A stretch of 64,000 bases of DNA, taken from assembly GCA_023078555.1 (NCBI GenBank), contig CM041198.1, positions 10,215,836 through 10,279,835 of the forward strand, read 5' to 3'. Positions 1-64,000 of this stretch are shown in pieces. The DNA is from Ulva prolifera (taxonomy: Eukaryota; Chlorophyta; Ulvophyceae; Ulvales; Ulvaceae). A model generated the notes under the pieces. It ran no database searches, had not been told where the DNA came from, and worked only from the letters and a program-made list of their open reading frames with translations. A program made the position numbers and the translations under genes. The first letter of the stretch is position 1, and every line of letters starts with the position of its first letter.

Positions 1-85
1 GCATGCGTGAGCCAGCTCGTCCGTCATCGATGCCTCCCCAGCGCACACGTGCAACTCGACGCTGAGCCAGAAGCATCTCTGGACA

Positions 86-1775
86 ATGTCTGCATCAAGT
101 AGTTCATGCTGTCTGCAGATGTCGATACAGAAGCCAAGTGCGTTTGCGACAGGCGAAGGCCCACAGATTGGACAACCACAGACCTCTGCCTCGCCTCCAG
201 GCCAGCAACCTCTTACACGAGGATGGAGCTTTCCGCAGGGAAACACAGAGTCACCTGCAACTCCACCGTCGTTTGCCCCCGCACAAGCTTCGTCCGCAGG
301 AGCGACAGCCATGCAGTCTCATGGGGTTTTCTCTTCTGCCAGTGCTAGCTCCATGACCATCCCAGGATCGCAGTATCTGTCGCCAAACAACATCAGCAAA
401 CGTCGGATGAGCAGGCATCAATCTCTTCCGGTGCCTGGAGATCAATTCGCTTCCCTGGTGAAACGCCAAGAAGCGGCTCGGCTGAGGAAGATCAGCAATG
501 GCCTATGTCGCAGTGCTTCTGTTAGCAGCACAGGTGCCATGGGAGCTGCTCACGGTATCAGTATTCCTGGGGCTAGTACCAGCAGCATGAAGGGCACAGG
601 GTCGCAAGCCCAGCAACAACAGTGCTCCAGTAGCATGCTCAGTTCGGCACAGTCTTCCTCGCAGATGTCGTCACTCATGCAAGCATCCATCATGCAGAAT
701 AGCATGATGCTGACACAGATGATGAATCAGCGTATAGCATCAAGTAATGCAGCCTTCAGGCAAAATCACATGGCCCATGGCCACCAGCTTCCCCAGGTAT
801 GCTTGCAGCAGCGACACGTGCCTGCACAACTATCTGCACTGCATCCAGTGATCGTCCATGTAGTTCAATCATTTCCCTTGGCATCAATATTCATGCACCG
901 AACCTTCGGCAGGTGCAGCAAGGACTCGAGCCACTGTGCAGGTTGCCAAGACCGTCACACCTGTGCATATTCAGCCGATGCCTGTCGTGTCCATGCAAAT
1001 TCCCACCGCGCCGTCCGAGACGCAATCCGGAACCTCGGCGCAGGCTTCATACAGCACCATGATGCCACCTAGGCCGGCCATCAATATGACTTTGCATGCG
1101 GTAAGCCCAGACAAGAGTGCTCAACAGCCAGGCAGTCACGGCTCAACCACGTCAGCATCACCCCCTCAAGCCCAGGCACCTGGCGCCAGCCCTCCGGTTG
1201 AGCCATCCGCCCGCATGGCAGCCGAGCTGGTTGTCATGCTGGGGGCGAAAATGAAAGAGATCTGTGAGCACCAAACGGTGCTTGTGGAGCAGATGCAGCG
1301 CATGCGAGAGAAGATTGACGAGAAGGATGAGATGATCAGGAAGCTGCAGGAGCATGAGCGGACCGACACAGCAGCGCATGTGCATGAACGAGGGCGAATG
1401 TCACATGAGCTGCTGCGCCTGAAAGAGCAGGTCCAGGAGATTCAGTCTCTGAGCGAGGCGATGCCAGAGTCAGTCTCTGAGCGAGCTCCGACGCGAAATC
1501 GTCTCGCCGATGGTGTCGCTAAGCAGGTTTCAGAGCTTAATATCGATTCAGGCGACACTGATGAGGACTGCTCGACAATCAAAGGCGATGACCCGGATGG
1601 TGAAGAGCCATCCACTGCCAGTACTGCTGACGACAAGACTGCCAGTCGCCCAAGTAGTGTCACCAAGACCTCCGGCAGATACTACTTTAAACCAACAACA
1701 AGCAGTGCCCGCAGGAAGAGGCGCGAGCTGGACGACCTCTTCAGGCCTAAGGACAGCCACCACAGCACCCACTGA
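86..1775 (+). CDS. Unidentified Ser/Gln-rich protein with coiled coil (5' end uncertain)
   Basis: I do not recognise this protein. Two exons are clear: up to 796 and 942-1775, joined in phase 0 across a 145-bp intron (GTATGC ... TGTGCAG). The first exon encodes a low-complexity Ser/Gln/Met/Pro-rich region with runs such as QAQQQQCSSSML. The second carries Pro/Ser-rich sequence, then a predicted coiled coil of about 90 residues (1213-1470) rich in Glu, Lys, Met and Gln, then an acidic stretch and a basic C-terminus containing ARRKRREL, which could be a nuclear localisation signal. The frame is open upstream of the first ATG (86) to position 11, so an upstream exon outside the window is possible. 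The composition suggests a scaffold or regulatory protein, but no catalytic motif is visible. It is convergent with the RAP-domain gene; the two stop codons lie about 240 bp apart. Confidence 0.6.
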
Positions 1776-2016
1776 CCCATTGCCAGGCTAAGCTGGTTCA
1801 ACCTAAGTTGCTAGCAGCAGAGTCGTAAACTTCATGCTGGGCATCTTGCATGGTGTACATAGATGATGGCATCTGCCTCAGAAATAACAGGCATTCTCTG
1901 CTCCCGGCGGGAGAAATTCACATTATTTTTATCTCGATATCTGAAATTGTATGGCCGGATCGCATCATGCTGCTGTGTACAAATGTAGTTGGTCCTTTGC
2001 GCCACCATGCAATCCA

Positions 2017-5000
2017 TCACTGTGTAACTCGAACTGGAAATGTCACGCCACGCTTCAGCAGTTCACTGCGCAGCCAACTCTGCTGGTTAACTTCATGGTG
2101 CAGGCCCTGTCCTGATATGCCGACCCTGTCCCAGACGGTGTAAGACACGGGTATCACCTGCACCGCAGCAGCGATGCCAGTGCTAAGTATAGTAAATCTG
2201 AGTTACTGAGCCGTACCTTGACGAAGACATTGACAACTCCGAAACAGGACCACATGCCAGCAGTCAGATATTGTTGTATCTACACACCCGCCAGGACATT
2301 GGGGCGCACATGCACGCGGTGCAGCAAGAGTGCTGCATTGCGAAATCGTGTTGCCGAGTTGAGAGAGTGAGGGCCAGCAGCGGTGTGAACGAAATGTGAT
2401 GGCCCATCCACTTCAATTGCCACCGTCTGGTGCTCGCCATCCCTGCCTCGGCCCTTTGTCACAATGTCCAGGTGCATGGGCAGCGTCTCAACCTGGTGCT
2501 CGTGGATGACTGAAAATCCCATGACTTGGAGCCCACTATGTATTTTCTTCTGCACAAACAATTCTGAGCCTGAACTAAAAATCGACAGCGCACTTGCATG
2601 CTGCACGGCTCGGTCCCAGCCTCGCAAACGATTCGAATTGCCGCAGCAAGCGGAGCCACCGGAGCAATTGCTGTTGCCATGAGGGCACCATGAGAACTGT
2701 ACAGAAATAAGCGGCGTCGTGGTATCGACGGGGCAGGGCAGGGCTTTGCACACCTGCAGCTCGGAGGGCGTGCCCCGAGCGCTCTTCACCGTGGCGCTAC
2801 ACCACTCTTCCATCTCCACAGGCAGTTCCAGAGCACCTTGTTTCAGCGCCTGCAGCCTCACATGCCTGCCCATCCCCTCCAGCTCCCTTGATACTTGGCA
2901 CCCAGCCACAGGCTTTGCACGCCCGGCCGCGGCTGCCACCTCCGCTGCCTGCCGCATCAGCAACTGCAGGTCTGCCAGCAGCTCGCCCTGCGCGGCGCCG
3001 TCTGAACTGGCCCCGCCGCCAGCCTGCTGCATGTGGTCTCTCTGTACGGGCACTGCGGCGGCAGTGGCTACGAGCTCCCGTAGCACATGGTAAGCCCGTG
3101 GGGGCAGCGGCTGCGTGTTGAGTAGCTTGAGTAAGCCGCGCATCACCCCTTCACTCTTCCTCCCTGGCCGCAGATGGTGCTGCAGATCTGTGCACCGCCC
3201 GTCAGACTCGAGCAGCCTCAAGAACGCCACCAGTTGCACTGGCGCAAGGCCCTGTAGGCTCACGTGCAAAAACGCTGCCTGCATCGCCTGGCACAGGGCC
3301 TCATGAAAGCTCACCGACGCCCGGCTGCCATGGCCTCTGCCCATCCGCGAGACCAGCCTGGCTGCAACCTCGGTGTTCAGCATGTTATGGAACGCGTCTG
3401 GAAATTGGCCGGGAACGGCGAGACGCAGCAGCAAGTTTCCAAACCTAACAGACGAGGGAATCTCAGCCACACGGTCACAGATCCACAGAGCCGCGCCGAC
3501 TCGCATCCGGCGTATGAGCCCGGCAGACTTTCCTTGGTCTTCCCCCGCCGCCCGCTTTGCTGAAACTATAGCCCACACCACATCTTCATCCGTCGCATCC
3601 CCTGGCACGTGCTTCAGCCGCTTCAGGCAACACCTGTCATCACGGCGACTCTCGCTCCGCTCCATGTGCTCCAACGCGGCCCCCAGCTGCACCCGCAAAG
3701 ACGGCTGGTTGGGGTCTACGCGCTGCAGGCAGGAAAGGCGCAGGCTCGTGGCTTCAGACGTGTCTAACACCTCGGGCGAGACAGCCAGGGTCGCCCACTC
3801 GCGCTGTGCGGGGGAGCCTGCCACAGAGGCCGCGGAGCCCACGCCCACGCCTGCGCCGCTGGCATCCTGAGCTGCACTTCCCGTTCTGACCTGGCCCTGC
3901 GCTGCTGGCCTTGGGGTCTGCGGGCCGTCAAGCAGACTCAGGCTCCTTGCAACTCTGTCGACCATTAGTAGACGCTGTGGGAAGAGTGGGCGCTGGCTCG
4001 TAAACGCCGACAGCGCCGCGTACGCACTCACAAACACTTGCCTATCCTGATGGCTGATCGCTGCTCGCACCTTGCGTGCAAACACGGCGGGGGTGAGCTC
4101 ATCAGTGGCATCCGTGCCCGCCTGGCACAGCCTGACCGTGAGCAGCGCGTGCAGCAGCAGTGTAACTGAGTCCACCACTGGCTGCACCCCTGCCGCAGCG
4201 TGCACGCTCCACGGCAGGCATCGCCGATCACGGTAGCTGGAGGCTGTCGGCAAGCTGAGGCTGCGCACGATCCCAGCATGCACAGCATGGCTGCGCGGGT
4301 GCGGCGACTCGATGCGCACAGCGAGACCGCGCATGTGCTGCAGCGGCGCAGGGGCCATCGACGCCGCACACAGCCCCCCCCAAAGACCCATGCTTGGTGT
4401 GTAGAACCGCACCCAGTCCCACCACGTCAGCTGCGGCAGGGGCTGCGGCTGCATGCAGCGTAGGCTCTCTGCCACGGCGGCATTGATTGCCGTCGGCGCC
4501 TGCCGCACAACTAGGGCGGCCAGCTTCCTCGAGTGAACGCAAGTGGTACCGAGGGCAGCAAGCGCCTGCAGCAGGTGCGTCGCGCGCGGCAGCGGCAGCG
4601 TCTCGATGCGGCCGCGAGCGTCCATGTAGCCCCCCTGTAACGCGAGCCACATCAGCCGGGGAGCCTGGCTGCAGGCTGGGACATGGGTGCGGCTACGAGA
4701 GACCGCGAGGCAGAGGCAGGTGCAATGGTACAATGCTTGCGTGCACTCCAGTGGCGACTTGGAGCGCATGCCTGCCGTCGGGAACGCCGCCAGACTGCAT
4801 GTGGCTGCCAGCGCCACCATGCGGTGCAGCTCAGCACCCACCTTCATCTTCTCATCGGCATTCGGCCACTTCTCGACAGCCCTGAGCAGGCTGCCTGCAC
4901 AGTCCACTACCTGCAGGGGGCAGCTGTGTTGCTACAGACAGCCACCTCTGCTGCTAGCCAGAGGTACGCGACCGCTGGGGCGGCCGCTTGCACTGCGGCC

Positions 5001-6197
5001 ACAACCAGGCATGCTTGCTAGTCCGCACATCAGGGCCAGAGCACTCACCTTTAGAGCTACTGCATTGGAATAGGACGCATGAACCACAGCAGGGAGGGAC
5101 GCTCTGATGGCTGACAACAGTTGGCCACTGAGCGTCTGTGGGAGCTGCCGTTCTCCTGCAAGCTTGTCGAGGTTCCAGCTCCTCTCAAAGGCGTCTTCAG
5201 CGGTTCTCATGCAGGGCTCAGTATGGGGAAAGCCATGAGCCTGCTGGGCCGATGCAGCTGTCAGCGAACCCAGCTCTATTGGCCAAGAGGCTCCAGGCGT
5301 GTCCGAAAGCAAGAGCCGTGCATTATGGGCTGTCAGGGCAGGCTGGGGTCGGGCGTAGTGTCCTGGCAGCGGCATCACGAGTCCTAGCAAGGAGAATGCA
5401 CGTGCCGCTGCGTCCTGGACAGGGACTGGGACGCGCTGCAGTACTCGCCACAGGGCACAATGCCGCGGCGGTAACAGTTGTGTAACAGGGTATGTGGTGT
5501 GACACTGTCTTGGAGTGGTGGGCTTGAGAGCGGAGGCAGGCGTGCCGGGCCTGGCTGCTGTTCTAGGCACCCGCCCCTTGGGAGCTGGCATGGGGATGTC
5601 ATGTGTGCTGGGCTGTTTAGGCGAGCTGCTGATTGAAGGAGCACCTGGGCGCCCCCGCACCAGGCGAGAGCGCCAGACAGGTGGCAGTCCATCGTTGCCT
5701 CGCAGGGAGGCGGTGGACGTGGCGCCTGGTGATGGTATGGACGTTCCCCTCAGCAAAAAATCGATGACACCGTGCGATGGCTGCGACGGGCTCCCGTATG
5801 TACTATAACTGAGGTCTGCAGAGGTTTTGGCGTTGTGCTTCGACTTGCCCTTTGATCGACGTCGGCGCTTGTTTGGTCGCTTTGCTCGGGCTGCACGGCT
5901 GGGCGCATCCCCAGGCTTCCCTTGGCTGGGCCGGACAGACGCAGTCTTGCTGGACAGCCTGAAATGTGTATTTGTTTCCCTCCAGGTCAGATCGCTACAG
6001 CGGCTGCCGGATTGAGGGTGGGTGTACGTCTTGGGACCAGGTCGAGCACAGCAAGCTGTTGCGACATGCTTGCTGCCGATTGTCAATGGCGAGTTCCGCA
6101 AAACAGCAAACAACCAGGGTGCGGGTCGATATATGCAGGGACTTTGAGCCGTCAGGACGTCTTTCAATGTGGCCAAGCTTCCGAAGCCGGACCGCAT
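2017..6197 (-). CDS. RAP-domain organellar RNA-binding protein
   Basis: A protein of about 1,300 residues in three exons: 6197-5049, 4910 to about 2290-2330, and 2157-2017. Intron 1 has a strong donor (GTGAGT) and joins in phase 0. The start is the first ATG in the open frame (6197). The N-terminus is rich in Arg, Ser, Ala and Thr, like an organelle transit peptide, and is followed by a basic segment containing RPNKRRRRSKGKSK. The long middle part is Ala/Leu-rich and helical. The C-terminus is a RAP domain, with HLDIVTKGR, the hallmark VAIEVDGPSHF, then an Arg/Leu helix. The last RAP strand (VIPVSYTVWDR, like the usual V.VPY.EW) sits on the short final exon, which ends in TGA. RAP proteins bind RNA and act in chloroplast or mitochondrial transcript processing and translation. 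The exact donor of the last intron is not settled. Exon 2 is visibly more GC-rich than neighbouring genes. Confidence 0.75.
2023..2027 (+). terminator. Candidate TGTAA polyadenylation signal
   Basis: TGTAA, the polyadenylation signal typical of chlorophyte algae, occurs about 250 nt after the stop of the gene ending at 1775. It lies just outside the last exon of the opposing RAP-domain gene. The assignment rests on motif and position only. Confidence 0.25.
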
Positions 6198-8345
6198 GGT
6201 ACTGCCGACAGCGTTGCGACCTCGCACACGGCATCAGGCGGACAGGACGCAGATGCCTGCAATTATACTGTCAATAAAATGGCAGCATGGCATGTACCTA
6301 GCAGTCTACCGTGCTACATCATGTTCCATCAACACAACACCGGCAGGTGGAGCGCAGCCAACGAACGTGCCAGCGAGTTGCCATTTAGCATTGCTAGCTC
6401 TACCTTGCGCAATCACGCTGAAATTCTATTCAGGAACAGGGATGTCACTGAGATTGATGTCAGGTATGATCACTGGTCACCAGCGGTCGCACCGGCCCTA
6501 AGCTTGAGCCACAGGCACACGTAAGAGTGGACCTGAGGCCGATGGAGCGGGCGCCCCGGAAGCCACGGGGTGGAGCATGAGCCTGAGGATTTCGGGCACT
6601 TGAGACCAAGGCCAGTTCGATGGAAATTTGCTAGTAATGTGGGTGCGTGACCCCGATGTGATCATCGATCCAATGAGTGGACGCTATGCGTCACACAGGG
6701 CGGCTGGCATAGGCCTCTGGGTCTGCGCAACCTCAAGGCAATTGTCATCTTCCAGAATGCCGTGTGGACCCGGCCGTCTTATGTCCCTGCAGATTCATGT
6801 CTGCGTGGCGTGAGCAAGGCCGATGCTAGTCCCTGTATAGCATGTCGACGCACCCCGCATGAACGATCCCCACTGAATGCATGCACGCTGTCAGTACATT
6901 TGAGACCGGACATGCATGGAGGAAGCCATAGCCCAGCAGGCCTACTAAGCCGGCCTGAACGCTCCACACAGGCTGACTGCGCCTTGCTTGCCAATGCTTT
7001 GTACCTACACCAATCATTGTGGTCGATGCTGCGCTGCAGTCGGCGGTGAGCTCATCCACATGCTTTATCCAGAAACTGCAAGAGCGGCGTACTACGTGCA
7101 CACCTGCTGGGACATGCCACCCTGTCCTGAAAGGATCTCATCATAAGGGCCTGTTCTGATGATGCAAGGCTCATACAGAACATCTCAAGGCGCACCCTGG
7201 ACAGCACTGGGGATCAAGGCGGGCTGCGGGGCCATGTACCCGCAACACAGATCTCACCCAGGGCTCTGCTGCAGTTGTATCAGCATGACTGTGGTCTCAA
7301 GCAGGCTCACATCCGGGCGTACCCTGGGCCGTCTCGTTGTGGGGCGGATGCGCCGACTTGCGGCTGCAGCTGCTGCAGCAGCATCCCGCCAGTATAGGAG
7401 AAACCCTTGCCCGCACAATAAGATCATGTGCATCTTGCTGTATGGGTGGCAGTGGCTGATGTGTGCTATGCTGTTGACGTCTGGTGGGCGGCCGCACCCA
7501 AGCTCCCTGCAGCTTGCCTGTTTGTAGCTGCTGGCATGGCTCGCCACCCACGCCTGTGGTGCAGGAGCAGCTACTGCCAGTGCGCTGCAGTCGAGTGCAC
7601 GCATCCCAGAGAGAACCTGCAGTCAGCTCTCTCTACCCAACGGCTGATGATGTTGCTTTCCAGCCCGCGATGGCGGAGCGTGATCCTTCTGGGGACTCAA
7701 TGGCAGGGTTGCGGCTGGTCAGGGGATATGTTCATGGCCGTTGTCATTTCCCCATGCACCATGTGGACAAGATTTCATCGTGTGTGTGCTTGCAGCGCGG
7801 TTTGTACCAAAGGAAGCTGAATGGCGGCTCCTGGTTCCGCCATTGCAGCGAGGTGTGCCTGCAGGTTGGTCGTACAGACGGTGGTGTGAGCCTCAGAGTG
7901 TGAGAGAAGGTGTGTCTGTGGAGCTGCTGCACAAGGAGGCTTCAGGTGACACGTGTGTCGTTCAGTTTGTTTTGGTCTGCGCGTCATGATCTGGCACGAG
8001 CTGTGGGCGCATATGCTGGAGTGAGTACAGTAAATAAAATCTGGAGTGAGGGAGTGAATCTGGAGTGGAGCGAGTGATTTCTGCAGTGCCAATGGCATCT
8101 CTGCCTTTGCCATTTTACACATGCAGAGTGTGTGGTGCCTGGTTGGGTCTGTCTTGGGTTGGTGGCATGGCTTACGGATCTGCGCCAAACAGGATGGCAC
8201 AGCTTCTGCTTTGACGTCAACACAGGGTGGCACTTTTTGTTGAAGCTACACTCATGCCTTCAATTCATCTGCACATATCTCTCTACTTTTGTAGTCTCGC
8301 GGAGTATCAACTCCACCTGGAAATGTAGTCAGGCATACATACATA
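6198..8345. other. Gene-poor intergenic region
   Basis: No recognisable protein domain, RNA gene or transposon end was found here. Short open frames exist on both strands, but none shows domain motifs or convincing splice continuity. Promoter sequences of the RAP-domain gene (5' end at 6197) should lie at its left edge. Confidence 0.4.
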
Positions 8346-8469
8346 CCGGCAGGGCTGTGGTACGCGCTCGTGCCCAGCCTAGTGCCATGAATGAGTGAGA
8401 AGATTTGCGCGTGGATTCCGAGAAACGGTTCAATGTCCGGCCTCTGTCCTTTGTAACTACATACATACC
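8346..8469 (+). mobile_element. LINE 3'-end fragment, copy A
   Basis: About 120 bp matching the last part of the longer LINE fragment at 12776-13499. It starts inside the final codons (peptide GRAVVRARAQPSAMNE) and runs through the 3' untranslated part to GGCCTCTGTCCTTTG plus an ACATAC-type tail. It is a severely 5'-truncated copy, as expected for LINE insertions. Both flanks read ACATACATACC, so the target was a CATA-rich stretch or the tail mimics a target duplication. Confidence 0.6.
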
Positions 8470-8478
8470 ATGTATGGT

Positions 8479-8698
8479 GTGTTTGTGACGAATGCTTGTG
8501 CCGGTTGAGTGTAGCGTTGTGCAAAGGGAAAACTCATGTGCTTCGTACGGGGCTTCAATCTATGGCAGATATTGCCAGTAGGGCTGTGGTACGAGCCCGT
8601 GCCCGGCCTACTGCCATGAATCAGTGAATATGTTTGAGAATGGATTCCGAGAACCGACAGCGTGCCCGGCCTCTGTCCTTTGTAAGTACATACATACC
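8479..8698 (+). mobile_element. LINE 3'-end fragment, copy B
   Basis: About 220 bp matching 13284-13490 of copy C, starting at TTTGTGACGAATGC and ending at GGCCTCTGTCCTTTG followed by ACATACATAC. It lies directly downstream of copy A in the same orientation, separated by about 10 bp. Several substitutions relative to copy C show it is an old, dead copy. Confidence 0.6.
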
Positions 8699-10052
8699 CA
8701 GCAACAGACACATATGCTGAAACCGGACGAGATCTGTATCATCAAGTGGGCTCCTCAATTCGATAGATGCTGATCATAGCTGATGCAGTTGATTGCTATT
8801 CCCAACAGACCGAAGTGCGGCTGGAGCTTAGCACATTGCATCATTGAATCTGCACTGAGATTTTTCTTTGCGATGCGTTGGCCAGCCATATTCAGACAGC
8901 TGTACTCACTGGTGCTGGTGTGAACACACGAATTGTGACATGCACAATACACTCAGCCAAACGTGCCAGGGTACGCACAAGCGTATGAACGTATGCGTTT
9001 TATTATCTGGTGGCAAAATCTTTTTTTCTTGGAGTACCGTAGTCAGATGATCGCTTGCCCGCGGCCGGAACACAGCTGCACACGTGGCCACGTGCTGTGT
9101 TTGCCAAGAGAGAGTGTTTGATATACCCTAGAGCAGCGATGAAACGCCACCTGTTGACCGATGCACCAGCGTGTGATTTTTATCCAGCTTATGTACCGCT
9201 TGCCGCATGCGGTGTGAATCGATCACTAGACATCATGGCACTTTGTGCTGGCATTGTGCGACGTTCCCGCGACAGGGACCAGATGACATTTAGACGTCCA
9301 GATAGCTAGCTAGGTAGCCATCATACGCACGACACGTTATTTCTTGACTCATCCGTTCATTCTGACCGCTGTGTACGCTAAGTTGGCGATAGTCGCAGAA
9401 TCCTGAAGAATGCTGTCAAGCGCAAGACAACTCAAGAGAGGTCCGGACAAGCTCCACGCACAACAACCTGCACTTCCACGTCGACTCTCACGCAGACAAA
9501 CCTCCCCGCTTCTGCCTCAGACACATGGGAATTGCGTGTGGGATGTGGCAACAGCAGGTGTGACGCTCAGGCAGGGCAATGCTGTGATCACTGGTAATTG
9601 ACAGCTTCGATGTGAAAATCATGTGTATGTTCCGTTGAGCATATTCCATCAATCACGGGCTCGTCTTTGTGTCAGACGTACACATGATTTTAGCATCGGA
9701 ACGATTGTGGTGTGAAACAGAACCATGCCGTGCACACAGACATGCGCTGTTCAACCAGCCACAGGCTAGCCACCGCATCTGACCAAGGACACTGCTGAAT
9801 GTGAAATTTCTATCGTTTGCCTTGAGTGCTCGGTGGCATACCTCTGACACGATCTTGTTTCTGGCTCATGCCACCTACCTTGATATGCGTTTCACAGAGT
9901 ATGCCTGAGGGCTGGTAGTGTGCAGCATCAGCATCTGCGACTGCACGTCTTGCTGGTGATGACGCGAGCCAAACAGGAACAACCTTCGCCGAGGCAGTGT
10001 TCAGGTGCTTTCCCATACGCCTCGCCTGGGGTTCAGCAGCCAAGCACGATTC
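8699..10052. other. Intergenic region upstream of the amino acid permease
   Basis: I see no gene or repeat here that I can support. The right part (about 9840-10052) should contain the promoter and 5' untranslated region of the permease. A splice-acceptor-like TGTTCAG at 10004 leaves open a non-coding or short first exon. Confidence 0.35.
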
Positions 10053-12320
10053 ATGCACGAATACGCAAAGCATGGCAGTCCTGACCCGCTGCGAGAAAAT
10101 GATGAATCTGCACCACCAGTGTACCACTTATCGCAATCCTGGTCATGCAGTGTCCTCAATATCACTTGCGGTGTCGGCCTGCTGTCGGTGCCTCTGTGTT
10201 TTAGTAAGTCCGGCTACGCTGGAGTTTTGGTTCTATGGGGCCTCGGCTTCATTGCGGCTTACACTGCCAAGGCATTGTGTCGATGCTCAAAGACTGTGGC
10301 TAAAAAGCTGAATAAAAAGCCTGGTGAGATGGTGCGGTATGAAGAGATTGCGGAAGCAGCCTTGGGTGGAAAGGTTGGCCGCAGCACCGTGTCGTTCATC
10401 ATGTACACCGAGCTGGTTGGCACTTGTGCTCTCTTCCTGATTCTGGAATCAGACAACGTGTGGAATCTTCTGGGTGCTGCTCTGGAGAATGTTGCAGCAA
10501 ATCTGGGAACTCAGATAGCGGGATTGCAGCACCTGCTTGGCACCCACCAGGGCATCTTCTGGGTGTGTGCCATGGCGATCGTGCCAACAGTGTTCGCTCC
10601 GAACGTAAAGGCACTTGCTGTGCTAGGGATGGCAGGCTTTGCAGCTACAATGACTGTGACCGCAGCGATCGCATGGACGTTTCTCACAGGTGCGGAATGC
10701 TGCGATGCATCATCCAAACTGCCGTGAAAAGTAGCTAAGACACACGTCCGTTGGGTGTCTGCACGTGAAAGCTTGTGAGGGCCTCGTCTTTGTCCTGCGT
10801 AGCTTCTGTATGGTATACTGCAGCATGCGCGCAACGATGGCGTAGCCTCGCGCTTGGATGTCTGCGGGTGTACTGGCCACGGATTATTTTTCTGATCTTA
10901 TTGTATATTCAGGAGATTTTGTGTCCGGGGCTGGCACAGTGGCCGTGGATTGGGCATCCATGCCCCTTGTCTATGGAATTCTGGCGTTCTGCTACAGCGG
11001 TGCGCATCACATCTGCCACCGACCATGAGCACGCTTGCAGCTGTCAGTTGCACTTCGCTTGTGACAGTTACATGGACCTGGTGCAGCGCCAGCCACTGCA
11101 AATACCGTGACTGCTTCACTCCTGCTAATGTAGGTCACTCCGTTTTCCCTTCTGTGCAAGATGCAATGGAGCGGCCGCAAGACTTTCCAGCCGTCCTCAA
11201 CGTTGCGTTCGCAATCGTCGCGTCATTGTGCTCTTTCCTTGGGCTTGCAGGATACTATATGTATGGCTCCGGTGTTCTTGATGTGGTCACTTTCAACATG
11301 CATGCTGGCAAACTGAAGACGCTTTGTGCTGCAATGATCCTTGTCAACCCAATCGCCAAGTTTGCCATCACTCAGGTGCTGCTTGCCCTAACTGTGCAAG
11401 TGCTGAGATGTGGCAAATTTGTTCCCCGTTGGCAAACGGTGGCAGCGACCCAGTGGAACCCACAGCTAGCAGGATTGTAGTGTTTGCTACAACTGTGCCT
11501 CCATTGAACGCCTGATCTTCAGTCATGCAGCACCAGGATCCAGCCCAATATGCATGATTTGTTGTTCTGCATCAAATTCTACTTTTCAGGAACCCGTCGC
11601 ACTGGCTGTACGCACTGCTGTATCTACTCGTCTGTCAATTCAACAAACATATTGGTTTAGGTGAGCTCCATGTGCTGCCTGAGATTCCATGCTTCTGTCT
11701 GTGATGAGCTTCTGCGGTGCTGGCTAGTCGCAACTGCAGTGGTTTAGGTGAAACCAATGCCCAATTGTGACATGCTGCAAAGAGCTTGTTCGGACTGTTC
11801 AGGTCGATCATCAATTTGATAGTGGCAACCGGCATTGTTGCAGTGGCCCGGTACCTCCCATATCTCAGCATTGTCATGGTACGCCTTCTGGGTGCACGGC
11901 CAGCTTCACTGAACACAACAAAGTGCTGGCCCAGTTCATGAGTGTTGCTACTGTTTGATCTCCTGTGCACCGACATGTGGGCTTGTCTGAGTGACCACTT
12001 GGATGAGCTTCACAGCACCACTGAAGCTGCTGCATACCAACACACGTCTGTCCAGAGGAGTTTTGCCTACTACATCGCCCCAGAACGATAATGGGTATCA
12101 ATGTTCAACTACAGCTTGTTTGCAGTCTTTGGTCGGAGCCTTCATGACGATTGCAATTAGTTTTATTTTCCCTGCGGCCGCAACCTTCTCTCTGCATAGG
12201 CATGAAATGAGCACAGCGGAAAAGGCATGGGCAGTTTTTGTTGTATTTGTGGGAGTGGGATGTGCTGCATCTGGCACATTGACGGCACTCCAAGCCCTGC
12301 GGAGTGCCTTGGCAGCGTAA
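10053..12320 (+). CDS. Amino acid/auxin permease (AAAP) family transporter
   Basis: A 435-residue transporter in six exons whose junctions all keep frame: 10053-10689, 10913-10999, 11134-11375, 11590-11660, 11803-11878, 12126-12320 (stop TAA). The first membrane segment carries the family signature (SVLNITCGVGLLSVPL, like the usual N...G.G.L..P), followed by further hydrophobic segments. Exons 2-3 encode AFCYSG|HSVFPSVQDAM, the conserved motif in the middle of the AVT1-like vacuolar branch. The protein ends with three more membrane segments. Family members move neutral or other amino acids with protons across plasma, vacuolar or vesicle membranes; the short N-terminus and AVT1-like motifs suggest an endomembrane exporter, but the substrate cannot be read from sequence. 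The start is the first in-frame ATG; an upstream exon is possible because an acceptor-like AG lies at 10003-10004. Confidence 0.85.
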
Positions 12321-12763
12321 GGCTGGTACTGTGTAGCTGTCAGGAACATGTAGGAAGAAGATGCCGTTGGTTGTTTCCTCAAAATGCGGACGTGCTGTCA
12401 ATGCGAGCCCGATAAGCGTGCACAACTGGTATTTTCAGATCAGGCCACCCACTCAATGCGCGCCAATGATTGTGCACATTTCGTGCCATTTCAATTGTTA
12501 AGTTGTCTGAGGTATGGGATAAAGAATTTGACAGTTCGGGGTGATCGGGACCAGTGGCATGAAGGCGATGATTCACCAGGAATAGCGCGCGGGTCTTCTG
12601 GCTGGTCGAAGCGGTGCAACATCGGACATCCTCTTGATTTGTGCCGCTGCGTACAGCTGCGTTAAACCCGCACCGAGCATGTGCAGACAGGCCAGTATGT
12701 GAAGAATGGAAATGTCTTTGGAACAAAGCTGTCGGCATTGTGTGGGCTCACACAGGTACACAT

Positions 12764-12775
12764 ACATACGCGGTA
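12764..12775. repeat. Left copy of likely LINE target-site duplication
   Basis: TACATACGCGGT just left of LINE copy C is repeated as TACATACGCGGT just right of it (about 13493-13504). Part of the match could come from the element's own ACATAC tail, but GCGGT is not part of the other copies' tails. Confidence 0.5.
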
Positions 12776-13499
12776 AAAAAAACCCTGTGGAACCGGCGCC
12801 GATGACTGCTCAGGCCGCCAATGCCGATGCTGGACACAGCGCCCATGTGGGGCAATCCGCGCCGGACGCTGCGCAGGCTGCGGCGCTGGCGGTGGTGCAT
12901 GGTGGCTAGGATGCGGCGGGGCCTGGGGAGCAGGCCGCTGCCGCGCAGGCGGAGGGGCTGGAGCGGGTGCTCAGGGCGTTGGCCAAAGAGAAGCTGGGGG
13001 ACATCATGTTTATGCCGCCAGGTGACCCCTTGTACATAGGGGATGTGTCGATTGTGAACCCCTGTGCTGACACATATTGCAGCCGGGCGGCCCGGGAGGA
13101 CGGGGGTGCTGCGGTGAGGCGGGGCGTGCAGAAACTCAGTGCTTATCGTTTGTACGACCCTGATGCATATAGTTTTTTGCAGTTGTCACATGAGACGCAT
13201 GGTCGCTTGGGACAGCCTGCTATGGATCACTTGAATGGGCTGGCGGAGGTTGCGTCTCGGTGTGGTGTAGTGAAGCGTGGTTTGTTTGTGACGAATGCTC
13301 TGCGCCGGTTGAGTGTGGCGTTGTGCAAAGGAAATGCTATTGTGCTCCGTGCGGGGCTTCAATCTTTGGCTGGAATCACCGGCAGGGCTGTGGTACGCGC
13401 TCGTGCCCGGCCTAGTGCCATGAATGAATGAGTGGGTGTTAGCGAGTGGATTCCTCAACACGGCACGATGCCCGGCCTCTGCCCTTTCTAACTACATAC
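12776..13499 (+). mobile_element. 5'-truncated LINE carrying a C-terminal endonuclease-like domain
   Basis: A 720-bp fragment encoding the end of a LINE polyprotein. The frame is open apart from one TAG (12907-12909) and contains DVSIVNPCADTY, then A...DGGAA, a Lys/Tyr pair and the ETHGRLG block, ending in PSAMNE and a stop at 13429-13431. This D..P / GGAA / K..Y / E..GRLG arrangement is the conserved C-terminal, restriction-endonuclease-like segment seen in some algal and protist LINE-type elements. Reverse transcriptase itself is missing. The 3' end matches copies A and B and ends at an ACATAC tail. The family (for example Dualen/RandI) is a guess. Confidence 0.55.
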
Positions 13500-13504
13500 G
13501 CGGT

Positions 13505-14468
13505 TGGTTACAGCAGGGAAAGCTTCGGGTTCGCACAGGGTAGCAATGAACATACTCGAGGTGCACATCAATGTGCTCAAGATCATGATCAGAAGACATG
13601 CGCAGCTTTTGGGCGATCGCAGTGGCAGCAGCACCAGCAGGCGCTTGCACTCCCATCCGGACAGCCGTGCAGTCATGTCGCACAACTCACCGTCCAGACT
13701 TGTACATGAGTCAGGGCACACTGCGAACCACATGCTGTCACAGAAGGATCTGTCACGATTTGCGTAGGCCGCTGTCCTTTGTGGCTGCAGCTGCTGCAAA
13801 CAACGTACGGCGCGTCATAAGAACCCCTGTCCTTTGTGGCTGCAGTGACCACGCGGTGGCCAGCACTCCACTTCAATCCCAGAGCGTACATCGCACAGAA
13901 CAGAAAGAACAAGTGCATCAGCAGCAAGCGCGCAACACTAAGTGTGACTGCTTGTGTGGAAGCTGATCGTACGTGCCGTATTAGCTGGACCAGTTTCTCA
14001 CTCGCACGTGGTGGCTTGATATCCGTATTCATCCTCTTGTACATCAGAAGGCAACATATCTTTTCGGATCTGCATCGTGGTGTCATCTGCCCTGTTCGTG
14101 GCTTGGGCGACTTTCAGAGTGCCCGCAACTTGGTCTTCTTCTCGAGGGGGGCATGCTTGCGCGTTCAAGCGCACGTCCGCAGCAAAAAACTTTTAATAAA
14201 CCATTGCAGCGTATACTTGCATATGGAAGGTGCGCGTGCATGCTGGTTGCACGCTTCAGCACTGTGACGTGTGTCGAGAGCGCATCTCACACCTTCTTGA
14301 TCAGTGACATGCTCACAATCTTATACAGCAAAAGTAATTAATTGCTGGTCTGGTATCGTTTTGGCACCAGCAGCGTGCCCGATTGATCTGGTTGTCTTGA
14401 GTTTTCGCTCTATGATGGCTCCGCCTTGTACCATTGTAACACGAATTGGTCCATAGTTGATCAACTGG
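13505..14468. other. Intergenic region upstream of the ATP/ADP translocase
   Basis: No gene is supported. A 20-bp phrase around CCTTTGTGGCTGCAG occurs twice (about 13774 and 13830), a short local duplication. The promoter and 5' untranslated region of the translocase should lie at the right edge. Confidence 0.35.
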
Positions 14469-16845
14469 ATGTTTTGTTGGTTTCTGCAATCTATCGTGAA
14501 TGAGTTCTGGGCTCGTACGCTGCTTTGCTTACGGCTTCCATTTTGTAGGCACAGGCAGTTTCGGCCGTGTAAGACTTCCGTAGACAGACGCCACGTCTCT
14601 GATATAACAGGTCATGCAGCTTGTCACAACGCGGCATCTGGTGCGGAACAGCCAGCAGCGTTCACGCCCGCAGAACGCATCAAAGAAGCTGTTGGCGAAT
14701 GTGTAGCTGTCGTGCGGAGCGGCAGTCAGAAATTCGTACCAATGATTATGCTATTCTTTTCAATGGCTTTCATCAATACGCTGCTAGATAACTTGAAAGA
14801 TACTTTGATATTCACGCAGGCGACAGGTGGAGGGGCTCATGTTGTCCCGTGGCTGCAAGGTGGGACCCCTTAGATCATCAGCCCCTCTGTGATTGCTGTA
14901 TGTGACTACGCCACAACATCAACATCATCATGTGTCTATAGATGCGTTGCTGCGTGCTGCCCAGACTTCATCTGCTACTCTCTGGTGCCATGTGGTGATT
15001 GCATACAATCGATCGTCTCTGTTAAAAAGCCGTGTTGATCGCGTGAACATGCCCTTCCCATATGTTTATATGTCAGTATTTGGCACTTGGCCTCCTGAGA
15101 CGTATCGAACGCAGCCTTCCCTGTCACACTTGGTCCATGGTACTGCTGCCGATCTGTTGTCATCGTGTTCCACTCTCGCAGCACCTGCACAAATGCACAG
15201 CAGGTCTAGGTGTGGGTCACATTGATGCAATCTGCAGCCGATCACACCTGTTGAACTGATGATGTCCGCTGTTGTCGCAAGCAGACCTGACTGCAACTAT
15301 GCCAACTCGGATAGCAGGTCTGGGGAGTCCATGCCTAGCACACTGAGTACTGATCTGGCTGTCCTTGCAGCATCGGAGTTGCTTGATGCAGCTATAAAGC
15401 TGCAGCACAATTCGCTGTCGTCTTACTCGCATGTCCCTTCATGTGCAGTGTATGGAGTCCTCCCAAGCTCATTGATATTTTTGACCTTATTCAACCAGAT
15501 GGCGGTGATGTTTTCCCGGCGGCAGATGTTCAACATCATTGTCTCGTGCTTCATGGGATTCATTGCCATATTCTCTATAGCCCTGTTTCCCAACACAGCA
15601 ACACTTCATCCCACGGCATTCTGTGAATCTCTACAGCAACACCTTCCAAATGGGTTTTCAGGAATCGTAGCTGTGATCAACAATTGGTCATTCGGCTTAT
15701 TCTATTGTTTTGCCGAGCTGTGGGGAGATGTGTGTCTCAGCCTCCTTTTCTGGAGCTTGGCCAACGAGATTACCTCATTGAAAGATGCAGCAGTCATTTA
15801 TCCCCTGTTTGGGATCGGGGCAAATGTTGCGCAGGTCTGCGCAGGGCAGGTGCTCAAGGCAGTAGGGACGGGGGGCACCACAGTAGGATATGTATCGCAA
15901 ATGCAGTCCCTTTGCACGCTGGTGCTTGTTCTGGGGGGATCTGTTATGGTTTTGCACGAGGTTATATGCAGACGCATTTCGTCTGCAACCACAGTACGGG
16001 GTTCTAACGACGTGGCTGCTGTTGATGAGGCTCCAAACGCTGATGGTACATTGACAAAAGATATTACAGCGATTACACTGAATATCAAAGAAGGTGACAC
16101 AGCAGCTGCTGTACGCTCTTTGCATGTGCAAGTGCAGCCGCAGGCAGATGCGTTTTCTCGAGCACAACCTCCGAGCAACATTGTGCACCAAGATGAAAAT
16201 CCAGCAATGAAGACATCACACAAAAAAGGAGAAGAAATACACACAAAGAAGAAAAATAAGAAGAAAGCGATGTCTTTCCAGGATGCGTTGAGGTACAGCC
16301 TACGGCAATTTGAACCCTGGAAGTTTCTGTGTGGACGTTCCATAATTGTCCGTGTGAAAGTGTGCTAGAACGAAGATGCCTCTGATGGCCTTTTACAGGT
16401 GCTCGCTGTGCAGGTACTGCTGGACTAATTCCAGCATCCGGTGCTTAGCGATAATGGGAATCGCTCAAGGATTAGCGTCGAATACGCTGGAATATGCGTG
16501 GAAACTGCATTTATCTCAATTCTGTCCAACGTCCCAGGAGTTTACGTCATTTCTTGGAGATGTCGCATCCTATACAGGAGTTGTTACTGTCATGATGATG
16601 CTGGTCGCACCGACTTGTTTTAAATTACTCGGCTGGCGTAGGACTGCGCGAGCAACGCCTAACTTCCTGCTGTATGCTGGAGTACCCTTCTTTTTTATGT
16701 GCATCGCCTACCAGGTTATGGTGCAGATGCCACGATTCGGTCATCTGGCCCAACCCATGCTCTGCACTCTGGCGGTGCGCTGATTCCTAACTTGATACTT
16801 GTCATGATTTTACAAAGGCCCTAGACCAGGATGGTTTCAAGGCAG

Positions 16846-16933
<88 letters not shown>

Positions 16934-17515
16934 CCCAGACTTACTTATATGTGAAAAGCCTTCAAGGAGGCAAGTAGTCATATACCTCTACAATTCTTGT
17001 AAGAACGCCAGACATGCCTCGCAAGTACGGCACTGACGTGGCTCCTTTCCTCAGTATTTTCTCAGAAGCTTAACAGCGCTGTTTTTCAGGTTCTCGGCGC
17101 GGCCCTGTATGTTCTGACCAGGTCAGCCAAGTTTTCGCTCTTTAAGCCTGCGGAAGAGCTCATCTACATCGGGTTGGATGAAAAGGCAAGGACCTCTGGC
17201 AAAGCGGCTGTGGATGTCCTGGGTGCTCAGATGGGCAAGAGTACCGGAGCCCTGATGCAGCAGGTGCTCCTTGTCGTCACAGCTGCATCGGCATTGCATA
17301 GCCTCCCCATTATGGGGCTCATTTTCATGTGTGTCAGCCTGAGCTGGGGTTCCAGTGTTGACCAGCTATCACTTCTGGTCAAACCACACACTAGCCTAGA
17401 GTCATGCAGCAGTCAGGATAGTGTTTCTGGTCATGGATGCGATGGCAGCAGTAGTCCTGGAGATGGGCCTGACAGCAGTTTGGCCCAGAGGCATCCGGCA
17501 ATCGCTAGTGCGTGA
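14469..17515 (+). CDS. TLC-family ATP/ADP translocase (NTT type)
   Basis: A polytopic nucleotide transporter of about 673 residues in four exons that splice in frame: 14469-14859, 15449-16292, 16414-16774, 17090-17515. Family hallmarks are in order: LFFSMAFINTLLDNLKDTLI (first membrane segment), YGVLPSSLIFLTLFNQM, NNWSFGLFYCFAELWGDVCL, LLFWSLANEITS, then after a loop LEYAWKLHLSQFCPTSQEF, and the C-terminal SAKFSLFKPAEELIYIGLD. NTT proteins exchange ATP for ADP (or other nucleotides) across the plastid envelope, or across the membranes of intracellular parasites. Odd features are a roughly 100-residue hydrophilic, Lys-rich loop near the middle (about 16000-16270, with KKKNKKKAM), and an N-terminus that is not an obvious transit peptide. 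The start (first ATG in the open frame) is tentative, since an acceptor-like TTTTGTAG occurs near 14550. Confidence 0.85.
16850..16932 (+). repeat. (TG)~41 dinucleotide microsatellite
   Basis: An uninterrupted TG tract of about 83 bp inside intron 3 of the ATP/ADP translocase gene, about 75 bp after the donor. Tracts like this are length-variable and can form Z-DNA. No coding role. Confidence 0.95.
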
Positions 17516-18256
17516 GCCATGGAACGGCATTCACCAGGATGCAAAAATATGACGCCAGAGCATCAGTGTGAAGTCGATTTGCTTTTCTAAGTAGGCAGTG
17601 TTGCAACTAATGTTCAGGACGCGAGTGATATATGATAGAACATTTGGTGTATTTTTGACACAGCCCAGGCGGTTCTGGGTATGCGGGCACCAGAACAGTG
17701 ATTAGTGGTGTTATGGTAATTCGATATGAGTTCCCCATTGTAGTACGACATCATGGATACGCAGTTTTTTCAACTGACCGATGCATACATCGTGTCGCAA
17801 AAGTGATGAATTCACAGTTTTGGCAGCACATGCGACTTGCTCACATGTACTGCAGCAAGCAAGCAATTGTGTTTACAACTGCCGATGCAATCACGTCGGG
17901 AAGGACACTGTCTATGTACAAACATCGGGCAAGTGCAACACATACCATGATCCTCTGCCTGATTCTTCCATAGTCAATACTGCCTGACTGAAGGTTGCAC
18001 CACATGGCTGGGCCATTGCGAAGCAGGCAAAACTACGTGTGGGACATCAGAAGCCTGTGCCCCAGAAACGCCAGGCGTTGAATGAGGTCTAGTGTGAAAT
18101 GCACGCTGGGCAGCATAATGCATGTTTACAGGATGGTTCGGCAAAATTCTGCTGTGGCCGATCATATGAAGTTGGTATGTTGCGTGGATACAGCAGAGGT
18201 CTGATCACTGGTGCCTGGGCACCAGGACCTTCAAGTCCTGCAGGCTGCCCTTTCCA
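17516..18256. other. Intergenic region between convergent translocase and Sec16 genes
   Basis: This holds the 3' untranslated regions of two convergent genes. I see no additional gene or repeat. Confidence 0.4.
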
Positions 18257-21200
18257 TCAGCCCGCCCCAACATTTTGCGATCCAGAATCACCACCTGCAG
18301 GTTCCTCAAGCACATCTAAGGCATTCAAGGCACAGGTATCGCATATGGAAAGCAACCGAGCCTGACAGCAGCAAACAGCAGCCTGGTACCGTGCCTGCAG
18401 CATAGGGACATGGCCCTGATGACCTGCTGCGCACTACAATGTTTAGGTGCGCACGTGGCAGCAGCTTGTCGGCGATTCCACCAAACCAGCCCTTATTGGG
18501 TTGTGTGGCACTTGACATCGCGCTGCTCCCTTGTGCCGGCAGCGACGGTGGCATCCACGGCGGCTGTGTGTGCTGGTGATAAGCGGGCACAGGCCGCTGG
18601 TGGCGCATTGCTGTTCTCTCATGTACGGTCATGATGCCCGCCCCCCCCTGGTCGCGTTGTTCGGCTGGAATGCATCGCTCTTCATGGTTTCTTCCTACAC
18701 CACGTTCTGGGACGATATGTGATGTATGCGTTGTGTTCAGCAGAGCAGGCTGCTGTGGCATTAAAACCGGCCTCAGGCCACTGCGCAGTGGTGTCTGCTG
18801 TGGCACCTGTGTCCCTTGTCTTACACTTGAAGCAGGCAAGGTCGTCGTCATGTCCTGGCCGTCACTGACAACAGACGGTCGGTGGGCATGGCCACCCGAC
18901 CACCGGCTTTGCGCGGGCGGTGCAGCAGTAAGGGACGCAGCACTGGCGCTCTTGGACATCTCTGCGGGGCTGGGCGAGGGGCTTTCTGTGCCAAGCATCC
19001 GCATCATAGAGCGGTCCAGGAAGGAGCTGACACGGCTGACGACAGACTGACCTGAGCGGGTGCCACTTGCACCGACGGCCGCAGAGTGAGCCTTGAGCCT
19101 CTCATGGAAGTCCTGAGCAAACGAGGCAAGAAGGTCGACGCTGATCGGCTGCACTGGCACGTGCCTATCCACCTTTGCCTGATTGGCCAGGGACACAGCA
19201 GCTGCAGCATACGCCAAAGCGTCAGCAATCAGGCCCTCTTCAGCAAGCCGTCCCGCGTACTGCAAACACATGGCCTGCTGTCACATTGCATGTGAACACC
19301 CAAATCACAAGACACCCGAAAGCAGATCAAGCCCGCACAGTCACGATATGATGTTTGTTGCCTCCAACACATCTGCGTCTAACATATGCTGCACTTACCA
19401 TCGCGTTACTCACCATGGATACGCTAAGGAAGGTGTTGCTGCAAGAATGCGCAGAAAAGCTGTGCGCCCCATGCAGCTTGTGAGTAGAAAGAGCTAGTTA
19501 CTCACCATGATGTAAGATGGGATGACACAGTACATGGGTGCCCCATGGCGCTGCATGTGGCACCAGGCCAGGAGCTCTATCCGCTGCAGGGAGTCTATTC
19601 GTCCGCACATCCCCATGGCCGCAGTGTGGTCAATACCGGGGACGACAAAGGTGCAGCTGGGGTCGGCCGCACTCCCCAAAGGCTTGCCCGCGAGAATATA
19701 GCATACATGAGCATACGTTACAAGCTCTGGAACCTTTGCAGCCCAGAGCTTGTCTCCCAACGCTGCTAGAGCAGGCAAATCTCCGGCTGATCGGTTGGCT
19801 GCCAGGATGAGAAGGGACTTGCGCCAGTTTGAGTGAAACATCATGCCCCCAGGCTGGGGCGGCTGTGTGTGCAGATGGCTGCGTTCTGTGGGCACCTCAG
19901 CTGGGATATGCAGCAGCTGAACTTCAGCACCTGCTACAGCCGGGACCAGTGTAGTGAGTGCAATCCCTGAAAGGGAAGGAGAAAACATTGGTGTTGTCAT
20001 CTGACACGCAGGATCAGATGTGACCTGCGCATGAAAGCTATCTGGGTCTACTGCTGGAGTGGTGATCGCTTGTTGCATGCTCGATGCAACACGTTCGTAA
20101 GACTGGGTGGCTAACAGGCTGAAGATGTGAGTGGCAGAGCCTGGTACCAACGCTTGATCCAGAAGCTGCCGCAGGGTAGTGTGCATAGCCTCAGAGCCGG
20201 TGAACTGAGCAATTGCAAGGGCGATTGGCCAGACCTGCACCACACAGCAGTGTCACCACTCGCTGACGCTGCCAGCGTCCTGGTTCACATTGCTACTGAC
20301 GCTATGACAAATTTGCGCTGCAATCGCATATATTGTGGAGATACCGGCGCACCCCTAATGAGGTGCCTGGTATATGGATTGACAACACACCTCTGCGAAT
20401 GCCCATGCGCCTCACCCTGGTGCCGCATGCAGTCATGAACCTCTCACGATCACAGCTTACGGCAAGGCATATAGACAGCAGAGCGTACCTGGGCTTCAGT
20501 TGCAGCTGTCAATGCTGCAGCTCGCTGACCATCCATCAGCAGCGCCTCCACCTTGGCAATTGCGGCAGCGTCAGGCACGAGCGCCGCCCACTTGCGCAGG
20601 CGCTGAGCTTCTGTGTTGCAGGCCTGCATAGCATCACTTCCCTCCAGGGCCCGCTTCACAAGTGCAAGAATGGCTCCCTCTGGGGCCCCGTGCTTGCACA
20701 TGCCATCCTGAACGGCGCCCTTGTGCTTCGCCATGACTAGTAGTAGGCGCCATAGAAGTGCCAGCGCGTCCTGTCCGCGGCTTGCAGCCTCAGTGGCACG
20801 CTTCTCGACTGCAGCCGCCAAGGCTTTGGGTGCAGGCGAATTAAGAGATACTGGACCAGGCCAGTCTTGCAGTTCAGCAACTGCAGCTGAGATGTGCCGG
20901 CTTTTGGTCTGGCGCTTGCCTTGTCCCATCTCAGCAGCAACAGCTATGTCAGCGCCCTTTACTAGAGACTGCTGCAGGGCCCCAAAAGCCATGATGGAGA
21001 TGATATTTGTGCTGTTGGGAGTGTATGTTTCTGAGTAGCCTGGCGCTGCAGGAGGCAGGCGGAAAAGGCAGCAGCGACCACCGAAACCAAACACTGCGAG
21101 CGACCGCGGCGGACGTCCCACATTGCTGCACATCGCGTGCCTTAAACTGCGAGGAGGGTCACTGCACTGCGGCGCCGCCATATGATCCACGCTATGCTGC

Positions 21201-23675
21201 TGGTATTGCTGTGGTCGTGTCCATGCGCTGGCATTCTGAGTTACATACTGGCCATCCTGCACCAAGACATTGCTCATGTCATTTTCTGCTGAGGCGGCCA
21301 CATGGACATATCATGCGCATGTGGTTGGAATTCTGCATATACGCTTCAACAGTGCATCAAAGTGGTTGACCCACGCCTACGTATGAAGAGGCTTGCCCCA
21401 CACATGGCACATTGCAGCATTCAGAAATCATTACTACTCGGGTCACTGCACGAGCACATGCTTCCGCAGAATTATTTCACAGGTATTGGAATGGCCTTAC
21501 CCGCTGTGGCAAGTATGCATGGCCATGCATGCCAGCTGCGTCTGGGGCATGGCCGAGCAAATGTACTGGGGACACCGCCGAGCCTGAACATGTCTGTGGC
21601 GGCACCTGAAGCGTCCTGCCATCACCCGCTCCATACGCTGCACCCATACAACGGGCAGCGTGTGAAGCATGGGTGCCGACATTTTGTTTTGCAGCTTGGT
21701 TGAAGAAGCTGGCCTCATCTCCGCCAGAGAATCCACCTCCACCGGTGTGGTCGCCCGCAGCCGAACTGCCACCAAAGTATGCACGGCCGGCAGCCTCGTG
21801 CTCAGCCACAGAATCTGGTAGGGATGCAGGCCACGCAGAAGACTCAGCTGGCTCTGCAAAGCCCACGCCTGCTTTTGCTGGCCCCATGCAACTGCCACTG
21901 CCATGCAGCACTGGTGCAACTGGGCCTGTAACAAGCGGCTCGGGCACATTAGGTGAGCTGGCATGCAGCCACTTGACTGTTTGTGGTGCATGTGGCGCCT
22001 CCTTGGCTACAAGTACATGCTCGGACGCTGAAAACGAGTCGAAAAAGGACCGTCCACCAGGACCACCGGCATCATCCGCTCGTGTGCACATGTGTGCTGC
22101 TGGTTCATCCACGAAATCAGCTACAGCCCCGCTTCCACTTGGATCCTCGCCTACACCACCCTCCGGCTGAAGGTCCCACTGTTCCTCTCCTTGTGATTCA
22201 AGATGTTTCACTTCCGTGGAGTATATTGCAGACCATGCTCCCATTGCCTCATCGTAGTAGTACTGCCCACACGCACTCACCCAGCAACCCCACTCCTCGC
22301 ACCAGAAAGGCTCCCCTTCGCCCACTTGCCCTTGTGCAATGCCAGCCCAGTCCGCCTCCGCCGGGAAAGCACTCTCGTCTGTCCAAGGGGACAGTTCTGG
22401 TGCTGTGCCATGGGCACCTTCGGCCTGCTCAGCGCCCTGCCTTCGCATGTCGGGACCCGCATGTGGACTGACTGCAGCATCTGCATCATAAGGCACGGTT
22501 GCGTGGCCCTCCGACCACCCCGCTTGATCGAAAAAGCTACCCACTGCTGCGGCAGCAGAATCATCAGCCTGAAGACCCATGTCCCATGCTGCTCGCCATG
22601 TGGCCTTGGCGGCTGAGGAGAAGCCTGGGTCCAGCTGGTCAGCTGCGGGCTGCACAGCGGGCGCATGCTCACTCTGGTCTTGAGCAACGAAGGCTGCCTT
22701 CTGGGCTGCAGCATCATTCGAGCCAGGATCCAGGTTCGCCCATGTCGTCCGCGGCCCGCCTTCATCACCTGCTGCCCGTCGTTGCACAAGCTCTGTAATG
22801 TGGTCAGAGCTGGCTGTACATGTTGCAACACTCCCCCAGGTGCTGTGATGTGCCGTAACGCGATTATCCGGCGGGGCGGGCAGGTTGATGCCGCTGCCGA
22901 AACCTCCTGCGGCCACACCCTGGCCCGGGGGGGCTGCGCCCGGGGGATGTTGCGCGTCAGAAGATGGCGCACTGGCCCGTGTGTTGATACTTATACCTGC
23001 TGAAAAGCTATCCTCATCCCCAAAGAACGAAGATTGTCCCTCATTGGGTTTGCGAAAGTGCGCATCTGATGTGTGCCAGCTTGGCAATACGGTCTTCATG
23101 CCCTCAGCAGATGCCAATACAGGAGCTCCAGCCTCAGCAGCCATGGTGTGGGATGCCTCAAATTCAAGGGCAGCCGGTCCCCTGACCGTTGCTTGAACTG
23201 GAGGAGCAGCTTTACGCTGTGCACTGCAGCTATCAAACGTTACTGCATGTGTCCTTGAACCCCGGCCACGATCCGGTGGCTCATCGTGTGCCTCAGGCCC
23301 CAATGCCTCTGCACCGAACGGCCGCATCTGATGGTGTGTATCTGCAGGACTTTCTTGTATGTGCTGTGGGGGACACAAGCCTGCCACAGCCATACCGCTG
23401 ACCGCTTCGCTCCCATCCAGCGCAAGCATAGCGTGCTGTGCACCAAGCTCAGCAGAGACATTGCTTGACACAATGCCTGCACTTTCGTCGTGCTGTCTAA
23501 AACAAGAGACTTGTGAGGTTGGGAAGGTGGCAGAGCACTGGGTTGATGCACTGTGTGGTGGGCGACTGTCAGTCGAGCGAGGGAATGGTGACAACGTAGC
23601 CCTGTCCATGCCGCCATCTGCCAGTGCGGCATGTAGTGGCATCCCTGCCTCCCTCAAACTGACTGGGAGCTCCTT
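18257..23675 (-). CDS. SEC16: Sec16 COPII coat scaffold protein, 5' end lost at assembly gap
   Basis: Sec16 organises ER exit sites and COPII coat assembly. Exons read (minus strand): from the gap to 21501, about 21281 (or 21257) to 20489, 20234-19506, 19274-18455, 18315-18257; the junctions checked keep frame. The first exon encodes over 700 residues of disordered, acidic, Phe/Asp-rich sequence containing a Trp/Tyr motif (EEWGCWVSACGQYYYDEAMG) like the tyrosine-rich motif of plant Sec16. Exon 2 begins the central conserved domain with GRPPRSLAVFGFGGRCCLF, followed by the helical ACE1-like solenoid (ALLMDGQRAAALTAATEAQ|VWPIALAIAQ, LVTYAHVCYILAGKPLG). The last exons are Ser/Pro-rich and include NKGWFGGIADKLLP, like the C-terminal Sec23-binding region. 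No reliable start codon is visible: the frame is open into the run of N. Confidence 0.88.
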
Positions 23676-23775
23676 NNNNNNNNNNNNNNNNNNNNNNNNN
23701 NNNNNNNNNNNNNNNNNNNNNNNNNNNNNNNNNNNNNNNNNNNNNNNNNNNNNNNNNNNNNNNNNNNNNNNNNNN
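23676..23775. other. Assembly gap (100 N)
   Basis: Exactly 100 undetermined bases, the usual placeholder for a gap of unknown length. It interrupts the 5' part or promoter of Sec16 and borders one arm of an inverted repeat, which may explain why assembly failed here. Confidence 0.98.
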
Positions 23776-23781
23776 ACTGTG

Positions 23782-24025
23782 TTCCTGGCCTACGGAGCGT
23801 GAGGCTTGTCGCGCCTGGCGAATCAGGCTGCAGACCGTCGAGATCATGTATATGTTAGTTCAGTTAGTTATTTCCAGGCCCGTGATGCCTATGGCTGCCC
23901 GTGTGCGCACCTGCAGCTCACCAAGCCAGCATGGCCCTCTGGCCCAGCCAGTAGGCGAAACCAGACGCCTGGCCAGTCTACATGTGTGCGGCTTGGATAA
24001 TATTTCTTTCCACTGCAGGGTGCCA
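23782..24025 (+). repeat. Left arm of a ~230-bp inverted repeat
   Basis: About 240 bp that match the reverse complement of 26405-26634. Both ends share GGCCTACGGAGCGTGA. The core (23924-23983 against 26461-26520) is nearly identical over 60 bp, while the flanks are about 70-80 percent alike. The arm starts 7 bp after the assembly gap, so its true left end is unknown. It could be a foldback or TIR-type element, or two oppositely oriented copies of one dispersed repeat. Confidence 0.75.
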
Positions 24026-26404
24026 TTTGGTGTAACTGCTACATGGTAGCCAATTCAATTCACACAGTGAGTCAACAGCACAGCACACTCCGTCTTCACA
24101 TCGAGATGTTTGCGCAGCTTTGCAGGTGGCAGATTCGATGGACGATCAAGGCGACCAGGCATGAGTAGACGCACTGGAGTGACGCCACCGTGGCAGACGC
24201 CGTGCACTGCGCCCTCCACCGAACGTAAGCAGCCTGAGCGCATTGCCCATCACCTCGACAAGCGGCCGGCACACGTACGTGCACGCTCCTCCTGATGCTG
24301 CACAGGCCGGCGAAGGGCACTGCGTTGCCGGATCAGGATGGATGGTGGGGTAATTCCACTGCAAGGACATGTCATGCCACAGCTTTGGATCTCATCGTTG
24401 CCATGACGCGATATGTGATGTGTTGTACCTTGATCAGTTGAACAATTGGTCGCTGCAATGTTGGAATGACTCAGGTGAGGAGGTAGGCAGCACAGTGGAA
24501 ACAGAGTGCAGCTCGAGAGCAGCACCTGGCACAAACCCAAGCCACAGCCAACATCCCTTACAGAACAAACACCTGCTCCGCATTGCCATCAGGAGTAGCC
24601 ACCTGTGGCCCACACAAGCGGCGCGCAGTGCGCCACACCGGCGCACGCGACCAGCATCGCCCCGAAACACACACCGCGCCATATGTCTATGTGCAGGCAA
24701 ACCCACGCGGACACCCACCCACAATAACACCCACCAAAACACCACAAAACTGCTCCTGAGGTGGCCCAGCACGGCGCCGCCCGCCCGCGTGTCTCGTCTG
24801 TGGGGCGCCCCCCATTGCCGCCCGAGCCCCCCCCCCCCACCCACTCCGCACCCAGCAACATGCCACGCCAGCCCTTGCCAACCACTCAAGGCCATGTAGA
24901 CACCATTTGGTGTGCTTGGCAGCTCCTCGCGGCTCAATTTGGCAGAGTGGTAGATAGCGCTGTGCGTACGCGTGCCGGGATGCCGATCGGCTGGAGGGAG
25001 GGGCGGCGTGCCGCTCAGGGCGCCCTGAGCGGCGCAGATGTGCTGTGAGTGGCAAATGAGCATTGGGCAGGACTGCCAGTCCTGTTACATCAGGATTTTG
25101 TACGTGGCGTGCCATCAGCGGAGCTGGCGATCGACGTACGGCCGGGTGCCAAATGGAAAGATCGTGTTGCTGAGGCGAGCTGTGTTCAGGCATCACCACA
25201 CCCTGCGCATGCAGCCATGTCAGAGAGCCTGTCGAGACACACACACACACATCACTACCGGGCCAGCTCATCCGTACATCGATGCAGACCTGTGCACATA
25301 CATATACAAATAAATACATGTCGCGACACCCACTCCTGTCGGCACCTGGCTGTTGCAATCAGGCTGCCAGTCTGGAAAATATGATCCCATGTGGATGTGC
25401 TACAATATCCCGCTCTCTGGGGGGCTTTGTCCCTTGGAAGATGCGGCCGCCTCTCCACATGCACAGCCCCCTGCAGCCGCCATCGCTCTTGCCGCTGCAG
25501 CTGCATGCCTACAGTTTGGCCGACATACCTGACATGTCCGCCGGAATTAAACGCACAGGCCTCACTCTAAACTCCAACTCTGAACTTTCTGCTACAGTAC
25601 TCGCAGGCATGAAAGATGTTTAGATCGATGCCAGTAGATACAACACCATGGATGTCCGGAAGTCGAGCCGCACCAGCAAGAGACGTCCCCTGCCCACCCT
25701 GCATGCACGCATTGATCCGTCACAGGAGTTGAGGTGAGGCTCCAGAGTATGCAGACGGAAGCACCCAGGTAAATATTGACCACCGGAGATGTGATCACCA
25801 AACTTGAAGGCTGATCATGCAAACTAATTATTGGAGAACCTTGCGCGATTGATACACGTTTGTTAGCCAAGAGGGACCACATCCCGTGGTGGTTACAGGC
25901 TTTGTCTGCAATGACCACATCCCGTGCCGTTGAAGACAAAGCCTGTAAACGCCACCGGTGTATGACACATGATTGTTGTTCAGGTGATTGCATTCCACTT
26001 CCAAGGTTTGCATTTGAAAATTGCCTGGGCTGCCTAGAACACAACATGTTCCATTGATCGTTCCGTTAACATGCAATGGCCATTGCGTGTTCCCATTGTA
26101 TTCTCCATCGCATGTCCACCTTTTGTCAACATCATTTCCCAAATGCACAGGAGTTTGGTGTGCATGTGTACAAGTGATGTCGATATCCAGATTGAAGTAG
26201 TCACACTATCGCAGCACGGGTCTCCATGGGTCCAATGTAGACCCAAATCTTCACTGCAGACGCATTTATACAGCAGTAGCACCTAACACTCCAACATAGG
26301 CCAGTGGCGGCCCAGGAGGCGCGGTGCAGAGGGATCTGCGGTGCACAACAGTTCATGGCCACACAAGGCAGAGCCGTGGCAGCCACAGAGAGGTCACCAA
26401 AAGT
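24026..26404. other. Gene-free block between inverted-repeat arms
   Basis: No recognisable gene. The stretch 24590-24850 is strongly C/A-rich on the + strand, with a run of ten C near 24828. A short imperfect palindrome sits at about 25888-25956 (TTACAGGCTTTGTCT and its complement, with GACCACATCCCGTG repeated nearby). An AC-repeat tract lies near 25238. The long minus-strand open frame at 24434-25063 has low-complexity composition and no domain, so I do not call it a gene. Confidence 0.45.
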
Positions 26405-26634
26405 GGCCAGCGACCTGCAGTGGAATCGAATGTTATTCAAGTTGCTCACCTGTAGACTCGCCAGGCGTCTGGCTTCGCCTACTGGCTGGGCCAGAGGGCC
26501 ATGCTGGCTTGGTGAGCTGCAGGTACGAAGACAGGCAGCCATAGGCATCGTGGGACTGTAATGTTGCATCTAATTATATTATAAGTCTGCGGTTCGATTC
26601 GCTAAGCGGGACAGGCATCACGCTCCGTAGGCCA
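26405..26634 (-). repeat. Right arm of a ~230-bp inverted repeat
   Basis: Reverse-complement partner of 23782-24025, divergent at its edges and nearly identical in the middle. On the + strand it contains GGTTCGATTCG (26590-26600), 10 of 11 bases of the RNA polymerase III B-box consensus, which raises the possibility of a tRNA-derived SINE; no convincing A box was found upstream. Confidence 0.75.
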
Positions 26635-28064
26635 AGACCGCTGTGACCACGATTACCTAGCAGATAGGCAGAATGTCGATCTTGCTACAGGCCACTGTAC
26701 CAAACACCTCTAATAATACTTAGGAAACTCCAGTTGCATTGGCCCGCATACCTTTCGCTGGACATTACCGTACCGCCTCAACATGGGCGAGAGTTGAAAA
26801 CGGGTGCACCACTCTAGCGAAGCAGCAAACATTCATTTCATATAACCAGCAAGCTAAGACATGCTCCGCTACGTCTGGCTTGCGCCATACATGGCCTCGC
26901 CATCCACTATCGAATTATGAGCGTATCGATGACAGAGCCGCTCGAGGCTGGCGAAACATGCATTTGGAACGTACATTACAATACAAAGTTGCCTGCGTGT
27001 TGGCCAGGAGCGTGGCGCTCTGTGCGCGGCTCGTATTGAGCATTCACAGAAACAGTTGACGGCGGCGCCATGCATGACCAGATCTGAAGGAGAAGCCAGC
27101 ACATTGGGTCAGCACGCAGTTTCAGGGTTCACCTATGACGTCGTGAGGCGGCGGGCCGTTCGTAAATAACGGACACGCACAACGGTATCCTTACGTACAA
27201 TTTCAACACTCTAGGCCGAGTCATTGCAGTGCTTTGCTGGTTGAAAGTGTCTCCAAACACATGTCTGGGGTGAGCCACAACCAAAACGATTGTGATATAT
27301 TGTGACTTCAGATGTAGTGACAATCATGTGCAGAAGGATTTGAAATTGCGCATAGTTCCCGTTGAGAGTTCTAGCCTGTGCGACGTCGCAGGCGGCCGTC
27401 GTGGTACGAAGGCGCCCCCGACGCTGGATGACTAGCGCGATGGCGAGACTGCTGGGTCATCATCACACGTCGATTTGGCGTGTTTCTGCACAGAACAAAC
27501 GCGGTCGCAATGGGAATATGCGACCACAAAGTCCTCCAGTACCAGCGCTGGCAAAATTTTGGTGATGACGGAATTGACAGGTACAACCAATCCGTGCTAC
27601 AACTTTTATCAGGGTCCGCCAGCGCTTGTCACGGGCTTGTGGGTCTCAAATCATGCCAGGAGCATAAGAAACTGCCGGGTTGCGACCGCGCCATGGGACC
27701 CCTGACTTTCACCGTCCACGATCCCATGCGCATGCACAGACAACACCCGCATGCATGGCACAGCGCGAGAAAGGGCGCACAGAATGTGCGAAACACTCCA
27801 GCCCGAAGCTATATCCATGGTGGTCAATCATTCGCACTTGCAATCACACATCGCGTCAGAACTGCATTATACCGGACGGTCCATCTGAAGCCGTGGGTTC
27901 CACCTCATATGGTGTGCGGCCACATCTGTGCAGGCAATATCGCCACTTCCATGAACTGAGCCACTGTTTGTTGAAATTGAGACCTGAGTTGATGCAATGT
28001 CGTATATGTAATTGCAGGTCCGTTGCCGTGCGCATCCTACGCCGCGACTCGACACGCAGACCTC
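26635..28064. other. Intergenic region upstream of the MYB gene
   Basis: No gene, tRNA or transposon end is supported here. The MYB promoter and 5' untranslated region should occupy the right part. Confidence 0.35.
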
Positions 28065-30968
28065 ATGACTTCCGAGGGGATGGAGTGCTCTTCTGCCGAC
28101 ACGGAACGCCAGTATGAAAATGGAACAGCTCTTCGTACTCATTGGACGCAAGAGGTACGTCTCCGACCCCGTACTTTCTTGTGCTGACCTGTGCGTGGTG
28201 CAGTCGTACCTACGTGCGCTGGACTCGTGCTGATCATGCCACCGGCAACATCTGGTCACCGGGGAAACCTTTTCCAACCTGAATTCAGGCACTTGGGCTT
28301 TCTGAAAGTGACCCTGGTCGGGTACAGATGATTTCATGCCTGGCTCTCAGTGCACATGTACCCTGTTGCATTCATTCACTCGCGGCATCATGAGCGACAC
28401 GACACTCTGTAAATGTTGCACTGTACGATTTAATATACGCATCTGCGCCTGATCATCGCCGGTGGGTGTGGCGGAGCAGCTGCGAGCTTTGGTTCCAGCA
28501 CGTATCATTCGACGTGCTGGCCCATGTCGTTTCCAAGATATGCCATTTTCCTGTTGCAGTGTGTCGTCCCTTCCCGTAGCTGCATGTAAATCGCATCCCG
28601 TAAACCTGTCGCGACTCTCTGGCTGTTTTCAGCATTCCTGGCTGTGGAAGCCGAAATGGAAATTTGCGCTCCGTATCGCATGTTGGAAGCAACTGCTGTC
28701 CTGTACGAATGGGCCAGCTCAAGGCTGCTTTGTGGGGGTTCTGATTATTGTTTGGTCATTAACTCGTCTGCAGTGTATTTTCGCTGCGGAGCTTCCTGTC
28801 TTCGGCCAAGTTTGGTGCGTCACGTCGTCGAGTCCAGTGTGCTGCGCGAGTGCAGCTCACCACTTCAATCGTCACATGCGGTGCTGTTACAGGAGGATCG
28901 TCTTCTGAAGGACTTGGTTTCCAAGCACGGCGCCATGAAGTGGGCTCATATCGCAAAGGTGTGCATATTTGCCATTTCCGTGAATGAACGCAAGTTTGCT
29001 TGCATCAGGCGCTTCGTCGATCACTCCAGCTCACGTCGAAGAGGCAGATTCTGCTGCCGCGGCATACTGTCATCGGAAGTCAATGCATCGCATAGCATGC
29101 ATTGCGCCAGTACACTGTCGCCAGACAGGTCGAATATTTTGGCCTTGTTCGACACACCTCGCTAGCATTGATTGTGAGCACCTCTTGCTGCCGTGATTTC
29201 CCTCAGCTTAACTGCGACGTAAGGGGCGCGCCTGCTATAGGCAATCAATGCACAGCTGAAGTCCAATCCGCCTCGAAACGGCAAGTCGTGTCGACTGAGG
29301 TGGTATAACCAGCTTTGCCCCGACATCAAGAAGGGACCGTTCACCCCAGAAGAGGTGAGTCCCATCTGCAGCTTCGTGTTTATACTCATGGCTGTGTACA
29401 GGTTGTTGGTGCATTTTGCCCACCAAAAGTGCAGTCTCAGATGTGCACGTATCTCTAGCGAGATAGTGCTACTCCTACGTTCAGATGCTGTTCAGTTTCC
29501 AGCTTGGAAGATTCTGCAGAATCATTGCGAAATGTTCCAAAGGATCTCTGGTGGCTGTGCAGCGGGAGTTTGTGATCACAATGCAAAAGAAATTGGGCAA
29601 CCGTTGGGCAGAGATTGCCCAAGGCCTGCCAGGCCGCACTGACAATGCCGTGAAGAATTTCTGGAATGGGCACATCAGGCGGCTGCAGGATCGAGCTGGT
29701 GGAAGTTCAAAGCCTGAACCTACGCCACCCCTTCACCGCGGCAAAGATGACTCGCATGCTTCAATCACATCCTGTACCTCCTCACGGTTGCAGGGAATCC
29801 AAGGCTATGCTGGGGTCGCCTTTGACGAGAGAGTTGATGCCCTTCGTGATCGAGATGGGGGCATCAAGCATGAGCCTGGTAGTCCTGACCGGGAGCGGGA
29901 CAGGGATGTTGACCGGGTTGAACATGCAGACATGCTTGGCCGCACAGATGTGGACTTGCCAGGTCTTCAGGAGTATTCCCGCGCAGTCATGGAAGAGAAG
30001 CGTGAGCTTATGGTTAGAGTTGCGAGGGTGCTTCCCCAACCAGATTCTTGCGCATGTTTGTGCCCATCCTCTGTGACTTGGAAGAAGCATGGCCCTTCAA
30101 CGGACCCGGAATCGTCAGGGTGGTTATTGTGTTGCTGCGGTGCAGAAAGTTATTGAGGTCGTCGCACAGCGAGACCGTGAAGATGCAGAGATCATGGACG
30201 AGCTTTCCAAGTTTGACAGCGAAATGCAGCAACAACTCCTGGAGTTAGTGCGCACGGTGTCCAACACCGTCCAGCCACGTAGCAGCCATACAAATCCATC
30301 ACGAGGCAGCGGTGCTGCATCTGACGCCCTGGGCGCTTTGTTTTCGGCAGCCCGTGGCACTACCACTGCAATGCTAATGCCGTGCCAGAACTCTGACGGG
30401 TGAGTCCTCATGAGCTGTTGACAAATTCTGCTTCTTTTGTAATGCAGTAATGGCTATGAATGAATCGTGTAATGGCACATCTGCACAGCTGGTGCGCATG
30501 GAGGTGGCAATGTGCTGCAGGGTGCACCTGGAAGCACAGTTTCAAGTGCCAATGACACAGCAGCGGCAGCAAGCAGCTCTGGATTATAGTCATCACATTC
30601 CAGCACTGCAAAGCCTGCTTGCAGGCAATGACTCCGAGCCACACGTGGCTGCTAACTTTCCCTCAGCGGCTGGAGCGCCAGCTGTTGCCACTGACACACT
30701 GGCCTCCATGTCGTTTTACTCAGGCAAGCCGTTGACAGAAGGCCGAATGGAGGGTTCAATGCATGAGCCCTCAGTTGCGCCCCATTTGGTGACTTCGGGT
30801 GCCTCGCTCAGCGCCACCCCTGGCGACATCTTCCCAGATGCCTATGCATCAACCATGTACAATGCTGGCACGCTGGGAACTGGCCATCACCGTGTGTCCA
30901 CCGGGGGAGTGCTGCGCCATAACAATGGTGCAGTGCCAGACTACTTTAACCGCGAGCAGCTCGTCTGA
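28065..30968 (+). CDS. R2R3-MYB transcription factor
   Basis: A DNA-binding transcription factor of about 473 residues in six exons that all join in frame: 28065-28154, 28893-28958, 29256-29354, 29563-30027, 30146-30399, 30521-30968. Repeat R2 is split over three exons: [14 protein letters not shown] ... [24 protein letters not shown], with the three Trp at normal spacing. R3 follows ([19 protein letters not shown] ... [22 protein letters not shown]), with Phe in place of the first Trp, as is usual in plant R3. The [16 protein letters not shown] join resembles land-plant subgroup 22 (AtMYB44-like). After the MYB domain comes a charged segment predicted to be coiled coil ([20 protein letters not shown] ... 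MQQQLLELV) and a Ser/Ala/His-rich tail. The ATG at 28065 gives a 20-residue leader before R2. The very small exons are easily missed by gene finders. Confidence 0.85.
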
Positions 30969-33674
30969 CCATTACAGCTGCACATTACAACCACGGGTTT
31001 CTCAGAGGGTTGCGGGTAAGGTTCACGATTTAATATGGAACGATTGTGACAGGTGAGACTGACAGGCAGAGGATGACATGGTCACAATGGGGGCAATTGA
31101 CAGACGGGCAGTCAGTGCAGGGGACTATATTGACAGGTGCAGTTCAGCTCCAACAGGACTGCAACATGCATTGCTTTTGCAAGGGTTGGCGGTGTTGCCT
31201 TTCAGCATCCTAACACACGTTAGGGTGTTTGTTTTTTTTTGACTGACAGAATTTACTGACTGAGTTGGAATTGCCTGTACATGCGGCGCTTTCCAATGTG
31301 TATTACTGTAGTACTGACAGGGTATGTCATTGTCACGATTTGGTCACGGTTGGGGAAATTGTGCTGTTCGCAGCCGGGTGACTGGCACCCACATGCTGAT
31401 CACATACACTGTGACAGGGTATGTGGTGGTGTGCACTCTCGGTGGTGTTGACACCATTACAAAATCGGCGTGCTTCGTCCGTCATCGGGTTTGACCTGAC
31501 GCCGTAGATGTATGGGATTGGTTCATATAGCATGACGGTGTAAATAACTCTGCGTCTTCACAGTGTTTGCGTGATCTTGAACGTGACCCTTGATCATATG
31601 AATGTGACTCATGACTCTGCCAGCCAAAGTGGAGTACGCAACAGTCGACAAATATGCATTGCAGAATCGATCACACTGCAGGAAGAGAAGATTTAATGTG
31701 GGAATTGTGCATAATTTTCATCTATGCGCTGGGTGCAAGGATCATCAGAGTTGACCGATGTGTTACGCGCTGACACCATACAGTGCTTGGAGCCGTACAA
31801 TACTGCCGGATTTCACAGATCACGTCGAGGTCAATACTTTGAATTTTCCGTAGGATTGACCTGTGCACGGGTAGCGAATTCGCGCCCTGTTGACATTACG
31901 TTTGCTTCTGACATGTTTTTTTTTTAGTGACGTTGTATGGCTATTTGCAATGTCAGGCCCCTAGTCAACCCTCACGCTGGAACCGCCCTGGCTGTGCTAA
32001 TCCCTCGCTGGGCAAGCTAGTGAGATATCTATTGCGAGCTCGCTACACTTACATCTGTATGCGGTGGTGTGTTTCAGTTCCTGTACCTGCACTCGAAGGT
32101 AGACTAGTCAATTGGTCCAGTTGCGAGTGTCCATTCTTGAGTATGCATTGCCCCCATATGCGTGTTCTGCATGCTGCACGCCGCATACAGCACGCCGCAA
32201 GGCAGTGGCAAGAACCTGCGGCCTCCAACGAGCCTACTGCTTGAAGGGACCCGAAGCCCAGAACCCCCAACCCTGTCCAATAATGCACGCGAGGCTGCGA
32301 CCGCACTGCTCCACAATAGCTATGTATCCAAAGCCCGCACCGCATAATGTCGAGGCTGATCCAGCCCCAACAAATTGCCACGCGGCCTCAAGTTTGGCCG
32401 CATACCGTCTAGAGCTCAAGATCCAGGTGGCAGACACAATCGGGAGATGGCGGCATGTGGGTGTACCGGCATCTTCACACAGCGTTGTGTTGCGTGGGGA
32501 AGTCAGAGAGGCACGTAGCATGTCGAGCATTGCATAGCAACACATCGCAATTTAATCACACCAACACTCCTCCCAAATGTACAGGCAACCCCCGTGATCC
32601 CAGCTGCACTCCTGCAGCCAAAGAACATACCTCCCATGTGTGCCACCACGCAACCACTGCTCTACAGCCCGCCAGCTTTTCCCGCCAAAAAGTTTCCACT
32701 AACGCTGCCAGAGACGGGACAGAACGGTAAGTTTCGCCGCTGAAAATGAGCTGTCAGACCAGCTGCAGGTGTGAACGGCCGCAGCCTGCTGGAAACTGTA
32801 TGCTACGAGGTTCATGCAGCTCGGATTTGACCAAATGCAGCGGGATTGCCATCGGGGAACAAGGGCACTGCATGCAATCCTCACGCAAAAACTCGCACAC
32901 TGCCACGCAGACCCCAATTCCAGTCTCCAGCAGCACGACATGGACACACCTGAACTCGGCCTGCTACTGCAGCCAAAACACATCATCTGCTACTATCTGC
33001 AAGGCAACAAACAGATTTCTTTGAAATGCGGTGTGCAAGCCAGCCACACGAGCTGCTGGTTTGCCATGTAACATGGCAGGGTTTTGCAATATGCAGAGGA
33101 TTGACAAGTGAGACAAACCCCGATTGGCCACCATGCAGTGCAGCCGTGAGTCCTGTAGCCACAACGTTTTTTTAATCTATGATTGTCACTGCTTGTCACA
33201 TTGTTGATGACCTGCTGTATCACGTCGCTTGTGGAGCTGTAACAGTACACACTGTATAACGATTTTAGCAGCTCGACACGGTCACGCTCAACACGGAGTG
33301 ATTTGGCCATTCAGTGACAGAAAGTAGTTATAAGCATGACAGGGCCTGTTTGAGGGGTCATGTGCTGTAAAAAGTGTACATGCACAACAGTTCAACGTGT
33401 ATACATCGAGTTTCGTATGGAGAACGCATCTGGCATGGCATCACGTGTAGAATGGTGAAGTCTCGCACCAGGACCATGCACACACGCACCAATGATGAAA
33501 CAATGTTGACACACAGTGTTACAGCGAAACCTCCGAAAATGTGCATTCGGAACAATAGCCAGTCTCGCAGTGAAGAGACAACGTTCCCCGTTCAGTGGAG
33601 ATGGGTATGAGGCCTTTCATGATCCAGAAATAGAACATCATGCGGACAAACTTCAATGCAGCTGCAGCCCTTGG
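30969..33674. other. Intergenic region between convergent MYB and DHFR-TS genes
   Basis: No gene is supported. The first 400 bp are enriched in TGACAG-type words (for example around 31050-31320), a loose local repetition. The 32550-33000 interval is C/A-rich on the + strand. The 3' untranslated regions of both flanking genes lie at the edges. Confidence 0.4.
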
Positions 33675-35588
<1,914 letters not shown>

Positions 35589-37081
35589 CTTGCGGAAGCA
35601 GCACCGTTGCGCGCAGTTGCCCGCAGCCTGCCTCAGTAGGTTCTGAATGATGTTAGCCCTGGGGAAGTATGCCCAGCTTGGATGGTGGACCACGCGTGGT
35701 ACTATTAATACCAGAAGACGTGTCTGCCTCACCTGCAATAGTCTCGATGTACCATGGCGACATCAGCTGCCGGGGCCCTACACTATGAATCTGATGTCGT
35801 ACTGCTCATCTCACTGCTGCCGATGCGCTAACTGCCTCGACGAGGCATTTTTGAAATTTGAATGGCGCCTCCAGACATCACCACTCTTCTCACCTGTCTT
35901 GCTGACCCCGTAGAAACAAGGGAGGCATCGATATATCGGGATAGCCGCTGGAACAAGCGCTGGATGCAGGAGCCCACACAGGCAGCGTGCAGGCTGCGCC
36001 AGGCTTTGATGTAGCTCAACATGGAATACAGGATGAAGAATAGCGACTGTGATGGGTAGGTGTGTTGCGCGATGGTGACAGAGACACAGACCACAGTGCC
36101 GGGAAGTGTAAAGGATGCAGCCAGCATACTTCGACAATGTGGCATATCTACTTGGATATTGTAGATCGTGCATTGACGGTGCGGGACTTGCGTAGCGACA
36201 GCGCAGCTACTCACGGTAGTCGAAGCAGTCAGCCCATCCTGAAAGCAAGAGCACTGAGCTGACCGTGAATGTCCACACGCCCCGATCCCACGCAGCCCCT
36301 AGCACGTGCACAGAATGACCCCGTCAGTGTGGGAGTGTGTGGTTGTCAGCGTGTGGGTGTCTGGGTGTGGGACGCTGGATGGTCGGCTTGGGGGTGGTGT
36401 TGAGTGGCTGCGGAGCCTGGTAGAGGTTTTTAATCATGTGGCGGCTGTGGTGTGCCTCAGATGTGCTATGTTTTTGCGCCGTGTTCTCTGGCACTCCGGC
36501 TTGACCATTGTGGCTCCATCAGCCCACTCGAACGGACACTGTCACGCATGCAGTAAAAGTGCTTAGACTGCATCAGATGCACTTCTACATGGCTTGCAGG
36601 TAGATCATACCTGAATGTTTTTGCCATGGCTCCACATCTGGCCTCGAGCTCTGAACATCGACGACCGAATTCACGCCGTGCACTAGTACTGACCACTAAA
36701 TGCCAACACCTTCGTGGAAAGCATTGTCTTTCAGAACGCGACTGTGTGTACCCAGTCAACTAGTAACTCGTTGCTTGGCCTGGTACAGCAGGCACAGATG
36801 CAGTGACGCTGGTGCGCTAAAAATCCCGTCATCGAGACCGGATTACCTCAAACACGACACAATTCGTTCTTGAAACGCACTCTTAAAGCCTGAATCCTCA
36901 TGACTATTTCCTACTGATCTCTGCCGTCGTCGAGCTCATTATGCAAGCAGTAAAACCGAGACAGGCACATCTCCATCACCTTGACTACCCTTTGCCATCG
37001 TCACGCGGTGCACGCATGGTCCAACTGCGCATAAAAGCTTTCTAGACATCGTAGCGGAGTCGAGAGAGCTGGCATCCAGTT
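35589..37081. other. Divergent intergenic region
   Basis: This lies between the 5' ends of DHFR-TS (-) and the aminotransferase-like sequence (+), so promoters of both are expected. A GTGTGG-rich stretch occurs at 36320-36420. No additional gene is supported. Confidence 0.4.
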
Positions 37082-38940
37082 ATGCTTGGCCTACATGAGC
37101 TCACCGCGAAACTCAGGAATATCCACGAGGGTGCCAATGTGGCCCTGGCGTACGATGATCCCTTGCTGTTGTCGGCTGGCATTGGAACTGAGATGTTTGA
37201 CGAAAAGGGCCGACGATTTCTTGAAACCGTCAACAATGTCGCCATCGCCGGACATTGCCATCCAATGGTACAAGTGCTGCACGAAGCTGTTAAGTGCGTG
37301 GCAAGGTTAAGCGGGCTTAGACCATTTGTGACATTGCTGACGCGACTGTGCACGTCGTGCAATCCCAGGTACAACAGTTCTGAACACAAACTCCAGATAT
37401 CTGTGTAGCGTTCATTCCCGATATATTGAGGCAATCACCAAATTGTTCCCCGAGCCATTGAAAACCTGTTACCTGGTGAACAGCGGCTCAGAGGCAAATG
37501 ACCTAGCCCTTCAGATTGCGTCTGCAGCTCGGCCCCAAGCTCTACATGTCGCAGGTACATGAACTCCTGCACTGGAGTCTCTCAGCTCAGAACCAAACGA
37601 TTATCTCGGTGCCTCTTCACTAAGCGCTTGCATTCTAAGCCTTGTACATACAGTTATGGAGGGAGGATACCATGGACATGTCAGCAGAATGATACGGCTG
37701 TCTCCTAACAAGTTCTGGGGTCCGAACGGCGCAGGGAGACCCGATGGTGTCCATGTGCTGCCCCTCCTTGACATGCACAGGTACGACACGAACTCCTGCC
37801 ATGCTTTTAACAACTGTGGCGTTAGCTGCGTCCAATGTACTACTGTGTCTGTGCTTCAGGGCCACGAAGATAGCGTAGGCATCTTGCACGAGATACTATT
37901 GTCACTGCCACAGCTTTGAATTGTGACGTATTCATGTGGGTCACATTATCACGGCTGAAATAATTTGCAAGCACCTCCCCGCATTGCAGGAAGAAGCATA
38001 CATGTGGCGCACATGCTGCACAGGCCGCCATCAGGCAAGCAGAGACTGAGGGAGCCCAGATAGCTGCCGTCTCCTGCGCAGGCAATTATTTTGCCTCGGG
38101 ATTTTCTAGCAGATGTTTATAAAAAGATGCGGAAGCAGGGCGGTGCATGCGTCGCAGATGAAGTTCAATGTGGCTTTGGTCGTTTGGGTGACGTTTTTTG
38201 GGGCTGGGAAGCACATGTGCGCGTCGCGTACTTTTGTGGTGATGTGGCGAGGTGTTAGCATGCACTTCCTGTATGCAGCAGTATCTTCAGGTATTTTGAT
38301 TTGCACAAGTCATTGGAGTACGACGTCATGTTGCAGGGAGTGATGCCAGATATTGTAGTTTTTGGCAAAGGCGCAGGAAACGGGTACCCAGTGGCTGGCC
38401 TGGTCACCTCAAAAGCAATTGCAAGACGGTTTTCTGAAGGTCCGGCATATTTCAACACGTTTGGGGGTGGAAATGCGGCCTGTGCATCGGGTCTTGCTGT
38501 TTTAGATGTCATTGCGAGTGAAGGCCTTCAAAAGAACAGCAGGGAAGTCGGAAGCCACCTACTGTACCAGCTGGCCCAGCTTCAGGAAGATTTTCCTGAG
38601 GTCATAGGTGAAGTGCGGGGGCGTGGCTTGTTTATTGGTGTTGAATTTGTGCAGATCTCTGATTCAAGGGCAGCTTCCCCGGGAAAAGCGCAGTGGATAA
38701 AAAAGCATATGAAAGCTCAGCAGGTACAAGTGCCCATACAAGATGCTCTCGGAATGTGCTCCAAGACAGCTCAGGATAAGAACACAACTGTCTGCTTCAG
38801 GTCCTCATGTCAGCCGGCGGATTATTCGGGAATGTCCTCAAGATTTAACCTCCCCTTGTGTTCAAAGTACAAGATGCAGATGAATTGGTATCGAAACTGA
38901 GGGTAGCATGCAGAGCGGTGGCTGAGCACCAATCAACAAT
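37082..38940 (+). pseudogene. Class-III aminotransferase, AGXT2-like / ethanolamine-phosphate phospho-lyase group, apparently inactivated
   Basis: Homology to the PLP-dependent AGXT2/ETNPPL group is clear: VNNVAIAGHCHPM, VLNTNSRYL, YLVNSGSEANDLAL, EGGYHGHVS, CVADEVQCGFGRLG, then the PLP lysine block PDIVVFGKGAGNGYP, YFNTFGGGNAAC, and GEVRGRGLFIGVEF. Exons are about 37082-37289, 37369-37554, 37654-37780, 37990-38216, 38337-38723 and 38801 onward. Three defects stand out. The first donor, in the exact phase needed, reads TTAAGT instead of GTAAGT (37290). A one-base frame change at about 38085 separates AETEGAQIAAVSCA from LPRDFLADVYKKM. An in-frame TAA (38846-38848) precedes PPLVFKVQDADELV, which still matches the family. 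Any one could be an assembly error; three together suggest a decayed gene. All catalytic residues I looked for remain, so decay would be recent. Confidence 0.7.
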
Positions 38941-40847
38941 TGAAGGCTTGAACTCAGTGTTAATGGAAAAGTATCTGCCAGGGCAACATGCAGCACACAT
39001 GCACATGAGGAGATTCAAAATGTCTCGGGACAACAGGAAACCTGGTTGCCACACTGCACTCCTGGTGGCTACAGACAAGGGAAGCAACATGCAACCCTGG
39101 AACATGCAAAGTGATGGTCATGCAGTAGATACCAGGCACATGTATAGGCACTGACAGCATCTGCTGCTGGCATGAAATCACTGAAATTCTCATCTGCCGG
39201 CGTGCTATCCACTAATTCATAGCAGGCAGTATATGCTGATTTGTTCACACGTATGGCATGTGACTTGCAATGGCCATGCAAATGCTTGCGAGCAGGATCA
39301 TGGGGAGGCTCACGATGGGTGACAAGACATCGTACAGTGAAGGTTCCTGAACTGGCGGTGGGTGATCACGGCAGACACTTGTTTACACTGAATCATGCAA
39401 CCTGGTGCTATTAGGTAGCAGAATCAATGGAACTGCGTCACCAAATCTGGCTGCTGCTTGCTTTATGAAGGTCACATTAGCACGGCGCACACAAAATGAG
39501 TGCTCCCCCAACAGCCACCATGTCGTCTGATTTCGCTGGAAGAAACAGTAGGTGATGCATGAAAAGACAACACCTTGCATGTCCTTCATGTGACCGGTTT
39601 GCAGGACATGCCTGCATCCAGCGTACCCATGGCACAGACTGGAGCATTGCGTTGTGCACACAGATGTATCTGATGACTCTCGCCACCATTCGTAGATTGG
39701 GGCTTCCAGACTGTGAAGTAGCTGTGTGCTACGTTGGTCTGAGAGTCCAGAGCTGCATGGGTGCCATGCCCGATTGTATCCACAGTGCTCCCGAATGTCA
39801 ATTTCTACCCTCACTCATTCCCGCATCACTGTAACTGTGGCAGGAACTTTGTTGCAAAGACATCGAACATTCTATTTCTGCGCTAAATTGTTGTAGAAAC
39901 TAGACCAATGCAATTGCATCAGATGGCCATTTGTGAGTACAGGAGAAAGTGAAACGCAGCTCATTTCCCAAAAACCGATTAGCAAGAGAGCACGAACAGT
40001 GCGACTGTTGTGGAACACAAAATACTAACTCTTCGGAGCACTACACACAAGGCCACACTGAGTTGCTGTGCTGACGGTATGCATCCCTAGAGCCGAAAGT
40101 CTGAGAAGTCTGGTGAAATACTCAAACATCGCCGCCCCCATCACCCTCCCGGTGATTGGAATGGGCGGAACCAGCCAAGAAGCGGAGCTTTGAGATTGCA
40201 GCTGCAGTGACAGAAGAAAGTGCGGCCTCATCAACACTGAAGCTTTCGTGATCAAGCCGGGAGATTGGCGCCGCCACGCCAGGCCCACTGGGTGAAGCAG
40301 CCTTAAAAGACTAGAGCGCCACAGTCCGATTTACTGCGCCAGAACAGAAGGGTAGCGTGAAAGCGCCACTGCATGGGCCAAGCATTCAAGCAGAATCCTG
40401 TAGCTTGGGGTTTACCTCAGGTGTTACATGTGGTGGATAGTGCCGAGCTTGTTCACAGCTGCGGCGTTATGCTAGCCCCATCCACCCACCACCTGGGCGG
40501 TGTGTGGGCAGGTCTGGACGTAAGACCGTGTAAGTCCTGATGGTCGCAGCTAATGGCTACATCTGTAGCACATCTTGGCATGAACAAGCTGCCGTGCGGT
40601 GCAGCAACAATGATTTGTGCCTTGATCGCCCCCTTGATCGCCCCACAGCACGATTTGAATAGGTGATGGTTCATGGTGGATCAATATTAATTCGAGAAGG
40701 TTAATACTACCAGCATGTAATGGCTCCGTTGAAGCGTACAGAAACGTATGCGGAAGACCCAGATGGATAAGAGAAGACAATTATGCTACAAAGCACATCA
40801 AAACTACGATCACGATGGCTTGCGCGACGCCGCATGTACCATGGCCA
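38941..40847. other. Intergenic region between aminotransferase relic and lipoyl-Kgd4 gene
   Basis: I see no supported gene or repeat in this 1.9 kb. The in-frame extension of the aminotransferase reading frame runs to 39154 but loses family resemblance after about 38940. Confidence 0.4.
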
Positions 40848-41631
40848 TCATTCCGCTCCGCCCAGCATTATTGCCTCCATTTCGCGTTCAGTTAGAATCC
40901 TACGGGGCACAAAAGCTGTAACGGCCTGGTTCCCTGGAGGAGAGTTCTGCTCTCGAGTATTCATCCGCATTTCAACAGCTCGGGGAGATTCCTGTGAGCT
41001 GTGACTTCGGTCAATGTATGTCTGCTGATCAACGGCAGGCATGGCACTGATCACATGACCATCGCTCGTCCTGCGTGGTGGAAAGCGTATTCTCGCTTTG
41101 TGCCCCCTCAGCGTCTTGTCTGACACTTCAGATGCTGCGTCTGCTAAGGCGTCGTAGGCCTGTTGATTAGAGCTTTGCACCCCAGGTTGCTGCTTTGACA
41201 TACTAATGCTGTCGTCAACCAATGCAATCAGCTGCCCAATCTGAACAACGTCGTCAGGTTGCACCAGCAATGCTTGTATGACCCCGTACTGTGGAGACCG
41301 CACTTCAATTGAAACCTGAGTTACCGCCATAATTGTTGTTTCAGGGCCGATGCATTATACTTGGTTGCAGCGATGCGAGCTGACACCACACTCACAGGGG
41401 GCATACCTTGTCTGTCTCCAAGGTAAGAATTGGTTCATCTTCTTCGACGGGGTCATGTTGGCGTTTGTGTATTTCGGCGACAGTTCCTTCGGTAATGGAA
41501 TCGCCCATTGATGGAACCACGACGTTCTGCACGAATGCGCACACTGAAGAGTGCAGATACCGAGCGCTGGAGCTATTTCCACCAGCAGACACAGCAATTG
41601 ATCTACATAGTTGATTCAGTTGCCGTAGCAT
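40848..41631 (-). CDS. Lipoyl domain fused to Kgd4/MRPS36-type E3 adaptor (2-oxoglutarate dehydrogenase complex)
   Basis: A 230-residue protein in two exons (41631-41407 and 41315-40848), joined in phase 0 directly after the lipoyl lysine. Residues 1 to about 32 look like a mitochondrial presequence (MLRQLNQLCRSIAV ... ARYLHSS). Residues 34-112 form an E2o-type lipoyl domain: VVVPSMGDSITEGTV, then LTLETDK with K75 as the expected lipoylated residue, then VSIEVRSPQYGVI. A linker follows. The C-terminal part matches the Kgd4/MRPS36 (YMR31) family at both its conserved ends: HKARIRFPPRR (147-157; human MRPS36 has HTPLIRFPDRR) and RRILTEREMEAIMLGGAE at the very end (213-230). There is no acyltransferase core and no classic E3-binding domain. 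Kgd4 tethers E3 to the E2o core, so this protein probably joins the 2-oxoglutarate dehydrogenase complex and brings an extra swinging arm. The domain calls are strong; the combined role is inference. Confidence 0.85.
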
Positions 41632-42863
41632 GTCAATAAAAGATACTGACAATGAGAATCGTATGCTTGAGGAGACGCTACAGCGGGGGCTTCGGCTACT
41701 CCATTTGCTCACGCATGCACACTTTTGGTCATACGATGAGCACGTAGCTGTAATATTTGTTCACACAGCGCCAAGAAGGCTCTCGCTTCTTGCCGTGCGG
41801 ATAGCAACGATTAAGCGTGCACGCCCGTGGCTTCAAGGTTGCCCTGATCGCAGCTAAATTTGAAGACGAGGCAGAGACATCTTTGTGCCTTTGAAACCGC
41901 ACTAATAAATATCTTCTGCTGCTGAACTGTACCATGGCAACGTGTTTCATGTGGATCACGCCTTCACACGTCGTCATCCGTTCGGATGAAAGTTTCAGAA
42001 TCAATCGTGCTTCCTTCCGTGAAAATGCAATTTTGACACCACAAAACATGAATTCTCTTGATGTGGTGTTGCAGCTTAACAACCGATCTGAATCTGTTAT
42101 CTTGGCGGAATAAACGCCAAATGCTGACATCCTCGCGTCGTGAAGCCGTCCTCCAACAGATGAAACTTCAGTGAGGCTATGGCAAACATTCAATGTGTGG
42201 ACCGTTTAAGTCTTGACTCGTTTGTCGTGGTACATGCGTGTCACTATGAATTCTCTCCACGAACCTGTGCATGATTATACTTGCCACCTCACTTCGGCAG
42301 TCAACTGACTACGGAAAGAAGCGTAAATTGTCCTGAGCACACTTCTGAAGTCATGTGGCTTATCCCCGGCATTGTCCTGCGGTGTTAGTTTTGGTCTTAC
42401 CTTGCGCGGCCTTGCGCGGCCACTTTTGGGTTCAGTACAGGAATGAACAGTACACGGGCGCATCGGCTCCAGTATAAAAATCATAATGTAAGCGCAGTGG
42501 ATATAAATTGGTCTGCGTGTCTGTTTGCCTGTGTGCCCTAAGCAGCATTGCTCAGGAGCCACTGCTTCGGCATGTCTCTTGACGGCCATGATCAAATGCA
42601 GCAGGCAGTACTATTTTCAGCAGGACAGCTATTGTGGTGTATAGTTCGTGGCCCTGCCCTGCATGTTAATGGGGCAGATCCTGTGTTGCCCCGAGTGTCG
42701 ATCCTGTTTGGCTGTGTGCGTTCATCTTCATCTTCAGGGGGAAACCTTGCCCTAATAAAATGAACATGTCATTGATCTTGTCATAACTTGATCAGGAGAA
42801 AAACTCCCTGTATTTGAATTTTTCGTGTTGCGCTTACTGATGAAAGTTGCTTGTTTTGGGCAG
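41632..42863. other. Divergent intergenic region
   Basis: This lies between the 5' ends of the lipoyl-Kgd4 gene (-) and the SANT gene (+). A tandem CTTGCGCGGC duplication occurs at about 42402-42421. An open frame from ATG 42572 could be a first exon of the SANT gene, but I find no splice path or domain to support it. Confidence 0.35.
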
Positions 42864-44824
42864 ACATGGTCCCAAAGCGGATATGATGGGGCCTACACTG
42901 GCAATACAGGTGCATTCCAATGATATTGTGCGATTTTGTTTAACTCCCCACAGGCATCCTCGTAGGTGGCATCAAATCATGTGAAGTTGAAGGCCAAGAT
43001 GAACCACAACCTTCCGGTTCGAGGAGGCCACGGCGTGCCACAGCTGTGGCTGCAGCATTACGGATTCAGGGGAGGCTCGAACGCGCAGGTATTGTGCATG
43101 ACCGCAAGGCCTACATGCAGTCTCTGTCCAGTGCAGTGACACTTGCACAGGCCCAACAGCAGCGACATCCAGAGAAGCTGTCGAGGACGTTCAAGCGGGA
43201 CGCACGTTCCGCTTTTCAGGATGCCACGTGTCTACGACAGCAAGATACCAGTGCACATGTGGACAGCGTTCCTTATGATAGGGCAGACCTCCATCTCACC
43301 ACTACTTCACAATCTGTTACACCAGGAGCTGATTGCTCCCTAGGTGCCCGTGCAAGATCACCCCGCGTACATGCTCCAACTAATGTCCTGCAAACAAATG
43401 GTCACCGCAATGCTCTGACATCTACACAGAGGCACCAGGATGTCAACACCAAGATTGGATCATGCAACCTGCAACCATGCAGTATTGCGAACACATTAGC
43501 AAAATCTCCGCCAAAGCATGGGGCTAAGTTGGTTCCAGCTCGAATACGTCAAGTCCATTCTACGCCGTCACCTCAAGTTCCTGCAGTCGACTATGATGCG
43601 TCACCACAGGATGCTCACGGCGACTTAGCTGCAAACCAGGTGGCAGACTGGACCGATGCTGAGTGCAAGCGTCTGCTGCACATTTGCAGTCGGAAAGTTA
43701 GGCCGGACACTTCCAAGTTCTGGGTCAAGGTTGCTCAGAACATGCCAGGTCAGCCTTCACTTTGTACATGAAATCACATTTGCATTTGTGATGCAACATT
43801 TCTCAATTACGTTGCACACTTCAAGCCTGATCAGCGTATCTGGCGCAGTCATCTGTGAAGGGCTGACCAGTACGAGACGCATTCTTTGTCAAGGATTTAC
43901 ATGTGTCCCAGTACAGTTGATCACAGGACATGTTGCAGGTAGATCGGTCTATGAATGCTTTGAGAAATATTTCGAGGCGCAGAAGACACCCCCACGCCCA
44001 AAACGGCCCGCGCCTGAATGTCCAATGGACGCAAGGCCATCAGTGATTGCCAACAATCAGTGTCTAACAGCAGCAAAAAAGAAAAAAGCTGTACGAAGTC
44101 TTCGATGGCAAGTGCAAGCCATGCAGACCGATACTGATGCATCAGACTTGTCGGTATGCTGCTTATGGGAACATATCAGAAAGATACATTTGTGCATGAA
44201 CGCGACTGCATCAAGGCGTCTTTCATTCAGGAAAAGCGGAAGCGTCAGCAGAAAGTTGATACGTTCATAGATTCCTACAAGCGTAAACGTCACGCACCGG
44301 CAAGTCAAGCCAGTGCAGGGAGATGTGGGGATGTTCAATTCCGCAGTGGACAAAGGGAATCATTACCAGCAACAAGCGCATTTGTGGTGCTGCGCGTCTT
44401 ACATTGCTGATTGCGTTTCCAGGGATTTTGTCAGTTCCCACAGATGGGAGAAGCCTTGAATTGTGCATTGCAACACGCCATCTGAGTATGATGTTGCATG
44501 TAGCATCGATAGTGAGCGGCCATCGGGACTACCTGATTCTGCATTGTTGTTGCAAACATGCTCCCAGCTGTTGCATATGGGCAAGTCAATCTTGATCGAA
44601 GTCATGAAATGTTTTTCATTCCATATGTGAAATTGACTGCTGACGCTGGGCCCCTGCAGGGTTCAGAACACACTGATCCGGACGTTAGAACATCAGAGCA
44701 AGCAATCGCGGCCCTGAAGAAGTGGCACATCATTGAGGTCAGCGCTCAGCTTCAAGACACCCCTGAGCATGATTGGTATCATTGTGGATCAGCTGGTGAA
44801 TCTGGCAGTGAAACAGGGGAATAG
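42864..44824 (+). CDS. SANT/Myb-domain protein, MIS18BP1 (KNL2)-like; 5' end uncertain
   Basis: Exons that splice in frame are 42864-42909, 42954-43748, 43939-44111 and 44180 to about 44300, with a probable last exon from about 44661 to the TAG at 44824. The second exon is basic and disordered and ends inside a SANT domain: DWTDAECKRLL ... DTSKFWVKVAQNMPG|RSVYECFEKYF. The FW..VA....RS..EC..KY pattern matches the SANT of MIS18BP1, which with Mis18 directs CENP-A loading at centromeres. Downstream is a Lys/Pro-rich region and a basic helical stretch (HERDCIKASFIQEKRKRQQK). A SANTA domain, usual in this family, was not found; it may lie in unrecognised upstream exons. Other SANT proteins cannot be excluded. 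The true start codon is not identified. The donor of the third exon is most likely 44112 (68-bp intron) rather than 44154, which would need a 26-bp intron. Confidence 0.55.
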
Positions 44825-45775
44825 TGTAGTCGAATAGCAAGCATTATGCAATACCAGAGATGGTGTGTGAAATGTGAATGCAACCGATGCGAGGAAGGCA
44901 TATTGGTACCAGTTGCCGTTTTTGGCATTGTAGTCATTGGATACACCACTTTGTCACATGTGACATGGATCCTCAGTGTGTGCACAGCATCCCTAGCTCG
45001 CATCGCATCTCTCGCGCCAAATTGCAGCTTCTGCAGCTTTTCCTGGCAATATTTCAGTGATTGCCAATCACTGATGGCATATGAAGTTTGGCTGTGTCGA
45101 TGATACCAGTCCCAGACAGCCTTGCCGCCAGGTCCTCAGCGTGTGGGGTGTACAAGATAACCCAATATCAGGCACAGAGCATGGACTGCTACCTCCTTGT
45201 GTTGACACCTGTTGAAGAGCATTCAAGCCAGGATGTCGTTCAGTTTTCTGCATGTCAGAAAGCCGAATGCAGCACATGTTTCGTCTGCACGACTCGCGTG
45301 CCCCTGAAGAAAAAACCACAATCCTTGAGGAACGTCTGATACCTCAGGCATGTCCGCCCCATACCTGTTTAGTGATCCTATAATCTGGGTGCAAGCAGCC
45401 TGTGTAGCAGGCGGTAGACATGCTCACTGCCATAGTGCTGTTTCAGGCACACATGTGGCTGAGAAACTGCATCTGCATGAGGGCACTTGCACATGGCAAT
45501 TCGTGCAGGAATTTGAGAATACCCAACGAAATTAGATTTACTTCAGGGTGAGGTGCTCTGTCTTTGATAAATCTTCGGAGTTTCATTGTCAAGCCCGTGG
45601 TGTGTATGTAGCATCAAGTCAATGTTGCGGAGCGAGGGTTCAGGATGGAGGCTCCCCCTGTCTACCCGGTCCGACCCTTTCGCAAATGGATCAGCTCATG
45701 TTGACAATCACCAATGTCAGTAGTTGCTTGAAAACCCAATTTCCTGGATCGTTGACATACTAGCATTCCTACCTG
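44825..45775. other. Intergenic region between SANT and Obg genes
   Basis: No gene is supported. The 3' untranslated region of the SANT gene and the Obg promoter are expected here. Confidence 0.4.
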
Positions 45776-48059
45776 ATGTCGTTGTTTCATCGACATTGGC
45801 GGGCACTCGTTTCCGCGAATTTAAACGGGTCAGTCACCGCGCGAGCTTTAAAGATAGACGGAATGACTCGTCCTTTGAAACACAGAGATCATGATCTGCG
45901 CGATGAGGTCGCGTTGCTAGTAAGAGGCGGGACAGGTATCGCTTGGCGGTCCGGGACGCAGCTATGTCAGGCCTTGAGTACACATTGAACGTCCGACAAT
46001 ATTCAAGTTCAATCTGTGCAGGAGGCAGCGGGTGCTCTTCAATGGTTCGTCCTAAACCCGACAAGGTGGTTGCCGATGGAGGAGACGGTGGTGATGGAGG
46101 GGACGTCATCATTCTTGCGGATTCGAGGTATGAATACGAATCTTCCTGGCGAGGAAAGTACATTGCAGTTCACCAAAGGTATGATCAGAGGATACTGGCG
46201 ATCAGGTTAACAAGGCTATCAGCAAGAACCAAGCGCGTTACTGCCAGCGCCGGCATCGCAGGCTCATCACACGGGACAAAAGGAGCCCGAGGGGCCGATA
46301 GTATCTTGAAGGTGAGTTCCTCATGCCATCGTGCTCACGGGTCTCTCGGCTTACGCCGTGACTACTTCGTTCAGGCCGGTACTCGACAGCTGTAAATGCA
46401 GAACTTTCCTGACTGTGAAATATCGCACATCTTGCAAGCATGACCGTATTTGCAACAAGAAGCAGTACATTACGTGCAGCAGTCCCAGACATGAACTGTT
46501 GAAGAACGTGGTCAGACGGATTTACAAGTATACCGAGCACCACCACGTGCATGACCACACAGAAGTGCCAGGAGGATATTGAACACTTGACGCCAAAACT
46601 GTAGGTACCAACAGGAACGGCCGTGTGGATTCTGGACAAGGTCTTCGCACGGGTGCCTTTGCTGAAACATCAGCACACACATGACCTGCCTGCGCAACGG
46701 TCATGTGACATTGCATTGGGTGAGGTGGACATTACAGTGTCTAATGACTTCGCTATCCTGTCGAAACGGTTTGAACAATACAGACAGCTACAAGCTGAGT
46801 TAGGAAGACGATCCGATAGAGCAATTACGCTCCCTGCCCTGGCTGCAATACGTGCGCCATGTGATGCATCAGCTAAGCGAAAGTGCGGCATTACCCTCAC
46901 CAGCGTGTATCTCCTCCTGGATAAGCTGAACTGGCCAGCCATCCAGCCAGGCAGGTGCCATTGCTATGAAGGAACTGCCAATTCCGTCCCGCAAAAGCAT
47001 GCCATCCGCTGTGGTCAATCCTTGTGTGCGTCGGTGAGCATCACTCAAACGAACTCCATGAGGAAGTTTGAGTGAGAGAAACAAAGGAAAAGGGAGGGGG
47101 AGTGGGCGCAGGTGGGAGAGGCAACAAAAAGCTGGCATGCTCCTTCTTGCGCAGCTGAACAGTGACGGTGATTCGGTTACAGTGGCTAGGGGAGGTCGCG
47201 GAGGACTCGGAAACTGCCGGCATGATTCCCGCAAGTGGGGTGCAGCGGCTTCCTGGTGCCAGCGTGGAGGCTTGCCGGAGGAAGCGAGCATCCTTCTTGA
47301 CCGACGGGTGCTGGCTGATGTGGCTCTCGTCGGAGCCCCAAATGTGGGCAAGAGCTCCCTGCTGCGGGCGCTGACCGCCGCTCGGCCGCGTGTGGCGCCC
47401 TATGCCTTTACCACACTCACACCACAAGTTGGTGCCCTCGCTGGTGAGGTTGGCGGGCACTGGCTCATGGTTGCCGATATGCCTGGTTTGGTGGAGGGAG
47501 CATATGAAGATCGTGGCCTCGGAATTGATTTCCTTAAGTACGTTCAGAGATGACTGCCTGAATGAATAGATCACATTTCTCATATGAATCAATCTATTTA
47601 TAACGCACTGACGTCACAGGGGTGTTGTAGACACAAAGTTTAGTGGCAAATATGTGCAGGCATATCCGAAGCTGCAAGGTCCTGGTGTATGTTCTCGATG
47701 CATCTGCAACTACTTGGGGAGCTGATGGGGCTATGGATCAGCAAAACTGCTGCTCTGTAAAGCCAGCGATTTCCCAGCTGCAACAACTTCAGGATGAGAT
47801 TTCTGCATTTGACAGCAAAATCCTGACCAAGCCGAGTGTGATTGTTTTGAACAAATCTGACTGTCTCACACAAAGGGCAGACGAGTTTGCATCCAACTTC
47901 ACAGACATGATGTCACATCATGGGCTTACCTTCCCTGTCATCCTGACATCTGCCCTGACCAGCCAGGGAATACCAAGCCTGGCCAACATGCTGAAGAATA
48001 TCTGCCAGGATATGCATGGCAGTAGGCATGTGCTTGCAGGCAATGAGTTGCCCCAATGA
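45776..48059 (+). CDS. Obg-family GTPase, probably organellar
   Basis: Obg/CgtA GTPases assist large ribosomal subunit assembly. Exons include 45776-45935, 46022 to 46311 (probably with an internal intron at 46128-46206), 46605 to about 46950, 47155-47537, and 47660-48059. The first exon encodes a basic leader ([18 protein letters not shown]) suited to a mitochondrion or plastid, then [15 protein letters not shown] of the glycine-rich Obg fold, followed by [25 protein letters not shown] and [11 protein letters not shown]. The G domain has G1 GAPNVGKSS, the switch region FTTL, G3 [16 protein letters not shown], and G4 NKSD in the last exon, after [10 protein letters not shown]. Between VPTGTAV and VARGG the reading frame holds roughly 110 extra residues, much longer than the usual ~30. 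Part of this may be unrecognised intron. The 5' start is an ATG with open frame through the splice. Confidence 0.85.
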
Positions 48060-48077
48060 GCGCACGATGGTGAGAGG

Positions 48078-50139
48078 CTATGCAAAACCAGCAGAGCAGA
48101 AACCTTCACATTGGGAGATCATCATACCGGCCATGAGTGTTTTGTCTCGTACTCTCAGCGTTTTCGCCCATGGCAGGGGCCCACTGTAAAGCCTCGTGGT
48201 GCATTTACCATTCAGAAATGGCTGCAGCGCTGGGCATGTGCTTGAGGATGGGACACCATTGCGAAACGGGTCACGGCCCTCTCGTTTTGCGTGAAGTGGG
48301 CCTTTGCACGCGTATGGATCGTTCTTGAAATCTTGTAGGGTGTTCATCTCACCCTGCAATACATTGGCTGTGCACATGATAGCAACCAGGACCACATCCA
48401 GGCTGGCAGGCTACACTCACAGTGGCATGTAGCGAGACTGTGGAAATCGAACAGAAGCATGTTCTGGTTTTGCTTGCAGCACAGAAATCAAACCAAATCT
48501 CTTCGCCAGGTCACCATACCTTGCACGAGATCCCAGCAGAGAGATCTGGTGGGACTCAGGAATGCACAATACCCCTAGGCGCCAAGACCATATGGAACAC
48601 TTGGCCAGTTGTCCCAGACATGATACACCAACACGCACCTTTTCAGCTCGTTCTCTATCCAGTGCAGGTGTTCCAACGAAGGTGATCATTGTTGCCGGGA
48701 GCCCCAGAGCAGCGCCATGTTGCATAACAAACCGCTTTTCCTTGAAACTGTAGCTGACAATTGTGATGTTACTAGGATATGATCCAGTATATTGCCGGAA
48801 ACGGCAGATGCTGAAAAGCAGATTCTCAAGAGAGTCTCGGGCCCTGTCCTACAGGTACATGCCATAGCACCTCCGCATGTTGTTCACTGTTTGTTTTGAT
48901 GACATCAGTGTACGTGGAAGTTGTGCCATGTAAGCTGCGACTAGTACATCTGATGTAGATCAGGATGTCGTCGCCATTTGCTGTGCAAAACTATGCCTTT
49001 TTCAACCAAAGGCTGACAGGAGGATTACCTCAAGCAAAGCTCGTCTCTTGACCGATGTGTGTCCAAACCACTGCAGCGAGTCTGCAACCTGCCAGTAGCT
49101 CCCGGCCTCTGAGATGGCACCAGCATCCTCCCGCGTATAGCCCCCAGAAAATACTAACACCGACAGATCATCTTGAGCTGCTTCCTGCATTGCACCGTAC
49201 TAAGGATTCGACATGTAACGTGTAACGCTGGGTTTTCTGGGTACCCAGCTAGGTATAGTTTATCAATATGTTCGGGGTGATTGAGCCAACAAAGATTGAA
49301 CTTTGTAGACCTAGATCCCTGTAGCGCAGGCGAACCTCTTAATTTAGTCAGTATTTGTCAATTGACTCATGCCTGTGAAAATGAGCACATTATCTCTGAA
49401 GGATGTGATTAGCACCGTGCACAGGATTCAGGGTGCGGTTGCATCTCAAAGGCGGACATGCGTACTGCACACGAACATAGTGCCATGAACATAGCGGATT
49501 TCTGTAGAGATCTCCGCAGCAGCACAATCTTATCAGCAGAAGGCGTACCTTGCACAAGTTTTGGTGGAAAGTGGAGTGCATGGAAAGTTCTAAATTGACA
49601 ATGTCACCAGTGCGCAACGGAGGAATCTACGCATACCAGCACACCAATCTTGATATGCTCCACAAAGGTTTTAGCTTGCCCAGGAACTCTCTGATAGTCC
49701 AGAAGATACCAGTTTGCATTTTCCTCGGGTTCACTGAAGTTGTGACTACGATACACCGAATGCCCGGCCACCATGATCAGGTGACGCTGCAATGCGGCAG
49801 GAGCCTCGACTTGTACAATGAGCACTGAGGTGTTTGAACGTATTGCCCACTGTAGTCAAGTAGCCTGTTTATCAGGTCACTGAGAAACTGCTGCCAGTGA
49901 TCTCAGGGTCATATGGTCCACGAGTCGGACCTCACCGTACTGACAACGAGCACCACGATCACCAACGCCGTCATGAGCACCAAAAAGAAGGCAGATAAAT
50001 TTTGCAATGTTCGCGGTCGTTGTGAATAGATGCTATCATTTCGCCTACAGGGCATGGTCCAGTGGTTGAGCTGCAACATCGAGGATGAATGACCAGTGCT
50101 TGGACGTCTTCCTAGCAATTGCCGACGTGCACCGAACAT
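48078..50139 (-). CDS. DUF218-domain protein with N-terminal membrane anchor
   Basis: A 350-residue protein in five exons (minus strand), all phase 0: 50139-49936, 49849-49643, 49184-49029, 48848-48639, 48353-48078. The first exon encodes a basic N-terminus and one hydrophobic segment (AFFLVLMTALVIVVLVVSTV), a likely signal anchor. The rest is a DUF218 (SanA/YdcF-like) domain in its eukaryotic form: LIMVAGHSVY at the start, LSVLVFSGGYTREDAG, RARDSLENLLFSICRFRQYT, PSNITIVSYSFKEKRF, and DFKNDPYACKGPLHAKREG with RDPFRNG near the C-terminus. Bacterial relatives act in cell envelope processes; the eukaryotic branch is uncharacterised, so no reaction is assigned. The predicted topology puts the domain in the ER, vacuole or cell exterior. 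Its stop codon is only 18 bp from that of the convergent Obg gene, and its 5' end is divergent from pICln. Confidence 0.82.
48185..48189 (+). terminator. Candidate TGTAA polyadenylation signal for Obg
   Basis: TGTAA lies about 125 nt after the Obg stop. If used, the Obg transcript overlaps the last exon of the opposing DUF218 gene in antisense. Confidence 0.3.
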
Positions 50140-50567
50140 GATTGGAACATGTTGTAATGAAGCAAGGACCGCGGCAATCGATCGTAAATTTTCCTTTGCT
50201 CGAGCTCCGAGAAGGCTAGGCAGGCTACGAAGAGATCGCAGCTACACGCATCTGCACCATGAAAGCCCATCGGTGCAGCCCCATAATGTAGGCGGGCAAT
50301 GAACTTGCGTCAGGTTGCATGAAGTGCAATGTACCCGATGATTGTTGTTGCAGCTGTGATGCCACCCTTGACAGCGCGCGATGCATGGACTTGAACAGTT
50401 CGTGGGAAGCAGCGACAATTTTGCAAAGTGTGTCCCAGAGTTGTGTCCATAAAATGGATGCTTGGAAATCGCTGTTATGATGTATGACAATTTCTTGGTT
50501 GGCTCACTGGCTTTCTACGTTCGGGAAGTGATCAATTCCTACGCCGTAAACAAAGGAGAATAGAACT
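50140..50567. promoter_or_regulatory. Divergent promoter region between DUF218 gene and pICln
   Basis: The 428 bp separating two divergent start codons must hold both promoters and 5' leaders. I do not see a clear TATA box or a recognisable regulatory motif. Confidence 0.4.
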
Positions 50568-52071
50568 ATGGTTCAGGAGAAAGTGAGTGAGCTACTGTCT
50601 CGCCATGGTATGTTTCTTGGTGACTTGGATGATCAAGGCATGCCGCAACTCGACGGAGAAGATGAATTCCACAGCACGTACCAGCAGATATCTCTTGTAG
50701 TTGGACATGACCATGATCTTGGAATTGGAACACTGCATACCAGTGCAAGGTACGCAGCAGTTGACATCGTGGTTGCTCGAGCTTTGTGCATGACCTTCCC
50801 TGTCCTGGTACACATCACGACCGTGCTCACATGTATTGGACGTAACTAGATGCGCAGGAATCTGTACTGGTGCTCTCAAGGCGGTGATGTGGCGTGCATC
50901 GCATTCCGTGCCATCACCATGCACGCGATGTCCGATGATGCGTCCGTCCATGAAAGGCCTTGCATTTACTGCCAGGTTGATTCAGCTGAGGCCATGAACG
51001 TTCTTGAAGAGGGCTGCGATCTGGCCAGCAACGAGGTGCTACTTGTGCCAAGTGATGAAGCAAGCCGTGCGTCCTTCCCACATGACTCCGCAGTGCATTC
51101 GGGATCATCTCTCTGTGCAACTACAACGATAATTAACGCCATTGCTTCATCATCGATGCAGTGAAGCCTCTGTTTGAAGCACTGTGCAAGGGAGCAGAGG
51201 CCAATCCGGACGAAGTGGAGGACGATGAGGTGTCTCCTGCCCTGTCCTTTTCCTCTTTGCGCAGCCGAATTCAGTGAGGTTGATCTGCCCATTTGCGTGC
51301 GCGTGTGTGTGGTCACCCTCATGAGGCAACTAAGTCGCATGGCGGCCAAGTAGCACACATCAATGAGCACATTCAGGTAGAGCATGGCAGCCTTGCACAC
51401 CCTCCCAAACCACTGATAGGAGCAGCGACTGCTGCCAGGAATTTCTGCTGCAAAATTATGTATGTGAATAGCCATGCTGGTGCTTCGTAGGGAGGACTCA
51501 GTGTCCCGCCAGAAGTCAAACTCACTGTGCCCAACACATTCGAATTGTGGCCTTCAGCATCGTCATTTCAACCCCAGTGGCACAAGCTGAATCAGGAACT
51601 CTGATCACTGCAGTGGTATCCGAGCTGTTTCATGTGGCTGTCTTTCGAAGTGATATGATAGGAAGTGCGGTGTAGCTTTACGTGAGATGTCGCTCATGCC
51701 AGCAGCACTTGGGCACTTTGCAGTGGCTGTCAGCCTTCTTGTCGATCAGCTGCTTGACCTGGCACGCTCTGGATGTGCCGTTCTTTGTTTCTGTCAGTCG
51801 ACACAGGCTCACATCAGTACACATGCTTGAGGGCATGGCGGCACTTACCACGATACCAAGATTGAATGCCTTGATGCAGGGGGATTTCTTTTTCGATGCA
51901 GATGAGATGCGGCAGGGGCTCAATCAAGCTGAACATGAGAACTTGGATACGCTGGTGGAGCGCCTGCAGCTTGGTAGCACGCCAGCAAATGTGGCGCAGT
52001 TGAACAGTAGTGCTGTGCCCAGCGATTCCCCGTTGCCAGAAGTTGGGTTTGAAAACGAAGAGGAGAAATGA
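50568..52071 (+). CDS. CLNS1A: pICln (methylosome subunit)
   Basis: pICln is the assembly chaperone that binds Sm proteins and, with PRMT5, prepares them for snRNP assembly; it was first named as a chloride-current regulator. The 216-residue protein is encoded by four exons that join in frame: 50568-50749, 50858-51066, 51162-51229, 51880-52071. The PH-like fold shows DLGIGTLHTSAR|NLYWCSQGG (human GTGTLYIAESRLSWLDGSG), AFRAITMHAMSDD, PCIYCQV, EVLLVPSDEAS|LKPLFEALCKGAEANPDE, and an acidic stretch. The C-terminus has FFFDADEMRQGLNQAEHENL (human FYTYEEGLSHLTAEGQATL) and ends in Glu/Asp-rich sequence. It is slightly shorter than the human protein (237). A further small exon in the 650-bp last intron is possible. 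The ATG is preceded by AGAACT and gives a normal N-terminus. Confidence 0.87.
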
Positions 52072-52566
52072 GGCGTACGTACTTTTGAAGTGACAAGACG
52101 AGCTGGCAGTTGTGTTCTACAGAATTTTGTTTGTCTTCCTGGCGTGCGTCTATCTGGCTCCTCTGTTTCAGGATCAGATTTCGCTGGTGCAAGTGTTGTC
52201 ATCAGCTAGATTTGCATTGTAACTAAGTGCCAGCATGTGAACAATAATTGGAAGAGATTCTTATGTATCTTTCTGCACCTGTAACACACGAAGTACCAGC
52301 ATTGAGATTGTATCGCACACTCTATGGCCGGATGTACCGGACTCCGTGTCGGTGCCGCAGATGTAATGCCATGCTACAATGCTAGGCTTGATGTCAATTA
52401 TGCACTCTCATTGCCGGTCACCAGCTGCCCTCAGCATGTATCCAGTCACAGGGTAACGTAAATATGACAAATGCATTCTGCTTTCAGTCTGTTTCGATAC
52501 AATAGTAGCTTGATCACCTAGGCTGTTGCAGCCATACGTCATAGACATTCGAAAATGCTGAAAGTC
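52072..52566. other. Intergenic region between convergent pICln and CFAP57-like genes
   Basis: This holds the 3' ends of both genes. A TGTAA at 52218-52222 lies about 147 nt after the pICln stop and is a good candidate polyadenylation signal. Nothing else is recognisable. Confidence 0.4.
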
Positions 52567-55500
52567 TCAGGATGTGGCTTGATTGGCCCCTGATGTGTTT
52601 GCTTGCGCGGTGAGTGCTGTACACACTGACTGCACACTCACACCTGCAGTGAATGTGGGCCGTCGCCGCTGATTTCCCTGCTGCGTTGATGATACAGCGC
52701 TACGGCCCCTGCCAGGATTGCCTGCGACGAGCCCCCATGTTCTATTTACTTCGCGCTGTGGTACAGCACCATCAGCCTGTTGGTTGTCCCTCCGTGATCC
52801 TTCTGCCATTTTAGTCTCACCCTTCAGTGATGATACTTGCGGCTGCCTTTTTGACCTTTGGTCTCGATAGGCACATGCCACATAGTACATATTCTTCTGT
52901 GGGCTGACAGTCCGTATGGTACTGGTGTCAGAGGGGAGGGCCTGCCGCCCAGAGGAATTGTTGCTGTATGTCCGCCCGCTGACTGGTAGTTTGTGCTGCA
53001 TACATCCGTGATGCCTAGCTGCGCTGTGCACAGGTTGAGCAGACATTGGTCGCCGCTGATGGGATCCCAGCTCTGGTTTTCCAGTCACCACTCCCGCTGC
53101 AGTTTGAGGCCGTTTACGACCAGGAGCAAAAGACACGTGTCTACTGGCAGGCGTAATTCTGTTCTGGCTGCACAAGGACAGTTCAGGTGCCCGTGGCAGC
53201 AAAGTGGTGGACGTTGGCCTCAGAGGAGGCACACGGCTACCCAAGGAAACAAGTGCCGGGTCCAAGTCATCGTCTGCACGGTAATCCTCCACAATGTCTT
53301 CAGCACTTGTGGCCACATCAGTTTCTGCACACTTGCCTCCTAAAAGCTCAGCTGTCGTGCTTACAGCAGACACATCGTCGACGGGTTGAAACCATCGGGG
53401 TGATAGTCTACTTCTATCCACTTCTGCACCCGCACTGCACAGCGATTGCCAGAGATGTTGATTTTCCCGGCGCAGTGCGTTGTTCTCATGCAGCAGCTGG
53501 AGATTTTCAGCCACGTGCTGAGCATTCTGAGCTCTGTTGCTTCGCTGGCACCGTGCCGCTTGGATATCAGCCAGTCCAGCCATGAGCTCAACAGCAAGCA
53601 GTTGACGCCGCATACTAGAGTCAGGACTCGATTCATCTGCCCTTTGCTGCGCTCCTACCAGACTGTGATGCCATTTCCTTTCCAATGCAGTTAGAGCAAG
53701 CTTGCGCCTGGAGCTGCCATTGGGGAGAGTGTCGTCATCTTCAAGCATAGCCGCTGCAAGATCGAACTTCATCTGGCTGAGCCGTGTCTGAATCACTCCA
53801 GCTTCTGTCCTTGCTCCCACGGCATCAACTTTGATGTGTCTGCAAACACAGTGCCAGAGCTATGTTCTGAAGCGGTATGACTGCACAATTCAGGCTACAC
53901 CGGTCAGCGTGCACTTGTCGGGTGCATGTCTCGGAGTACGCGCTGTACCTGAGCTGCTCCTGCTTGTGGCTGACAGCCTGCTTAAGTGATGCAACCATGC
54001 GAAGAGTCCTTGCAAGCTCTTTGTCTTGGTGTGACCTCTGCTCTGCAAGCTCAATGACTTCACGACGCCTTGGATGTACCTCTTCTGCGAATTGCTTGGC
54101 ACGCTCGCCCATCACAAAGCTGACAGTTTCCAAGTGCGAAATCTTTGCCTGCAGCTCATCAATAAGTCCATGATTGTCTGCGGACATTGACTGGTGGTCC
54201 CGCAGTGTGCCTTGCAGCTCGGCAGACTTTTCGCTCTCGTTCTTGAGCTGGACCTCCAGCTCCTGAATTTGTTTGCGTTGCTTTGTCATTACGCGAGTAT
54301 CTTGAAATTTCTCTGCTTTCAGCCTCAAATTGTCCCTGTATTGAAGGAAAACCTACTGTAACATTGACATCCATCCGACACCGTAAGAGATTAGTGCAGT
54401 TGTCACCAAACGGCACCTTGTATGTGATTGTATCTGAGCGTTCAGCTCTTCGATTGTTTGTCTGCTGTCATCTTTTACACATTCCAGCTGTACCTTCATC
54501 CTTTCTGCGTTACTATCAAATTCTGCTTCAGTTTGTTGAACGGCTTCAGCAAACTCCTCCTGTGCCGCTCCCCCTTCACACTCCAGTGTGCGGCATCTTG
54601 CCAGAAATGCTTGTTCTTGTGCTTGCATGTGTTGCTGTAGATTCAACACTTCCTCTGCAAAATAAAGAGCCTCACCCAGAGCTAGCATGATGTTGCGCCC
54701 ACACGATGAACATGTACTCAGCTCACCTACATGACCCTGCCGCAAGCGCTGCGATGTCTCCTCAATTTTGAAGCGTTGGTCGTCCCTCTCAGCAAGATGA
54801 GCCTTCAATGCTGCCCGCTCTAATTCAAATCGCTTCTCAAAAGTTGCTTCCAGCAGCACACATGCATGCATGTGCATGGTCTCCAAAGCCCTGCGCTGTG
54901 CAGTAAATTGCTCCTGCAGAATGTGAACACCTTGCCTAGTGCTTGCATCTGATCAACAGTGCTGAGATGGCCGAGACCACAAGCACTGTATCATGAACAC
55001 GCCACACCCAGAAATTGATTGGAGCCAATAGGCAAATCTTACTGTCAAGTTTTCGCGTTGTTTGTCAAAGCGCTCCTCTTGCTCATCTAGATGCCGTCCG
55101 AGATTCGAAACTTCTGATTCAAGGTTCTGAATTGTTTCTTGCAGCTCCTTGATCTGCATGGCTGCCTTTGCTTTGGCTGCAGCTTCTGCCACCACCACAT
55201 TCCGCGCGAGTTCCCGTATCTTCTGTTGCAGTTGTGAAAGGGCCGGTATGGAGACCTTGTACGCTGACTGTGCAGGAGGATGCCACCGCGCAGGCAGCTC
55301 CAATCCGTCCACAATCACCTGCATTCCTACATCCTGACAACTTCTGCATCTGCATGCTTGGTACTGTTGGATTAGCAAGGCATCTGAGTGAAGGCAGACC
55401 ACATCAAGCTCACCTGCAGGTCCCATACAATCATGGTCCCATCTGCAGCAGATGATATCAACATTGACTGTCCAGCACATGCACACATGTGGAGCAATGG

Positions 55501-57934
55501 TGTGCTATGTGCAGAATGCTGTGGTGGATCACATTCTCCAGATTTTGTATGCCATGGGCAGCAGTGTATGTTTCCTGCTGTGTCTCCAACCAGGAGCACC
55601 CTTCCAGATCCAAGTAGGCATGTGCCCAATGCTTTGCCAGACGGGCCAGACGCAAGCTTCACAAGCTCCCCATGCTCAATGCAGCAGAGGATCCCCGACT
55701 GCGATCGCAAAGTGACATGGCCATTCGTTGACATTGCAAATACAGACTGGAATTGCTGCTGCTTGTTTGCATACTCCATGTCTTGCAGCCGTTGCTGGGT
55801 TTGCCAATTCCAAAACATTACAGTGCCATCCACAGATGCACTGCACAAAATCTGGTCATCGTGCGTCCACGATAAAGAAGTGACTGTTGATGCGTGCCCC
55901 TTGAGCCTAGCTACAACTTCGCCCGAAAGTGTTTCACAGATGATGATACTGAAATAACCGCCCACAACCGCAGCAAACAAGTGTCCTGCGGAGCTCACAG
56001 TTATTGGGAATGATTTTGGATATCCAAACTCATGAGCACACACAAGATCATTCCTGCAAAGATTAAACACAATGTTGTCTCAGACATGCAGCACTCCAGG
56101 TGGCATTAGCGTCAGCCATAATGCAAGATTTGCCGAATTAGAATCGCACAGAAGGACCTCAAAAAGGCACAGAGATGTATGCATGCCCACAAGCAGTAGC
56201 GGTGCGACAGGATGAAACGCGATTGCCGTAACATCATCCATAACAGTGTGCCCGACAATGCAATCTCCTGTCGCAGCGTCATACACACGCACAGTATGAT
56301 CGCTGCCTGCCGTGGCTACCAATGACCCCATGTCCTGAGCGTCCATAGCCACTATGCTACCCGCATGCGCTCCTTTCTGTATCAGAGAAAATGGCGCAAC
56401 AGCCTGCACGCTCACGAAGTGTATGCGAGCAGTTATGTACCAACACTCTCACACACCGGCTGCACTTGAGGTCCACAAACATGATCAACGATGTCGCACT
56501 CTGTCCTCAAAGGGGTCCTCTCCTATGATGGTGCCCACGTGACTGTTTGCATCAGCATCAGCGATATTAATGACATATTGATCACTAAGATTGCTCATCA
56601 ACACGACAACTTCTCCTGTCGCAGAGGCAGACAAACTGATGATGTGCGCTACCCTGGAAAACGCAATTTCATGCTGGGCTTTCAGCTGAAATGGCCCAGA
56701 TGTATAACTGCATGGGGGGTGACACATCATCTTGTGGTAGTGGAGAAGATAACATGGTCAACCTGGAAGACCTGAAAAGAGATCAAAAGCCCACTGCATA
56801 TTGCACTCAAATTGAGGACTCATGGTGCAATTTCGCAGCGTGTTGGCGCACCTGTTGTGCTCCCCTGTCATAAAAACAGACATGACACCACTGTGTGTGA
56901 CCGTCACAAATCCCTGTCCAAATGGTGCTATGTCCACCAGACAGCAGCCACTGCTTTGCTCTGTGCTATCTGTCTTACCTTCATGTCCAGCGCGAGCCGT
57001 TGCGGCAGCATCAAGTTTCGCAACACAATTTCCACAGTGTATCACGGTCACTGCTCCTTCACTGTCCCCGACAACACAGTATCCCATGCTGAAGGATGCG
57101 CATGTGAACCGAGCATGCGACTGCACAAAGCATGCCACGTGTCGCACTCATCCCTTGATACAATTCACAGTTTGACATGATGCAGAGGTACATAGAGCTC
57201 AACATACATCAGCTACCTCCAAAATAATAGATTTTTCAACTGACTCTTGGCTGACAGAAAGTGTCATGATGGAGCGGTCGGAAATCGCGAGTAGCATGTC
57301 TGTCGCGGGCTCAAACGCTGCACGGATGACCCCACAGTCTCGCACACTCGCGATGATTTTCCCGCTATACCATCTATACACTGTCAAAATAGGGTCTTCT
57401 GGACCCCAAATCACAAACAGCAATTTGTTCAGGCCGCCTGACATCCCAAAGTCCACAACCAGGCTTGAGCCTGGATCTGTTTGACATTTGTCAGCCCTGA
57501 CAGTGGAAATTACTTTCTGAGCTTTCAAATTGTATATGGACACCTGAACGCCGGTGCTAGCTCTGACGCATTTCAACAGCTGGGTAGCAAAATTGAAATG
57601 AATTGAGTCGGTGCCAAGACTTGTCAATCATGACAGGACAGGAACACCAGTGCGGCCAGCTTGCAGGCACCTGGAAAGCAGTGGTCGGCTCTGTATTACT
57701 GTCTACAGTGTTGCTAGTGCTCTGCAGGATTGCAGAATACTTCCCAGAGGAAGAGATCAACACGGCTGAGCAGGAATTCACATCCGCTTCTGTTATGTGC
57801 ATGAATGAGGAGGAGCCAGTAAAGACATCCCAGAATCGGACTAATTTACCCGCACTTGAGACAACTGTGCACGGAGACTGCAGACAGATGCTCTTATGGT
57901 GGCCACAAGAACTTCCAAACGCTGCCCTGCACAC
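52567..57934 (-). CDS. CFAP57: CFAP57-like (WDR65) ciliary WD40/coiled-coil protein; N-terminus unresolved
   Basis: CFAP57 is an axonemal protein linked to inner-arm dynein assembly and the dynein regulatory region. The gene has at least ten exons on the minus strand. From 57934 to about 55400 they encode WD40 repeats: VVSSAGKLVRFWDVFTG, KVSIYNLKAQK-like sequence near 57520, DPILTVYRWYSGKIIASVRD, MGSLVATAGSDHTVRVYDAA, LKGHASTVTSLSWTHDDQIL, CSASVDGTVMFWNW, and MLISSAADGTMIVWDL. From about 55380 to 53830 come several coiled-coil exons (for example QIKELQETIQNLESEVSNLG and RKQIQELEVQLKNESEKSAE). The last exon (53820-52567) begins with coiled coil and ends in a disordered Arg/Ser/Pro-rich tail of about 300 residues, longer than in animal homologues. 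The first exon seen begins after an acceptor AG, so upstream exons must exist in 57.95-58.85 kb. CFAP43/44 are less likely alternatives. Its presence implies a flagellated life stage. Confidence 0.75.
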
Positions 57935-58846
57935 TGCGTCATGAACTCAAGGCGTTCACATCATAGCATGTGTATGTGCATATAATGAAGGACGGCAGCA
58001 GACAGGCAGGTGGCACCGCATACATCATGTACGTCCGCACAGCAACAAGATTCCGAGCACCGCATATGAAAAATCACCACCAAACCCTCACATCATCGCC
58101 CTAAACAGCCTAGTAGCGTTTGCGAATGCGCACTGTGGCCTGACGGAGCACAGCATAGAGTATTGGTGGCAGAGATGACGTTTAGAGGAGATGAGACGCT
58201 GTTACCTGGGCTTGAGAATGATACCACAGTCATCTTGCGTGCTCTTACGGTCGGGATCACGACCACTGTGGCTGTGATGTGGAACATATCCTTGGTCAAG
58301 CATGGAAGAGGAGCAGAACGCTGTATGCAAACGACACTGCAAGTAATCCGCCAACTGAGCGATTCGTGTCACCTATGTGCCGAGACAACACCAGCTTCCG
58401 CGTGCATCGGGACTTATGCTAGCTAGAGTTGAGAGTAAGCTAAGCTTGAGTTGATGCAGCAGGTTTGCTGATTTGCTACGATATTCACTCAAAGCTGACT
58501 CTGGTGTCACAATGGAGTATCGACTGTGGATGTGGAAAACAAGCCACGCAGTCTACATACCTTGTCCCGAAGTGTACCTTTGATTTACCTATAAGGTATA
58601 TGCATAAAATTTTCATGGTTTCATATTGCTACATGTTGGCGATGCGTTGGCGATTTCTTTTCTCTTCCGGACACTCGTTGGAACGAGGTGTGGCGTGGCT
58701 TTCGGGGTGGGGCCAAGTCGACTCTGCAGCGAGCTGAAATGAATGCAGACTTGAGCAGCATAGCTCAGCCGGTTTACCATCATACCATCGCTTGTGATGG
58801 TGGTCCTGTTCTAAGCTCTGTTGCAGGACGAGTTTTGATGTCGTCC
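57935..58846. other. Region upstream of CFAP57-like gene, possibly holding its first exon(s)
   Basis: The first CFAP57 exons and promoter should be here, but I could not place them with confidence. A minus-strand open frame at 58299-58093 is a weak candidate. No other feature was seen. Confidence 0.3.
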
Positions 58847-58854
58847 GCATCAAG
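58847..58854 (+). repeat. hAT target-site duplication, left
   Basis: GCATCAAG immediately precedes the transposon and is repeated exactly at 60111-60118. Eight base pairs is the hallmark duplication length of hAT elements. Confidence 0.95.
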
Positions 58855-60110
58855 TAGAGCTGTAAATTTAACTTTTGGAAGCACGATTTAACGTTAATTA
58901 ACAAAGCTAAAGTAAAATTAAAGTAAAATACGGTCAAAAAGCTTTACTTTAAACGTGTTTTAAAATGGTGCTTTGCCACTTTACCATTAAAGTTGTTAAA
59001 TACGTCGAAGAGGCATTTGCTGCCAATTGCACGGCATAAACACGGCACAGACATGTCCACAACCACCTACATGCATCTATTGCACGACCTACCAACTGTC
59101 TGCATCGCCTGAACAACTTGACGACGATGGAGATGCTCCTAGGCTGTCAGAATCTTGGTCACATGCAACGGAACCCATGTTCTGCATCACCAACTCCTCC
59201 TCATCCACTTCATCGACAAATTCGAGCAGACTGTCGAAGCGTGGAGCTTCAACAACAGCACCATCATGTTCGTTCAGAAGTCCTCCTGAACGAACATGAT
59301 GGTGCTGTTGTTGAAGCTCCACGCTTCGACAGTCTGCTCGAATTTGTCGATGGAGGTGCACGTTCATCTTGGCGTACACTATCATTGCAAGCGTCTTGTT
59401 CTTCATTGACCTTCGCTTGGCAGTCAAGTTGTCTCCAAATGAGTTCCACAGCCTCTCGACAGCTGTTGAGGAGGGCTTCGCAGACATCACTTTGATTGCA
59501 GCCTCTCTCAACACTTTTCTGGGACTTGATGCATCCAAAAGGCGACTGGCGGCTCACCATCTACCCCAACTTGCTGCAATTTGCGGCTATCTATGTGCAA
59601 GTGCTTCAGAGCCTCAGTCTCATGCACACCAAGAAATGCTCTGAGAGCTCCCGACAGGAGAGTAGCCTTGATATCAGTGAGGGAAAGTGACATGTTGCTT
59701 TCACGGCGTTGTTGAACAACAGTGTGCTTGTCTTTTGTCATGTCTAGAACTTGCAGCTGCCAATTCAAACTGAGGTCTAGAGTTCCTAGTTCTTCAAGCA
59801 TGAGCAAGTGCACAGCGGCACAGATAAGTACTAGGAGCCAACGGTAGGTGACTAGCTGTGACTGAGCTTTATATAACGTGCTTTGCTAGAGTTGTTTGTC
59901 CTATGAGGATGGTCAAAGTCATCTACATACAGCCCTTTTGGGTTGCCATTTTAGCTTTAAAGCCCGGTTAAAATTAAAAAAGTGTTAAAGTAAAATAAAA
60001 GTAAAAATACCCCCTTTAACGCCACTCACGCGTTTTAACGTTAATATAGTTAACTAAAATAGCTTGTTAAAATTGATTAAAATGGGATTAAAATTAAATT
60101 TACAGCTCTA
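58855..60110 (-). mobile_element. hAT-superfamily DNA transposon, internally deleted (1,256 bp)
   Basis: The ends are inverted copies of TAGAGCTGTAAATTTAA (17 bp exact), flanked by the perfect 8-bp duplication GCATCAAG. The subterminal 150-200 bp on each side are AT-rich with repeated TTAAAG and TAAAATTAAAG words, typical transposase-binding regions. The minus strand encodes the end of a transposase: PPVAFWMHQ near 59540, then after a one-base frame change PRKVLREAAIKVMSAKPSST, AVERLWNSFGDNLTAKRRSM and IVYAKMNVHL, which is the hATC dimerisation domain, with a stop at 59089. The N-terminal zinc finger and most of the catalytic core are absent, so the copy cannot move by itself, but the exact duplication and terminal repeats indicate a recent insertion. 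It lies between the CFAP57-like gene and the unidentified gene at 60.67 kb. Confidence 0.93.
59211..59352. repeat. Perfect 142-bp palindrome inside the hAT element
   Basis: Two 67-bp arms (59211-59277 and 59286-59352) are exact reverse complements, separated by 8 bp (AAGTCCTC). The same peptide (including NEHDGAVVEAPRFDSLLEFV) can be read on both strands, so an internal piece of the transposase reading frame was duplicated in inverse orientation. The transcript would form a long hairpin. Confidence 0.97.
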
Positions 60111-60118
60111 GCATCAAG
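60111..60118 (+). repeat. hAT target-site duplication, right
   Basis: Exact second copy of GCATCAAG, adjoining the right terminal inverted repeat. Confidence 0.95.
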
Positions 60119-60670
60119 CCCTACTGGACTCGCAAAACGACGCCTGATCATGGTGGCGTCTCGTCGCGTTGCGAGTTCAGAAATCCTCAATTGATCACAC
60201 TTTTGCCTGCGTTCAGAGTTTTCGCGCTGTAAGCGTCACCAATAGTCCAACGTTTAAACATTCAGAAATTCTCAACGACTGCTGCGACATTCTTGACGAG
60301 TCTCGATCACACGCGAGCCCATGTTTAATTTGTGACGCAGTCGCTCGTGAAGGGTGTGCCTTGCTTCGCTCAACGTCGCTGTGCTGCTCATCTGGTTGCA
60401 TGGCATGGCATTACACATGTGGTCTCAACTCAGGTGCACGTTTCAATTCTAGCCATGTGCTCCATCTGTGGGCACTATCGTGAACGTTGCACCTGTCGTC
60501 GCCATGTGTGGTTCTCTCTGGAATACTCTGTGACCTGGCTGGGCGGAGTCCATTTCCAGACTGGCGAAAACCTGATCGTCCAATCCATGGTGACATGCAA
60601 GAGGCCCGCAAAGGTCGTTTCAACCGTTGCAAGGTTTCAGGGTGCCATGCAGGCATGATTCCAGGGACGT
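60119..60670. other. Intergenic region, promoter side of the next gene
   Basis: No gene or repeat is supported; the 5' leader of the gene starting at 60671 is expected here. Confidence 0.35.
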
Positions 60671-63642
60671 ATGTCCCTCAATCCTTTAAAGCGCAGGCTG
60701 TTTACCCAACGGCCATCCCACTTGCTTGAGGCGACTCCGGTATCAGATTCATTGAAGTTGCCTTCTGAGTCACCTGCTTTCAATTTGGAAAACCCTAGTG
60801 TAGAGGAAGTGGAGGCCTTATTATCTGAAGGTATAGGAAATGCAAACGAACGACCTGGAGAAGATGATGCCACGTTCCTTGAATTTATCGATGACATTGT
60901 CGGACAACCCACTGCGAGTATTGCCAATACGCCGAAGAGATCCACAGAACATGAGGCGTCTGTCTGCATGGACGATCGTGAAACAGCAAGCATGCTTCAC
61001 GAAACGTCCAAATCACCGTCACCAACGGCATTCACGAAAATGTTAGTAAACAGACATGCCTGTCACGAGACTTCGGAGTCCTCGGCTGCATCAAAATCTG
61101 AAGGTGGCCATGGCGTCAGGAATTGTAGCAATTCAGCTTCTGCAAATGGCGTGAAGTCAAGGACCAAATGCAGCCACCTGCGAGCGGGTGCGGAGAGGTT
61201 CATAAATCTCATGCGTAGTGGGACGATGCCTGCAACCAGAGTCCGCAGTGCCATATCCCGCTCTACTCAAAGGAGGGCTGAGGTCTCAGAACGGTCAAAA
61301 CGTGTGAATGACTCGTTCCTGTCATTTGATTCTGCATCTGCCGTACAAGTACCGACACACGGCTCTCATACCACCAGCAGTGCACCGATAAACCAACCAG
61401 AGGTCATGCGGAAAGCACCAATGACTGGTGCACAGCGTGTGAGAAGGCTTGAGCAGAATGTCATTGCTGCCAAGCAGGAGTGGGAATCTCAGTACAGAGT
61501 GCTGATGATGGTCGAGAATGGCGCCCACACACATGCAAACTCAGACAGCTTGGATGGCAGGCATGTTCAGCACAGGGAAGCTGTCGATGCTGCGGCGCAG
61601 AAAGTCCTCGAGGCATCTGGCGACTTGCTCTTAGCGCAAGTCGAGCTGGGCATGGAGAAGCTGCCTGGTAACCAGATTTACTATTACCATGATGATCGGG
61701 CCAGGTTACAGGTGAGATCTGTGCGTTGCGTCTCCCATCTGCGTTCATGCGCGATACATCAACGTTCTCCACATGCAGGGTCCATACAAAGCAATGCAGC
61801 TGTGCAAGCTGGCGAAGCTAAATGTCATGCCGAGTGAGTGCATGGTGCTGATTGACTTGGCACAGGTCAGGGGTGTGAGTGTCCGTGCCCCAGGTCAGGC
61901 TCTGCTGCGATTGCTTGATAATCCTGACAACATGTGTCACGCTATAGACACTCTGCTTCAGGCGGCCACCACACAGAGTAGGCACGCATCATACAGAGGC
62001 ATGGCTCACCTGCAAAACTCAGCCGACGGCGCTTCTGACCCTCGTTCTGGAGACTTTGGTGGTGGATGCAGCAGTGCTGCTGCTTGGATAGGCATGAGTA
62101 GAAGCCATCGAAGTTGTGATTCTGGCAAGCAACAAACGGGTGGACGCCATTGCCCGAGTGAGACTAGGTGTCTTTTGCCAGAGACTGATCGGTGGAATGA
62201 CAGTGGCGCAAAACTACGTGAGGCCAACAGCAACGGCAGGCAGCGAGAAATCGGTGGGGCCACTTGCATATACAGCTTGTACAAGGATGCTCTATGATGA
62301 TGTCATCACACCTCAGATGTGAAATCATGCCCTTCCTGTGATGCAGTCCAAAAGAATGCTCTACTTGCATTTGAGGAGGAAAAATCACTGGAGGTATACA
62401 GCTTTGAGGATTCCGAAGCTGATATTTGCGGCCCTTTTAGTTTCAATGAGTTGCAGGAAAAGTTTGCCAGGCGTGTTCAGACTTCCTTTGCATATGGGGT
62501 GCATCACCGTATGCTTTCAGGTGCCACTGATGCACTCACGTTGAAGGCATGCACTGCAGGGGTGCCATCTCTGAGCCACTTCTGGTCATGTACGATACTG
62601 ATTATGGGACAACCGTCTTGTCTGTTGCCCAGTTATTTCGAAGTATGACACAGCGGCATGAAGAGATCTTGAATGCCCATAACCAGTTTCCACTTCCTAT
62701 TGAGACGCTCAGTTCCTCTGGTCATGTGTTTCGCAGGACGGACGTGTCCAAGTGCACCTTGTCCATAGGCACGCCTTGTTCTCACAGAGAATTAACGGAC
62801 ACACGTGGTGACAACTGCACTCCCTCGGGTGCTTATGTCCCTGTACAATCATCTGCAGATGACGCTGTGCTGCCTGTCTCCACTGTTACTGGGATCACCA
62901 GAAGGACTGGTGAAAGGCACTCCAAACCAGCATATGCTTCGTCTACACCTGAATCTCTCTCCCATTCAAGATGTGCAGCCCCTCACACCGAAGCTAACAC
63001 CCCTGATGCAGTAGAAAGTATTCCAAGGATCCTCCCAAACTGGGTGACTTCTTCAAGCTACTCGGCTGCACCGCCGGAGGGCTATGGTGCTGCACCTGTC
63101 ACTTTGTCAGGCACATTGGATGTCTCAGCCTTGGGAGGACGCCCATACTTGCAAACAACCCAAACAGCGCAAGAAGGCGACAAATGCAGAGTGCAGGACT
63201 TTGGTGCAGCCACGCTTGCTCCAAGCGTGGACACTGTCGGTGGTGAGTGCGTGCCTCATGCAGACACGATACTGGAGCTGCCGTCTGGATTCGATTCCTT
63301 TGAAGATTTGCTACATCATGGTGTGAACCTGATACGGTGCACTGGGATGATCAACTGTATACATAGACTCTTCACTCATGTGCGTGACATCTTGCTGTTG
63401 CACGTGTAGTGGCAGAGAATCAGATGGAGCCTATCAAACAGCGGATGTTGAGAACACAAGGTTCACAAAGGCCGGCTCTGATGGCGCGGCTCGATTTCAA
63501 AGCCCTGAGAGCATTGGCAGAAGCACCAGTGCACATTGCAGATAATGCAATTCGGTCATTTATCAGGCTGAATTATGAGCCTCAGGATGCCTCTGTCGAA
63601 TTTCTGCGTTGTCTGACCAATCAGGACACAAACGTACTGTGA
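60671..63642 (+). CDS. Unidentified multi-exon protein with disordered N-terminus and helical C-terminal region
   Basis: I do not recognise this protein. The first exon, 60671-61711 (347 residues), starts at an ATG (MSLNPLKRRLFTQRP), is basic then acidic and Ser-rich, and ends in a predicted helix with regularly spaced Leu, Ala and Glu (VDAAAQKVLEASGDLLLAQV). It splices in phase 0 to 61779 onward (GPYKAMQLCKLAKLNVMPSE, SVRAPGQALLRLLDNPDNM), which looks like helical-repeat sequence. Further likely coding pieces are 62045-62130 (ETLVVDAAVLLLG), 62116-62290 (ILASNKRVDAIARVRLGVFC), a long Ser/Thr/Pro-rich frame at 62549-63400, and a helical C-terminal piece ending at 63642 (APVHIADNAIRSFIRL). Exon borders after 61.9 kb are uncertain. 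The disordered-plus-solenoid layout recalls large scaffold or checkpoint proteins, but no family is claimed. Confidence 0.5.
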
Positions 63643-64000
63643 CATATGACAGAACGGCACATGTGCAGCTGCGGAATATGTACAGCTTCGACAAACGTTT
63701 GTTATTTCATCTCACATATTACGACGTAATCCTTTCAACGCCTGTGCCTTACAGTCAGTGTACAAACATTTTGGATGCCATACCAGGCTGCACGATGCCT
63801 TCGCAATGGCCTGTAGAATAGCGACCCTGCCATTGCTGCAGCCCATGTACCACTGACCACTACAAATCAAACACTTACAGGAAATACTGTGCATGTGCGT
63901 TAGGCCTCGGCATGGCCATATTGGTGTTTTCTTCTGTTTCAGTGAAGTACTTCACTTGCTGATTTAAACTGTCATCAAAGCAGAGTATGGATGCCACATT

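Follow-up and report, generated by a model that had tools for sequence, protein, structure and literature searches.

The window, a stretch of 64,000 nucleotides of Ulva prolifera DNA, contains a gene whose translation gives a protein of 230 residues (minus strand, 41631..41407 joined to 41315..40848), in which an E2o-type lipoyl domain precedes what we take to be an adaptor of the Kgd4/MRPS36 type. We assign a probability of roughly three in four to the reading that this fusion serves the mitochondrial 2-oxoglutarate dehydrogenase complex as an E3-binding protein. The E2o of eukaryotes no longer has the domain that binds E3, a gap that Kgd4/MRPS36 is proposed to fill. From N- to C-terminus the protein runs from a leader through the lipoyl domain (with Lys75) and a linker to both conserved Kgd4/MRPS36 ends, and re-translation reproduced exactly the coordinates, exon boundaries, length and lysine position given by the initial annotation of the window. 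Its parts are laid out as follows:

41407..41631, minus strand: exon 1 (75 codons), with the start codon, the leader and the lipoyl domain as far as its midpoint at the lipoyl Lys75
41542..41631, minus strand: mitochondrial-like leader, residues 1-30, read by eye (first acidic residue D44; RYLHSS)
41407..41526, minus strand: first half of the lipoyl domain, residues 36-75, ending in ETDK75 (PF00364 match)
41316..41406, minus strand: intron of 91 bp, GT-AG, phase 0, immediately 3' of the lipoyl lysine codon
40848..41315, minus strand: exon 2, a single open frame with the second lipoyl half, the linker, the Kgd4 part and the stop codon
41211..41315, minus strand: second half of the lipoyl domain, residues 76-110, grouping with E2o lipoyl domains
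41109..41210, minus strand: linker, residues 111-144, which differs between relatives
41067..41108, minus strand: Kgd4 N-terminal motif RGHKARIRFPPRRT, residues 145-158, presumed E3-binding segment (role taken from excerpts of PMC9974300)
40851..40895, minus strand: Kgd4 C-terminal motif LTEREMEAIMLGGAE, residues 216-230, presumed anchor on the E2o core (role likewise from excerpts of PMC9974300)

Both Kgd4 ends named in the initial annotation can be read in the window protein, HKARIRFPPRR at residues 147-157 and REMEAIMLGGAE as the C-terminus directly before the stop codon, and a leader of the LHSS/FHSS type is found in the relatives P0002 and P0015 as well. Elsewhere the window holds a TLC-type ATP/ADP transporter (15226-16365, plus strand; PF03219, 6e-45), probably of the usual plastid type, a perfect GT repeat of 41.5 copies (16850-16932), a stretch of N within 21480-23789 (X in the translation) and, on the low-coordinate side of the fusion gene, two ordinary exons, one of a thymidylate synthase (PF00303, 34408-34950, minus strand) and one of a class-III aminotransferase (PF00202, 38259-38897, plus strand).

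The N-terminal half of the protein had been described as a lipoyl domain with ETDK and Lys75 and with no acyltransferase core behind it, and this description is borne out by our Pfam scan. PF00364 matches residues 36-106 (7.2e-17, 61.4 bits), the lipoyl fold is complete and includes the ETDK lysine of the E2o class, and the window protein matches neither the acyltransferase core (PF00198) nor the PSBD (PF02817). In a tree of 72 lipoyl-domain columns, the fusion domains sit among E2o domains, with two E2-type domains from elsewhere in the Ulva prolifera genome lying outside (99/96). The top two PDB chains by sequence belong to pyruvate dehydrogenase E2, with a run of E2o chains next. For P0010, the relative from Parachlorella, an AF2 model gave ten-residue block means of 82-96 pLDDT over residues 33-106 (pTM 0.38 for the entire model); the first Foldseek match of this model was an integrative model containing ODO2, biotinyl domains scored similarly, and among solved lipoyl domains the E2o one, 1ghj, came closest in fold. 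The lipoyl domain of the fusion is of the E2o/DLST class and probably derived from it. A further lipoyl candidate in the genome, a split lipoyl-like domain on contig C5 (2862643/2862845), was discarded after being read by eye as a biotin carboxyl carrier protein.

As the gene model is a prediction from genomic DNA, one could suppose that a wrong gene model or assembly has united two unrelated genes. The fusion is, however, independent of the intron call, because exon 2 by itself encodes the rear part of the lipoyl domain together with the entire Kgd4 part, and an equal fusion recurs in other genomes, in metagenomes and in records with transcript names. The initial annotation had named separate transcripts for the two exons as one finding that would tell against a fusion. 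Six relatives argue against such a separation: P0053, P0102, P0123, P0141 and P0156 (MMETSP names) and P0089 (TRINITY name) each carry the lipoyl and Kgd4 parts in one open reading frame, and since we take these names to denote transcript projects, one transcript would carry both parts there. An artefact is therefore highly improbable and, in substance, already refuted.

The initial annotation had regarded the fusion as a single case; it instead belongs to a widespread algal protein family. Three protein searches recovered relatives with the whole layout or part of it from the green algae Parachlorella, Micractinium, Apatococcus and Ulva and from the diatoms Thalassiosira, Detonula, Attheya and Conticribra. 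In turn, these searches gave 63 proteins (including many ordinary E2 proteins), 18 proteins and, with the tail profile, 227 matches, of which at most 120 enter the counts below. The sample for these counts comprised 170 proteins plus the window protein (171 in all), with motif patterns devised after inspecting the data. At least 125 of the 171 (124 database proteins and the window protein) have the C-terminal motif near their end, and at least 46 of these 125 hold the lipoyl start, the N-terminal motif and the C-terminal motif; 54 have an upstream pattern of the lipoyl-domain end, and 25 begin too late to judge. Among the matches listed, the 46 complete fusions divide into 15 with an FPPRR-type N-motif (window included) and 31 with an FLGK-type N-motif, P0002 being counted after removal of its intron read-through. 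Named green sources are Parachlorella kessleri, Micractinium, Chlorella ohadii, Apatococcus (two) and Ulva (JGI tag Ulvmu1, which we take to be Ulva mutabilis, with a gene model containing the second lipoyl half only); named diatom sources are Conticribra weissflogii, Thalassiosira rotula, Attheya septentrionalis and Detonula. Land plants are absent from the few named matches, and a pattern scan of prokaryotic and viral collections gave 11 and 30 matches to the C-terminal pattern, respectively, with 0 confirmed relatives. The best candidate for a standalone algal Kgd4 among the 125 proteins with the C-terminal motif is P0097, which may be an exon. Among the matches listed, some relatives are entered in databases as, for instance, 'Lipoyl-binding domain-containing' or 'E2 component', and their precomputed Pfam column has no PF10937. 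The recurrence of the fusion in so many algal sequences is more than chance.

How firmly can the tail be tied to Kgd4/MRPS36? The initial annotation had held that a missing profile match over residues 147-230 would count against this assignment. Pfam's own profile is silent, as PF10937, with a threshold as loose as E<=10, gives no match to the window protein; it also gives none in the genome of the window, nor did it match any of 14 control genomes; relatives and a profile built from algal tails nevertheless link the tail to mammalian MRPS36. PF10937 gives weak matches to 6 of the 37 sequences in alignment A1, the best being Ulva P0004 (E 0.0084; 18.2 bits for a cut-off of 22), and an above-cut-off match, the mark of Kgd4/MRPS36 membership, was found in no algal protein scanned. 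The human MRPS36 sequence, entered by hand, matches PF10937 alone. An HMM of 121 algal tails (42 FPPRR-type and 79 FLGK-type, sorted by N-motif and not by taxonomy) was compared with mouse and human MRPS36 and yeast Kgd4, all three entered by hand: mouse MRPS36 reached 1.2e-6 and human MRPS36 2.1e-5, the best-scoring decoy out of 9999 shuffles reached 0.038, and yeast Kgd4 (0.71) was not separated from these decoys. The FPPRR-type tails alone gave 5.1e-5 for mouse and 2.9e-4 for human MRPS36 against 0.03 for the best shuffle, and the FLGK-type (diatom-type) tails alone separated no known Kgd4 from decoys. The alignment of the algal-tail HMM to human MRPS36 covers both ends, and a profile-profile comparison with hhalign covers 18 C-terminal columns only (E 4e-6, probability 87). 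The two ends are collinear, with I-x-F-P-x-R-R at the N-terminal side and E-M-E-x-I-x-x-G-G-A/P at the C-terminal side, as in Kgd4/MRPS36. On these sequence comparisons, we take the tail to be Kgd4-related, the C-terminal end being its better supported half.

We then turn to the partners that such an adaptor would serve. The genome has its own E2o on contig C6, where six exons join in frame and match PF00364 and PF00198 but not PF02817; a profile search of the genome likewise placed no PF02817 at this locus and found it at four other places, adjoining other E2-type matches. PF16870 (E1o type) occurs at two places and PF02852 (E3-type and related reductases) at four. An E2o without PSBD thus occurs together with the fusion, the combination expected for Kgd4/MRPS36. 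A search of the genome with the tail, the check for a separate Kgd4 that the initial annotation had proposed, returned the fusion gene as the one Kgd4-like locus (next matches at E 2.4 and 3.7); as this search reads exons singly, a diverged, intron-split standalone Kgd4 could escape it. Because E2o has no PSBD and the tail search found a single locus, E2o would need an E3 adaptor and the sole adaptor found has an arm.

The same set of partners bears on whether the fusion serves mainly another complex, be it the branched-chain dehydrogenase, the supply of E3 to glycine cleavage or several of these. E3 is common to several complexes, and contact with the E2o core is deduced from homology to Kgd4 alone; against this, the lipoyl domain of the fusion groups with E2o, and four other E2-type loci of the genome have a PSBD where E2o has none. 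We regard service mainly to another complex, or to several at once, as improbable and retain 2-oxoglutarate dehydrogenase as the preferred partner.

The arm of the fusion is an extra one, because the alga's E2o retains its own lipoyl domain. The initial annotation had proposed looking for a normal DLST elsewhere in the genome: the domain composition of the C6 locus answers to this (PF00364 with PF00198). Its lipoyl domain is diverged, at 39.9 bits to PF00364 the lowest among those compared; ten other proteins with an E2o-like lipoyl domain score 55.9-77.3 bits, in a comparison that is biased because likeness to the lipoyl domain of the fusion was what brought these ten to light. By eye, the E2o domain (C6, L009 2793..1048, minus strand) has two extra residues past the lysine hairpin and carries Asn at a position that is almost always Gly. 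An initial search of the genome showed no lipoyl exon beside the E2o core; the strong proposal that the arm has moved off E2o altogether was dropped, as the C6 locus carries a lipoyl domain split over two exons.

An extra arm is not strictly required where E2o keeps its own, which leaves room for a lipoyl domain that is a vestige or a structural spacer, on an otherwise plain Kgd4 adaptor whose arm stands outside catalysis. In the excerpts of PMC9974300 and PMC10203282, standalone Kgd4/MRPS36 of fungi and animals is described as armless, and the latter contains a hint that additional lipoyl domains of E2o may serve structure; the gene model of P0091 lacks the lipoyl end. Yet the lipoyl lysine is kept in 46 of 46 complete fusions across two distant lineages, and all of them but P0091 (45 of 46) also have the lipoyl end, among the matches listed, and the lipoyl domain of the window protein still reaches 61.4 bits to PF00364. 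We therefore consider a vestige or spacer unlikely, if less so than the two alternatives above, and favor a working arm. P0091 itself, from Chlorella ohadii, reflects either a wrong gene model or a damaged arm.

Whether green algae and diatoms acquired the fusion once or twice was approached with two trees, both built on a short domain with long branches and including several 'E2o' rows that are lipoyl-domain fragments without a core. The first (the 72-column tree) left out 13 ids missed by the lipoyl-domain pattern, then P0019, P0063 and P0042, as well as two incomplete domains of other E2-type loci and then three long or outgroup rows, and used 8 of the 18 diatom-type fusions tried. Here the diatom-type fusions form one clade (97/95) beside two E2o rows, and the green fusions fall together with the E2o of the Ulva prolifera genome (99/96; 98/96 after dropping rows). 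The second tree comprised 14 green-type, 28 diatom-type and 25 E2o rows, leaving out P0091 (for its missing lipoyl-domain end), five duplicates and two E2o without a lipoyl domain. Diatom-type fusions again form one clade (100/99), which together with six E2o rows (98/94) is split from the green fusions and the remainder, and the green fusions again group with the genome's own E2o. Constraining all fusions together cost 15.65 log-likelihood units in the first data set (AU p 0.067) and 17.23 in the second (AU p 0.254). The trees thus suggest separate green and diatom origins, with a single origin not rejected at these AU values. As to introns, the position directly after the lipoyl lysine is suggested, by eye from ORF starts and one read-through, at an equal place in seven green ORFs (P0001, P0002, P0003, P0007, P0013, P0081 and P0082); many diatom-type ORFs, also judged by eye, begin just upstream of the final lipoyl strands, and these starts suggest a different intron site in diatom-type fusions. 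We offer, as a tentative proposal somewhat short of even odds (slightly lowered in view of the weaker AU value of the larger tree), that E3BP-like proteins of 2-oxoglutarate dehydrogenase have two or more separate origins, one among green algae and one among diatoms, each lineage having joined its own E2o lipoyl domain to its own Kgd4, and that in the lineage of the window the arm on Kgd4 may be replacing the more diverged arm of E2o. If two origins are true, they would make, together with PDHX, a repeated convergence on the layout of lipoyl arm, E3 clamp and core anchor.

Published work on Kgd4/MRPS36, together with the architecture, is the basis for the proposed E3BP-like function. The excerpts of PMC9974300 have Kgd4/MRPS36 recruiting E3 to E2o as a proposed substitute for the missing PSBD; those of PMC10203282 name Kgd4 E3BPo and estimate about four copies per 24 E2o. 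Work cited in the excerpted text of PMC8146983 saw no rise in human OGDHC activity upon co-expression of MRPS36. In the fusion, the C-terminal EMEAIMLGGAE segment would dock on the E2o core, the IRFPPRR segment would bind the E3 dimer, and beside E3 the lipoyl arm at the N-terminus would swing on its flexible linker; an arm so placed could shuttle reducing equivalents, and perhaps succinyl groups too, between E3 and the arms that E2o itself carries. The most likely use would be as extra lipoyl arms beside E3 that carry electrons from the E2o arms to E3. We infer that the protein is imported into mitochondria, lipoylated and bound as described, and that its arm takes part in catalysis. The initial annotation had read the protein as a Kgd4 adaptor that gained an arm and thereby came to resemble E3BP in layout; the fusion itself, the one Kgd4 locus, the E2o without PSBD and the lysine kept in every complete fusion support that reading, with function argued from architecture.

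Among the papers listed by searches of the open-access PMC literature, none reported a lipoyl-Kgd4 protein. What appears new is a Kgd4-type adaptor with an added arm that would act like E3BP without being one. If algae did add an arm to the adaptor, the fourth subunit is probably in the reaction path and more than a tether, and nature would have reached the E3BP layout from unrelated parts. The fusion makes the usefulness of an arm beside E3 a testable question, it bears on an enzyme central to respiration in algae of major ecological importance, and its family is overlooked by the usual Kgd4 profile, PF10937.

Among known systems, Kgd4/MRPS36 (PF10937) is likewise small and without a catalytic core and has both conserved ends in equal order, with the same proposed contacts to E3 and the E2o core; the algal form differs by its N-terminal E2o-type arm and variable linker and by being barely recognised by PF10937. 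To our knowledge, known fungal and animal members of Kgd4/MRPS36 have no lipoyl domain. With E2o/DLST the fusion shares the class of its lipoyl domain, but it lacks the PF00198 core, and E2o is a separate gene on contig C6. Kgd4 also lies inside a longer predicted protein in the Chaetomium 'E3BPo' of PMC10203282; its partner there, by contrast, is an unrelated predicted holocytochrome c synthase, the authors call the protein fused and misannotated, and the excerpted text mentions no lipoyl arm. E3BP/PDHX is, like the algal fusion as we read it, an E3 recruiter with its own arm, but E3BP is a paralogue of E2p and has a PSBD as well as an inner domain resembling the acyltransferase, and neither PF02817 nor PF00198 matches the window protein. 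The order of parts in E3BP is lipoyl arm, E3-binding part and core-anchoring part, and that of the algal fusion is identical. On the preferred reading, then, the fusion is analogous and not related to PDHX/E3BP, a protein that would work like E3BP while standing outside its family.
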